Assembly (NCBI GenBank): GCA_019313915.1
Contig: JAFDAJ010000032.1
Location: 1-53,649 of the forward strand
Origin: Deltaproteobacteria bacterium
GTDB taxonomy: Bacteria; Myxococcota_A; Polyangia; Polyangiales; Houyiibacteriaceae
Reading direction: 5' to 3'
Length of the DNA: 53,649 bases
Part shown: one piece after another, positions 1 through 53,649 of the stretch
Layout: every line of letters starts with the position of its first letter
Numbering within the stretch: the first letter of the stretch is position 1
The notes under the pieces: model-generated
The model's database searches: none
What the model saw: only the letters and a program-made list of their open reading frames with translations
What the model was told of the DNA's origin: nothing
Made by a program: the position numbers and the translations under genes

Positions 1-36
1 CCGCGTCGCGAACCTCAGCCGCGTCGCGAACCTCAG
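1..36. repeat. tandem 18-bp repeat, two copies
   Basis: Two identical 18-bp copies lie head to tail at positions 1-18 and 19-36. On the coding (minus) strand they encode AEVRDA twice, in the linker after the AAA+ domain of the NtrC-type regulator. More copies could lie beyond the window edge. Being a multiple of three, copy-number change would alter linker length without breaking the frame. Confidence 0.8.
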
Positions 37-1189
37 CTGGAAGGTGCTGGGAGCCGACTTCCCCATCCTCGGCGAAGATCATGCATCGCTCGACCACGTT
101 CTCGAGCTCTCGGATGTTTCCTGGCCAACCGTAGCGCAGTAGCAGCTTCATCGCGTCGTCCTCGAAGCCCGTGGTCGCACGGTCGAGCTTGGCGTTGAAC
201 TTCTGCACGAAGTGTTCGAGCAGCAGCGGGATGTCGCTCGGTCGGTCGCGTAGCGGCGGAAGGTGCACGTGAACGACGTTCAGGCGGTAGTAGAGGTCCT
301 CACGAAATCCGCCAGCCGCGATGCTCGCCTTGAGGTCGCGGTTCGTTGCAGCGACGAGGCGGCAGTCGACGTTGATCGTCTTGATTCCGCCAACCCGCTC
401 GAACGCCTGCTCTTGGAGCGCACGCAGCAGCTTTACCTGCATGCTCACCGGAATCTCCCCGATTTCGTCGAGGAACAAAGTACCTTCATGCGCCAGCTCG
501 AAGCGCCCCGGCTTGCTGGTGACCGCACCGGTAAACGCGCCTCTCTCGTATCCGAAAAGCTCACTTTCGAGCAGGTCAGGCGGAATCGCGGCGCAGTTGA
601 CACTGACGAACGTCTTGTCCTTGCGAGCGCTGTTCTCGTGAAGCGCCCGCGCGATCAGTTCCTTGCCAGTCCCGCTTTCGCCGGTGATGAGAACCGTGCT
701 GGGCGTGTCCGCGACCTTTTCGATGACGTCGTAGACGCCGTGCATCGGTTCGGATTGACCGATGATGCGGTAGCGTCCCCGTTCGTTCGGATCGCCACTC
801 ACGTGCTTTTGAGAGAGCTCGCGGGTGCGCGCCGCCTTCGCGACGACCGTTCGGAACTCCGCCCGATCGAACGGCTTCGTCACGTAGTCGAACGCCCCGA
901 GTTTGAGTGCCTCTACCGCGGTGTCGACCGTCCCGTGCGCGGTGATCATGATCACCGGCACGTTGGGGAAGCGCGCGCTGACTGATTTGAGCACCTGCAT
1001 GCCGTCGAGCTTCGGCATGCGCAGATCGGTGATCAGAACATCGATATGATGTTCCGCCATAGCCTGGAGCACGGCCTCACCATCGGCGACACCATGCACC
1101 TCGTATCCGTCGTGCTGCAGTTGCGCCGTCAGGACGCGACGCAGATTGTCCTCGTCGTCGGCGACGAGAACCTGTTTGTTTTCGGTCAC
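1..1189 (-). CDS. NtrC-family sigma54-dependent response regulator (3' end outside window)
   Basis: Transcription activator of the two-component NtrC class, which drives sigma54 RNA polymerase when its receiver is phosphorylated. Reading from a GTG at 1189, the receiver domain has the acidic pair near residues 11-12 (VADDED), the phospho-acceptor Asp near 55 (LITDLRMP) and the Lys of DYVTKPF. An AAA+ domain follows with Walker A (GESGTGKE), the sigma54-contacting GAFTGA loop, DEIGEIP and the WPGNIREL motif. The frame is open to the window edge after 396 codons, so the C-terminal helix-turn-helix is not seen. The last visible codons contain a perfect tandem 18-bp repeat. No cognate kinase is next to it on this side. 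The phasin-like gene lies 53 bp upstream on the same strand. Confidence 0.93.
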   Translation of the reverse strand, partial: MTENKQVLVADDEDNLRRVLTAQLQHDGYEVHGVADGEAVLQAMAEHHIDVLITDLRMPKLDGMQVLKSVSARFPNVPVIMITAHGTVDTAVEALKLGAFDYVTKPFDRAEFRTVVAKAARTRELSQKHVSGDPNERGRYRIIGQSEPMHGVYDVIEKVADTPSTVLITGESGTGKELIARALHENSARKDKTFVSVNCAAIPPDLLESELFGYERGAFTGAVTSKPGRFELAHEGTLFLDEIGEIPVSMQVKLLRALQEQAFERVGGIKTINVDCRLVAATNRDLKASIAAGGFREDLYYRLNVVHVHLPPLRDRPSDIPLLLEHFVQKFNAKLDRATTGFEDDAMKLLLRYGWPGNIRELENVVERCMIFAEDGEVGSQHLPAEVRDAAEVRDA

Positions 1190-1242
1190 GGCCCCGAGTG
1201 TAGTGCACGCTAGTCAGCTGTACAGACGGCTCGCGCCTGTGT

Positions 1243-1905
1243 TCAGCTCGCCGCGGACAGCCGCTGCTCGACCGCGCGGATTACGGTTGCTCGCTTCTTC
1301 CGCGCTCGCTCGTAATCCAAGACCGCTGTGGCTTGTGGGCCCGACAGCCTCTGGACCCGGTTCACCACATCTTTGGCGGTCAGTTGATCGTAGCCTCGCA
1401 GTGGGCTCTGGCCCTTTTTGGCTGCGGTCTTTGCCGCCTTGGGCGTGGCTGCCGCTTTGGCGGCGACCGGCTTGGCTGGCTTGGCCGCCTGCCCCAGCCG
1501 TTCGTCGACCCGGTTCTGCGCTTGCTCCAGGACGGCACGAGCCGACCGCAGGACGGTGGTTTCCATTGTCCCCGGCTTGAGCGCCTCTCGGGTGCTCAGC
1601 GCCTGGTGCTCAACCTTCTGCAGCCGCTGCTCGAGGGCCGCTTTGTAGGCATCCCGCGTCTGCAGTATCAGCACTTGCCAGTCGAGCGCCTCCTTGCGCA
1701 GCGCCTTCTCGAACCCATGCGCCGAGCGGCTCGTGGTTGTGGCGAGCTTGGCGCCGGCGGTCTTCATGTCTCGACCGAACGCAACGCTCAAATCCTGCGC
1801 TTCCTCGAGAAATGTACCGCCTGCGGTCCACGTCTGCTGGAAGTAGAGCGCGCCTTGCTTCTGAAGCCGGGTTGCGCTCCGACGAAGTTGGTTCTTGCCA
1901 GTCAT
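1243..1905 (-). CDS. phasin-like / granule-associated protein with Ala-Lys-Pro-rich linker
   Basis: 220 residues. The N-terminal two thirds are predicted helical and amphipathic and resemble phasin-like proteins that coat storage granules or lipid droplets. A low-complexity Ala/Lys/Pro linker (about 140-168) follows. The C-terminal ~50 residues (YDQLTAKDVV, then LDYERARKKR) resemble a small domain I associate with actinobacterial lipid-droplet proteins, which read like YDxLT...LLxYExxH. That match is from memory and not verified. The start is well supported: AAGGAGGA lies 6 bp before the ATG at 1905. The Lys-rich linker could also bind DNA or RNA, so a nucleoid-associated role is the main alternative. 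Confidence 0.6.
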   Translation of the reverse strand: MTGKNQLRRSATRLQKQGALYFQQTWTAGGTFLEEAQDLSVAFGRDMKTAGAKLATTTSRSAHGFEKALRKEALDWQVLILQTRDAYKAALEQRLQKVEHQALSTREALKPGTMETTVLRSARAVLEQAQNRVDERLGQAAKPAKPVAAKAAATPKAAKTAAKKGQSPLRGYDQLTAKDVVNRVQRLSGPQATAVLDYERARKKRATVIRAVEQRLSAAS

Positions 1906-2028
1906 GTGCTTATCCTCCTTGGATGACGCGGCGCGTTATCCACCCCCACGATAGCTACGAACCCGGTGGCGTCAAGAGCCGCACGAAACCATGAACCTTT
2001 CCCGTACTTAGATTAGACTTTAGGGCTA

Positions 2029-3579
2029 GTGACGAGAGTCCCCTTGCGAACGCTGGTCGTCGACGACTCGAGCTCGATGCGGGGGCTCCTGCGCGAGCTT
2101 CTATGTGAGCGAAATTACGAAGTGACGGCCGTCGCGACTGCGGAAGAGGCCCTTCAAGCCCACGTCGAGCAGCCTTTTCAGCTCATGCTCGTCGACTGGA
2201 CCCTCCCGGGGATGTCCGGGCTCGACCTGTGCCGCTTGGTGCGCAGTGGGCCTGGTGGCGACGACGTGGTGCTGCTGGTCATCACCGGCCGCAATCGGCG
2301 TGAGGACCTCAACGCCGTTCTCGACGCCGGCGCCTCGGACTACCTCTCCAAGCCAATCGACCCGGAGATTCTCGGGACCCGTCTCCTGATCGCCGAACGC
2401 ACCATCGACGAGGTGACCCGCCGCGCGGCGGAGCGCCAAGACTTGGAATCGCGGCTTGCGTTCGCCGATCGCATGGCTTCGGTCGGCACGTTGGCCGCGG
2501 GCGTCGCCCACGAGCTCAACAATCCACTGATGTACGTGCTTTCGAACTTGCACCTCACGCGCGAAGAGATCGACTCACGTGACGAAGCTCCATGGCTCGA
2601 TCACGCGAGGCAGCAACTAGACGAAGCGATTCACGGCGCGGTCCGCATGCAGAACATCGTCCGTGACCTCAAGACGTTCTCGCGCGTCGACGACGAACAG
2701 CGCGGCAACGTCGACGTCCAAAGCGTCCTCGAATCGTCGATCAACATCTGTTGGAACGAGATCCGCCACCGGGCGACGCTCGAGCGCGAGTTCAGCAAGA
2801 CCCCCCCGGTGGACGTCAACGAGTCCAAGCTCGGGCAGGTGTTTCTCAATCTCCTGATCAACGCGGTCCAAGCGATGCCCGAAGGCCGGGTGAGCGCCAA
2901 TCGCATCACGGTGCGAACTCGTACCGACGACGAGGGCTGGGCGGTGATCGAGGTGGTCGACAATGGAACCGGCATCGAGCCCGGTCGTCTGAGCCGGGTC
3001 TTCGAGCCCTTTTTCACCACCAAGAGCATCTCGGAGGGGACGGGCCTCGGTCTGTCGATCTGCCGGAACATCGTCCGCGACGCAGGCGGCACCATCGAGG
3101 TCGAGAGCGAGATCGACCGAGGCACCACCTTCGTGGTCAGGCTCCCCGCCTCGAAGCGCATTCCCGCCTCTCGCACGGCGCAGGCCCCACCCACCGCTAC
3201 GCCCGGCCCACGCGCGTGTGTCGTCGTCGTCGATGATGAACCCCTCGTGGGCCGTTCGATTCGGCGCGCGCTACGCGGTCACGACGTGGAGGTCTTTACG
3301 AACGGAGAAGAAGCGGTCGAGCGCCTCTGCTCGGGGGAGCCCTGCGACGTCGTGTTCTGCGACCTGATGATGCCCGAGTTGAGCGGGATGGAAGTGTTCG
3401 CGCGTGTGTCGGAGCAGCGTCCAGACGTCGCCTCCCGATTCGTTTTCATGACCGGCGGCGCGTTCACGCCAGAGGCCCGAGAGTTTCTGAAGCAATCAGC
3501 GTTGGCGTGCCTCGAAAAGCCCTTCGAGTTGCGTCAGATTCGCGACTTGGTCAGGGAGCGTGCAGAGCCCGCTGACTGA
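2029..3579 (+). CDS. hybrid sensor histidine kinase, REC-HisKA-HATPase-REC
   Basis: 516 residues, soluble, no membrane segment. The first receiver (1-120) has D12/D13, phospho-acceptor D56 and K108. The HisKA domain carries the phosphorylatable His in GVAHELNNP (H161). The ATPase domain has the N box (N278 in FLNLLINAVQ), DNGTGI (311-316) and GTGLGLS (337-343). A Pro/Ala linker leads to a second receiver (about 396-510) with VDDEP, D445 in FCDLMMPE and the Lys of LEKPFE. A REC-HK-REC order suggests input from another kinase and a multi-step phosphorelay output. The start is GTG at 2029. The last 46 bp overlap the convergent diguanylate cyclase gene. Confidence 0.93.
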   Translation: MTRVPLRTLVVDDSSSMRGLLRELLCERNYEVTAVATAEEALQAHVEQPFQLMLVDWTLPGMSGLDLCRLVRSGPGGDDVVLLVITGRNRREDLNAVLDAGASDYLSKPIDPEILGTRLLIAERTIDEVTRRAAERQDLESRLAFADRMASVGTLAAGVAHELNNPLMYVLSNLHLTREEIDSRDEAPWLDHARQQLDEAIHGAVRMQNIVRDLKTFSRVDDEQRGNVDVQSVLESSINICWNEIRHRATLEREFSKTPPVDVNESKLGQVFLNLLINAVQAMPEGRVSANRITVRTRTDDEGWAVIEVVDNGTGIEPGRLSRVFEPFFTTKSISEGTGLGLSICRNIVRDAGGTIEVESEIDRGTTFVVRLPASKRIPASRTAQAPPTATPGPRACVVVVDDEPLVGRSIRRALRGHDVEVFTNGEEAVERLCSGEPCDVVFCDLMMPELSGMEVFARVSEQRPDVASRFVFMTGGAFTPEAREFLKQSALACLEKPFELRQIRDLVRERAEPAD

Positions 3580-5018
3580 GACGCGGCGACGACGCAGTTA
3601 CGGCCTCGATCTTTGGCCTCATAAAGCGCGCCGTCCGCACGCGCGAGCAAGTCGGCGCTGGTTTCATCGGGACGGAGGGCGGCCACTCCGACGCTGACGG
3701 TCAACGTGCCGTCCGGCTGCCCACTGCCACCAGGAAACTCGGTGCCCTCCACCAACGAACGTAGCTTTTCGGCGACCCCCTCAGCTTCGTCGAGGTTCGT
3801 GCGTGGAAGAAGCACCACGAACTCTTCGCCTCCGATTCGCGCAATTGTGTCGATGCGGCGGAGGTTACGAGTCATGAGCCCCGCAAGCTTGCGGAGCGAC
3901 GCGTCTCCGGTCGGGTGGCCGTGCCGATCGTTGAGCGCCTTGAAGTAGTCGATGTCGATAGCGAGGATGCTCACCGCCTGGCCGAATCGCTCGGCACGAT
4001 GCAGCTCGTCCTGCAACCGGATGCGAAGCAGCCGGCGGTTGCCGAGGCCGGTTAGATCGTCGTGCTGCGAGCCCCGCCGAAGCTCGTCGAACAACTGAGT
4101 ATGACGAATTGCGAGGCCGAGCTGGTCCGAGATCGCTTCGAGAAGCCCCGTCTCGACGTCGGAAAAAGCGCGCGTCTGCTCCCGGGTCGCAGCCATCACG
4201 CCGGTGGTCTTTCCATGGTGAATGATCGGGAGAATAGCAGCCGAGCCGGTTTGCGGAATTGGCTCCCAAAGCGTCTCACCATCGAGCTCCGCGAGGTCGT
4301 CGATCATGACGGATTCGCCGTGCTGGGCAACCTTGCCGAGCGCATACTCGTCGAAGAGGACGATGCGCTCCAGGAGCTCTCCGGGGCGTTCGAAACCATA
4401 CGCCGCTCGGAGCGTCAGGCGCCGGGTTTCGGAATCGACCAAGAACAACATGCACTCACGGAGGTGCAGCGCTTTGCCCAAACGCATGGCGATGTCGCCA
4501 AGCACGGCATCGAGCTCTTGCTCGGATGCGCTCGCGCGGACGATGTCGAATAGGAGTGCGCGTTCGCGGAGCCGTTGCTCGAGCTCGGCTGACTTCAAAC
4601 CGAGCGCCTTTTTCAAGATCAGCTCTTCGCGCGTGTGGCGAAGCTCTCGCCCTTGTTCGATCATGCGCACCTCGAGCGAGGTGAGGTTGGCGAGCAAATC
4701 GTTGACCGCACGACCGATTTCGCCGATCTCGTCGCCGCCCAAATCGGGCAATCGTTGCAGGCTGTTTTCCTTTGCGTGTGCGTCGAGGACTCGCACGACT
4801 CTTGCGATTCGTCGGCCGACGGAGAGCTCGACGTAGAACGCCGTGAGGAGCCCGGCGACACAGGTTGCAACCGCCGTCACCCACGCGAAGACCGGAAGCG
4901 CGACGTCAATCCCGCCCCAGCGAAGCCCAAACCAACCCGCGACCGACAGGACGAGAGACAAGCCTGCGGCCTGCGCACCAGCACGGTGGGCAAGCCGTCG
5001 TGGGGACGATGCGGGCAT
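3534..5018 (-). CDS. membrane GAF-GGDEF diguanylate cyclase
   Basis: 494 residues. Two hydrophobic segments (about 17-35 and 41-65) are followed by a HAMP-like stretch (66-120), a coiled coil (120-155), a GAF domain (about 150-310) and a GGDEF domain (about 315-480). The catalytic signature is GGEEF at 396-400, with DDLTGLGNRR at 320-329. An inhibitory I-site RRID lies at 387-390, exactly five residues ahead of the active site. The protein should make cyclic di-GMP and be product-inhibited. No EAL domain is present. It overlaps the 3' end of the hybrid kinase by 46 bp tail to tail. Shared signalling with that kinase, or with the PilZ protein at 28769-29482, is possible but only inferred. Confidence 0.93.
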   Translation of the reverse strand: MPASSPRRLAHRAGAQAAGLSLVLSVAGWFGLRWGGIDVALPVFAWVTAVATCVAGLLTAFYVELSVGRRIARVVRVLDAHAKENSLQRLPDLGGDEIGEIGRAVNDLLANLTSLEVRMIEQGRELRHTREELILKKALGLKSAELEQRLRERALLFDIVRASASEQELDAVLGDIAMRLGKALHLRECMLFLVDSETRRLTLRAAYGFERPGELLERIVLFDEYALGKVAQHGESVMIDDLAELDGETLWEPIPQTGSAAILPIIHHGKTTGVMAATREQTRAFSDVETGLLEAISDQLGLAIRHTQLFDELRRGSQHDDLTGLGNRRLLRIRLQDELHRAERFGQAVSILAIDIDYFKALNDRHGHPTGDASLRKLAGLMTRNLRRIDTIARIGGEEFVVLLPRTNLDEAEGVAEKLRSLVEGTEFPGGSGQPDGTLTVSVGVAALRPDETSADLLARADGALYEAKDRGRNCVVAASQSAGSARSLTKSRI

Positions 5019-5093
5019 CTGTTAACGCTACGCAGTACGGGCGTTCAGTGCAAGTCAGCCAGTTGCGCTTCTCGGAGAGGGCCTCGTTCAATC

Positions 5094-5170
5094 TGGTGGC
5101 GATGGGTGGACTCGAACCACCGACCTAGCGCGTATGAAACGCCCGCTCTAACCACCTGAGCTACATCGCC
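5094..5170 (-). tRNA. tRNA-Met (CAT), elongator type
   Basis: Reading the minus strand from 5170, the acceptor stem GGCGATG pairs with CATCGCC. The D arm starts GCTC, the anticodon loop is TTCATAC (anticodon CAT), and the T arm is GGTGG-TTCGAGT-CCACC. A73 and an encoded CCA follow. The first pair is G-C rather than the C-A mismatch of initiator tRNA, so it is elongator Met. A lysidine-modified tRNA-Ile2 is the alternative, since it also has CAT. Confidence 0.93.
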
Positions 5171-5181
5171 AGAGGGGCGCG

Positions 5182-5209
5182 AGTATAGGCATGTGCGCCT
5201 GCCATGCAA
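5182..5209 (-). promoter_or_regulatory. sigma70-type promoter of tRNA-Met
   Basis: On the minus strand, TTGCAT (5209-5204), a 16-bp spacer and TATACT (5187-5182) lie 11 bp before the tRNA 5' end. The spacing and sequence fit a housekeeping promoter. The nearest upstream ATG (5193) of the divergent outer-membrane gene would fall inside this promoter, which argues for a later start of that gene. Confidence 0.65.
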
Positions 5210-5264
5210 TGTGGGCCCGCGCCGGGCGGGGCTTCCGTGCTTGGCACTGCGGTGGGATTGGTTT

Positions 5265-6416
5265 ATGGGCGGGATCGTGCGCAAAGCCTTTCATCTTTTC
5301 TCATGCGTTAGCCTTGCGGTGCTCGCGCTGCCGACCCTCACGTTTGCGCAGTCCGGGGGATGGGGGGAACCGATCGCAGCGCCCGCCACGCCCGAGCCCC
5401 CGCCTCCTCCACCCCAGCCCGAGCCCGCGCCGAGAGCCGAGCCCGCGGAGCCGGGGCGCGCGGAGCCCAACCCGGAGTGGGCCGACGCTCCGCCGACCGA
5501 GTACGAGGAGCGCTCCCCGACGAACCCTGATTGGGTAGAGGAGAGCGAGGCTCCGCCGATTGGTACCCAAAAGCGTAACGCGTCCGAGTTCTATGATCTC
5601 CGATACGCCAACCGGAGCCTGACGATGCCTCGCGGCATGATGCGAGGGACCTTCGACACGGTCCTCGGCCGAAGGCCGGACGACGGCCAGCCGTTCGGTG
5701 CGACCGGCACGATCTCGACGATGAACTTCGGCGTCGGGATTACGCTCGCCGACGACTTCGAGATAGGCTTTTCCCGATATCGGACGGGGTCGTTTCCCGG
5801 CGTTAGCGTCTTCCCCAATTTCGGCTTCGGTGGGGAGGGGCTCATCACCTTCAGCATGTCGCCTCAGGCGAAGTTCGGAGACATCCCGTTCTACGCGCGC
5901 TTCGAAGCGTTCGAGAGCGATGTCGTGAAGCTCGGCATCGACGCGGTGTTTCGGATTCCTTCGAGGACGGAGTTCGGTTTTCTCGCCGGCATTCCGCTGC
6001 GTTTCATCATTCACGAACAATTCGCGTTCGATACCGGGGCCGAGTTCGTCGTCGACAACAACCCACAAGGTCCATCCATCTGGTCGCTCAATATCCCGTT
6101 CAATTTCGTCGCTAACGCCACCGAGAGGTTTTTCCTGAAGTTGAACAGTGGCATGAACATGTTCGACCTCGGTCACACCGTGCGAACCGCGACATCGGGT
6201 TTGATCCAAGGTCCGTTCTATTTCATCCCGCTCGGTCTCGGTGCTGGTTACACCGCGGACGCCGGGAGCGCGATGATGGATATCTTCGCAAGCTTCCGAT
6301 TCCCGACGTTCTATGGCTTCACGACCCGGCAGTCCGATCTCGATGCGGAGACGTGGCAAGTCACCATCGGCCTCAACATCTACTCGCCGGTGCTGTTCAA
6401 GGGCAGCGCGCTCTGA
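5265..6416 (+). CDS. predicted outer-membrane beta-barrel protein with Pro-rich N-terminal segment
   Basis: 383 residues from the ATG at 5265. A GTG at 5277 would give an even more typical signal peptide (VRKAFHLFSC..., cleavage after TFA-QS). The longer ATG at 5193 would lie in the tRNA promoter and adds non-signal sequence. After the signal peptide comes a Pro/Glu/Ala-rich stretch of about 60 residues, such as might span periplasm or peptidoglycan. The rest alternates hydrophobic and polar residues with many aromatic and Gly residues and ends near ...LNIYSPVLFKGSAL, as in outer-membrane barrels. I do not recognise a specific family. The stop overlaps the start of the carbonic-anhydrase-like gene (TGATG), so the two are coupled. 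Confidence 0.75.
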   Translation: MGGIVRKAFHLFSCVSLAVLALPTLTFAQSGGWGEPIAAPATPEPPPPPPQPEPAPRAEPAEPGRAEPNPEWADAPPTEYEERSPTNPDWVEESEAPPIGTQKRNASEFYDLRYANRSLTMPRGMMRGTFDTVLGRRPDDGQPFGATGTISTMNFGVGITLADDFEIGFSRYRTGSFPGVSVFPNFGFGGEGLITFSMSPQAKFGDIPFYARFEAFESDVVKLGIDAVFRIPSRTEFGFLAGIPLRFIIHEQFAFDTGAEFVVDNNPQGPSIWSLNIPFNFVANATERFFLKLNSGMNMFDLGHTVRTATSGLIQGPFYFIPLGLGAGYTADAGSAMMDIFASFRFPTFYGFTTRQSDLDAETWQVTIGLNIYSPVLFKGSAL

Positions 6417-6946
6417 TGATCTACGAGCTCGGACAACGGCGCGTACGAGTAGAAGGCACAGTGTTCGTTGCGGAGTCGGCCGATGTGATCGGGTCTGTCG
6501 TGCTCAAAGACAAGTCGAGCGTTTGGTTCAATGCGGTCGTTCGTGGCGACTCCGACGAGATCATCATCGGTGAAGAGACCAACATCCAAGATGGCGCTGT
6601 CCTGCATACCGATCCGGGCATCCGTCTCATTCTCGGCCGTGGCGTGACGGTGGGTCATCACGCGCTGGTGCATGGTTGCGAGGTGGGTGACTACAGCTTG
6701 ATCGGCATGAATGCGGTCGTCCTCAATAACGCCAAGATCGGGAAGTACTGCACCATTGGCGCCAACGCGCTGGTCACGCAAGGGCAGGAAGTGCCCGACT
6801 ATTCCGTGGTTTTGGGGTCCCCGGGCAAGGTGATTCGCCAGGTCGACCCGAGCAAAGTTGCAAGCCTGAAGAAGGGCGCCGAGGGCTACGTAGAACGGGC
6901 GCGTGAGTACCTCGACGTGCTGCACTCCGACATCCGCTTTTCCTGA
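6416..6946 (+). CDS. gamma-carbonic-anhydrase family protein (YrdA/PaaY-like)
   Basis: 176 residues of left-handed beta-helix hexapeptide repeats (for example IGSVVLKDKSSVWFNAVVRG). The three zinc-ligand histidines of the family are present: H64 (AVLHTDPG), and H81 and H86 in VGHHALVHG. The Arg-Asp pair of VVRGDSD and the Gln of NIQDG also match. Family members are trimeric. Many of the short forms lack the acidic loop of true gamma carbonic anhydrases and have little or no measured activity, so CO2 hydration is not certain. The start at 6416 overlaps the preceding stop by one base. It lies tail to tail with the exonuclease gene with a 2-bp gap. Confidence 0.92.
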   Translation: MIYELGQRRVRVEGTVFVAESADVIGSVVLKDKSSVWFNAVVRGDSDEIIIGEETNIQDGAVLHTDPGIRLILGRGVTVGHHALVHGCEVGDYSLIGMNAVVLNNAKIGKYCTIGANALVTQGQEVPDYSVVLGSPGKVIRQVDPSKVASLKKGAEGYVERAREYLDVLHSDIRFS

Positions 6947-6948
6947 TC

Positions 6949-7809
6949 TCAGATTCTGTCGAGCAGCGTTCGTTCGCCGAGCTCTTCGCACAACGCTTCA
7001 AGTGCGGGACGATCCGGGCCCGTCCACCGAAGGTCTTGCAGCGACTCGCTGATCGGCACATCGGTTCGCAACGTCGCAAGTGTTCGATACAGCATCGCAT
7101 CAGCGCGATGCTCGCTGAGGTTGTGTGCGAGCGTCGCGCCGCCGCGCACCTTCACTCCCCACTCTTCGTAATCGTCCGAAATGTTTTCGATGTGCGTTAG
7201 CTTCGCGAGCACGAGCGACGCGCTCTTGGCTCCCCAACGCTCGATGCCAGGAATCCCATCGGCCGCATCTCCAACGAGCGCCAAATAGTCAGGAATCGAT
7301 TCCGGCGACACTCCGAACTTGTCGCGCACGCCCGCCTCGTCGAGAACGATGTCTCTGCGTCGATCGAGCGTCACGACTTCCTTGCCGCGAACGCACTGGC
7401 ACAGGTCTTTGTCCGGCGAGCAAATCACGACCTGCTCCACGCCCGGTGCGTCGCGAAACTTTGCGGCGGCGACGGCAAGCGCATCGTCGGCCTCGAACTC
7501 GAGCATGGGCCAGGTGACGAGTCCCAGCGCTCTGCTCGCACGCTCGACCCACGGAAACTGGTCGAAGAGCTCGGGGTCCAAACCCTCGCCGGTCTTGTAG
7601 CCTTCGAAGAGGTCGTTGCGGAACGACTCGACCGTGTGGTCGAACGCGCACCCCACGTGGGTCACCTCAGCGTCCCGAAGCATCGCCGCCATCGATCGCA
7701 AGAAGCCGCGCGTGGCACCGACTTCCTGCCCGGTTGGTGACATCGACTCCGGCGCACCGAACCAAGATCGGAACAGCTCGTAGGTTCCGTCGACCAGGTG
7801 CACCTTCAT
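6949..7809 (-). CDS. 5'-3' exonuclease / flap endonuclease-like protein (PolA N-terminal homologue)
   Basis: 286 residues, free-standing, with no polymerase domain. It begins with MKVHLVDGTYELFRSWF, the metal-binding Asp strand of the FEN/PolA 5' nuclease family. Further acidic motifs are FEADDALAVAA and ICSPDKDLCQC, then the helix-hairpin-helix region with LVGDAADGIPGIERWGAKSA. These residues bind two divalent metals and the DNA backbone. Such proteins remove flaps or RNA primers during repair and replication. The start is ATG at 7809. No partner gene is coupled to it. Confidence 0.92.
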   Translation of the reverse strand: MKVHLVDGTYELFRSWFGAPESMSPTGQEVGATRGFLRSMAAMLRDAEVTHVGCAFDHTVESFRNDLFEGYKTGEGLDPELFDQFPWVERASRALGLVTWPMLEFEADDALAVAAAKFRDAPGVEQVVICSPDKDLCQCVRGKEVVTLDRRRDIVLDEAGVRDKFGVSPESIPDYLALVGDAADGIPGIERWGAKSASLVLAKLTHIENISDDYEEWGVKVRGGATLAHNLSEHRADAMLYRTLATLRTDVPISESLQDLRWTGPDRPALEALCEELGERTLLDRI

Positions 7810-8356
7810 GGCGAGGTCTTATTCGCAGTTCGTCCCGCCGGCACGGTGCAGCCGGGAGAAGGACTCGTATTACGCGGACTTGTGGAGCGATCTTGCAGGC
7901 GTCACGGAGGGAAAGAGGCGCGGATCGCCAGGTAGCATGATGTCTGTCCTTGTCGGGTAGCTACGCACATGGCACGCTAAGTATTGCGTGTTTCTTGGGT
8001 GCGCACCCCAACATCTAGTACCATAGCCACTATGGCCATGCATGAGGTGTCATGTGGTGTGGTTTAAGGGGAATGCGTCTATGACGCAGTGCGAAATGAC
8101 AGAAAATGCCCCCGCAAGCGCCTTTCAACTGCTCGGAATCGCAGGTGAAAGAAAGAAAGCAATTTGGGCCGATCGTTTCTGCTTGACTGGCCTGGCTTCG
8201 CGGAGCTACTTCGCAGGTCCGCCCCCAAGCGGTTGTGGTGGTAATGAGGCTACCAGCGCAATCCCTTGTGGGACGAATGTGGAAAGTGGGTGGTCTACCT
8301 GGGGATGGATGGTGGACTTACCTGGATGGTGAGTTGCGTCTGGTTGGAGGTACGTT
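7810..8356. other. 547-bp gap: divergent promoter region and long nrdJ leader
   Basis: No convincing gene is present. The region separates the minus-strand exonuclease from nrdJ. It has several compact inverted repeats: GGGTGCGCACCC (7997-8008), CCATAG-CCA-CTATGG (8021-8035) and TGCGTC-TAT-GACGCA (8074-8088). The last 150 bp are GGT/ACC-rich and contain two similar ~22-bp blocks (8290-8335) with ACCTGG and GGATGG elements. I do not see a canonical cobalamin-riboswitch B12 box or a clear NrdR box. A strong ribosome site, GGAGG at 8345-8349, precedes the GTG at 8357. Confidence 0.6.
7997..8035. promoter_or_regulatory. paired palindromes upstream of nrdJ, possible operators
   Basis: A perfect 12-bp palindrome GGGTGCGCACCC (7997-8008) and a 6-3-6 inverted repeat CCATAGCCACTATGG (8021-8035) lie 24 bp apart centre to centre. 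They sit in the shared upstream region of nrdJ and the exonuclease gene. Neither matches the NrdR consensus that I know, so the binding protein is unknown. Confidence 0.4.
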
Positions 8357-11601
<3,245 letters not shown>

Positions 11602-11606
<5 letters not shown>

Positions 11607-11728
11607 CGGGGCGATCCGCCGCCATCTGTCGGCTTACGTCCTCGAACCTTCGCTGCGAAATACTTTCGTATTCCTCGCTACGGTCCTGCGGGCGCGCTCG
11701 ACAGCTGACGACGCCTCACCCCGTCAGG
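11602..11728. repeat. 127-bp imperfect palindrome at the nrdJ 3' end (MITE-like or terminator-like)
   Basis: The ends are perfect 10-bp inverted repeats, CCTGACGGGG (11602-11611) and CCCCGTCAGG (11719-11728). The next 20 bp of each arm also match at 14 positions, including CTGTCG (11626-11631) against CGACAG (11699-11704). The centre is a hairpin AATAC-TTTC-GTATT. The element therefore folds back over most of its length. Its left end includes the nrdJ stop codon. It could be a mobile palindromic element, a terminator or an mRNA-stabilising fold. No T-run follows the right end. Confidence 0.5.
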
Positions 11729-11834
11729 TAGATGTGGGGTGGGGGCGCTCGCCGATCGACGCAACTCAGCCCCCTCAGCCGCCGCGAAAAAAAGGACAGG
11801 CCCCTTTTTCAAAGGGTTAATGCCGGACAGTTCT

Positions 11835-11882
11835 GTCAGTGCCAGTGCCAGTGCCAGTGCCAGTGCCAGTGTCAGTGTGAGT
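11835..11882. repeat. hexamer tandem array (GCCAGT)n
   Basis: Five perfect GCCAGT units (11841-11870) are flanked by one GTCAGT on the left and GTCAGT plus GTGAGT on the right, eight hexamers in all. The same or a one-base variant unit recurs at 12288-12314 and 37166-37195, always outside genes or at gene edges. Confidence 0.85.
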
Positions 11883-11999
11883 TGGATGGGGTCGGGGTCG
11901 CGGCGGGGGAGGTCTTGGTTGGGATTCCTTCTTCACAGACTCCCATCAGCGCGCACGGATAGGCACGCAGATCGTATTGACTGGTTCGGCCGATGTTCC

Positions 12000-12071
12000 T
12001 CAGCCAGGCAGGCCGCCGACCAAAAGAATTCCGAGTGCCCATACACAGAGCACCCCGATCAAAGAACGCAT
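12000..12071 (-). CDS. possible tiny hydrophobic peptide ORF
   Basis: 23 codons from an ATG at 12071, starting MRSLIGVLCVWALGILL, almost entirely hydrophobic like a signal or single membrane segment. GAGAGG lies about six bases before the ATG. An overlapping frame, from an internal ATG just downstream, stays open for 56 codons and reads ...YDLRAYPCALMGVCEEG..., ending at the hexamer array. A one-base slip would join the hydrophobic start to that tail and make a secreted peptide of roughly 65 residues. Chance remains a fair explanation. No homologue is known to me. Confidence 0.25.
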   Translation of the reverse strand: MRSLIGVLCVWALGILLVGGLPG

Positions 12072-12287
12072 TCGTAACCTCTCAGGTTCCGGGGTCCGTT
12101 GCTCGAACCCGTACGCTAGGAACCTGGGTCCTCCGGATTGCTCTTTCTATACGTAATTCTTGCCTTTTCTTCGGGTGCAGAAGCTGCGCCACGCTCGTCT
12201 GAAAGATGACCTGTAAGTATTGGGTTTTTCGTCAACCACCCGCGGACGGCGCAATGCATGCGCGTTATTTTCTTTTGAAACATCCTC

Positions 12288-12314
12288 GGCACCAGCGCCG
12301 GTGCCAGCGCCAGT
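12288..12314. repeat. degenerate copy of the GCCAGT/GCCAGC hexamer repeat
   Basis: Units ACCAGC, GCCGGT, GCCAGC and GCCAGT follow each other at 12291-12314. The left part also forms a perfect hairpin, GGCACC (12288-12293) with GGTGCC (12300-12305). It lies 48 bp before the dapF start. Confidence 0.6.
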
Positions 12315-12361
12315 AACGGCGTTTTGCCGTTCCTTCCTGGGGGCCTTACAACTCTGCCTCA

Positions 12362-13189
12362 GTGACTCTGCCATTCTACAAGTACCACGGCCTCGGCAAC
12401 GACTTCCTCATCATCGAGAGGGAAGCGCTTGGCGGGGTGCCGCTCACGACCGAGCAAGGAATTGCGCTTTGTGATCGGCATGGTGGCGTCGGTGGTGACG
12501 GCGTGATCACCCTCGATGTGAATGATCCGTCGATGGATGTGATCAACTCCGATGGCTCCGTGCCCGAGATGTGTGGCAACGGCCTTCGGTGTGCAGCGTT
12601 GCACCTTGCGCGGCGGGCCAGGCAGTCTGCCCTCGAAGTGACGATCAGTACCCTGGCGGGACCTCACCCGTGTGTCGTGGTGAACCGCCCGGGCGCGGAG
12701 TCGGTCGCAGCGCGAATGGCGCCGCCGTCTCTGTCGCCCGCGGACCTTCCGTTGAGCTCGGAGTTGCCGTGGATCGACCATCCTCTGTCAGTCGCCGGCC
12801 GTACCCTTCACCTGACTGGCGTGTCGATGGGCAACCCCCATGCCGTGATCTTCGAAGAAGTCGGCGATGCGCGGTTCGAAATCGGCCCGGCCATCCAGAG
12901 CGACCCCCACTTTCCCGAGGGCGTCAACGTCGGCTTCGTTTCGGAGCAAGGTGGCAGCGCGATGCGCCTCGATGTGCTCGAGCGTGGCGCCGGCTGGACT
13001 CAGGCCTGTGGCACCGGGGCGTGTGCGGCGGCGGTTGCGGCCGTGGAGACCGGTCGCGCTCAACGCGAGGAGCAGCTCAGCGTCCGATTACCAGGGGGAA
13101 CGCTGATGGTCACAGTCGGTGCGCCCGGCGACACGGTGCTCATGCAGGGCCCTGCGCGTTTCGTCTTTCAAGGCGAAGTCGAGCTCTAG
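12362..13189 (+). CDS. dapF: diaminopimelate epimerase
   Basis: 275 residues, normal length for the family. Converts LL- to meso-diaminopimelate for lysine and peptidoglycan synthesis, in the cytoplasm. Both catalytic cysteines are present: C71 in EMCGNGLRC and C216 in QACGTGACA. Other conserved blocks are FYKYHGLGNDF at the N-terminus, HGGVGGDGV, NSDGS and MGNPHAV. The start is GTG at 12362. An ATG alternative does not exist nearby. It stands alone, 42 bp ahead of the DUF3604 lipoprotein, and could be read through into that operon. Confidence 0.97.
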   Translation: MTLPFYKYHGLGNDFLIIEREALGGVPLTTEQGIALCDRHGGVGGDGVITLDVNDPSMDVINSDGSVPEMCGNGLRCAALHLARRARQSALEVTISTLAGPHPCVVVNRPGAESVAARMAPPSLSPADLPLSSELPWIDHPLSVAGRTLHLTGVSMGNPHAVIFEEVGDARFEIGPAIQSDPHFPEGVNVGFVSEQGGSAMRLDVLERGAGWTQACGTGACAAAVAAVETGRAQREEQLSVRLPGGTLMVTVGAPGDTVLMQGPARFVFQGEVEL

Positions 13190-13231
13190 GTCGGGTATTG
13201 CAATATCGGCCGCTTCCGTTACTTTTGTCCG

Positions 13232-15286
13232 ATGCGTAGCTTACCCGTAGCCCTTGGCTTGCTCTCCCTGTCGGCAGCCACCCTGGGATGTGGCCATGAC
13301 AGCCCCGCACCGGTCGGCCCCGATGAGTTTGGACGTTGCGCGGACTTCGACGAGCTTCGCCAGCCGTTTTGGGGTGATACGCACATCCACACCAACCTTT
13401 CGCTCGACGCGAACCTGCAGGGCACACGCACCTCACAAACCGAGGCATACGCGTTTGCGCAGGGCGAGCCGATCGGCATCCAGCCGTACGACGCGGACGG
13501 CAACCCCACGCGCATGGCGCAAATCGATCGGCCCCTGGACTTCGCGATGCTGAGCGACCACGCCGAATTCCTCGGCACGATCCGGACGTGCATCGACCCC
13601 GCGTCGCCCGGGTTCGACCAGGTCGACTGCGAGGAGTACCGCAGCGCGCTGCAGTTCGACGCCGCGCCGGACGAAGTGAGAAGCATCTTCATCAGGCTCA
13701 ACGGGTTCACTGCGCTGGCCCCCGAGAACGCCCGCTATCCTGCGCTCTGCGGGCCAAACGACGCGTATTGCTTGACTGCCGGCATGGAGGTCTGGGGCGA
13801 GATCGTCGATGCGGCCGAAGCGGTATACGATCGCTCCGAAAGTTGTCGGTTCACCTCGTTCCCAGGCTACGAGTGGAGCGGCGGCCCCGCGTCGAAGAAC
13901 CTCCACCGCAACGTCATGTTCAAGAACGAGAGCGTGACGGCTCTGCCCTACAGCTACTTTGACGAGCCATACGTCGAGGGCCTCTGGGCCCGGCTTCAAG
14001 ACGAATGCATCGACGCGGGCGCCGACTGCGACACGCTCACGATTCCCCACAACACCAATCTTTCGGAGGGGATCTACTTCGAGAACAAGATGGCTGACGG
14101 CGAGCCCTTCAGCGCTGCGTATGTCGAAACCAGAAACGCGATGGAGCCGGTCATCGAAATCTACCAGCACAAGGGTGCGTCGGAGTGCCTGCCTGGCGAG
14201 ACAGTTGCCGACGAGCTTTGTGGGTTCGAGATCCTCCCGTTCACGAACCTCGCAACGACGAACCAAGAGCTCTTCACGCAGCCGGATCCGAGGGGTTTCC
14301 TCCGCGAAGCATTCGGTGAGGGCATGAAGTATGAAGCAAGCCTCGGCACCAACCCCTTCCAATATGGCATCACCGCAGCGACGGATACGCACATCTCTGC
14401 GCCGGGCTTCGTCGCGGAGGACGACTTCAAGGGTCATGGTGGCGCGGGTCAGCCAAATCGCTTCCTGCCCCCGCCGGGGGGATTTCCCGACGTTGAATAC
14501 CTCAGTCCGGGTGGCATGACCGCGGTTTGGGCAGAGGAGAACGCTCGAGAGGCCATTTTCTCAGCCATACGCCGCAAGGAGACATTCGGCACGAGCGGCC
14601 CGCGAATCGTCGTCCGGATGTTTGGAGGCTGGGAGTATTCTAGTGAGTTGTGCAGTGCCGAGGACCTTGCCGCTCAAGGATATGCCGGAGGCGTGCCGAT
14701 GGGCGGGGTCCTCGATCCGCAGCCGGGAGCTTCGGCGCCGATGTTTGTGGTGTCCGCCCGGCAGGATGCGGCCAGCGTACCCTTGCAGCGCATCCAGATC
14801 GTGAAGGGCTGGCTCGAGGGCGATGCCTACCAGGTGCTCGTGTATGATGTGGCCGGTGACAAAGACAATGGCGCGAGCGTAGATCTCGACACTTGCGCGC
14901 CGCAAGGGAACGGCTTTGGCGATCTCTGTAACGTCTGGCAGGACCCGGATTTCGATCCCGCGCAGCGTGCTTACTACTACGCGCGAGTGATCGAGAATCC
15001 GACGTGCCGCTGGACGACTTGGCAGTGCTCCAAGGCCGAATACGACTGCAACGATTGGGACTACGACGCGTGCGAAGCGCTCAAGGCCAAGCCCGAGCCG
15101 GAGAGCAACTATACGTGTGACTGCTGTGACCCCGCAGCCGGTCTCAACGACGCCGCCTGCGACGGCGTGGACTGCAGCGACCCGGGCGCCTTGCCCGAAG
15201 TCGAGGAACGCTGCTGCTACCAGGTGGAGCCTGCCATTCAAGAGCGCGCCTGGACATCGCCGATTTGGTATCAACCGCCGAGTTGA
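13232..15286 (+). CDS. DUF3604-family lipoprotein (PHP-like metal-dependent hydrolase fold)
   Basis: 684 residues. A signal sequence ends in a lipobox-like ATLGC with C20, so the protein is probably lipid-anchored. The DUF3604 signature follows: FWGDTHIHTNLS with H51 and H53, then MLSDHAEFLG, as in PHP-type metal-dependent phosphoesterase folds. Later blocks are IPHNTN, ATDTHISAPG and GGMTAVWAEENAREAIFSAI, also typical of the family. The C-terminal 80 residues are Cys-rich (CDCCDPAAG, ERCCYQ). The substrate is unknown. Its stop overlaps the start of the PpiC-like gene (TGATG), the first of three coupled genes. The shared operon suggests these three act together at the envelope. Confidence 0.9.
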   Translation: MRSLPVALGLLSLSAATLGCGHDSPAPVGPDEFGRCADFDELRQPFWGDTHIHTNLSLDANLQGTRTSQTEAYAFAQGEPIGIQPYDADGNPTRMAQIDRPLDFAMLSDHAEFLGTIRTCIDPASPGFDQVDCEEYRSALQFDAAPDEVRSIFIRLNGFTALAPENARYPALCGPNDAYCLTAGMEVWGEIVDAAEAVYDRSESCRFTSFPGYEWSGGPASKNLHRNVMFKNESVTALPYSYFDEPYVEGLWARLQDECIDAGADCDTLTIPHNTNLSEGIYFENKMADGEPFSAAYVETRNAMEPVIEIYQHKGASECLPGETVADELCGFEILPFTNLATTNQELFTQPDPRGFLREAFGEGMKYEASLGTNPFQYGITAATDTHISAPGFVAEDDFKGHGGAGQPNRFLPPPGGFPDVEYLSPGGMTAVWAEENAREAIFSAIRRKETFGTSGPRIVVRMFGGWEYSSELCSAEDLAAQGYAGGVPMGGVLDPQPGASAPMFVVSARQDAASVPLQRIQIVKGWLEGDAYQVLVYDVAGDKDNGASVDLDTCAPQGNGFGDLCNVWQDPDFDPAQRAYYYARVIENPTCRWTTWQCSKAEYDCNDWDYDACEALKAKPEPESNYTCDCCDPAAGLNDAACDGVDCSDPGALPEVEERCCYQVEPAIQERAWTSPIWYQPPS

Positions 15287-16164
15287 TGCTTCGTGCGCTG
15301 CTCAATTTCTTTCTCATAGGTGGCCTGCTCTTCGGTGCCAAAGCGGTCTATGAGGGTCGTCGCGTCGAAGGGCCGGAGATCAGCGTCAAAGTCGCAGCGG
15401 GTGCGACTCCTGCGGAGGTCGAAGCCGCGATCCGCGATGCAATTCTGCTCAACGAAGCAAGGCGTTACGGTTGGGACAAGCGTGACCCCATCGTGTTCAC
15501 GCACCTCGTGCGCAACATGCGTTTCATCGATCCCGACTCGACCGAGGGCGACCTGACCCTCTACCAACGGGCGCTCGAGATGAACATGCAAGCGCACGAT
15601 CCGGTGGTTCGAGCACGGCTGCTCTATCGTGCGGGCGAATCGCTTGCCTACGTGCCCGAGGATCGAATGCCAACCCGCGATCAGCTCGAGGCGCATCGGC
15701 AGGCGCACGGCGACAGGTTCGAGCGTGAGGGCCGAGTTCGCTTTCATCATGTCTTCTTGAGCCGCTCGAAGCGGGGGGACGCTTTGCCAGCGGACGCCAG
15801 CGCGATGCGGGAGCAGTTATCGAGCCTTGGCGATGGGCCGCCGAAGGGTTTGGGCGACCCTTTACCGGGTCTTCGTATGGAGCAGTCTGCGACCCCTTCG
15901 AAGGTCAAAGAGGACTTTGGCGCAGAGTTGGCAAGAGTCGTGGACGGGGCCGTCACGGGGGTGTGGCGCGGACCTGCTGGGTCGGTCTACGGCCTTCACT
16001 TCGTGCGCGTCATCGACCAGGACCCGGCCTACGTCCCGTCGCTGGACGTGATCGCTGCGGAGGTGCGCGCCGACCGGCTACGCGAGATTCGCGACGAGCT
16101 CCGAGCAGAGCGCATGAATGCGCTCCGGGGTGCGTACACCGTACACATCGAGCGGGTGCCCTGA
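15286..16164 (+). CDS. membrane-anchored PpiC-like peptidyl-prolyl isomerase
   Basis: 292 residues from the ATG at 15286, which overlaps the DUF3604 stop by one base. An N-terminal membrane anchor (about 4-20) is followed by a helical region with EAAIRDAILLNEARRYGW, typical of the chaperone part of SurA/PrsA-like proteins. A parvulin-type domain follows (about 135-245, VRFHHVFLSRS to YGLHFVRVID). It probably helps fold or mature the partner proteins on the outer face of the inner membrane. The isomerase domain is divergent, so catalysis is inferred. The stop overlaps the HupE-like start, again as TGATG. Confidence 0.82.
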   Translation: MLRALLNFFLIGGLLFGAKAVYEGRRVEGPEISVKVAAGATPAEVEAAIRDAILLNEARRYGWDKRDPIVFTHLVRNMRFIDPDSTEGDLTLYQRALEMNMQAHDPVVRARLLYRAGESLAYVPEDRMPTRDQLEAHRQAHGDRFEREGRVRFHHVFLSRSKRGDALPADASAMREQLSSLGDGPPKGLGDPLPGLRMEQSATPSKVKEDFGAELARVVDGAVTGVWRGPAGSVYGLHFVRVIDQDPAYVPSLDVIAAEVRADRLREIRDELRAERMNALRGAYTVHIERVP

Positions 16165-17168
16165 TGCGCGCCGCTCCCGTGATCGCACTCGCGGTGCTCG
16201 TCCTTGGGGCTTCGTCGGAAGTTGCGGCCCATCCGCTGGCTCCGTCGGTTCTTTCATTTGAGCAGGGCTCGGAGGGAGCCGTCACCATGCGCTGGCGCGC
16301 GCCGGTGAAACGCCCAACCGGGCAGTCGCTGCGGCCGCAGATCCCCGAGTCCTGCGTGGAGGTGGGCGCCCCTGAACGTCACAAGACCGAAGACGGAACC
16401 GCCGTCGAGGAAACCCGCACGCTTCGCTGCGACCCGCCCGACATGGTGGGTGCCGTCGTTCGCATCGATGGCTTTGCAGATTCAAGCGTGAACGTCGTGG
16501 TGCGCATCGTCCGCGCCGATGGCGACGTTCACCACGAGATCCTGGACACCCGCACCCCAGAGCTTACCGTCGTTGCACCGCATGAAGAATCTCATTCGTT
16601 CTTCGGGTACTTGGCGCTTGGGGTCCAGCACCTCCTGACCGGGTGGGACCACCTGATCTTCGTACTCGGGCTTCTGATCCTCTTTGGTTGGCATCGCCGG
16701 CTCATAGCGGCGGTCACCGCGTTCACCGTGGGTCACAGCCTCACGCTGGCGCTTTCGGTATTTGGGATCGTGTCGGTCCCCATGGCGCTGGTCGAAGCGT
16801 TGATCGCCTTCACGATCGTCGTCCTCGCGCTCGAGATCCAGATGGGGCGACACGGCCCGGTATGGAAGCATCCGTGGACCCTCCCTGCGGCGCTGGGCCT
16901 CCTTCACGGCCTCGGCTTTGCATCCGTCCTCTTCGATGCGGGCCTTCCGAGCGATGAGATCCCGCTCGCCCTCCTCGGCTTCAACCTCGGCCTCGAAGTC
17001 GGGCAGCTCGGAGTGATTGTCGCGGCCGGGTTGAGCTTTTCGGTCATTCGCAAGGCAGTCCCTTCGAGCTGGCAAAGCAACCGCACACTACCCGCGTACA
17101 TCATTGGCTCACTCGCCGCATTCTGGGTCATCGAGCGAACCCTCGCGGCCTTTGGGATCGTGGTTTAG
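16164..17168 (+). CDS. HupE/UreJ_2-family membrane protein, putative metal transporter
   Basis: 334 residues. A signal peptide (MRAAPVIALAVLVLGASS...AAHP) leads to a periplasmic domain of about 110 residues, then a membrane domain of six or seven helices. Family signatures are HLLTGWDHLIFVLGLL, FTVGHSLTLALS, EALIAFTIVVLALE, LHGLGFASVLF and FNLGLEVGQLGVI. HupE/UreJ proteins are linked to nickel or cobalt uptake. No hydrogenase or urease gene is near, so the metal is unknown. It is the third gene of the coupled set that starts at 13232. The last 4 bp overlap the convergent gene downstream. Confidence 0.88.
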   Translation: MRAAPVIALAVLVLGASSEVAAHPLAPSVLSFEQGSEGAVTMRWRAPVKRPTGQSLRPQIPESCVEVGAPERHKTEDGTAVEETRTLRCDPPDMVGAVVRIDGFADSSVNVVVRIVRADGDVHHEILDTRTPELTVVAPHEESHSFFGYLALGVQHLLTGWDHLIFVLGLLILFGWHRRLIAAVTAFTVGHSLTLALSVFGIVSVPMALVEALIAFTIVVLALEIQMGRHGPVWKHPWTLPAALGLLHGLGFASVLFDAGLPSDEIPLALLGFNLGLEVGQLGVIVAAGLSFSVIRKAVPSSWQSNRTLPAYIIGSLAAFWVIERTLAAFGIVV

Positions 17169-18718
17169 CTGGCCCGCACCCGGCTCGGGTGCATCAATCC
17201 AAACGCGCCGGCAGCGGTATGATCTGCGGCGGGGCGGTCTTTGGCTGCGGAGAGGTAGCCGCGGAGCTCCGATGCGGCTTTGCTCTTGTCGAAAGGCGCT
17301 AGAAGCGATTGCGGCACATTGGCTAGCGTTTCATCGAGGTGCTCTGCAAAGAGGATGCACTCGCGCGTCGCCAGGTTGAGCGTCGTCGCATCGATCGCCT
17401 CCTGGCGACTCAGTGCGCTGACCGCGCGCGTCATCGGCCCTCGTCGTGGGTAGTCGGTCGCTCGGCTGAGGCGTGGGCCAAACATCCGAAAGTGGTGAAC
17501 GAACTCAGCAACGAAGTCGAGGCTCCCGGCGTCGCTCCAATAGTCGGCGCCGATCGACGCGACCGAGGCTTTTGCCACGAACGCGCGCAAGATGAATCGA
17601 AAAGCCCAAACGTCTTGGTGAGTGTTCTTCCGTACACGCTCGCTCTTGCGTTCCATGCGCGGCTCGTGAACCAGATGACCCAGGTTGCGAAGCTGCTTGG
17701 CGGATTCCTTCACGGTCAGGCGAAGCTCGCGAATTCCGTTTCTCATTCGTTCGGCAGGAAGCGCGTAGCCGCCCTCCGGATGCAGCTCTGGCAACCCATC
17801 GCCAAGCGCCGACCGCACCTTGGCGTGGATGTCCATCGCGAGCGTTTCCACCGACTCCCGCAGCTCTGTGAGCTCATTGGAGGCTCGTGTGATCTCCGCT
17901 CGAGCCCCGGTGATGTGGTGGGCGTCGAGAGATAGTAGCCTCGCCTCGAGCTCGTCGGCAAAGGTCTCTACGCCCTGAACCAAGAGAAAGCGCGTCAACG
18001 TGCGAAGCTCTCGCCGAACCGCCGCGACCACGATGTGTGCGCGATACAGACCATCCTGTTCGCGAACCTGCCGATCGGCGATCGCGAGGAACCGATGGCC
18101 GCGGAGCAACGTCAGGAACGCGATGATCGTCGTCATCTTGGCCGCCGCGCTCTTCCACGAGTCGAGCTCGGGCGTCAGTCCATCGGGGCGGACGAGCTCT
18201 GCCACGTTGGAGAACTCGAGCGGTTCGGGCGGGTGAAAGAACGAGTTGCGCGCGAGGTCGCGCAGGAACAGATCACCACTCGCCTGAAACGCGCTGGCGT
18301 CGACGAGCGGAAGCTCCAACAGCCGCTCGCTCACGCGAAGCGCATCGGTCAGCGAGCGTTCGAGGTCGCGCAACGAAAACCCGGGCTCTCCCAACGGCGC
18401 ACCGACCGATTTCAGCGGCTGCTCGGGCATGTCGCCGCCTCGCAGTTGAGCGACGAGCCCGAGCGCCCAATCATAGGTCACACGCACCGCATGCAGGTGC
18501 GGGCGAAAGTCGCTAACCGGCACCGAGAGCGGGTGGTTCTCCAGCTGCCGAAACGCGACGAGCCCCGACAAGGCTGCCTGCAGAGGCAAGAGCGCCTCAG
18601 CCCGTTGCTCTGCACTGAGCGACTCCCGCCAACGCCCCCACAGCTCTGCGTCGGCCGGGGCCCACCGCTCGGCGGAGCAAAGAAGGCCCTCTTCGGCCGC
18701 GCTCGAGCGGGAATTCAT
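17165..18718 (-). CDS. hypothetical protein, helical, downstream of ruvB
   Basis: 517 residues that I do not recognise. There is no signal peptide or clear membrane segment. It is rich in Leu, Ala, Arg and Glu with long predicted helices, and heptad-like stretches around 235-330 (ITRASNELTELRESVETLAM). The sequence has many charged residues and few Cys. It follows ruvB on the same strand with a 56-bp gap, so it may be cotranscribed with the Holliday-junction genes, but nothing in the sequence ties it to recombination. Codon use and the dense minus-strand frame support it being real. The 3' end overlaps the HupE-like gene by 4 bp. Confidence 0.75.
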   Translation of the reverse strand: MNSRSSAAEEGLLCSAERWAPADAELWGRWRESLSAEQRAEALLPLQAALSGLVAFRQLENHPLSVPVSDFRPHLHAVRVTYDWALGLVAQLRGGDMPEQPLKSVGAPLGEPGFSLRDLERSLTDALRVSERLLELPLVDASAFQASGDLFLRDLARNSFFHPPEPLEFSNVAELVRPDGLTPELDSWKSAAAKMTTIIAFLTLLRGHRFLAIADRQVREQDGLYRAHIVVAAVRRELRTLTRFLLVQGVETFADELEARLLSLDAHHITGARAEITRASNELTELRESVETLAMDIHAKVRSALGDGLPELHPEGGYALPAERMRNGIRELRLTVKESAKQLRNLGHLVHEPRMERKSERVRKNTHQDVWAFRFILRAFVAKASVASIGADYWSDAGSLDFVAEFVHHFRMFGPRLSRATDYPRRGPMTRAVSALSRQEAIDATTLNLATRECILFAEHLDETLANVPQSLLAPFDKSKAASELRGYLSAAKDRPAADHTAAGAFGLMHPSRVRAS

Positions 18719-18774
18719 GGGGGGTCGACTCTACCAGCGCCCGGGCGCGAGAGCGCAGATTCTTCACAAATGCC

Positions 18775-19812
18775 TCAGAAAAGGCCCGATTGCTTCCCGG
18801 TCGGCTGCTTTTTGCCGAGGTGCTCGAACGCATGTCGGGTCGCTACACGCCCCCTCGCGGTGCGAGCCACAAGGCCCCTCTGAAGCAGGTAGGGCTCATA
18901 CACGTCTTCGAGTGTGTCGCGCGGCTCGCTCAATGCGGCCGCCAATGTTTCGATTCCGACCGGGCCGCCATCGTAGTGATCGATGATCACCGTCAGATAG
19001 CGCCGGTCCATCTGATCGAGGCCCGCGTCGTCGACCTCGAGACGGTCGAGTCCTTCACGTGCGGTCTGCGCGTCGAGTTTTCCGTCCGACAAGATCTGGG
19101 CGAAGTCGCGTGACCGCCGCAGCAGTCGATTGGAAATTCGAGGCGTGCCACGCGACCTACGTGCGAGCTCGTGTGCGGCCTCGGTGGTGATCGCGAAGTT
19201 GAGCAGCCGGGCGCTTCGCTCGATGATCGCGCGCAACGCATCGTCCGGGTAGTAGTCGAGACGCGCGACGTATCCGAATCGCGAAAGCATTGGATTGGTC
19301 AGCAGCCCGGTTCGAGTCGTCGCGCCCACCAAGGTGAACGGGCTCAGTGGCAGCTGAAGCGTTTGCGCGTACGGACCGTCGCCGTTGACGATGTCGATCC
19401 GGAAGTCCTCGACCGCGGTGTAGAGGTTCTCCTCGACCGTGGCGGTGAGGCGATGGATCTCGTCGATGAAGAGCACGTCGTTGGGCTCGAGCTTCGTGAG
19501 AAGCGCGGCGAGCTGGCCCTTGTGTTCGATCGCTGGGCCAGAAGCCGAATGGAGCGTTACCCCTCGTTCGCCTGCCAAAATTAGGGCTAATGTGGTTTTT
19601 CCGAGCCCTGGCGGCCCACAGAATAGGGTATGGTCGATCGGGTCGCCGCGCCGCCGCGCCGCTTCGACGAAGATCCGCAAGTTGTCTTTGATTCGCTCCT
19701 GACCGACGAAGTCTTCGAAGCGCGCTGGGCGCAGGCTTCGGTCGAACACCTGGTCGTCGGCCTGCTTGTCGATGCTCAGGTTCTCGTTGGCTCTGGCTTC
19801 GATTTCACTCAT
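18775..19812 (-). CDS. ruvB: Holliday junction branch migration ATPase RuvB
   Basis: 345 residues, full length. A hexameric AAA+ motor that, with RuvA, moves Holliday junctions. It has Walker A GPPGLGKT (66-73), Walker B with FIDEIHRL, the sensor GATTRTGLLTNPML with the family arginine, and the C-terminal winged helix (EDVYEPYLLQRGLVARTARGR). The ATG at 19812 overlaps the ruvA stop (ATGA), so translation is coupled. It is the fourth gene of yebC-ruvC-ruvA-ruvB. The last few residues (KKQPTGKQSGLF) are variable in the family. Confidence 0.98.
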   Translation of the reverse strand: MSEIEARANENLSIDKQADDQVFDRSLRPARFEDFVGQERIKDNLRIFVEAARRRGDPIDHTLFCGPPGLGKTTLALILAGERGVTLHSASGPAIEHKGQLAALLTKLEPNDVLFIDEIHRLTATVEENLYTAVEDFRIDIVNGDGPYAQTLQLPLSPFTLVGATTRTGLLTNPMLSRFGYVARLDYYPDDALRAIIERSARLLNFAITTEAAHELARRSRGTPRISNRLLRRSRDFAQILSDGKLDAQTAREGLDRLEVDDAGLDQMDRRYLTVIIDHYDGGPVGIETLAAALSEPRDTLEDVYEPYLLQRGLVARTARGRVATRHAFEHLGKKQPTGKQSGLF

Positions 19813-20429
19813 GACAATGCCGACAGTGCAGCACGCAACAGACCTTCGACGTTGTCGTCGCTTGAAGCGTCACTCGAAGCGCCGCTCGCGCTCCCCACTG
19901 CAGCCTCCGCCTCGCTTCGTTTGTATCCCATTTGCACCAAGGCACCAACGACCGCGTCTCCGGCCGAGCCTGCGGGGTTCGGAACCGCCCGGAGCCGAAC
20001 CCCCGTCTTGCCGCTCGCGGCAAAGTCGAGCTTACCTTCCAGGTCGAGAAGAATACGCTCGACGGTCCTCTTCCCGACGCCGCTGATTCCCTTGAAAGCG
20101 GTTTTGTCTTGGAGGGCGATCGCGTTTTGAAGCTCGGCCGCGTTCATCACGCCGAGGATCGCAAGCGCGAGCTTTGGCCCAATGCTGCTCACCTTGAGCA
20201 GGGCTCGAAACGCGGCGCGATCGTCAGCGGTGGCGAATCCAAACAAGGTCATCGCGTCCTCGCGGACGTGCGTGTGAATGTGAAGCACGACCGTCTGCCC
20301 CGGCTCGGAGCCGCAACGGCCCGCGGCCCCCAGCGGAAGAAACACCTCGTAGCCAACGCCATTCACGTCGACGATGACCGAGCCATCCCCCTCCCGAACC
20401 TCGATCGCCCCAGTAAGCCTGCCGATCAC
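19809..20429 (-). CDS. ruvA: Holliday junction DNA helicase subunit RuvA
   Basis: 206 residues from a GTG at 20429, giving the conserved N-terminus VIGRLTGAIEV. A longer reading frame upstream runs into the ruvC gene region and lacks similarity. The OB-fold domain contains DVNGVGYEVFLP and LHIHTHVREDAMTLFGF. The tandem helix-hairpin-helix segments contain VSSIGPKLALAIL and ISGVGKRTVERILLDL. The C-terminal domain III that contacts RuvB is preceded by an Ala/Gly/Ser-rich linker. The stop overlaps the ruvB ATG. Confidence 0.96.
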   Translation of the reverse strand: MIGRLTGAIEVREGDGSVIVDVNGVGYEVFLPLGAAGRCGSEPGQTVVLHIHTHVREDAMTLFGFATADDRAAFRALLKVSSIGPKLALAILGVMNAAELQNAIALQDKTAFKGISGVGKRTVERILLDLEGKLDFAASGKTGVRLRAVPNPAGSAGDAVVGALVQMGYKRSEAEAAVGSASGASSDASSDDNVEGLLRAALSALS

Positions 20430-20493
20430 CGGGGGAACGTAGCAGGTTACTGAACAGATGTCTGGAAATCCGCGGGAAGTAACGGTGCCAGTG

Positions 20494-20979
20494 TTAGCGC
20501 GTGATGGCTTTGGATCGACTCGCCTGAATATGAGTGATCGCCACCGCGAGCGCGTCTGCGGCATCTTCCTCGGGCGGCGTCTTCAACCCCAGCAGTGCCA
20601 TGACCAAGCGGCCTACCTGCCTCTTGTCCGCAGCGCCCCTGCCGACCACTGTCCTCTTCACGATCGCTGGCGGGTACTCGTGAATCTCCAACTCTGATTC
20701 CGCTGCGACCAACAGCGCCACCCCGCGAGCGTGCCCGAGCTTCAGGGCGGCGTTTGCGTACTTCGCGAAGAAGATTTCTTCCACCGCAACCGCTTGGGGT
20801 TGGTGCTCGGAGATGACCTGCTGAAGGCCCTGGTGGATGAGGTGCAGTCGTTTGGGCAGCGGTAATTTCTCCGGGACGGCGATTGTCCCGGCCCCGATGT
20901 GCCGAAGCCTCGTCCCCTCGAGTTGCACCACACCCCAACCGGTGCGCCGGCTCCCGGGATCGATGCCCAGCACACGCAT
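20494..20979 (-). CDS. ruvC: crossover junction endodeoxyribonuclease RuvC
   Basis: 161 residues. The Holliday junction resolvase. The ATG at 20979 gives the typical MRVLGIDPGSRRTGWGVV with catalytic Asp in GIDPG. Further acidic residues are in AVEEIFFAKYANAAL and EEDAADALAVAITH, completing the DEDD-type metal site. A longer start (21015) would overlap yebC and is not needed. The start lies 7 bp after the yebC stop. The gap to ruvA (64 bp) holds a short GTGCCAGTG copy related to the hexamer repeats, which touches the ruvC stop. Confidence 0.96.
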   Translation of the reverse strand: MRVLGIDPGSRRTGWGVVQLEGTRLRHIGAGTIAVPEKLPLPKRLHLIHQGLQQVISEHQPQAVAVEEIFFAKYANAALKLGHARGVALLVAAESELEIHEYPPAIVKRTVVGRGAADKRQVGRLVMALLGLKTPPEEDAADALAVAITHIQASRSKAITR

Positions 20980-20986
20980 CGCCGTG

Positions 20987-21733
20987 TTAGTCCATCTCCG
21001 CGAGCGCCTGCTCACTGAGATCGAAGTCGGAAAACACGTTCTGGACGTCCTCGTTGTCTTCGAGCGCTTCGTATAGTTGAATTAGTTTTTCGGCGTCACG
21101 GCCTTCGACGACTTTTGGGTTGTTGGGAATATAGGCGAGGGTCGCCTCCCGCACGGTGATCCCCGCGCTGTCGATCGCGTCGCGAACCGCATCGAGATCA
21201 TTGCGAGCCGTCGTCACCACCCATTCTTCGCCTACCAGCTCCATGTTCTCGGCGCCGCCGCCCACGGCCGCCTCGAAGAGCTCGTCCTCGGTGGCCGCCT
21301 CTTTGTCGATTCGGATGATGCCCTTCTGCTCGAAGGCCCATAGCGCGGAACCACTGCTGCTGATTTGCCCATGATTCTTGTCGAAGAGCTTTCGCACCTC
21401 GGCGATCGTTCGATTGCGGTTGTCGGTGACGACCTCACACAGGAACAACACCCCGTCCGGGCCCACCCCTTCGTAGAGGAGCTCTTCATACTGAACGCCC
21501 TCCAGCTCGCCTGTGCCTTTCTTGATGGCCCGGGTCACGTTCTCGGCGGGCATGTTCACGCCTCTGCCGAGGTCAATTGCCCGTCGGAGCCGGGCGTTGC
21601 CCTCCGGGTCGCCACCCCCCGAGCGTGCCGCGATCGTGATTTCCTTGATGACTTTGGTGAACAATTTCGCGCGCTTGGCGTCCTGAGCACCCTTGCGCCG
21701 CTTAATTGTCGACCATTTGCTGTGGCCACTCAT
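20987..21733 (-). CDS. yebC: YebC/PmpR-family protein (TACO1 family)
   Basis: 248 residues from the ATG at 21733, which gives the canonical MSGHSKWSTIKRRKGAQDA. Further conserved parts are NARLRRAIDLGRGVNMPAENV and GPDGVLFLCEVVTDNRNRT. The family has been described both as transcription regulators and as factors that help ribosomes through difficult sequences such as polyproline. GGGACG lies ahead of the ATG. It heads the yebC-ruvC-ruvA-ruvB operon, a common order. A TTGAAA element 17 bp before GATAAC, upstream on the minus strand, may be the promoter. Confidence 0.96.
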   Translation of the reverse strand: MSGHSKWSTIKRRKGAQDAKRAKLFTKVIKEITIAARSGGGDPEGNARLRRAIDLGRGVNMPAENVTRAIKKGTGELEGVQYEELLYEGVGPDGVLFLCEVVTDNRNRTIAEVRKLFDKNHGQISSSGSALWAFEQKGIIRIDKEAATEDELFEAAVGGGAENMELVGEEWVVTTARNDLDAVRDAIDSAGITVREATLAYIPNNPKVVEGRDAEKLIQLYEALEDNEDVQNVFSDFDLSEQALAEMD

Positions 21734-21818
21734 TTCGTCCCTGTTATCCAACGGAATTGTTTGGTTTTCAAGCCAATCCACCAGTGAATATGCCTTCGGC
21801 CGGCGCGTCGAACCTCCC

Positions 21819-22613
21819 ATGAAACGCTTCGGCATTCTCACAATCGCGCTATTCGGCCTCACTGGCTGCCACAACGACTCCCGCTACGTCTGCATCGCCG
21901 ACGGGCCCCTCAGTGATCGCGGCTGCTTCTTGTGCCAGGGGGACGAGTGTGACCCCCAACCGGCGCCGCACCGGGACCTGTGTGTGGCGGCCACGGACTG
22001 TGCCGTCGGGGAAGTCTGCACCACGCTTGGCTGCGTCCGCGAGTGCGACGAGGAGTACGATTGCTCCGTGGGGACGACCTGCGCGGACAACGGTCTTTGT
22101 CTCAATCCTCTCGAAGACGATCCCGACCCGCCTCCCTTCCGTTGTCAGTTCAATTTCGAGTGCGGCGACTCTCGCATTTGCATCGATGGTGAGTGTCTAC
22201 TGACGTGTCTCGATGCGCCCTGTCCGGAGACACAAGAGTGCGTGGCGGGCGCGTGCCGCCCTTGCACGGATGACACGTGCCTCACCAGCTGCACCGAAGA
22301 TGCCAACTGCGCCGATCACGAGTACTGCAGTTCATTCCAGTGCATCCCCGACACGCGCCCCGAACAGTTCTGTCCGGGCAACGAGTGTCAGCCGGGGCGC
22401 GTCTGCGTTCGCGGCCAATGCCGAACACCGTGTGAGACCGACGACGAATGCGCCCGCATCGACGCGACGATCCGCTTCTGTGCGTCGGTCGAGGAGCGAA
22501 ACCTTTGCGTGCGCAGCAGCGAAGTGCTCGCGGAGTGTCAGCTCAACATCGACTGCGGGCTCGGTGAGGAATGCGTCGACGGCGCCTGCGAGGTCGGCTC
22601 CGAGTCGCCTTGA
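21819..22613 (+). CDS. Cys-rich lipoprotein with EGF-like/Dickkopf-like repeats
   Basis: 264 residues from the ATG at 21819. The signal peptide ends in the lipobox LTGC, so it is predicted lipid-anchored. The rest has more than 30 cysteines in repeating patterns such as CxxxxDCxxGxxC and CxxGxC (for example ATDCAVGEVC, NIDCGLGEEC, FECGDSRIC), and is rich in Asp and Glu. This is typical of secreted disulfide-rich proteins abundant in Myxococcota. The function is unknown. Adhesion or envelope contact is possible. It is divergent from yebC. The last 76 bp overlap the convergent glycosyltransferase gene. Confidence 0.85.
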   Translation: MKRFGILTIALFGLTGCHNDSRYVCIADGPLSDRGCFLCQGDECDPQPAPHRDLCVAATDCAVGEVCTTLGCVRECDEEYDCSVGTTCADNGLCLNPLEDDPDPPPFRCQFNFECGDSRICIDGECLLTCLDAPCPETQECVAGACRPCTDDTCLTSCTEDANCADHEYCSSFQCIPDTRPEQFCPGNECQPGRVCVRGQCRTPCETDDECARIDATIRFCASVEERNLCVRSSEVLAECQLNIDCGLGEECVDGACEVGSESP

Positions 22614-24085
22614 GCGAGCCTCAGCCGGAGCGCTTCGTAGAGGCTCGTGAGGCCGACGTACGTGAATCCACCGCAAAACAGGAGCACAAAGGGCACGCTC
22701 GCCCAGCTCTTCGTGACGATTGCCACCACCAGCGTAGCCGTGCAGTAGACCGCAAACGCTAGCTCGATCGTGTTGTGCCAGGGCCAGCGACCCCGGTAAC
22801 CAAACGTTCTCGAGCCGGGCTTGGTGTCGACGGCGCCGCGTTTGGGCGTTCGAACGAACTCGACATCGCGGCCGAACAGCCCCTCGATGGCAGCGCGTCC
22901 GTTGTTGATCGACAGCCCGATACCGACGGCCATCATGATTGGCAGTCGCCTGATCGCTTGCCAGTACCCGCCATAGAGGTCGTGATGCGCGACAACGTAG
23001 AACGCCGCAATCGACCCGCACGTCGCCAAGAATAGAGGCACGTCGAGCATCAGAAGCTCGGGGTGCTCCATCTGGCGGCGAATCAGCATGTTGGGGAGCT
23101 GGAGCGCCGCGAGCACCAGCAGAAACAGGTAGGCTAGGTTGTTGGTCAGATGGAAGAACGCCTCGATCTTCACCTTGCGGCCTATGGGTGCCCGTACGAT
23201 CCGTCCCAGCAGCTTCCGCGCGGTTTGAACCGAGCCTTTGGCCCATCGGTATTGTTGTCCCTTGAAGCTATTCATCTCGCACGGGAGCTCCGCCGGCGCG
23301 CTCACGTGCGGCGCGTACACGAACTTCCAACCAGCGAGCTGCGCTCGGTAGCTGAGGTCCATGTCTTCCGTGATCGTGTCGTGTTGCCAACCGCCCGCGG
23401 CGATGATTGCGGACTTGCGCCACATGCCTGCGGTGCCGTTGAAGTTGAAAAAGCGCCCGGAGCGGTTGCGCGCTGCGTGCTCGATCACGAAGTGCCCGTC
23501 GAGGAGCATCGCCTCGCACTGCGTGAGCAGCGAATGACCGCGGTTTAGGTGCGCCCATCGTGCCTGCGCCATCCCCACCGAGGGGTCCTCGAAGAAGTCG
23601 ATCAGGTCCCGGACGATCGACGGGCCCGGAACGAAATCCGCATCGAATACAAGCAGGAAATCGCCCTTTGCACGCGCCATGCCCGCTTCGAGCGCTCCAG
23701 CCTTATACCCGGCGCGGTCGTCTCGATGGAGATAGACGACATCGAGCCCCTCGGCACGAAGGGCGTCGCACCTGAGACGCGCGATCGTCGAGGTCGCGTC
23801 GGTCGAGTCATCGAGCACCTGAATTTCGAGACGGTGGCGCGGGTAGTCGATGCGCGCTGCTGCCTCGATCAGCCGTTCGGCAACGAACATCTCGTTGAAC
23901 ATCGGGAGTTGGATCGTCACCATCGGCAGGTCCTCTTCGTCGAAGCGGGACCGTGGCGCGCTTCTCTCGTGGCGGTGGCGCAAGTACAAGAACAGCAGCG
24001 CGCTTCGATGAACGCCGTAAAGCGCCAGTACCCCGAGTGTGACCAAGTAAAGAACGATGACCAGCGTCTGCACAATAGGCTCCAC
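22538..24085 (-). CDS. processive family 2 glycosyltransferase, cellulose-synthase-like
   Basis: 515 residues, start GTG at 24085. An N-terminal membrane helix (5-25) precedes a cytoplasmic GT-A domain with the D,D,D,QxxRW pattern of processive beta-glycosyltransferases: LDDSTDAT (92-94), FDADF (148-150), TED (239-241) and QQYRW (277-281). Four or more C-terminal helices (about 310-335, 350-375, 440-490) would form the export channel. It probably polymerises a beta-linked polysaccharide from a nucleotide sugar across the inner membrane. The blocks most resemble glucomannan or cellulose synthase-like enzymes. No bcsB, bcsZ or PilZ domain is beside it. The 24-bp gap to gltX suggests read-through. 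Confidence 0.9.
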   Translation of the reverse strand: MEPIVQTLVIVLYLVTLGVLALYGVHRSALLFLYLRHRHERSAPRSRFDEEDLPMVTIQLPMFNEMFVAERLIEAAARIDYPRHRLEIQVLDDSTDATSTIARLRCDALRAEGLDVVYLHRDDRAGYKAGALEAGMARAKGDFLLVFDADFVPGPSIVRDLIDFFEDPSVGMAQARWAHLNRGHSLLTQCEAMLLDGHFVIEHAARNRSGRFFNFNGTAGMWRKSAIIAAGGWQHDTITEDMDLSYRAQLAGWKFVYAPHVSAPAELPCEMNSFKGQQYRWAKGSVQTARKLLGRIVRAPIGRKVKIEAFFHLTNNLAYLFLLVLAALQLPNMLIRRQMEHPELLMLDVPLFLATCGSIAAFYVVAHHDLYGGYWQAIRRLPIMMAVGIGLSINNGRAAIEGLFGRDVEFVRTPKRGAVDTKPGSRTFGYRGRWPWHNTIELAFAVYCTATLVVAIVTKSWASVPFVLLFCGGFTYVGLTSLYEALRLRLAQGDSEPTSQAPSTHSSPSPQSMLS

Positions 24086-24109
24086 GAGTATGAAAAATGC
24101 GCCCCGAGG

Positions 24110-25564
24110 TTACGCGGAGGGTGTCTCCGCGGCCGCAGCGATCTCCGCCGCGGCCCGCAGCCGCATTAGCGTCTTTTCTTTGCCAAGCACTTCCATGACT
24201 TCGAAAAGCCCCGGACTCCGCGTGCGCCCCGTCATCGCGACGCGGGCGGGTTGCGCGACCACTTTCATCGGAAGCTCGCTTTCTTCGAGCCAGGCTTTAA
24301 CCGTCGCGTCGAGCGGCCCTTTGGTGAACGGCTCGACGGGTTCCACTACGTCGGCAAGGCGCAGGAGGGTTTGTGCGCTGTCTGGGACGAGGAACTTTCG
24401 CTTGCCTTTGGCATCGAACTCCACCTCTCGGAAGAAATAGTCGACCGCTTCGGCGACATCGACGAACGTTTCCGCACGCGGCCTCACATAAGGGATCGTC
24501 TTCAAGAGAACCGGATCGTCGGCCTCGACTTCGATGCCGTTCTTGGCGAGAAAGGGAACGCTCAGACGCGCGATCGCCTCATCGGAAAGCATTCGAAGAT
24601 GCTCCGCTTGCACGTGAAGAAACTTCTTCGCGTCGTAGCGGCCAGCCGTCGACCCCACGCGATTCCAGCCGAACTTCTCGATGAGCTCTTGGCGCGTGAA
24701 GATCTCCTGGTCCCCGTGCGACCACCCGAGGCGGGCCAGGTAGTTCAGGACGGCGTCCGGAAGATACCCCATGTCTCGATACTCGAGAACACCCACGGCA
24801 GCATGACGCTTCGAGAGCTTTTCGCCGTTGGGGGCCAGCACCATCGGCATGTGCGCGAACGCCGGCACGGGAGTCCCCAACGTTTCGTAGAGCAAGATCT
24901 GAGGCGCGGTATTGATCATGTGGTCGTCGCCGCGGGCAACGACCGTGACACCCATCGTCAAGTCATCGACGACACAGCCGAAGTTGTAGAGGGGCATCCC
25001 GTCCGGACGCAGCAAGATGAAGTCCTGCTGCGTAGAGTTGAGGATGTCGATCTTGCCCTTGACCTCGTCGACCCAGCTGGTGGTTCCTTCGTGAGGCGCC
25101 CGGAAGCGAATGACGTGGCGCGCGCTCGGATCGTCGGGTTCGTCGGTGCGATCGCGCCACGGGCTTTCAAAACGGAAGCCGTCTTTGGTACCACTCTTTT
25201 GATGCGCTTCCCGCGCCGCGGCTATCTCTTCCTTCGTGGCGTAGCAGCGATAGGCATGCCCCGACGCGATCAGCCTCTCGGCGTAGTCGGCGTAGATGTC
25301 GAGGCGCTCGCTCTGCACGTAGGGGCCGTGGTCGCCACCGACTTCAGGGCCTTCGTCCCAATCGAGGCCGAGCCATCGCATCGACTCGAGCACGATCTGG
25401 ATACTCTCTTCGGTGCTGCGTTCACGGTCGGTGTCCTCGATCCGGAGGATGAACGTGCCCCCATGCTGGCGCGCCCACAGCCAGCTGTACAAAGCCGTCC
25501 GGACGCCACCGATGTGCAAGTACCCGGTGGGCGATGGCGCGAACCGAACACGAACCTCCGACAT
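24110..25564 (-). CDS. gltX: glutamyl-tRNA synthetase
   Basis: 484 residues from the ATG at 25564, which gives MSEVRVRFAPSPTGYLHIGG with the class I HIGH-type signature (17-20). The KMSKS-type motif is GEKLSKRHAAVG. The other catalytic blocks are RIEDTDRERS, and DDHMINTAPQILLYE. The anticodon-binding domain is helical at the C-terminus. It charges tRNA-Glu, and in organisms without glutaminyl-tRNA synthetase also tRNA-Gln. A longer frame start (25600) adds only 12 non-conserved residues. Confidence 0.97.
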   Translation of the reverse strand: MSEVRVRFAPSPTGYLHIGGVRTALYSWLWARQHGGTFILRIEDTDRERSTEESIQIVLESMRWLGLDWDEGPEVGGDHGPYVQSERLDIYADYAERLIASGHAYRCYATKEEIAAAREAHQKSGTKDGFRFESPWRDRTDEPDDPSARHVIRFRAPHEGTTSWVDEVKGKIDILNSTQQDFILLRPDGMPLYNFGCVVDDLTMGVTVVARGDDHMINTAPQILLYETLGTPVPAFAHMPMVLAPNGEKLSKRHAAVGVLEYRDMGYLPDAVLNYLARLGWSHGDQEIFTRQELIEKFGWNRVGSTAGRYDAKKFLHVQAEHLRMLSDEAIARLSVPFLAKNGIEVEADDPVLLKTIPYVRPRAETFVDVAEAVDYFFREVEFDAKGKRKFLVPDSAQTLLRLADVVEPVEPFTKGPLDATVKAWLEESELPMKVVAQPARVAMTGRTRSPGLFEVMEVLGKEKTLMRLRAAAEIAAAAETPSA

Positions 25565-25612
25565 GGCCGGAGAGCTACCTGCCCCGCGTGACCGGGTCAA
25601 GCGAAGGGCGGC

Positions 25613-26011
25613 CTAGCTCTGACCCGTCGGCTTCGCGTTGGCTTGAAGCACACCACTAAACGAATCGCGGTACGCCCAGGCCAAGAAAAGCTGCGCGAGG
25701 ATGATGAAGATCGCCATGGGCAGGCCGCCCTGATCCAAGAACGCGTGGAGGAGCAAGATGTGGACGGACACCGGAGCGAGGATGATGAGTCCGAGGGGAA
25801 GAAAGCGTCCCGTCAGAATCATCAGACCAGCCGCCACCTCGACCGCCTTGACGACCATCATGAAATAGCCGGTCGCGACCAACGCGCCCATGAAAGAGCC
25901 CGAAGCCTCGTTCATTTCCGGGGTTGGAATGAAGTTGAAGAACCCGTTTAGGCCAAAGACTACGAAAACCAAACCCAGCAGTATGCGCGCTCCGATTACA
26001 GCAAACTTCAT
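25613..26011 (-). CDS. DoxX-like small membrane protein
   Basis: 132 residues with four predicted membrane helices (about 5-24, 44-64, 68-88, 93-113). The pattern GLVFVVFGLNGFFNF, then a Lys/Glu-containing second helix (VVKAVEVAAGLMIL) and a Pro-bearing third helix match the DoxX family. DoxX proteins are membrane subunits or partners of oxidoreductases, but small free-standing members have no assigned reaction. It is on the same strand as gltX, 48 bp upstream of it. It shares an intergenic region with the divergent M16 peptidase gene, which carries a 15-bp palindrome. Confidence 0.8.
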   Translation of the reverse strand: MKFAVIGARILLGLVFVVFGLNGFFNFIPTPEMNEASGSFMGALVATGYFMMVVKAVEVAAGLMILTGRFLPLGLIILAPVSVHILLLHAFLDQGGLPMAIFIILAQLFLAWAYRDSFSGVLQANAKPTGQS

Positions 26012-26097
26012 GTCCCGCTCCTTTTCCTGGTCCTCGGACCTATCCCGACGATAGAGCCCTGCCGTGCGACGTTAACCGCAGAGCCTGAAGCGCCCCA

Positions 26098-26112
26098 ATT
26101 TCCCGGGGAAAT
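26098..26112. promoter_or_regulatory. perfect 15-bp inverted repeat upstream of the M16 peptidase gene
   Basis: ATTTCCC-G-GGGAAAT lies 18 bp before the ATG of the first M16 gene and in the shared divergent region with the DoxX-like gene. It could be an operator or form a short mRNA hairpin. Confidence 0.45.
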
Positions 26113-26130
26113 CCCCTTGACCAGGGCTGA

Positions 26131-27501
26131 ATGGCTGCGCAGGCTCCCGCGTTCATGGGAGCGCCCGAGGTTCTGATCGAACGGCTCAACCGCGGCGTTC
26201 GAAAGCGCAACGCGCGGTGGACGTTCGTTCGCGACCACGCATTCGGTGATGCGCTCACGCTCAGGCGTTTTCGGCTGGGCAATGGACTGACCGTGCTGAC
26301 ACTCGTCGATCGCTCCGCGCCGACCGTCAGCTACCACACGTGGTTTCGCGTCGGGTCTCGTCATGAGCGCCCCGGTAAGACAGGACTCGCCCATCTTTTC
26401 GAGCACTTGATGTTCAGCGAAACGCGAAACCACCCACACGGTGACTTCGATCGTTTGATGGAGCGCGCGGGGGCCGAGGCCAATGCGGCGACTTGGACCG
26501 ATTGGACCTGCTACTACGAGAACGCGCCTCGGGACGCGTTGCCGCTCCTCATCGAGCTCGAGGCCGACCGGATGTCGAACCTAGTGCTGCGCGTCCCGCA
26601 AGTCACTTCCGAAAAGGAAGTAGTCGCCAACGAGCGCAAGCTCCGTGTCGACGACGACGTCGAAGGTAAGGCACTCGAGCTGTTGTACGACGGCGCGTTT
26701 CGACGCCACCCGTACCGCTGGCCGACGATCGGTTGGATGAAAGACATCCGTGGCTTCACCGTGCGGGATTGCCAAGAGTTCTACCGAACGCACTACGCGC
26801 CGAGCAACGCCACCGTCGTGATTGCTGGCGACTTCAACGAACAGAAGGCCCTTTCACTCGTCCAAGAACACTACGGCGGGCTGTCTGCTGCTCGGATAGC
26901 CAAGTTGCGGGCACCTTCGAAGGAGCCTTCGCAGCGCGCGGAGCGCATCTTTCAACTCACCGCGCCTACCCCGACCGAAAAGCTGCTCATCGGATACCGC
27001 GCACCCTCGTTTTCCGATCCCGACACTCCGGCTCTCGTCATTGCCAACGAAGTGTTGTTCGGTGGCACCAGCTCGCGACTCCAGCGGCTGTTCTGTCTGG
27101 ACGAGGAGATCGCGCTCTCGGTTCGCGGTTCGATATCGCCGTTCATCGACCCCGGACTTTTCGAGATGTGGATCTTTCTCCGTGAAGGAAAGCGGAAGGC
27201 CGATGCACTTCGGTTGCTCGACCGGGAGATCGAGCGGCTCGGATCGAAAGGTCCAAGCCCTCTCGAGCTCGAAAAAGCCATCAACCAGCTCGAGCTTTCC
27301 TTCTTGCACAGTTTGGAAACCGCCGGCGGCAAGGCCGAGCAGATAGGGTTCTACGAGACCGTGGCCAATGACGGTGCCGCCGTGTTCGATCGCCTCGCAG
27401 CCTATCGACGAGTCACCGGCACTGACGTGAAGCGGGCGGTCGCCAAGTACCTGCGTCCTTCTCGCCGCACACGAGTCGAGATTCTGCGAAAAGCCTCATG
27501 A
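26131..27501 (+). CDS. M16-family zinc metallopeptidase, active subunit
   Basis: 456 residues, no signal peptide. It has the inverted zinc motif HLFEH (H88, E91, H92) in GLAHLFEHLMFSE, with the later zinc Glu expected about 75 residues on, in LIELEADRMSN. The later duplicated half (about 260-440) has RYFG-type features, such as FGGTSSRLQRLF. M16 enzymes degrade or process small peptides in a clam-shell chamber, often as heterodimers. The second gene starts by overlapping its stop (ATGA), so the two products very likely pair. The ATG at 26131 is preceded by AGGG; an ATG at 26155 is also possible. Confidence 0.93.
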   Translation: MAAQAPAFMGAPEVLIERLNRGVRKRNARWTFVRDHAFGDALTLRRFRLGNGLTVLTLVDRSAPTVSYHTWFRVGSRHERPGKTGLAHLFEHLMFSETRNHPHGDFDRLMERAGAEANAATWTDWTCYYENAPRDALPLLIELEADRMSNLVLRVPQVTSEKEVVANERKLRVDDDVEGKALELLYDGAFRRHPYRWPTIGWMKDIRGFTVRDCQEFYRTHYAPSNATVVIAGDFNEQKALSLVQEHYGGLSAARIAKLRAPSKEPSQRAERIFQLTAPTPTEKLLIGYRAPSFSDPDTPALVIANEVLFGGTSSRLQRLFCLDEEIALSVRGSISPFIDPGLFEMWIFLREGKRKADALRLLDREIERLGSKGPSPLELEKAINQLELSFLHSLETAGGKAEQIGFYETVANDGAAVFDRLAAYRRVTGTDVKRAVAKYLRPSRRTRVEILRKAS

Positions 27502-28772
27502 GTATCTTCGTCGAATCGAGTGACGTGTTGCCGTTGGTGGATTTGGAGATCGCGCTTCCCGTAGGCAGTCTTCAGGACCCGGCGGGTCAAGAGGGCCTTG
27601 CCCAGCTCACAGGCCACCTGATGCGTCGCGGGCCTCGTGGGCTTTCGCAGGAGCGATTCGAAGAGCGGCTGGCGAGCCTCGGGGCTCGAGTGTCGGTCGA
27701 GGTGTCGATGCGTTCGACTCGTATTCGCGCCACGGTCCTTCGCCGCAACTTGCAACCGCTCCTCGGGCTCGTGGCCGACGTGGTGTGGCAACCCGCGCTT
27801 CGCACGACGGATTTCGCGAAACTCAAACGACGCACTCAAGCAGCGCTCATTGCCCGGCTCGACGACGACCAGACGTTGGGCGCGGTGTGTTTTCGTGAGG
27901 CGCTGTTCGGTGAGCATCCATATGGCCGCACGTTGAGTGGGGATACGGACAGCCTCGCGCGCATCGGCATCCAACAAGTCAAAGATTTCTATGCGAGACA
28001 CGTTGCGAAGGGCGTATTCCTCGTGGGCGTTGCTGGCGATGTGAGCGAAGTTGAGGTTCGCTCGCTCATCGCATCCCATTTTCCCAAGGCCAGACGCGCC
28101 ACGAAAAAGGGCTTCGATGTCCCAGCGACACACATCCGCCGCGGCCGCCACGTGGTCATCGTCGACAAGCCCGAGCGCACACAGACCCAGCTTTTCATCG
28201 GTACCCTCGGTGCGCGCACACGCGATCGAAATCTGTTTCCGCTCATCGTTTCCAACACAGCGTTCGGCGGCACTTTCAGTGGTCCGCTCATGCAGCAGGT
28301 GCGCGGGGTTCGTGGTTGGAGCTATGGCGCATACAGCCGATTGCTTCATTCCACACAACGTGACGCCTGGTACATGTCGACCGCGCCTGCTGCCGAGTAC
28401 TCCGCCGACTGCGCGGCGCTGCAACTCGACCTGCTCGAGCGCTGGGTCGACCGAGGGACGAAGAAAGCCGACCTCGACTTTGCCCAGCGTTACCTGGTCA
28501 ACAGCCACTGTTTCGATCGCGACACACCTTCCAAGCGCCTCGAAGCTCGACTCGATGTCGAGCTCTTGGATATCCCTCGGAGCTACGTGGACAAGTACGA
28601 TCAGCTCGTCGCCCGAGTCACCCGGCAACAGGCTAATGACGCGACGCGGGCCCGTATTTCACCGAGGGATCTCATCATCGTAGTGGTCGCTACTGCGAAC
28701 GAGGTAGCGAGCTCCTTCGAGCGGCTTCCCGGCGTGAAGTCCCTGCAAATCGTCCCCTTCGACCGGCGCTAG
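27498..28772 (+). CDS. M16-family peptidase-like protein lacking the zinc motif
   Basis: 424 residues, full M16 fold by similarity (GSLQDPAGQEGLAQL, then TAFGGTFSGPLMQQVRGVRGWSYG). At the place of HxxEH it reads QLTGHLMRRG, so the catalytic Glu and one zinc His are missing. The Arg/Tyr substrate-binding part (RGWSYGAYSR) is kept. This is the pattern of the non-catalytic partner in heterodimeric M16 proteases, such as the alpha subunit of mitochondrial processing peptidase. The ATG at 27498 overlaps the stop of the active subunit. The final 4 bp overlap the convergent PilZ gene. Confidence 0.92.
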   Translation: MSIFVESSDVLPLVDLEIALPVGSLQDPAGQEGLAQLTGHLMRRGPRGLSQERFEERLASLGARVSVEVSMRSTRIRATVLRRNLQPLLGLVADVVWQPALRTTDFAKLKRRTQAALIARLDDDQTLGAVCFREALFGEHPYGRTLSGDTDSLARIGIQQVKDFYARHVAKGVFLVGVAGDVSEVEVRSLIASHFPKARRATKKGFDVPATHIRRGRHVVIVDKPERTQTQLFIGTLGARTRDRNLFPLIVSNTAFGGTFSGPLMQQVRGVRGWSYGAYSRLLHSTQRDAWYMSTAPAAEYSADCAALQLDLLERWVDRGTKKADLDFAQRYLVNSHCFDRDTPSKRLEARLDVELLDIPRSYVDKYDQLVARVTRQQANDATRARISPRDLIIVVVATANEVASSFERLPGVKSLQIVPFDRR

Positions 28773-29482
28773 TTGCTCAACGCGCGCCGTAGCTCCGAGC
28801 GGCTCCAGATGCGCGGCACCCGGACCTCGGCCAGCTTTGCGAGGCGTTCGGCCCGCTCACACAGCGCTCCGTTGGGCTCTGGCAAGATGATGGTTCGGAG
28901 GTTCTCGGACCGTGTGAAGAACTCGACCACGTCCATCGACCGCGTGTCGTGCGTGACCGAGTGAATGACCAGCCCGGCGTACTTGGTTTCGTCGCTTTCG
29001 AGCTCCCGAACCGCGTCGGCAAGGGAACCGACACCCGACACGGGAAGCCCGAAGCTTCGAATCTCCGACTCGATTTCTTCACGCACCCGGCGCCGCGGTT
29101 CGAAGACCAGAAGCGGGAGGTGCGACGTGTCGGCATCGCGTCGCAACAGCGCTCGCAACACGGCGTTGTGAATCGCGTCTTCTTGGTCGGCCGACAACAC
29201 CGGGAACGCGATCGCAAGACCCACGCCGTTGTGCCTGTCGCGCACGCGGCGCACCGACCCCGTTAGACTCATCGTCTCTTCGCCCCTCTCGAGGTCGATC
29301 AACAGATGCACGAGGTGGCCGGGACGCAGGTCCCGCTCACCGGAGACCATCGCGCCGCCTGCGGAGATGTTGTGGAGCGTGTACTGTCCGACGGAGTCGC
29401 CGCGCTGAAACAGAACAGCACGTCCGTCGAGGTCGACTCTATGGCTAGAGCGTCGATCTCGTTCTATCCGTGCATGCCCCAT
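28769..29482 (-). CDS. PilZ domain protein with degenerate receiver-like C-terminus
   Basis: 237 residues from the ATG at 29482. Earlier in-frame ATGs lie in the divergent promoter region and add non-conserved residues. The N-terminal PilZ domain has the RxxxR motif (RDRRSSHR) and the NISAGGAMV motif that bind cyclic di-GMP. The C-terminal part (about 125-235) has the alternating strand-helix pattern of a receiver, but the DD pair is replaced by FEP and the phospho-acceptor Asp site reads GLVIHSVTHD. It is probably not phosphorylated. It may act as a cyclic di-GMP adaptor, perhaps for motility or exopolysaccharide. The diguanylate cyclase at 3534-5018 is a possible source. Confidence 0.85.
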   Translation of the reverse strand: MGHARIERDRRSSHRVDLDGRAVLFQRGDSVGQYTLHNISAGGAMVSGERDLRPGHLVHLLIDLERGEETMSLTGSVRRVRDRHNGVGLAIAFPVLSADQEDAIHNAVLRALLRRDADTSHLPLLVFEPRRRVREEIESEIRSFGLPVSGVGSLADAVRELESDETKYAGLVIHSVTHDTRSMDVVEFFTRSENLRTIILPEPNGALCERAERLAKLAEVRVPRIWSRSELRRALSN

Positions 29483-29578
29483 TGAGCTTTCAGAGTGCCG
29501 ATCCGCGCAACGAAAAGCTAGTCCACAAGGGGTGATAACCCGATTGGTTGTATGTGATTTTACAGTTCGTTTTCTGGG

Positions 29579-29607
29579 GTTCTCAAATCCGAGAATGATT
29601 GTATAAT
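29579..29607 (+). promoter_or_regulatory. promoter with TATAAT and an inverted repeat at -35, upstream of the CBS gene
   Basis: A perfect TATAAT (29602-29607) lies 24 bp before the CBS gene start. At the -35 position (29579-29584, GTTCTC) no good match is seen. Instead an inverted repeat TTCTC-AAATCC-GAGAA (29580-29595) covers it, suggesting that a regulator helps or blocks polymerase. Confidence 0.5.
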
Positions 29608-29630
29608 CAGCGAGCGACGAGGCCCTGCCT

Positions 29631-30077
29631 ATGATGAACACACGAATACGCGACATTCTCCGCAGAAAGGGCGAAGACGTGTATTCGGTAGGCCCGCTTG
29701 CAACCGTGATCGACGCCGTCAACACGATGAACGATCATCACGTTGGCTCGGTGTTGGTATGTGAAGGCGGCTATCCCGTAGGCGTTTTTTCGGAGCGTGA
29801 CGTGTTGGTTCGCGTCGTGGCTGCGCATCGCGACCCCCGGCAAACAATAGTACGCGACGTGATGACGACGCGCCTGTACACCGCATCGCCGGACGATACG
29901 CTGCTCGAAGTGATGCGCTTGATGACCGACCGCCGTTGCCGCCACGTCCCCGTCATGGAAGACGAGCGGCTCATCGGCGTGGTATCGATCGGCGATCTCA
30001 CCAAAGCCACCCACAACAATCTACGCCAAGAGGTTCGCGAGCTTTCGAGCTACATCGGAGGCCCCTACTTGAGCTAA
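29631..30077 (+). CDS. two-CBS-domain protein
   Basis: 148 residues that are little more than a CBS pair: first around 8-65 (VYSVGPLATVIDAVNTMN, GVFSERDVLVRVVA), second around 75-130 (TTRLYTASPDDTLLEVM, RHVPVMEDERLIGVVSIGDL). CBS pairs bind AMP, ATP, SAM or similar ligands and usually control other proteins. Free-standing short ones are common and mostly uncharacterised. The ATG at 29631 or the next ATG at 29634 is the start. A strong promoter precedes it and a terminator follows, so it is a single-gene unit. Confidence 0.92.
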   Translation: MMNTRIRDILRRKGEDVYSVGPLATVIDAVNTMNDHHVGSVLVCEGGYPVGVFSERDVLVRVVAAHRDPRQTIVRDVMTTRLYTASPDDTLLEVMRLMTDRRCRHVPVMEDERLIGVVSIGDLTKATHNNLRQEVRELSSYIGGPYLS

Positions 30078-30106
30078 CCGGTCTCGCACTTCCCCCAACT
30101 CGTAAG

Positions 30107-30142
30107 AAAAGGTCACCTGACCCCCAAACAGGTGGCCTTTTT
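30107..30142 (+). terminator. rho-independent terminator after the CBS gene
   Basis: The stem AAAAGGTCACCTG (30107-30119) pairs with CAGGTGGCCTTTT (30129-30141) across a 9-base loop, with one mismatch, and ends in a T run. A mirrored A run on the left makes it work in both directions. Confidence 0.85.
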
Positions 30143-30203
30143 GCTAACCACACAGACCCGGTCTCTGACGTTTCGGTCCCCACTCTGATAGAGTCCCTCA
30201 CCT

Positions 30204-32030
<1,827 letters not shown>

Positions 32031-32092
32031 CATTAATGTCATAGGTAACCCCCGAATTTCAACCCCAGGGTTTTGTGCTCCGGAGCCACGGC

Positions 32093-32638
32093 ATGGCCTT
32101 TGCTTCTAAATTTCGTGCGATGCTTTTCTTTGCTTCATGTGTGGCGCTGGGCGCCGCCGCCTGCAGTGGTGGGTGCATCGCGACGAGCACAATCGAGTTC
32201 GACCCCGCGGAGAACTTTCCGCCTTCGGTCGTGAGCGACCCCAGCGCCGACTTTCCGCTCAACCGGATCGGCCAGATCAACCTCGATGATCTGGTTGAGA
32301 CCCCCGAGATGCCGCTCCAGGTGATCATTCGCGATCCGAACATCGACCAGACGCTCGACTACCGGATGTTTCTCGACTCGCCTCCGGCACCCGAGGTTCC
32401 CTTCAACAGCGGTGAAGTCCTGCCTTCCGGTTTCGTGGAGCGACCGACTGTGTTCTTCGTTCCCCACGACTTGCTCGGCGCTGGCCGCTGCCACAGGATC
32501 GAGCTCGTCGTCGTCGGCGAGTTTGATAGCTTCGTCGAGCCGCGACGTCCCGCTGAAGAGGGGGACTTCGACGACGCAACTTGGTGGGTCGAAGTGATCG
32601 ACGAAGGCAATCCCGTCATCGTGGAGCAGTGCCAATGA
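32093..32638 (+). CDS. hypothetical lipoprotein
   Basis: 181 residues. The signal peptide (MAFASKFRAMLFFASCVALG) ends near the lipobox-like AAACSGGC, so lipidation is likely. The mature part is rich in Pro, Asp and Glu. It has pairs of Cys (GRCHRIELVV and a C-terminal VEQCQ). I find no recognisable domain; the strand-rich pattern resembles an immunoglobulin-like fold. The stop is overlapped by the next gene (ATGA), so the two lipoproteins are coupled. Position after the FHA-GAF activator is the only other context. Confidence 0.75.
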   Translation: MAFASKFRAMLFFASCVALGAAACSGGCIATSTIEFDPAENFPPSVVSDPSADFPLNRIGQINLDDLVETPEMPLQVIIRDPNIDQTLDYRMFLDSPPAPEVPFNSGEVLPSGFVERPTVFFVPHDLLGAGRCHRIELVVVGEFDSFVEPRRPAEEGDFDDATWWVEVIDEGNPVIVEQCQ

Positions 32639-34338
32639 GGTCGCGGTTGGCACTGGCGCTCGTCGTCCTCGTCGGTTGCAGTTTCGATTCGCCTGAGGTC
32701 CAGACGATCGACAACTCATGCGCGAATGACGGGAGCTGTCCGGCGGGATCGTGTGACGGTAACATCTGCATCGACGACTCCGGTGCTTCGGTGGACGTCG
32801 CCATCGAGGTGCTTCGTAGCGCGACCGACATGCAGCGCGTGACACCCGCGAGCTGGGCATTTGCAACGGAGTCGGCGTCGGGATCGAGCGCTCGTGACCT
32901 CGTCCTTCCGGCGACGCGGGAGGTTCGCGGCGTGGTTCGTTGGGGTGACCTTAGCATTCCTGCGACCCTTCGTTTCGTTCGTCGGATGGCCGGGCCCGTA
33001 GCTTCGCTGGCGCCTGTCGTGGTCGAAGTGGACACCTTGCGTGAAGCCGTGGGCGAAGATGGGCAAGGGGCCTACGACTTCACCACCGTGCTTGTGGCAG
33101 GTGAAATCTACGATGTGGTCGTGCTGCCGAGCAGCGACATCGTGGTGACGCCCACGGAGGCCACGGAGCCCGCGATTCGCAGCCTTCCTCCGATGTATTT
33201 GGAGCTCATGGTTGGCGATGGCGATTCCGCCGAGCCCTTCCGCTTCGACGTCAGGTTCCCAGTCGACATCAGCAAGGACTGCTCAGCCGACATCGACGCC
33301 GGGTGCACCTTGAAAGCCGAGATTCTCAGCATCGACGGTGAAGTCGAGCTCGCCGAAAGTGCCTTACAGGTTCGCGCGATCGACAGGCAGACTGGGCGCG
33401 TCGTGTCTTCAATCGGCGAGACTGATGAGCTCGGCCGCTTTGCGATTCGCATTGGTGAGGGCGTCTCCGACTATTTGATCCGGGTCACATCCGGCGTGGG
33501 ACGCGACCCGTTCCCGGCGGTGTCTGTCGACCCCGACGTGGCGTTCGCCAACGACCCAATCAAGAAGCGCATCTACATTCCGCGCCTCAGTCCCGTTCAG
33601 TTTACTGGTAGCGTTCGCGACACGAACGATAGCGCCGTGCCTGGCGCAACGGTGCGGTTCCTGTCGACCGGAATCTTTGGTGAGAATCAGCTTGGGCTCG
33701 AGGGCTCGTTCAGCGGGTCGGCTACCACGAACGAGGAAGGCATCTTCGGCGCCCAACTCCTCCCAGGCTACTATGCGATCACCGTCACTCCACCCGCAGA
33801 CGCTGAAAACAGCTGGGGCATCCTTTCTGCGGAAGCGCTGGTCGGCGAAGAAGTCTCGGCCGCCGAGGCGTTGATCGTTCCCTCGCAGTTCGAGCTTCGA
33901 GGCTGGGTGACGACATTTCGTGACGAGATTGCGTCGGGGGTCACGATCCTCGCGCGCGCGCGCCCGGAACCGGTCGCGATGCAGAGGTCCCAGGAGGCGG
34001 TGTCGACCGACCTTGGCGGCTTTGAGATGAGCGTGGACGCCGGGCTCTACGACTTGCACGTGAAGGCGCCGTCGGAAACCGGCTTTGCCTGGTTGGTCGA
34101 GCCGGAAATCGTGATGAGCGGCGACTTGGAGCGAGCGTATCGGTTGGACCCCCCGATTCCGCTGCGGGGCGTCGTCCGAAGCAACAACGGAGAGATTGTT
34201 CCGGACGCCCTGATCCGCGCCTATGTTCTCACGCGCACCGAAGGCGCGGCGACTCGGTCCCTGCAAATCGCCGAAACCGTGTCCGGGGAAGACGGCAGCT
34301 ACCGGCTGCTCATTGCTCCGCGTCTCGGCGACGAATGA
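32635..34338 (+). CDS. lipoprotein with carboxypeptidase regulatory-like repeats
   Basis: 567 residues. The signal peptide ends in the lipobox VLVGC. After a Cys-containing region (NSCANDGSCPAGSCDGNIC) come several beta-sandwich repeats of the CarboxypepD_reg type, for example VQFTGSVRDTNDSAVPGATV, FELRGWVTTFRDEIASGVTI and IPLRGVVRSNNGEIVPDALI, each followed by a DxGxF/Y strand. The gene ends abruptly within the last repeat (SYRLLIAPRLGDE), which may be a natural short C-terminus or a truncation. It is translated with the preceding lipoprotein and overlaps the convergent lnt by 29 bp. Probably a surface or periplasmic scaffold; no enzyme motif seen. Confidence 0.8.
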   Translation: MRSRLALALVVLVGCSFDSPEVQTIDNSCANDGSCPAGSCDGNICIDDSGASVDVAIEVLRSATDMQRVTPASWAFATESASGSSARDLVLPATREVRGVVRWGDLSIPATLRFVRRMAGPVASLAPVVVEVDTLREAVGEDGQGAYDFTTVLVAGEIYDVVVLPSSDIVVTPTEATEPAIRSLPPMYLELMVGDGDSAEPFRFDVRFPVDISKDCSADIDAGCTLKAEILSIDGEVELAESALQVRAIDRQTGRVVSSIGETDELGRFAIRIGEGVSDYLIRVTSGVGRDPFPAVSVDPDVAFANDPIKKRIYIPRLSPVQFTGSVRDTNDSAVPGATVRFLSTGIFGENQLGLEGSFSGSATTNEEGIFGAQLLPGYYAITVTPPADAENSWGILSAEALVGEEVSAAEALIVPSQFELRGWVTTFRDEIASGVTILARARPEPVAMQRSQEAVSTDLGGFEMSVDAGLYDLHVKAPSETGFAWLVEPEIVMSGDLERAYRLDPPIPLRGVVRSNNGEIVPDALIRAYVLTRTEGAATRSLQIAETVSGEDGSYRLLIAPRLGDE

Positions 34339-35854
34339 GCATCCAAACGACTGCTGCGAGACCGATCCAACCCGGCCAATCTCCGAACCGCGTATAGAGC
34401 GTTTCGCCGTCGAGCATGTGAACGTCGTAGCGAAGATTCTCGCGTGTGAGGAGTCCGGTTCGGGCGACGACGCGCCCCAGCGGGTCGACGACTGCGCTTA
34501 TTCCACTGTTGGTCGCGCGCACCATGTACCGTCGATGCTCGATAGCGCGAAACTGTGACAACACGAGGTGAATCCAAGGTTCCTGGCTGTCGCCGAACCA
34601 GGCGTCGTTCGTGAGGTTGATCAGGATGTGGGGCTTGGCTTCGAGCACCATCTTTCGCGTGAAGCGCGCGAGCACGTCCTCGTAGCAAACCGGCGTGGAG
34701 ATGCGCCATTTCCCCAAGGTCATCGGGCGAACGTGGGTCCCTGCGGTGAAGCGCCCGCTGTTGGGAGACAGCTCGTACAGAATCGGAAAGGCGTCGCCGA
34801 AGGGGAGGTACTCCCCGAACATCAGTAAATAGGTTTTGTCGTATGTCGACCGGACAATCCCCTGCTCGTCCGCCAGGAACACGGTGTTGTAGATGCGGCG
34901 CCTGCCGTCGACGCGCTCGGTCGACACACCCCCGAAGAGAATCGGGGTCTGAAGGTCTTGGCGGACTCGGGCTACATCGGTGGGCAATGTGCGAGGCAGG
35001 CCATCGACGAACGCGGATTCCGGCCACACGATCAGGTCGAGCTCGCCGGCCTGTTCCAACTGGCGGCTTTGTTCGAGGTGGCGCCGGTGGCCTTCGATGG
35101 CTTGGGTGCGCTTCTCGAAGATGCCCATGTTCACCTGCACGATGCCCAGACGAAGGACCGGCGCCGCTTCCATCTCTGCTTCGACTTGGGCGATCCGGAC
35201 GGTTCCGTAGATGAGCGTGAATGCGATCGATGCGACAGTGAGCCCCCACAACCGTATCGGCGCTTTCCCGCGCCGCGGCCACCAACGCGAAGCCTCGTAG
35301 ACCGATAGGTTCACCAACGCCATCACGATCGTGACGAGCATCGGACCCCCAAGGTCGGCAATCTGAACCAGCCTCGTTTGATGCTGAAGACTGTTGGCGA
35401 GATAGGTTGGAAACAGCGAGGGATAGAGCCACTCGATCAGGAGCAGGACCGGGATCGCGACGGTGCTCGTTTGCCAGCCACGCAGGCGGAGCGCGCGGTA
35501 GATCAGGCCGTAGACCGCAAAGTTGAAGCCGAGATAGGCCGAAAAGACCAACCAGAAGAGGGCGCTTGCGGCGTACCCATACCCCGAGAACACGTCGAGA
35601 AACTCGACGAGCCAATGGTAGCCGCCGGCGCACGTGACGGTTCCATACAACCAAGCAACCGCGAGAGTGTGACGCCAGGTACGCCCGAGGCCGAGCTCCA
35701 ACGCCCCCCAAAGCGGAACGAGGCACAGCAGCGACAGCGGCCAAAACCCGAACCCGGCCCACCCGAGAAAGTAGAGTGAGCCACCGAGGACTGCGAGGCC
35801 GTACGCCTGATAGCGAGGCGGCGAGCTTGCCGTTGTGGAGATGCTCTCGGTCAC
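34310..35854 (-). CDS. lnt: apolipoprotein N-acyltransferase
   Basis: 514 residues. Completes bacterial lipoproteins by adding the third acyl chain in the inner membrane. Six to seven N-terminal helices (about 18-210) precede a periplasmic nitrilase domain. The Glu-Lys-Cys triad is present in the blocks VWPESAFVDG, DKTYLLMFGEYLPFG and PVCYEDVLARF. A final helix closes the protein. The start is GTG at 35854, overlapping the bioA stop (GTGA). The many lipoproteins in this window would be its substrates. It is the last gene of the ftsK-flippase-bioA-lnt run. Confidence 0.95.
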   Translation of the reverse strand: MTESISTTASSPPRYQAYGLAVLGGSLYFLGWAGFGFWPLSLLCLVPLWGALELGLGRTWRHTLAVAWLYGTVTCAGGYHWLVEFLDVFSGYGYAASALFWLVFSAYLGFNFAVYGLIYRALRLRGWQTSTVAIPVLLLIEWLYPSLFPTYLANSLQHQTRLVQIADLGGPMLVTIVMALVNLSVYEASRWWPRRGKAPIRLWGLTVASIAFTLIYGTVRIAQVEAEMEAAPVLRLGIVQVNMGIFEKRTQAIEGHRRHLEQSRQLEQAGELDLIVWPESAFVDGLPRTLPTDVARVRQDLQTPILFGGVSTERVDGRRRIYNTVFLADEQGIVRSTYDKTYLLMFGEYLPFGDAFPILYELSPNSGRFTAGTHVRPMTLGKWRISTPVCYEDVLARFTRKMVLEAKPHILINLTNDAWFGDSQEPWIHLVLSQFRAIEHRRYMVRATNSGISAVVDPLGRVVARTGLLTRENLRYDVHMLDGETLYTRFGDWPGWIGLAAVVWMLIRRRDAEQ

Positions 35855-37152
35855 TGGGCGCTTACTAGCACGCGTTCGGTGGATTCGCGCACGATGTCGA
35901 GCAAGCGGTCGAGGTCAGCGTCCTCGATGTTGAGAGGCGGAACGACGTACACCGTGTTCCCGAGCGGGCGAAGATGCGCCCCAAGCTCGAGGGCCGCATC
36001 GGAGATTTGCCAACCGATCTTCCCCATGTAGCCGCGCTCTCCAACGTCGAAGGCGGCGCACATGCCGAGCGAGCGCGGGGCGGTGACTCCGGTGATCTCG
36101 GTCATGCTTTGGATCCGTGCGGCGAGCTTGGTGGCCTTGGGTTTTGCCGCTTCGAGCACGGCATCGTCACGGTAAATCGCGAGGACTTCGCGCGCGATCG
36201 CCGCGCCGAGCGGGTTGCCGCAGAAGGTGTGCCCGTGCATGAGAGCGCGGCTTTTGTCGCCACGAAAGCCGTCGTAAATGCGACCGGTGGCCAGCGTGGC
36301 GGCGAAAGGGAGGGCGCCCCCCGAGAGTCCTTTGGCTGTGCACAGGAGGTCCGGCGCGATGCTCGCGTGATCGCACGCCCACATCGGGCCGGTTCGGCCC
36401 AAGCCGGTGAAGACCTCGTCGGCGATCAGGAACGTGTCGGCCCGCTGGGTTTCTTCCCGCAGTGCGGAGAGGAGGCCCGCCGGGTACATCCGCATGCCGG
36501 CGGCGCCCTGCACCATCGGCTCCACGATCACTCCGGCGATCTGGTCCGCCCCTTCGCGAAGGAGCGCAAACAACCCCTCGAACACCGGCTCCCACTGGTG
36601 ATCGACCGCGTCGGGCGGTCGCTGCACGTCGAAGAGAAGCGGGCGAAATATGTCGGTGAACTCATCGACGTCGCCTGCGCTCATCGCGCCGAGGGTGTCG
36701 CCATGATAGCCGCCGGGCAGAGCAAGGAAGCGTTTTCGTTCAGGGCGGCCGTTCTGCTGCCAATACTGAAACGCCATCTTCAGCGCGACCTCGACGGCGG
36801 TCGAGCCGTTGTCGCTGTAGAAGACGCGGCTCAGGCCATCGGGAGCCACGCGGACGAGCTCAGCAGCAAGGCGCGAAGCCGGCTCATGCGTCGCCGCCGC
36901 CAGCGTGCAGTGCATCATCCGTTCGGACTGCCGCGCAATGGCCGCCCGAAGCCGCGGATGGCTGTGCCCCAGGTTGTTGCACCACCAAGACCCACTCGCA
37001 TCGAGCACCCGCCGCCCATCCTCGGAGATCAGCCAAGGCCCCTCGGCCCGATGGACAACGAACAGGGGACGCTTTTCGTGATCCTCACTTGACGTATAGG
37101 GTCGCCAAAGATGCGCGCGGTCGAGAGCAATCAACTCGTCGTCGGAGGACAT
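35851..37152 (-). CDS. bioA: adenosylmethionine-8-amino-7-oxononanoate aminotransferase
   Basis: 433 residues from the ATG at 37152. The longer frame upstream only translates the hexamer repeats and the end of the preceding gene. PLP enzyme of biotin synthesis that uses S-adenosylmethionine as amino donor. Key blocks: HLWRPYTS, DASGSWWCNNLGHSHP, YSDNGSTAVEVALKMA, LIADEVFTGLGRTG, the PLP lysine in CTAKGLSGGALP, and MHGHTFCGNPLGAAIA. A weak AAGG site lies about 8 bp ahead of the start, next to a hexamer repeat array (37166-37195). No other bio genes are in the window. Confidence 0.95.
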   Translation of the reverse strand: MSSDDELIALDRAHLWRPYTSSEDHEKRPLFVVHRAEGPWLISEDGRRVLDASGSWWCNNLGHSHPRLRAAIARQSERMMHCTLAAATHEPASRLAAELVRVAPDGLSRVFYSDNGSTAVEVALKMAFQYWQQNGRPERKRFLALPGGYHGDTLGAMSAGDVDEFTDIFRPLLFDVQRPPDAVDHQWEPVFEGLFALLREGADQIAGVIVEPMVQGAAGMRMYPAGLLSALREETQRADTFLIADEVFTGLGRTGPMWACDHASIAPDLLCTAKGLSGGALPFAATLATGRIYDGFRGDKSRALMHGHTFCGNPLGAAIAREVLAIYRDDAVLEAAKPKATKLAARIQSMTEITGVTAPRSLGMCAAFDVGERGYMGKIGWQISDAALELGAHLRPLGNTVYVVPPLNIEDADLDRLLDIVRESTERVLVSAQ

Positions 37153-37165
37153 GGCCGAACCTTGC

Positions 37166-37195
37166 GCCAGCGCCAGTGCCAGCGCCAGTGTCAGT
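37166..37195. repeat. hexamer array (GCCAGC/GCCAGT) at the bioA 5' end
   Basis: Five hexamers: GCCAGC, GCCAGT, GCCAGC, GCCAGT and GTCAGT. The array begins 13 bp before the bioA start and covers the stop codon of the flippase-like gene (37191-37193). It is the same unit as at 11835-11882. Confidence 0.85.
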
Positions 37196-38456
37196 GTCCA
37201 CCCGTACCCCGTGCCCGCCGCACCACCAGCATCGTCATCGCCAACATGAAGGCGAACGCGATGAATGTTCCCCATGCTGCGCCGACCCCTCCCATGCGGG
37301 GGATCAAGACGGCGTCGGCTCCTAGATTGACGAGCGCCGACACGACGGCGATTGCCGAGACGGTTTTTGTCTTTCCGCGAGCGAGGAGTGGCGACTGCCA
37401 CAGAAATGAGATTCCAAGACATCCCAATCCGGCAGCAAGGATGGGAATCGAGAGGATGACGTCAGGCGAGGCGCGATACGACTCCGCCAAAATCGGCGTG
37501 TAGATCGCAATCAACGGCAACAAGACGACCAGGAGCCCGATCCATGCGGTGGCCTGAAGGCTCGTCTTGCGAAGAAGCTTCGTGGCTCTTTCGCGATCCC
37601 CGCGTCCGTAGGCAGAGTAGAACAATGGGGTAAAGGACTTGAGGGTCACTACATTCACTGTGTTCACGAGCAAGGCGAGGCGGTAGGAGGCCTCGTAGCG
37701 ACCCGCCGCCGCGATCCCACCCCAAAACGCGACGTACAGGCGGTCCGCGCTTTGGTACCCGACGTAGGCGAGCCCGGCAAGAATCATCGGAAGCGAGAAT
37801 CGCAGTGGCTCCCGTAGCGAAGCGAGTGAAGGCGGACGCGCGAGCCAACCTTGGCGGGACAGGATCAGGACCGCTGCGAGTCCCGCGCCAGCGTGGGCCA
37901 GGACGAGACCACCCCAGCGAGCCTCCCAGGTCCAGCCGAGCAAGAAGAAGAGGGCGATCGCGATGAACGGGCGCGTACCGTCGACGAAGTCCGACCACAG
38001 TGCCGCGCGCGTCGGCTGACTTTGCGCCTCGTTCACCGACTGCGCCATCATGCGGCCGGTGGCTAGCGTCGCCGCGACCAGCACGCCCACGATGGCCCAA
38101 CGGGGAATGGCCTCGACCCCGAGCACGAAGAACGATTCGGGGAGCACGCACAACGTGAGGGTCGCAACCGCCCCGACGATAAACGCGAGCCCAAGCATGC
38201 CCCCGAGGTCACCGCCGAGCTTCTCACGGGGCTTCTTATGGAGGTAGACGAGGATGTATTGTTGCGGGGCGAGCGTGATTGCGGCCGCCGCGAACCCGAA
38301 CACCACTCCTTCGAGAATCGCGAAGCGCCCATAATCTGCCTGGTCGAGCAGATGAGTCCAGAGCAAGTGCGCCAGATGTACGAGACCCCCCATGGCGCTC
38401 GCCATCGTGTAGATGATGACGTTTCGTCGGAAGGTCTTGTCCTTGGAGACGATCAC
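37191..38456 (-). CDS. polysaccharide flippase-like membrane protein (MVF/Wzx superfamily)
   Basis: 421 residues, about 12 predicted membrane helices, basic N-terminus (MIVSKDKTFRRNVIIY). The pattern, including AILEGVVFGFAAAAI, YQSADRLYVAFWGG and YRLALLVNTVN, fits the oligosaccharide flippase / polysaccharide biosynthesis family that moves lipid-linked sugars across the inner membrane. The substrate is unknown. Start overlaps the ftsK stop (ATGA). The stop codon lies inside the hexamer repeat array. No polymerase or ligase is near; the GT2 gene at 22538-24085 is too far away to link. Confidence 0.85.
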   Translation of the reverse strand: MIVSKDKTFRRNVIIYTMASAMGGLVHLAHLLWTHLLDQADYGRFAILEGVVFGFAAAAITLAPQQYILVYLHKKPREKLGGDLGGMLGLAFIVGAVATLTLCVLPESFFVLGVEAIPRWAIVGVLVAATLATGRMMAQSVNEAQSQPTRAALWSDFVDGTRPFIAIALFFLLGWTWEARWGGLVLAHAGAGLAAVLILSRQGWLARPPSLASLREPLRFSLPMILAGLAYVGYQSADRLYVAFWGGIAAAGRYEASYRLALLVNTVNVVTLKSFTPLFYSAYGRGDRERATKLLRKTSLQATAWIGLLVVLLPLIAIYTPILAESYRASPDVILSIPILAAGLGCLGISFLWQSPLLARGKTKTVSAIAVVSALVNLGADAVLIPRMGGVGAAWGTFIAFAFMLAMTMLVVRRARGTGGH

Positions 38457-40804
38457 ATCGGTCCGACGAGGACCTCCCGGCGTCCGCCAGCTTTCGAGCT
38501 AGGCGGACCGACCACGCCCTCTTGCTCCATGCGCTCCACGAGCTTCGCGGCCTTGTTGTACCCGACGCTCAACTGCCGCTGCACGTGACTGATCGAACAG
38601 TAACCCGCATTGGCGACGACGGCGACTGCTTTGTCGTAGAGCGGGTCGTCGCTCTCGCTCTCAAAGCCCTCATCGTCGCGCGGTTTCAGGATCTCTTCTT
38701 GATACTCGGGGGCACCCTGCTCGCGCAGGAAGTCGCACACCTCTTTCACTTCGTCCTCGCTGACGTACGCCGCGTGCACTCGCTGAAGGTCGCTCGCGCC
38801 CGGGGGGATCATCAGCATGTCGCCCATTCCGAGGAGATGTTCGGCGCCGGAGCGGCCGAGGATCGTCATCGAGTCCTGGCGTTGTGGAACCTTGAAGGCG
38901 ATTCGGGCCGGGAAGTTGGCCTTGATCATGCCAGTGATGACGTCGACGCTCGGGCGCTGCGTGGCGAGGATCACGTGGATGCCCGCTGCGCGTGCCTTTT
39001 GCGCGAGCCGGGCGATGCAGGCTTCGACGTCCTTGGCCGCGACCATCATCAGGTCGGCGAACTCGTCGACGACCACCACCACCGAGGGCAGCTTTTCCGG
39101 CTCGAAGTTCTCGGCATCCGCCGCTTCGCCGTCGGCCGGGTCGAGCAAGATCTCATGCCCCTGGGCGTCTTGCGCGCTGACCTTGCCTTTGCGCTTCGGC
39201 ATGAATTTCTCGACCGAGAGGTCGCCGCGCAGCACGCGGTCGACGCGCCGATTGTAGGTATCGATGTTACGCGCGCCGGCGTCCGCGAACATTTGGTAGC
39301 GACGTTCCATCTCGTCGACCGCCCACCGAAGCGCCAGTGACGCCTTCTTCATGTCGGTCACGACCGGCAGCAACATGTGCGGGATACCGTCGAAGACCTG
39401 TAGCTCGACGACCTTCGGGTCGATCATCAACATCCGGACCTCTTCCGGCGTCTTCCTGGCGAGGATCGACGTCAGCATCACGTTGAGCGCGACGCTCTTA
39501 CCGGACCCCGTCGCGCCGGCGACCAGCAAGTGTGGCATCCGCGCGAGATCGGCGTAGACAGGCTGTCCCCCAATGTCTTTGCCTAGCGCCATCGGAAGCG
39601 CTCCAGTCTGCTTCTCCCAGCGGCGATCCTCGAGGATCTCGCGCAGGTGAACCGTTTGCCGTACGTCGTTCGGGAGCTCGAAGCCGACGCGCGCCTTACC
39701 GGCGATCGGCGCAACGATACGAACCTTCTGAGCCGCCAGCGCCATGGCGAGATCATCGGCCAGGCTGGCGATCTTGGAAACCTTCGTCCCGCTCTGGGGC
39801 TCGAACTCGTACATCGTCACGACGGGTCCCGGATGAATTTCATCGACGCGACCCCGCACGCCGTACGCGGCGAGCTTCTCGGTGAGTAGCTCGGCATTCT
39901 CTCGAAGCGCCTCCGCGTCGACGTGAATCACGGACGCGTCTGGCTCATCGAGAAGGCTGCTCGGCGGCAAATGGAAATCGCGATGACTCCGCTTCGGGCG
40001 CGTCGAGATCTCCAACGGCTTCTGTTTGGTTTCTTTGGGTGCGACGATCGTTGGACCGAGCGCTCCCGCTGGCTTGGACGCAGGCGTCCTTGGTTGGGGC
40101 GCAGACATGACCACTGGCGCGGGAGGCTGTTCGTCAGGCTCGTCTTCATCGAACTGCACGCCCATGATCCGCGGCTGACTCACGCGGATCTCTTCCTCGT
40201 GGAGCTCCCGTGCCTCTGCCCATGCTTCGCGGAGCGCGACGAACACGCTCCGAATCTTCGCCCACGCTGCGTGTCCCACACGCACAAACGCCTGTGCCGC
40301 CTCCTCGAGGGTCCAAGGCGTCCTCAGAATGATGGCGGTCCCCAGAATCGCGAACCCGATGATCACCGTTCCGTAGAATCCGAGCAGCGATCGAAGGACT
40401 TCGCCAAGGAGCTCGCCGACGGCTCCCCCAGGCGATGCCCCCCACACCGCCTTGGGCTCGACCAGCAGATGCCCGAGCGCCGCGCCAATGACGACGAGCA
40501 CGAGCGTCGATCCCATGGTCGCCAAACCGAGCATCGCGGAGCGTCGCCGGAACAGCCGATAGGTGAGCAGACTGCCTTCGAGTGGCAGGAACCAAGCTAC
40601 CAACCCGAACGCGAGCATCAACGCCCTGGCAAACCTGTGACCGACGGGCCCCACCAAGTTTGCGCTCCCGTTTCGCGCGTCATATGAGATCAACGCAAGG
40701 GTCAACAGTACGGTCGCGGTCAAGGTCAGGATCGCAAGAACGTCCTGCCGCCTGCCCTCCGGCGCCACCAGGTCGCCCGAAGAGGTGGTTTCATGTGCGC
40801 TCAA
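38453..40804 (-). CDS. ftsK: DNA translocase FtsK/SpoIIIE
   Basis: 783 residues. Four N-terminal membrane helices (about 22-45, 55-80, 85-110, 130-155) anchor it at the septum. A Pro-rich linker follows, then the motor with GATGSGKSVALNV (Walker A), VVVVDEFADLMM (Walker B) and LATQRPSVDVITG. The C-terminal gamma winged helix that reads KOPS-type sites is DDPLYDKAVAVVANAGYCSI to VERMEQEGVVG. It clears and decatenates chromosome ends at division. The start is TTG at 40804 with AGGAGG about 8 bp ahead. It heads a run of four minus-strand genes. Confidence 0.95.
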   Translation of the reverse strand: MSAHETTSSGDLVAPEGRRQDVLAILTLTATVLLTLALISYDARNGSANLVGPVGHRFARALMLAFGLVAWFLPLEGSLLTYRLFRRRSAMLGLATMGSTLVLVVIGAALGHLLVEPKAVWGASPGGAVGELLGEVLRSLLGFYGTVIIGFAILGTAIILRTPWTLEEAAQAFVRVGHAAWAKIRSVFVALREAWAEARELHEEEIRVSQPRIMGVQFDEDEPDEQPPAPVVMSAPQPRTPASKPAGALGPTIVAPKETKQKPLEISTRPKRSHRDFHLPPSSLLDEPDASVIHVDAEALRENAELLTEKLAAYGVRGRVDEIHPGPVVTMYEFEPQSGTKVSKIASLADDLAMALAAQKVRIVAPIAGKARVGFELPNDVRQTVHLREILEDRRWEKQTGALPMALGKDIGGQPVYADLARMPHLLVAGATGSGKSVALNVMLTSILARKTPEEVRMLMIDPKVVELQVFDGIPHMLLPVVTDMKKASLALRWAVDEMERRYQMFADAGARNIDTYNRRVDRVLRGDLSVEKFMPKRKGKVSAQDAQGHEILLDPADGEAADAENFEPEKLPSVVVVVDEFADLMMVAAKDVEACIARLAQKARAAGIHVILATQRPSVDVITGMIKANFPARIAFKVPQRQDSMTILGRSGAEHLLGMGDMLMIPPGASDLQRVHAAYVSEDEVKEVCDFLREQGAPEYQEEILKPRDDEGFESESDDPLYDKAVAVVANAGYCSISHVQRQLSVGYNKAAKLVERMEQEGVVGPPSSKAGGRREVLVGPM

Positions 40805-40879
40805 GTAAGCGGCCTCCTACAGGGAGAGGCTATGCGTGCGGCCCCGGGTTGGTCAAGAAATCACGGGCTGCAGACGTTC

Positions 40880-40907
40880 TTGATTGCCTGGCGGAATCCT
40901 CTATTAT
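40880..40907 (+). promoter_or_regulatory. sigma70-type promoter of the envelope operon
   Basis: TTGATT (40880-40885), a 16-bp spacer and TATTAT (40902-40907) lie between the divergent ftsK and the HEAT-repeat lipoprotein gene. Transcription would begin near 40914. That is only about 7 bp before the ATG at 40921 and favours the next ATG at 40951. Confidence 0.6.
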
Positions 40908-40950
40908 CTTGCCGAGTTGCATGCCCAAGGGGGATGGTTTCGCAAGTCGG

Positions 40951-42516
40951 ATGGGTTGGACGTCGAAGAACATCATTCTTTGCTCGATCGTTCACGTGAT
41001 GCTGGGCGTGTTGCTGGCCGGCTGTCAGGTCGACAGCGATGACGTCCAGCAATGGAAGGGGACCGTCAAAGGTCCGACCCGGCTCGTCGCCGTGATTGGC
41101 AGCGACCGGTACCCGCTCGAGCTGCGCACGGAAGCTGCTCTGGCGATCGTCGAGATGGATCGCAATGACGTCGACGCCTTGGCTCTTCTCAAGGGCGCGC
41201 TCGACGACCTTCGCGGCGAGGACGCTGCCGCGAGCGAGGCGATCGTGGGCGGGATGATCCCACGCTTGGAAGCCCTGTTGTCCGAAGAATCCGACGAGGC
41301 CCAAAGCGGTCCCAATCCAACCCAGGTGCGCGCGAAGGATGCAGCGTACATGGTCATTCCCTACGCTCCAGAGGAGGTTCGGGACACCCTCATTCGTTCC
41401 GTCGTGGGATGGTATTCCGCCGACTTCGAAGGACGTAGCCTCGCCGGCAACTACAGTGCAGAGCAGGTGACGCGGGCGCTCGGTGCGGACGCGGCCGGCA
41501 TGCTCGTCGACGCCCTCGACGAGAAGATGCCTCCACAGGCCATGCTCAAAATCGCTGAAATTATCGGGGAAGACGGCGACGAAGAGACCAAGCAGCGCGC
41601 AGGCAAACGGCTCGTGGCAATTGAGAAAGCGATGGAGAAGCCATCGTTCGTGAAGTGGCTGGCGTCTCAGATTCGCGAGTCGATCGAAGCCTCGGGCGAG
41701 GAGGTCAACGAAAAACGCGTGAACTCGTTGGCGCTCTACAATCGCGAGAACTACATCACCCAAGGCGCGCTCCCGGCCATGCAGTACCTCGGAGACCAAC
41801 AGGTGGTCTCGACGCGGTTGCTGGCCATTGCAGACACCAAGCCCGGCGAGAATGACGGCAAAGCGTGGGTCGAGCGCCTCAACGCGCGGCGAGCTACAGC
41901 GCTCAAGGCGCTCGAGGGGCATGTGAGCCGCGCGCACCTCAACCGGCTCCTCTCGATCGCGCTCGACTCCAGCAATTCGATCGAGGTTCGTGACTACGCC
42001 TTTGATCGCGTCGGCGACATCCGAAGTCGCAAGGCGATCCCTCGGCTGTGGGCGCTCGTCGAGCGCTCGGGATGCACCGCGGCCTCTTGCTCTGCATCGG
42101 ACAAGCTTTCGAAGCGTCTTCGTTGGCGGGCCGGTGAGTTGGTGCTGTCCCTGGGCGGCCCGTCGACGATCGAGCCATTTTCGCAACGATTACCAGTCGC
42201 TACGGGGATCCAGTACGAGCCGGAGGAGCTCGAGGGTTACGCGACGCGGATGAGCCAGATGACACCTCAGCCTACATCCACCGTCATGACACTGCTCGAA
42301 TCGCAACAGTGGTGGAATCGTGTGGTCGCATTGCGCTATCTTGAACGGAGAGGTGGGGAGGCAGACATCCCTGCAATGAAGCGATTGATGTCGGACGAGG
42401 GCGAAGTTTCGGGAGAAGGTTGGTCGGAGCTGAACCCGCCGGTAAAAAAGGTGGGCCAAGTGGCCGACGCGGCGATCAAGGCGTTACGGACGCGCGAGCA
42501 AGGTGACAAAAAGTGA
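40951..42516 (+). CDS. HEAT-repeat lipoprotein
   Basis: 521 residues from the ATG at 40951 (an ATG at 40921 is also in frame). This start gives a clean signal peptide ending in the lipobox LLAGC. The mature protein is made of short helical pairs resembling HEAT/armadillo repeats, for example ELRTEAALAIVEMDRNDVDA, VRDYAFDRVGDIRSRKAIPR and WWNRVVALRYLERRGGEADI. Such repeats usually bind other proteins. No catalytic motif seen. First gene of an operon with an FHA protein, a DUF4398-like protein and an OmpA-like lipoprotein, so an envelope role is likely. Confidence 0.85.
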   Translation: MGWTSKNIILCSIVHVMLGVLLAGCQVDSDDVQQWKGTVKGPTRLVAVIGSDRYPLELRTEAALAIVEMDRNDVDALALLKGALDDLRGEDAAASEAIVGGMIPRLEALLSEESDEAQSGPNPTQVRAKDAAYMVIPYAPEEVRDTLIRSVVGWYSADFEGRSLAGNYSAEQVTRALGADAAGMLVDALDEKMPPQAMLKIAEIIGEDGDEETKQRAGKRLVAIEKAMEKPSFVKWLASQIRESIEASGEEVNEKRVNSLALYNRENYITQGALPAMQYLGDQQVVSTRLLAIADTKPGENDGKAWVERLNARRATALKALEGHVSRAHLNRLLSIALDSSNSIEVRDYAFDRVGDIRSRKAIPRLWALVERSGCTAASCSASDKLSKRLRWRAGELVLSLGGPSTIEPFSQRLPVATGIQYEPEELEGYATRMSQMTPQPTSTVMTLLESQQWWNRVVALRYLERRGGEADIPAMKRLMSDEGEVSGEGWSELNPPVKKVGQVADAAIKALRTREQGDKK

Positions 42517-42528
42517 GTAGTCGAAGCG

Positions 42529-43155
42529 ATGGGTGATCAAGGCGACAGAAAAACAGTGCGTGCCTTTCAGTGCCGCGACTATCTCTTCGAGGTGTTCGAC
42601 AGCATGAGCTCCGAGCTCCAGTGCTCGGTCGACTATCTCATCAACGAGGCGATGCGGGAGTACGCGCGCTCTCGTGACCAGACCGTTGCAGCCGTCGATG
42701 CGCAAGAGCTCGTCGGCTCTGCCGTGGCGGGTGCTGCGCCCATGAGCCTGCCGCCACTCGACGCCCGGCCGGCGCCGATGCTGACACCAGTGCCCTCACG
42801 ACGCCCAACGGTGCAACCACGCATCACCGCGCCACCGCCCCTTCCCGGACGCCGGACTTCCGACGCCGTGGGTCGCCGAGTCCTGGTGCTCAAGTTCAAC
42901 GGCCAAACCTTTCCGGTCGAAAAGGACGAGTTTATCATTGGGCGGGGTGCGCGAAGCGCGGACCTCGCGATTCGCGACGGAAACATTTCGCGAAGGCATG
43001 CGGCGGTCGTGTTTCACGACGGGGTCTACTTCATGAAAGACTTGGGCAGCACGAATGGAATCGAGTTCGCGGGTCAACGTGTCGAATCCAAGCGCATCGA
43101 AGAAGGCGACGTCTATCGCATCTGCGATTACGAGCTTCACTTCACGTATCAATGA
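42529..43155 (+). CDS. FHA domain protein with ribbon-helix-helix-like N-terminus
   Basis: 208 residues. The N-terminal 55 residues (FQCRDYLFEVFDSMSSELQ, then CSVDYLINEAMREYARSRD) look like a ribbon-helix-helix or similar small dimerisation fold. A Pro/Ala-rich linker (about 70-115) leads to an FHA domain (about 120-205; EFIIGRGARSADLAI, ISRRHAAVV, DLGSTNGIEF) with the conserved Gly-Arg, Ser-Arg-His and Asn of phosphothreonine binding. It is a common myxobacterial layout and suggests Ser/Thr-kinase signalling. It follows the HEAT gene by 12 bp, in an operon. Confidence 0.92.
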   Translation: MGDQGDRKTVRAFQCRDYLFEVFDSMSSELQCSVDYLINEAMREYARSRDQTVAAVDAQELVGSAVAGAAPMSLPPLDARPAPMLTPVPSRRPTVQPRITAPPPLPGRRTSDAVGRRVLVLKFNGQTFPVEKDEFIIGRGARSADLAIRDGNISRRHAAVVFHDGVYFMKDLGSTNGIEFAGQRVESKRIEEGDVYRICDYELHFTYQ

Positions 43156-43585
43156 GCCGGACTGGGCGCGCGCGGCGTGCCTGATTCTGGTTGGGCTCGT
43201 CTGCTTCTTTCCTAGGTCTTCCGGGCTAGCCGACGAGGGGGCGTCACGAGCTCAGACCGCTCAGCTTCAAGACAGGCTCGGGCGGCTCGAGGCGCGTGAG
43301 GACGCGAAGTATGCCAAAGGCGCGCTCGAGCAGGCGCGCCGCGCACTGCTATCCGCGTCACGCTCCCTCGAAGATGCAAACGCAGCAGCGCGGGCGCAGC
43401 AAATCGCTCGAGCGGCGATGGTGTTGGCCGATCGCCAACTCGAACGACGCAAGGCCCAGGCCGAGCTCTTTGCGACCCAGCGCCGCCTCACGGCAACGCG
43501 CGAACGTGCCAACGCACAGCGCCGCGCCCTCGAAGCGCTGATGAGAGACCGGGCTTCGCTTGCGCGCCGAGGGGAGCAGCCATGA
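43055..43585 (+). CDS. DUF4398-like coiled-coil envelope protein (start uncertain)
   Basis: 176 residues as annotated from the ATG at 43055, which would overlap the FHA gene by 101 bp; a GTG at 43079 is the only other normal in-frame start. A hydrophobic segment (ACLILVGLVCFF) looks like a signal peptide, then a helical Ala/Arg/Glu-rich coiled coil of the DUF4398 type (KGALEQARRALLSASRSLED, AARAQQIARAAMVLADRQLE). A better start exists in another frame: an ATG at 43152 overlaps the FHA stop (ATGA) and begins MSRTGRARR, but stops after 10 codons. Adding one base within the GC-rich run 43165-43177 would join it to this frame, so an indel is likely. Confidence 0.7.
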   Translation: MESSSRVNVSNPSASKKATSIASAITSFTSRINEPDWARAACLILVGLVCFFPRSSGLADEGASRAQTAQLQDRLGRLEAREDAKYAKGALEQARRALLSASRSLEDANAAARAQQIARAAMVLADRQLERRKAQAELFATQRRLTATRERANAQRRALEALMRDRASLARRGEQP

Positions 43586-44598
43586 TGCTCCGCACGCTCG
43601 TATTCGTTGGTTGCGTCACTGGGCTCGGATGCGCAGCCCAACAAGCGACGCGGACGGCGGACTCGCTCTTTGGGTCTCCGGCGGCCGACCTCGCTCGCGA
43701 GCATGCTCCCGACCTCTACGCTCGAGCGCAGACCGCTTGGGCCGAAGCTGCCGAGGCTGAGCGACGCAAGGATGACCAAGCAGCGGACGACCAACGCACC
43801 GAGGCGCGGCTTTGGTTGACCGCGGCCGCTACCGAGGCCGAGCGGGTGCAGTTGGACCGTCGCCGTGCCGAGCTTCAACGCGAGGAGGAGCGCTGGGCAA
43901 AGCAACTTGCCCGTGACCAAGAAGCGGCGGCGGTGGTGGCGCGCGACATCTCTCGCTACGAGGCCAGAGCGGTCGCGCTCCATGAGGCGGAGCGGCTGTC
44001 CGCGCTGAGCGAAGGCCCCACGCTAACCGACGCAAGCCTCGATGCCATCGTGACTCGCGTTCGGCTGAATCTCGCCCTGGCGGAGGCACTCGGCGCGAAC
44101 GACGAACAACTCCGGCCATTGCGCGAGCGCACAGAGGTCATCGCGCGCAAGCGCCCACCTTCCGCCAAGGCTGCCGAGGCGCTCTTGTTGAAGACCGAGG
44201 CCTTGATCGGCCAAATGCGCGCCCAGTGGCCTGAGCCTCGTCCGGGAGCCTCGACCGAGCTCGTCGAAACCGCGCTGGTGACCGGTTTTGCCGCCGACCG
44301 CGTCGGTAACGGCGTGGTGATCCGTTCCGAACGCTTCTTCACACCCAAAGGACAGGTGTCGAGCGCCACCGTCAAGCGATTTCACGGACTTCTGGCGGCG
44401 TTCCCCCATGGTCCGGTGGCATGCCAAGTTGCGGTTCCCGAGCTGCGGAGCCGCGTTTGGGCGCGGCGCGTAGCACTGCTGATCGAGCGGCTACGGCGCA
44501 TGAATGATCCGGGGCGAGTGTCTACTGGCATGGTCGTCACGCAGTCGCTCAGCGCTGGTGCGGTGCAGTGCACCTTCGCAGCCTATCGGGGACTTTGA
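43582..44598 (+). CDS. OmpA-like lipoprotein with coiled-coil N-terminal half
   Basis: 338 residues. Signal peptide ends in lipobox GLGC. The first half (about 40-190) is an Ala/Glu/Arg-rich coiled coil (TEAERVQLDRRRAELQREEE). The C-terminal part (about 225-335; GNGVVIRSERFFTPKGQVSS to WARRVALLIERLRR) resembles a degenerate OmpA-type peptidoglycan-binding domain, since the RxxxV helix is kept but the Asp/Arg ligands are unclear. DUF4398 proteins commonly sit beside OmpA-like ones. The ATG at 43582 overlaps the preceding stop (ATGA); the ATG at 43585 follows directly. Confidence 0.75.
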   Translation: MMLRTLVFVGCVTGLGCAAQQATRTADSLFGSPAADLAREHAPDLYARAQTAWAEAAEAERRKDDQAADDQRTEARLWLTAAATEAERVQLDRRRAELQREEERWAKQLARDQEAAAVVARDISRYEARAVALHEAERLSALSEGPTLTDASLDAIVTRVRLNLALAEALGANDEQLRPLRERTEVIARKRPPSAKAAEALLLKTEALIGQMRAQWPEPRPGASTELVETALVTGFAADRVGNGVVIRSERFFTPKGQVSSATVKRFHGLLAAFPHGPVACQVAVPELRSRVWARRVALLIERLRRMNDPGRVSTGMVVTQSLSAGAVQCTFAAYRGL

Positions 44599-44623
44599 CG
44601 ACGTTTGACCACGTCTGCGCGGG

Positions 44624-45187
44624 TCAGTCGAGCGTGCGGAATGACTGCTGGGCGGCAGCTTTGGTGCGATCGGAGCTCGGGACGTGCCTGGGCGGAGGGG
44701 GAATCTCGGTCACCGAGATCCGCGTCAGGCTGTTCCCCACCTCGAGTATCGATACGTCGACCTTCGTAGGGTTGACCTCCGCGCCGCGGACGCTTGCCCG
44801 CTTGTAGATCGCACCTTTGCCGCGGCGCTCGACGTTGCCTGTGATCATCATGGGCCCGAAGTACGCGAGCACTTTGCCGATCGGGGCTTGGATCCGATAC
44901 ACGTGGTGAAGCCCTTCGTCGCGCGACAACTCGGCACCACGCGGAAGGCGGATCCCGACTACGTAGTCGTCCGACGGCAGCAACTTGCCTTGCGGATCGT
45001 AATTCCAAGTGACCCGCTCGCCCTTCGGGGCTTCGCCGCTCGCCTCTTCGGCCGGCGCCTCTTCGCGCTGATCCTCGGCCACGCGTTCCGGTGTCGACGT
45101 GCAGCTGGCGAACACCGCCAGTAGCGCCAGGACGAAGAGCCGAGATCCATGCATCGGGTTACGGGCTATCATCAGTGTGCCGATCAT
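44624..45187 (-). CDS. lipoprotein at the end of the minor-pilin operon
   Basis: 187 residues from the ATG at 45187, which overlaps the pilY1 stop (ATGA). ATGs at 45172 and 45154 are also possible and give the same signal peptide core. Lipobox AVFASC. The first mature region is Glu/Ala-rich; the rest has a compact domain (DDYVVGIRLPRGAELSRDEG, HHVYRIQAPIGKVLAYFGPM). I do not recognise a family. Its coupling to pilY1 suggests a role in pilus assembly or pilin secretion. It ends 25 bp from the convergent OmpA-like gene. Confidence 0.75.
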   Translation of the reverse strand: MIGTLMIARNPMHGSRLFVLALLAVFASCTSTPERVAEDQREEAPAEEASGEAPKGERVTWNYDPQGKLLPSDDYVVGIRLPRGAELSRDEGLHHVYRIQAPIGKVLAYFGPMMITGNVERRGKGAIYKRASVRGAEVNPTKVDVSILEVGNSLTRISVTEIPPPPRHVPSSDRTKAAAQQSFRTLD

Positions 45188-48100
45188 TCCAGCGTATCCG
45201 CCATGCCCGAGATGACGGTGAAGCCTTCGGGCGCGGTGATCGTCTCCTCGAGGATGTTGATCGACAGGCCGCCCGAGGTCGCCAGAGAGCCGCTGAGGTG
45301 ACCCATCAGCCTGAACTCACGGCCGCTCGTGGCGTATGGCATCGCGAGGGTGCTGGTGTTGCCGCTGAACGGATCGGTGACAGCGATGCTCTGCGTCGTC
45401 GTGCAGACCGGCAGCTGAGTGACCTGGAGACCGACGAGGAGGGCGTTCTCCAGCGCCGGGATGTCGGTCGAGTCGACGACGATCGTGGGGTCGCCGAGGC
45501 TGTCTACGAGCAACGGAACCGGGTCTCCTGGGCTTGCCGGATCATCTAGGAACTTCAGCCCGAAGACGCGGCTGCCGCCGAACGGACACGCATCGATTGC
45601 CGTGCCACCGCCGGCCTTGAACGACCCGAAAAAGACCTGTCCCCCGAAGAGTTCGATCGGGCCGGTCATCTGTTCGCCAAGATCGAGCTCTATCTCCCAG
45701 TTGAGCCGTCCTTCGAGGGTGTCGACGAAACCATCCCCGTCGAAGGTCAGCTTCTCCGTGATCGAAACGACGCGGTTGACCGCCGTAGCGTCATCGAGCA
45801 CATCGATGTTGCCCGTCCCGACCAGAATCACGATTTCGCCGTCGCGGTTGATCGTGAGCGCCGGGGGATAATACGTCGGCTCGGCTGAATCGAACGCTTC
45901 GTCGTAGTAGAGGTCGTGCAGCGCTTCGGCCTCCCAGTCCTCCGGGTCCGAGGACGACATGTCGACCCGCCAAAGCACGCCGTCCGCGTCGACGGTATAG
46001 GCGGCGCTTCCAACCGTGCCCGTATCCCCCCGGAAGACCGAGACCGCGCCGTTTAGCGGCGCCGGGAACGTATCCTCACCCAGCTCATGAATGATCGAGC
46101 CTGTCATCAAGTCGATGAAATAGAGGACTCTGCCGTGTTGAACGGCCGGCGGGACTGTAGTCGTGCCTCGCCAACAACGGCGGTCCGGACGCGGGGTGAT
46201 GTTCGCGGGCGTTACCGTGTCCATGCCCTCCGGGAGCGCCGGGCCAGCCGCGATGGTGCAGGGACTCGCGCCTTCCACACCCTGCCCGCCCGGCAGGATG
46301 ATCACGCCATGCGATTGCCTGGGCCTGAACACGACCCCTCCGCCCCCGTTGCCCCGCGGGGTCGGATTGCTGTCTTCGAGGAAGATCTGAGCGGCGGTGG
46401 GCTGCCCGTAGGTGTCGCCGAGATTGTCGTCGGTGAACTGCCACAGGAATTCGGGTTTGCACGGATTGGTGACGTCCAGCGCCACCACTCCGTTGCCGCC
46501 GTTTCGAAAGCTCAAGAACAGAACGGTGCGCCAGACGTTGGTCTGCCCGGTGGGAGAGGCTTCCGTTCCGCCGCCACCGTCGTCCTGGGCGAAGGCACGC
46601 ACGTCGTAGAGGTCGCGAACTATGACGCTACCGTCGGCAAACCACTGCTTGCTGCCGCCGGACAATAAATCATCGAGATCGTCGAGGAACATCGGCGGAA
46701 TGAAGCCCCAGAGCTCGGTTCCCGCGTTCTTGTTTCCCGCGCAGGCGAACTCCTCGAGCTTGTTGCCGATCGTGAACTCTCCGGCGCCGTAGTCATCAGC
46801 CAAGAACGCGTGGATGATCCCGTCGTTCGTTGCCGCGTAGATCACGCGCGGACGCCGGTCGAGCTGCCAGCTGTTGGCTATGACTGAAAGGTCCTCGGAG
46901 GAGTCCGGACTCTCTTGGTGCCCCAACCCTAGGCGCCAGTCGTTGTAGGAACGGTCCGCGATGTCGTCGACCAAAGGTCCGACGATGGCCGGGGTGGAGT
47001 GATAGATGTCGCCTAGGCGTTCGTTCTCGCGCCCACTTCCGGCAACGCCGTGTACCCACTCGACGATTGTGTCGCGCAGGGCATCGTCGGCGCCGTTGAC
47101 GAGGCCGAAGTAGTCTGCGGTAATGTTCTTGGTGAACTCGCCGATGGGCACGTCGATGAGCTCACCTCCCGCGGTCGGCACGTCGATCCCGTCGTTGTTG
47201 AGCCTCGGGGGGGTCAGCTTGGCCTTACCATTGCCGACCAGGTGTCCGTTGATGTCCGCCGGGTCGGTTGGCAGGACGGTCCAAAGGTTTCGCGAGAAGC
47301 CGCCCGTGAAGGTGACTCCCCCGTCCGAGCCCCACGCCTCCACGTCGCCAGGAGCAGAGGATTGTGCGTTGAGGACCGTCTGGAAGCGGTCCCTGTCCTC
47401 GACGTCCTGAGCGACCGGGATCCCGGCGACACACTCGATGCGCCGCCGTTCTAGGATGCCGTCCCAGGGGTCCGTGGCGCCCAATGATGCGTTGAACCCG
47501 GAGATGAACTGGGACTGAATGAGGCCGGGCGTAAGGCCCGTGCTGACGGGGGCCGTTCGGCTCGTGGCCCCTTGGTTCTGCTCGTTGAGGGCGGTGCTCA
47601 ACGCGGTCACCAGCTCGGCGCGATCGGCGACGAAGAAGGCCTGATCGGTGTCACCGACCAAGGCGATATCGTTGAGAAGCGCTTCGACCGCGGCGACCTG
47701 CGCGGCATTCCCATCCAAGGCGAACCCAATGACGTAGAACTTATCGAGGTCCCCGGCAGCGATCATCGCCGACACAGTGTCAACGATCTCTTCGTAAGGA
47801 CACCCGGTGGCGCCCACCGGTTGCCCCAAGAGCTCGCAGTCCACCGGGGCTCCGCGCATGTCGCCGTTTGGGAAGCCGTCAGTGATCAGCACGGCGCTCC
47901 GCGGGCGGCAGCCGTAAAATGGATCGCCTGGACCCGGGTCGGCCGTCTTCTCGGTAATGTCGGCGTCGGTTTGAAGGAAGGTTTGCAGGTCGGCGACCAG
48001 CGCGGCCGTCGGCGTCGAGCCGAAAGGACGTAGAGGGTTCTTGCCCAACCCGACGTCCCCCAGAACGGTTGCCTGAATCGAGGCGTTGATCGACGTCATC

Positions 48101-48780
48101 GCGGCGGTGCTATCCGCTCCGACACTCACCAAACCGCCTTCGGGCGCCCCCGAAGCGCGCGCGCCGCTGTTGAGCATGTAGACCGCGCCACCTGCGCCCG
48201 GGAACGTATAGGGCTTGTCGCCCGCGAAAGAGTACATGCCCTTGGTGCCGAGTGATTCGGCTGGGAACGGGGCCGTCTGGAAGGCGGCCTGCGTGACGAG
48301 GGGGGGCCTGTCGCTCAAGGTGCCGATCGAGTCGAAGGTCAGCAATCCGAACTTGATGCGCTCGAGGTAGATATCGAGCACGCCGTTTCCACCTTGCGAT
48401 CCAGCGTACGCCGGGATTTCTTGAGGCAGCTGAATGTGCGGAAGGAAGTAGCCCTCATCGTACTGGCCCGTGTAGATGCCGCCGATTCGAACGTCGGAGT
48501 TACACTCGTACGGGGTGAACTCGCCGGTTAGCGCCTGCGCAACGACGGACCAGCGGTTCTGTTCGTACGTACCCGCGCTGCACACCGGAAGGCATTCGAG
48601 GCATGCCGGCGTGGTGCAGAGGCAGTTGGGCTTGCGCTCCATCGACCCAGAAGAGTCGACGAGGAGCATGATATGCGGCCGAATGTTTCGAATGTCGGGC
48701 TCTTGCGCCGAGACCTTCGTGCCCGTTCCAAGGGAAGCCAACAACAAGCTAGTCAAAGCAAAGTAAAGCCAAAATCTCAT
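45184..48780 (-). CDS. pilY1: PilY1-like type IV pilus tip/assembly protein with vWA domain
   Basis: 1198 residues. Signal peptide (1-25, cleaved near SAQ). The N-terminal von Willebrand A region has the MIDAS motif DSSGSM (D42, S44, S46). The C-terminal half is the PilC/PilY1 beta-propeller (VIYAATNDGIIHAFLADDYG, VFRGDTGTVGSAAYTVDADG). PilY1 helps start pili, with minor pilins, and acts as adhesin and mechanosensor. Here it overlaps pilX upstream and the lipoprotein downstream (both ATGA). Cys-rich stretch PNCLCTTPACLECLPVC near 52-68 is notable. The calcium site of the Pseudomonas protein is not obvious. Confidence 0.92.
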   Translation of the reverse strand: MRFWLYFALTSLLLASLGTGTKVSAQEPDIRNIRPHIMLLVDSSGSMERKPNCLCTTPACLECLPVCSAGTYEQNRWSVVAQALTGEFTPYECNSDVRIGGIYTGQYDEGYFLPHIQLPQEIPAYAGSQGGNGVLDIYLERIKFGLLTFDSIGTLSDRPPLVTQAAFQTAPFPAESLGTKGMYSFAGDKPYTFPGAGGAVYMLNSGARASGAPEGGLVSVGADSTAAMTSINASIQATVLGDVGLGKNPLRPFGSTPTAALVADLQTFLQTDADITEKTADPGPGDPFYGCRPRSAVLITDGFPNGDMRGAPVDCELLGQPVGATGCPYEEIVDTVSAMIAAGDLDKFYVIGFALDGNAAQVAAVEALLNDIALVGDTDQAFFVADRAELVTALSTALNEQNQGATSRTAPVSTGLTPGLIQSQFISGFNASLGATDPWDGILERRRIECVAGIPVAQDVEDRDRFQTVLNAQSSAPGDVEAWGSDGGVTFTGGFSRNLWTVLPTDPADINGHLVGNGKAKLTPPRLNNDGIDVPTAGGELIDVPIGEFTKNITADYFGLVNGADDALRDTIVEWVHGVAGSGRENERLGDIYHSTPAIVGPLVDDIADRSYNDWRLGLGHQESPDSSEDLSVIANSWQLDRRPRVIYAATNDGIIHAFLADDYGAGEFTIGNKLEEFACAGNKNAGTELWGFIPPMFLDDLDDLLSGGSKQWFADGSVIVRDLYDVRAFAQDDGGGGTEASPTGQTNVWRTVLFLSFRNGGNGVVALDVTNPCKPEFLWQFTDDNLGDTYGQPTAAQIFLEDSNPTPRGNGGGGVVFRPRQSHGVIILPGGQGVEGASPCTIAAGPALPEGMDTVTPANITPRPDRRCWRGTTTVPPAVQHGRVLYFIDLMTGSIIHELGEDTFPAPLNGAVSVFRGDTGTVGSAAYTVDADGVLWRVDMSSSDPEDWEAEALHDLYYDEAFDSAEPTYYPPALTINRDGEIVILVGTGNIDVLDDATAVNRVVSITEKLTFDGDGFVDTLEGRLNWEIELDLGEQMTGPIELFGGQVFFGSFKAGGGTAIDACPFGGSRVFGLKFLDDPASPGDPVPLLVDSLGDPTIVVDSTDIPALENALLVGLQVTQLPVCTTTQSIAVTDPFSGNTSTLAMPYATSGREFRLMGHLSGSLATSGGLSINILEETITAPEGFTVISGMADTLE

Positions 48781-49472
48781 AGCGACCCCGTCATGAATGG
48801 CCCGCTGATGATGTATGCACGCATGTCAGCGCCGGTCTCGTTACCCTGGCGACCATGGTCTTCGGCGTGCACGTTGTCCGTCGCGGCGGCGGTCTTCAGC
48901 TGCGCACGGCCGCGGGCGGTCAGCGTCGTGCGCATGTACTTGAACTTGGTGCCGCCTTGAGCTGCCGCGCCGGGCGCGAGCTTGCTCACCACGTGCTCGT
49001 CATACACGTCGATGACCACCAGTGGCTCCTGCGCAGAGGTCGCGCCAAACGAGTAGTCCGCGTCATAGGGAAGGTTCGCGAGCAAGCCGGGAGTGACGCC
49101 CCCGTCTTGCGAGAGCAAGGCCTCGAAGTGCTGTGGATAAAGCCGGTAGACGCTGCGGTTGTTGGCAAGCGGCGGCTCCGGGTAACAGCCGGTAGTTTCG
49201 GTGCAGGCCGGGAACTGGATCCCTTCCGTGCTTCCCGGCGTCAGCATCAGGTTCCGGACGGTCGATGGACCGAAGATGTCGAACCACTCGAGGCCGCCGA
49301 TCATCCCTGCGCGGGCCGCATATCGGGTCTGCATTTGCTGCCGGGCAAACCCTGCGCCTCTGAGCTCGTGAGACACAGTATTGGCGGAGAACACGGCGCT
49401 GGCAGTGCCTACCATGATGATCATCAGAACGATGAAGAGCGCCGCGCCTTCCTGTTTTGCGGGATGCTTCAT
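48777..49472 (-). CDS. pilX: minor pilin PilX-like protein
   Basis: 231 residues. Short basic leader then a hydrophobic helix (GAALFIVLMIIMVGTASAVF) as in PilX-type minor pilins. The prepilin cleavage motif is not canonical GFT: it reads QEGAALF with Glu before the Gly. The rest is a soluble domain with a Cys pair (FPACTETTGCYPEP). It sits between pilW and pilY1, start overlapping the pilW stop (TGATG) and stop overlapping the pilY1 start (ATGA). Confidence 0.85.
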   Translation of the reverse strand: MKHPAKQEGAALFIVLMIIMVGTASAVFSANTVSHELRGAGFARQQMQTRYAARAGMIGGLEWFDIFGPSTVRNLMLTPGSTEGIQFPACTETTGCYPEPPLANNRSVYRLYPQHFEALLSQDGGVTPGLLANLPYDADYSFGATSAQEPLVVIDVYDEHVVSKLAPGAAAQGGTKFKYMRTTLTARGRAQLKTAAATDNVHAEDHGRQGNETGADMRAYIISGPFMTGSL

Positions 49473-50809
49473 CAGAGGTTCCTCCTCGCGACGTTCATCA
49501 GCGGGACCTCGATGCGCATTTTTCGGACGCGCGCGGAGCCGGCTTGAGCGGTATCGACCTCGAACCGCGTTCCTGCATCGGTCATCGAGGCGTAGTCGAC
49601 CGTCGCATCCTCCAGCGGGTTACGAATGCCCAACTCGATGATCACCGACCGGACTTGCTGAGGGTTCGCGTTGATCGTCGCTTCGTCTCTCGTTCCCGTA
49701 TGCGAGTTCTCGGATACGGCCGCCGAGCCGGTGCCGGAACCCGTGTCGAGCACGAAACTCACCTGGAAGTTGCTGACGAACTCGGCGATCACTTGGGTGG
49801 AGTTGAGCCGGACGTTTCCCGACGACGAATCGAGAATGCGGCGAACCAGCACCCGGTTCGGCAGTTCGAAGGTGCTCACGCCGCCGTCGCTGGCGAGATT
49901 GGCCGCTGGATTGTTTGGATCGGTACCAATGAAGAAGACGCTGGCCATATCCATGAAGTCGCCGCCGACTTCGGTGTCGTCATAGGGGTCGACGACCGCA
50001 TATTCGACCCATTGCAGAGGTGCGATGGTTGCGCCTTCCGCGGCCCCGGGAAGGCACGCGGTGCCGACGGGAAGGGGATCGGAGGAGTCGAGCTCGATGC
50101 GGACCTCGTTTTGCGTGTTGCCCTTCTTCCCGAAAACCGAGCGAAAGAAGTGCCGCCCCTCAGGCGTCTCGATGTGCAAAACCGATCCTGTCTGGAACGC
50201 GCGCGCTCCATTCTGAGCAATGCCTTTCCAACTTGCGGTCTCGCCAGCCCACGCGGAGTTCCAGTCCAGGTCGCCGGTCAGATACTTCGGTGCGGCGCCG
50301 CTCGTGAAAGGCCCGGCCGTCTGACCCCACGAGAACGTGCGGCGATACGCTTGGTTGCCGTCTTGCAGGACGATGACATCGCCTGCGGTGCTGGCAGAGT
50401 GAACCAGTAATTGGTCGGTCAGGTAGAGGCTGGTCAGGACGCGAAGCCTGTCCGCGTGGACGCCGGCGTTGGCAGTCTCCGGGTCGAGGACCGCGAGGTC
50501 CTCGTCTGCATAATACTGAATCGCACCCATGGGGAGGGTGCCGCCGCCGAGCTTTGGGAGGGTTGGAGCGGTGGCGTCGCACGTGGACTCGAGGCCGCCG
50601 TTGGGCGAGCCGAAGAGGCCTGCCCGCGAGATGTCTCGGCGCAGCTCCATGATCGCGACTCGCGACGTGCCCTGCGAGGTCCCCACGCGTTGCTCCTCGT
50701 AGAACTGCCGGCTCATCGCAGCGCCGAGGCTGTACATCGAGGTGATCGCGGTAAGGCCGACGACCATCGCGACCATCAGCTCAATCAAGGTGAATCCGCT
50801 TTTTGCCAC
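49472..50809 (-). CDS. pilW: minor pilin PilW-like protein
   Basis: 445 residues from the GTG at 50809, chosen because GAGGAGGGA lies 9 bp before it and because it gives the short prepilin leader VAKSGFTLIELMVAMVVG. Longer starts would run into pilV. After the leader peptide and the N-terminal pilin helix comes a large beta-rich domain with a few Cys (STCDATAP and TACLPGAA). It is predicted to form the pilus tip complex with PilV, PilX, FimT and PilY1. Confidence 0.88.
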   Translation of the reverse strand: MAKSGFTLIELMVAMVVGLTAITSMYSLGAAMSRQFYEEQRVGTSQGTSRVAIMELRRDISRAGLFGSPNGGLESTCDATAPTLPKLGGGTLPMGAIQYYADEDLAVLDPETANAGVHADRLRVLTSLYLTDQLLVHSASTAGDVIVLQDGNQAYRRTFSWGQTAGPFTSGAAPKYLTGDLDWNSAWAGETASWKGIAQNGARAFQTGSVLHIETPEGRHFFRSVFGKKGNTQNEVRIELDSSDPLPVGTACLPGAAEGATIAPLQWVEYAVVDPYDDTEVGGDFMDMASVFFIGTDPNNPAANLASDGGVSTFELPNRVLVRRILDSSSGNVRLNSTQVIAEFVSNFQVSFVLDTGSGTGSAAVSENSHTGTRDEATINANPQQVRSVIIELGIRNPLEDATVDYASMTDAGTRFEVDTAQAGSARVRKMRIEVPLMNVARRNL

Positions 50810-50811
50810 GC

Positions 50812-51432
50812 CTAGTCCCTCCTCAGCCATGTGACCACCGTCGACGCGAAAATCACGTTCACGTTCGGGGCGCTCCCGAGGTTCCAGCCGTCCGCGGTCG
50901 CCGCGTCGCACGCCGCGCCTCGGAAATCGCTCCCTGACACCCACTGAGGATGCGTCGCGTTCCCAGCCATGTGACCTTCGCGGTACCAAAACGTGCGCAC
51001 GTCGACCCGGGCCGAGCTTCCCTGTCTAAGCCAGTACAAGCGTAGGTTGGTGCAGTACTTGATCTGGCCGGCGTCTCGGGTGTCGCCGCCAAAGTAATCG
51101 AACCCGTAGGATTCTTCGGTGTCCGCTGGCAGCGGTTTGAGCCAATCGGTCTTGTCCACGGTGGTGGCCAGCGGGGAGAGATAGTCCGTGCCCGTCAACT
51201 CGCTGGTGTTGAGCCCCTGCCGCGACCACGACAACGTGTCCCGTTCGATGCGCGCGATCCAACGTTCGGTGATCGCAAGGGCGGTGTTCATCTCCTGGGC
51301 TGACTTGTTGGCGCCGCTCACCGCACTGTGCATCGAAAGGATGCCGAGTGAGCCGACTGTCATGATGCCGATTGAGATCATGACCTCGACGAGGGTGAAG
51401 CCACCGTGCTGGCGCCGCTCCAAACCGCTCAT
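50812..51432 (-). CDS. pilV: minor pilin PilV-like protein
   Basis: 206 residues. The leader MSGLERRQHGG is cleaved before FTLVEVMISIGIMTVG, the type IV prepilin motif with Glu at +5. The globular part has Cys at KYCTNLRLYW and GAACDAAT. Start overlaps the fimT stop (ATGA). Together with the following genes it forms a single translation-coupled unit, as in the minor pilin clusters of Myxococcus. Confidence 0.9.
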   Translation of the reverse strand: MSGLERRQHGGFTLVEVMISIGIMTVGSLGILSMHSAVSGANKSAQEMNTALAITERWIARIERDTLSWSRQGLNTSELTGTDYLSPLATTVDKTDWLKPLPADTEESYGFDYFGGDTRDAGQIKYCTNLRLYWLRQGSSARVDVRTFWYREGHMAGNATHPQWVSGSDFRGAACDAATADGWNLGSAPNVNVIFASTVVTWLRRD

Positions 51433-52073
51433 CGCAACACCCTCGGGGAACCGGTCCCAAGCGGGATCAACACTTTTCGAGCTACGCCCACTGCGTTGCC
51501 ATCGCGCTCACGATAGGCGAGGAATCCAAACCCGGCCTGCGCGTCGGGGGTCTGCCAGCTCGCAAACAACGTCGCGTCGCGGAACACCTGGTTGTTCGAG
51601 CCCGCCTCGTAGCAGAAGGCGGAATTTTGCCATCCATCCACTCGCACCGTGTCCTGGTCGGACGGATCGGCGTCGTAGGTGTTGGCGTAGACATGATCGA
51701 CGCAGCGCCAGTTGTGGTCGCAGTCCAGATTGTCGAGCACGATACCGCCGAGGTTCCCGAAGGTGGCCAATGAGCAAGCACCACCCGTGCCCCGAAGCGT
51801 CTCGAAGGCCCAGTCCTGATTGCTCAGGCCGAACCCCGAATCGTTCATGTAGACCACTTGATGCGCTCGGCCGTACGCCATCGACATGTATCGCGCGCGC
51901 TGAAACAGCGACACGACATCCCGAGCCACCATCGACACTCGTCGATCCGCCAGCCCGTCGCTCATACTCGGCAGAGCCGCACTCACGAGAACCCCCATGA
52001 CCGCCAACACCACCATGAGCTCCACCAGCGTGAATCCTCGAAGCCTTTTTCTAGATTTCCCAGGCACGTCCAC
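51429..52073 (-). CDS. fimT: GspH/FimT-type pseudopilin
   Basis: 214 residues from a GTG at 52073; a TTG at 52103 would add ten residues and a GTG at 52067 is also possible. Leader VDVPGKSRKRLRG precedes FTLVELMVVLAVMGVLVS with the prepilin cleavage and Glu at +5. The globular domain fits the GspH/FimT fold (RARYMSMAYGRAHQVVYMND) and has several Cys. It is the first gene of the minor-pilin operon. I see no convincing sigma70 or sigma54 promoter ahead of it. Confidence 0.85.
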   Translation of the reverse strand: MDVPGKSRKRLRGFTLVELMVVLAVMGVLVSAALPSMSDGLADRRVSMVARDVVSLFQRARYMSMAYGRAHQVVYMNDSGFGLSNQDWAFETLRGTGGACSLATFGNLGGIVLDNLDCDHNWRCVDHVYANTYDADPSDQDTVRVDGWQNSAFCYEAGSNNQVFRDATLFASWQTPDAQAGFGFLAYRERDGNAVGVARKVLIPLGTGSPRVLR

Positions 52074-52240
52074 TCTAGTTGCAACACCCGTACCGAAATC
52101 CAAACGGAGCTAACCCATGGAAATCAAACGATATCCAACCATGAGTGCACCGCCGAAGCTATGAATAACATGCGGCCTGTATGAAAAGATTACAGAGCCA
52201 GCCGATGATGGATGCTTACAGGCGGGAAGCGACGGCCTGC

Positions 52241-52270
52241 CTTGACAGGGTGAAGGGCAACCACTATCTC
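52241..52270 (+). promoter_or_regulatory. sigma70-type promoter of tRNA-Leu
   Basis: TTGACA (52241-52246), an 18-bp spacer and TATCTC (52265-52270) end 16 bp before the tRNA. The -35 is a perfect match. Confidence 0.65.
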
Positions 52271-52286
52271 GCCCCTCTCTTCTCGT

Positions 52287-52370
52287 GCGGAAGTGGCGGA
52301 ATTGGCAGACGCGCATGATTCAGGTTCATGTATCCGCAAGGATGTGGAGGTTCGAGTCCTCTCTTCCGCA
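52287..52370 (+). tRNA. tRNA-Leu (CAG)
   Basis: Acceptor GCGGAAG pairs with CTTCCGC, A73 follows. The anticodon stem CATGA/TCATG holds the loop TTCAGGT with anticodon CAG. A long variable arm (TATCCGCAAGGATGT) marks a class II tRNA, and the T arm is GGAGG-TTCGAGT-CCTCT. The next bases are CCG, so CCA is not fully encoded and must be added. Length 84. Confidence 0.93.
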
Positions 52371-52442
52371 CCGAGTCCTCTGTAAACGTTCCGCACGTAC
52401 GTACGAGGACTCGACCTACGGTGCACTCGGCCCCTTTGGGGC

Positions 52443-52703
52443 TCAGGCGGCGATCGAGTGCATCGAGAGCTTCTGAGCGCCGTGTAGCGAGACAGCCAGC
52501 ACCAGGCCCTGCATCGAGAGCCGGCACCGCGAACCGTCGACCAAGCCTTGCGCATCGAGCCGAACCAAAAGCTCCTGAACGCGCGTCTCCTGAACACCGA
52601 GCCAGGTCGAGAGGAGCTCGGGGGTCGCGTGCGTATCGGCGCGGCCCGCCTCATACAGGGCCTCGAGTAGACGCCAGCCTAGTTTTTCTTCGTTGGTTTT
52701 CAT
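52443..52703 (-). CDS. small winged-helix-like protein
   Basis: 86 residues from the ATG at 52703; a longer frame to 52772 adds unlikely sequence. The pattern (EEKLGWRLLEALYEAGRAD, then TPELLSTWLGVQETRVQELL, then VRLDAQGLVDGSRCRLSMQG) fits a winged helix with recognition helix and beta wing, ending in a short Leu/Ala-rich helix. It is probably a small transcription regulator or adaptor. A perfect palindrome TCAGTACTGA lies 18 bp before its start and may be its own operator. It sits between tRNA-Leu and the GT39-like gene. Confidence 0.65.
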   Translation of the reverse strand: MKTNEEKLGWRLLEALYEAGRADTHATPELLSTWLGVQETRVQELLVRLDAQGLVDGSRCRLSMQGLVLAVSLHGAQKLSMHSIAA

Positions 52704-52720
52704 TGGAAAGAGAAGATCGC

Positions 52721-52759
52721 TCAGTACTGAAAATCGGTCCAGTTTTTGGTGTTCAGTAC
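52721..52759. promoter_or_regulatory. palindromic operator candidate upstream of the winged-helix gene
   Basis: TCAGTACTGA (52721-52730) is a perfect 10-bp palindrome. A further copy of one arm, TTCAGTAC, lies at 52752-52759, about three helical turns away. Both are in the 98-bp gap ahead of the winged-helix gene. Confidence 0.45.
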
Positions 52760-52801
52760 GTCCGAAACCCACAACCGATCGAATGATATATGCTTTTTGC
52801 C

Positions 52802-53649
52802 TCAGATCTCAAGCCCGACCAGCAAGAACTTGTTGCAGTCCCGTTTGGTGGAGAGCTCGTGGATTTCACGGTCAGGCACTAGCTTTCGGAACCGGTCGAG
52901 TCGCTTGTGCTCGAGGACGAAGTACGCAGTGCGGCCTTCGTTCTCCTCGAGCCACTTGCCGATCCGCTTGTTGTCGGTCTCGGTAAAGACGTACACCCGA
53001 TTGCCGGTGTAGAAGTTCTCGCCCTTCCAGTTCATCTGCCAGGCGACGAGAGGCTCGTCCGCGCTCTTTCTTGCGGCGTAGTAGCGCTGCGTCAGATCGC
53101 GAAGCCCCCAATGGTCGGAGAGGTCGACCATGTACACGTTCAAGCCCCACGCACAGAACATGACCGACACGCCCAACAGGGCGCGAGTCGCGACGGGGCG
53201 CCAGGTTCGAAACGCTGCCGCCGCGCTCGTGACGCCCGCGGCGACCGCGAAGCCCGTCAGGATGGCTCGGTAGTCCAAGTGCTCCGGCCACAGACGGCCG
53301 TAGTTGTAGACGAAGAGATGAATCAGCCGCTCGTTGCCCTGGGGTCGGGCCGATGTCGCCCAACTCAAGTCTCGCCCGACGAATGCAACGAAACACGCGC
53401 CCAGGAGCAACGCCGCGCCGAGGCCCACGCCCCAGTTCGAAGGAGCCAGCCTGGTTTCGGCTTTGGCGAGATCCCTGCGGGCAAGCGCGGCGAGCAGCAT
53501 AGCGAGGGCGATGAGGGCGTAGGCCCGCATCGGTCGAGCTTGCCGCAGCACCCAGTCTTCGACGTCCATGGCATCTGCGGGAACGACTCCTCGCGGGTCT
53601 CCGGCGAGCCAGGCGAAACCGGCGATCGCGCACAGGCCCGCTGCAGCCG
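52802..53649 (-). CDS. membrane glycosyltransferase (GT39/ArnT-like), C-terminal part
   Basis: The reading frame is open to the right window edge, so the true start lies outside. About 282 codons are visible. Four to five hydrophobic segments (around LCAIAGFAWLAG, YALIALAMLLAALA, GVGLGAALLLGACFVAFVG, and ALLGVSVMFCAWGLNVYMV) are followed by a soluble C-terminal domain (LVAWQMNWKGENFYTGNRV, YFVLEHKRLDRFRKL). This resembles the end of dolichyl-phosphate-mannose mannosyltransferase-like or ArnT-like enzymes that transfer sugars from lipid carriers. The catalytic N-terminal loop is not in the window, so activity cannot be judged. Confidence 0.7.
   Translation of the reverse strand, partial: AAAGLCAIAGFAWLAGDPRGVVPADAMDVEDWVLRQARPMRAYALIALAMLLAALARRDLAKAETRLAPSNWGVGLGAALLLGACFVAFVGRDLSWATSARPQGNERLIHLFVYNYGRLWPEHLDYRAILTGFAVAAGVTSAAAAFRTWRPVATRALLGVSVMFCAWGLNVYMVDLSDHWGLRDLTQRYYAARKSADEPLVAWQMNWKGENFYTGNRVYVFTETDNKRIGKWLEENEGRTAYFVLEHKRLDRFRKLVPDREIHELSTKRDCNKFLLVGLEI

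Follow-up and report, generated by a model that had tools for sequence, protein, structure and literature searches.

A site for the repressor NrdR consists of two tandem boxes lying ~31-32 bp apart (PMC2892513), and pairs with spacers of 14-17 bp were bound by all four NrdRs tested in another study (PMC12051234). The pairs known from S. coelicolor nrdRJ, E. coli nrdHIEF, nrdDG and nrdAB, and P. aeruginosa nrdJ are built of 16-bp palindromes about three turns apart, with conserved C4/G13 and A6/T11, and these operators comprise one pair. At Listeria monocytogenes nrdAB, a distal and a proximal pair with spacers of 15 and 16 both bind NrdR, and its authors describe what the distal pair does as unclear (PMC12051234).

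The same palindrome length, distance and conserved positions were found upstream of nrdJ in the DNA analysed here (the window, a stretch of 53,649 bp), and the genome likewise encodes an NrdR in which the DNA-contact residues are conserved. The locus differs from the S. coelicolor, E. coli and P. aeruginosa systems in having two pairs instead of one, in the GC-rich centres of the downstream boxes, in the position of that pair downstream of a predicted promoter start, and in that nrdJ is the only ribonucleotide reductase (RNR) gene detected. It shares with Listeria nrdAB the arrangement of four NrdR boxes in two pairs before one RNR operon. Since two pairs are already known there, the double operator is regarded as a variant of a known system. 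Whereas the Listeria operator belongs to a class I system and is described from one species, the present one precedes a class II gene with putative separate promoters, and its inter-pair distance is nearly fixed in at least four families. A literature search, which covered few subscription papers, found no report of a two-pair NrdR arrangement at nrdJ or in Myxococcota, nor of a conserved distance between NrdR pairs.

Two box pairs upstream of nrdJ

The window comes from a 4.4-Mb genome; among named organisms, uncultured Myxococcota such as 'Myxococcales bacterium SG8_38' are closest to it. The class II (adenosylcobalamin) RNR gene nrdJ (8357-11527, + strand, GTG start) was identified by PF02867, PF08471 and PF12637 and by TIGR02504 over its cut-off, and its Shine-Dalgarno sequence GGAGGT (8346-8351, + strand) is invariant in the genus alignment. 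A gene of the 5'-3' exonuclease family (6949-7809, - strand) borders the gap on the other side, and the 547-bp length of the gap (7810-8356) and the GGT/ACC-rich, partly repeated 3' part of the leader were both as the initial annotation had described them. On the exonuclease side, a block like GCATTACGCGGACTTGTGGAACGATCTTG at 7870-7897 was seen again in several genus genomes and is probably the control region of the divergent gene. A phage origin was rejected, as a phage collection gave zero matches.

The leader very probably forms a double operator for NrdR, composed of two predicted box pairs, U and D. The upstream pair comprises U1 (ACGCTAAGTATTGCGT, 7974-7989) and U2 (CCCCAACATCTAGTAC, 8006-8021), and the downstream pair comprises D1 (CCCCAAGCGGTTGTGG, 8223-8238) and D2 (GCGCAATCCCTTGTGG, 8256-8271). 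All four boxes are 16-bp palindromes that fit NNNC-WA-NNNN-TW-GNNN, and the spacers of 16 bp in U and 17 bp in D fall inside the 14-17 range bound in PMC12051234, the functional range being taken as these lengths or a turn longer.

These pairs were the two best non-overlapping NrdR-type pairs across the 53.6-kb window under either of two scoring schemes. With a 12-position consensus of the NrdR box, D ranked first (21 of 24) and U second (19 of 24) in the 53,649 bp, and the next pair scored 17; a score of 19 was reached in 4 of 2000 simulated 547-nt leaders and a score of 21 in none. The scan was repeated with a matrix of bound E. coli boxes, built from six boxes taken off the binding oligonucleotides in PMC12176259. 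Among 268,010 pair positions, this matrix of six boxes placed U at rank 1 and D at rank 6, ranks 2-5 reusing U2. The coding control, 2 kb from each of 27 nrdJ loci, gave a best pair of at most 17 (matrix 5.9), to be compared with 21 (matrix 7.8) for D and 19 (matrix 21.7) for U. The centres of D1 and D2 (GCGG and TCCC), unlike those of most E. coli boxes, are GC-rich, and the matrix scored these boxes just 4.2 and 3.6. A strict D pattern, TTGTGGN{17,21}CAANNNNTTGTGG, matched exactly once in each of 18 of the 33 family genomes, always before nrdJ, whereas the reversed-pattern control matched 5 times in the 33 genomes. No box pair above background was found at the promoter of nrdR itself (best score 15).

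Transcription-factor operators had been proposed for this leader in the initial annotation, and the four NrdR-type boxes in two pairs strongly support that proposal; the sites are, however, palindromes other than the three it had listed. Those three, at 7997 (GGGTGCGCACCC), 8021 (CCATAGCCACTATGG) and 8074 (TGCGTCTATGACGCA), are exact, and so many short inverted repeats exceed chance: leaders simulated with this composition had 0.45 on average, and three or more occurred in 0.4% of 500. Each of them keeps at least 5 of its 6 pairs in just one of the 18 genus genomes, namely that of the window itself; they are not retained by the 17 others and are not the functional core.

Two promoters are predicted around the pairs. 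P1 was picked by eye from the alignments (TTGGGT 7995-8000, 18 bp, TACCAT 8019-8024, + strand); it would lie across the U pair, with U2 overlapping its -10. P2 (TTGACT 8183-8188, 18 bp, TACTTC 8207-8212, + strand) rests on a conserved CTTGAC (8182-8187) that stands at the same place in 18/18 genus genomes and precedes most D pairs elsewhere, the pairwise identity over 8182-8188 being 0.954 in the genus. The end of CTTGAC and D1 are separated by 35 bases, and D1 would lie just past the P2 start. As a consensus promoter scan of the leader reported neither P1 nor P2, both starts remain predictions. The predicted mode of action and the predicted membership in the NrdR systems agree on the features tested, promoter overlap excepted.

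Conservation and spacing of the pairs

By DNA search, the leader was detected in 18 of the 19 genomes of the genus, that of the window counted, and in none of the 14 other family genomes; the sole genus genome without it is also without a detectable nrdJ. The box cores C4/A6/T11/G13 were intact in all four boxes in all 18. Conservation in the genus alignment is arranged in islands, and the boxes change at a much lower rate than synonymous nrdJ sites. Mean pairwise identity was 0.804 for U1, 0.865 for U2, 0.949 for D1 and 0.877 for D2 (0.80-0.95 overall) against 0.525 at 346 four-fold synonymous sites, a comparison made on 16 of the 18 genomes with a leader, two with fragmentary nrdJ being left out. 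The intervening segments 7990-8005, 8022-8034, 8058-8080 and 8097-8145 showed identities of 0.47-0.59.

Some stretches outside the boxes (8146-8181, 8203-8222, 8239-8255 and 8272-8345) are conserved in the genus beyond what NrdR would account for. The A/G-rich block 8146-8181, directly upstream of the predicted P2 -35 (identity 0.762 vs 0.525 at four-fold sites), is perhaps an activator or UP-element site. A motif like TGACCATACATG lies at 8035-8057, ~13 bp past U2 (genus identity 0.757), and recurs in several families, e.g. at loci L039, L040 and L047; it is perhaps a third operator or an element of the P1 start. The stretch TGACGCAGTGCGAAA (8082-8096) is largely kept in most genus genomes, with the exception of L015-L017 (identity 0.693 over 8081-8096).

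In a survey of 75 representatives of the order, the region before nrdJ contained a box pair with a score of 19 or more in 51, and the other 24 fell below 19. Pairs were assigned to types by a loose rule (U-type, T-rich spacer; D-type, TTGAC-linked) under which one pair was double-counted in two f10 genomes. By this rule, both types were present in families f1 (25 of 28 rows), f2 (1/1), f9 (1/1) and f12 (6 of 9), f10 mostly had the U-type alone, and f5-f8 the D-type alone. The same-family genomes G006, G009 and G010 carry a D pair without U.

The distance from U2 to D1 was 216-218 in the 18 genus genomes. Elsewhere it was 218 in G002, G007, G011 and G032, 217 in G003, 215 in G012, 219 in G062 and G177, and 221 in G178 and G179; values of 207-209 were found in G033, L084, G173, G180 and G181, and that of G001 was ambiguous (226-229). 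Two length classes, ~218 and ~208 bp, thus lie approximately one helical turn apart. After the D pair of G003 and before its nrdJ match there is a CATGACCATGGTTCC repeat array (L038 ~1363-1483). Across the genomes with U-D distances, D1 lies ~135-440 from the start of the nrdJ match. At least four families keep both pairs with a U-D distance that is nearly constant or shifted by roughly one helical turn, whereas the distance to nrdJ is free to vary. The Rayleigh R was 0.70 for the U-D distance and 0.19 for the D1-start distance over 15 values, a statistic that ignores kinship. For this set, equal sister genomes were entered once and G001 was entered as 226, and genomes with a D pair but no convincing U were omitted (G006, G009, G010, G182, the D-only families f3 and f5-f8, and three f10 rows). 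Independent length changes number two or three only. The chance that all three large changes keep phase was put at 0.05, and that for two at 0.13, and the phasing is therefore suggestive only. Within the genus few indels occur in any case, so it is the constancy between families that carries weight.

Other readings of the leader

The cobalamin riboswitch (RF00174) would be the expected RNA sensor for a B12 enzyme or for its substitutes, and an adenosylcobalamin enzyme had been put forward in the initial annotation as a natural target for ligand-sensing RNA. In 7810-8356 no Rfam family reached its gathering threshold, in 7780-8500 nothing relevant turned up with E allowed to rise to 10, and the nrdJ leaders of 20 relatives were likewise free of matches, which agrees with the annotated lack of a standard cobalamin-riboswitch box. 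Two cobalamin riboswitches are present in the genome of the window, on contig C371 in both cases; neither lies at nrdJ. Class I nrdB exceeded its cut-off in two family genomes (G011 and G032), and in both a cobalamin riboswitch precedes nrdAB; the premise of the annotation thus seems to be reversed. At these loci (G011:C406 and G032:C1; L218, L224 and L225), an NrdR-type pair adjoins the riboswitch (matrix 23.9 and 12.8), and nrdAB there may be a backup enzyme under dual B12 and dATP control. A group II intron domain match (RF00029, 48.8 bits) was also seen in G032 beyond the nrdJ match, at L042 4862-4937 (- strand).

A structured, riboswitch-like RNA running from P2 to the nrdJ start and controlling translation was considered unlikely. 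Such an RNA would use hairpins at ~8231-8264 and 8292-8318 to hide the ribosome site or the GTG, possibly sensing adenosylcobalamin or nucleotides. It would fit the conservation of 8203-8345 above synonymous sites in the genus, and RNAalifold pairs GCUAC at 8205-8209 with GUGGC at the start codon, although these pairs hardly vary. The search for covarying stems in aligned leaders, which had been suggested as a check, yielded one genus-level hairpin of eight pairs (8292-8299 with 8311-8318, + strand). Of the 59,079 stems of eight pairs examined in the genus alignment, it covaried the most; 91.6% of its cells were paired (35-52% in slid versions), and it showed 8 double changes, a number reached in 0 of 500 shuffles (mean 2.5). 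The hairpin has 36 G-U cells vs 2 A-C cells, an excess that may partly reflect G/T-rich composition. As it covaries in the genus, a modest RNA element with a small role in the 5' UTR is possible; no other RNA feature of the leader has support. In the D1-D2 spacer, the stem was not above shuffles in 25 representatives across genera (p 0.25). The large RNAalifold consensus is centred on a stem in which the right half of D1 pairs with the left half of D2, and such pairing is forced by tandem palindromes. Complementarity between the D1 and D2 box centres was above that of permuted partners (p 0.004, in a statistic that ignores kinship); it is not claimed as a finding because relatedness was uncontrolled and the spacer stem did not exceed shuffles. 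The empty Rfam search, a weak whole-leader fold z of -1.6 and the variable leader length (D1 to start ~100-440) also speak against a structured RNA. A covariance model of 8203-8368 (R1) matched all 18 genus leaders but was weak outside the genus, with 3 of 14 other family genomes. Outside the genus, no features were found in common among the leaders except the boxes and some promoter-like pieces, TTGAC or T-rich. With Rfam empty and the main stem following automatically from the tandem boxes, the proposed ligand-sensing RNA finds no support.

It was also considered, and judged clearly improbable, that the D repeats (TTGTGG, TGTGGAW) are DnaA boxes linking nrdJ to the replication cycle. TGTGGAA or TGTGGAT, which resembles a DnaA box, occurs ~80 bp before the start in 14/18 genus genomes. 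DnaA boxes are 9-mers that are not known to have the geometry of a repeated 16-bp palindrome, whereas the conserved unit here is exactly such a palindrome, repeated at 31-33 bp as in NrdR sites. Binding of DnaA at the E. coli nrdAB promoter is known from PMC12176259 and speaks for the DnaA reading. A possible extra half-site, ATGTGG (8277-8282, + strand), lies 11 bp (one turn) past the D2 half-site; it reads TTGTGG in most relatives and is also DnaA-box-like (TGTGGAA), so that it could possibly be a site of that kind. A coding function of the conserved block is highly improbable. The open frame 8042-8332 would encode a small protein or leader peptide of 96 aa, and parts of it are conserved in some relatives, but one base is missing from the C-run at ~8221-8226 in 6 of the 18 genus genomes, which puts them out of frame, L015-L017 no longer have the start region, and an NCBIfam search gave no match; the ORF was rejected on account of the frame-shifting gaps.

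NrdR and a putative double switch on nrdJ

Of the 33 family genomes, 30 encode an NrdR that exceeds the TIGR00244 cut-off. The genome of the window carries a single copy (G000:C42:4648-5088) with a Zn-ribbon and an ATP-cone. All the tested DNA-contacting residues named in PMC9110341 (R12, D15, R17, R26-29 and R37) are present in this protein, which also keeps C3, C6, C31 and C34. Neither nrdB nor the class III NRDD family was found in the 19 genus genomes (0/19 each), and PF02867 matches in the window's genome are confined to nrdJ, which by these sequence searches is the only RNR gene detected there. An ATP-cone search of NrdJ (P0001, window 8357-11527) gave zero matches at E 0.001. The feedback of dATP on overall activity may therefore rest mainly on NrdR.

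Based on the double NrdR operator, it was hypothesised that nrdJ is regulated as described below. When dATP rises, ATP/dATP-loaded NrdR tetramers would occupy both the U and the D pair. NrdR on U would cover the upstream promoter P1; NrdR on D would cover the start of P2 and could, in addition, halt transcripts that come in from P1. With both pairs occupied, the only detected RNR gene would be shut down. A weaker inference from the almost constant distance between U and D (~218 or 208 bp) is that the NrdR complexes on them would have to be oriented in a defined way relative to each other. It is tentatively suggested, though we think it more doubtful than probable, that U and D form one device in which NrdR tetramers at a fixed, helically phased distance bend or loop the 250-bp segment that separates the two promoters, so that both go silent together on a rise in dATP.

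If this is true, NrdR would act on a class II RNR gene as a double switch that is cooperative and depends on phase, and a mechanism would be at hand for the second NrdR pair, so far unexplained. The natural experiment present in at least four families makes cooperation or looping by NrdR directly testable. A bacterial group in which class II is the only RNR gene detected, and in which NrdJ shows no ATP-cone, may rely on NrdR for dATP feedback.
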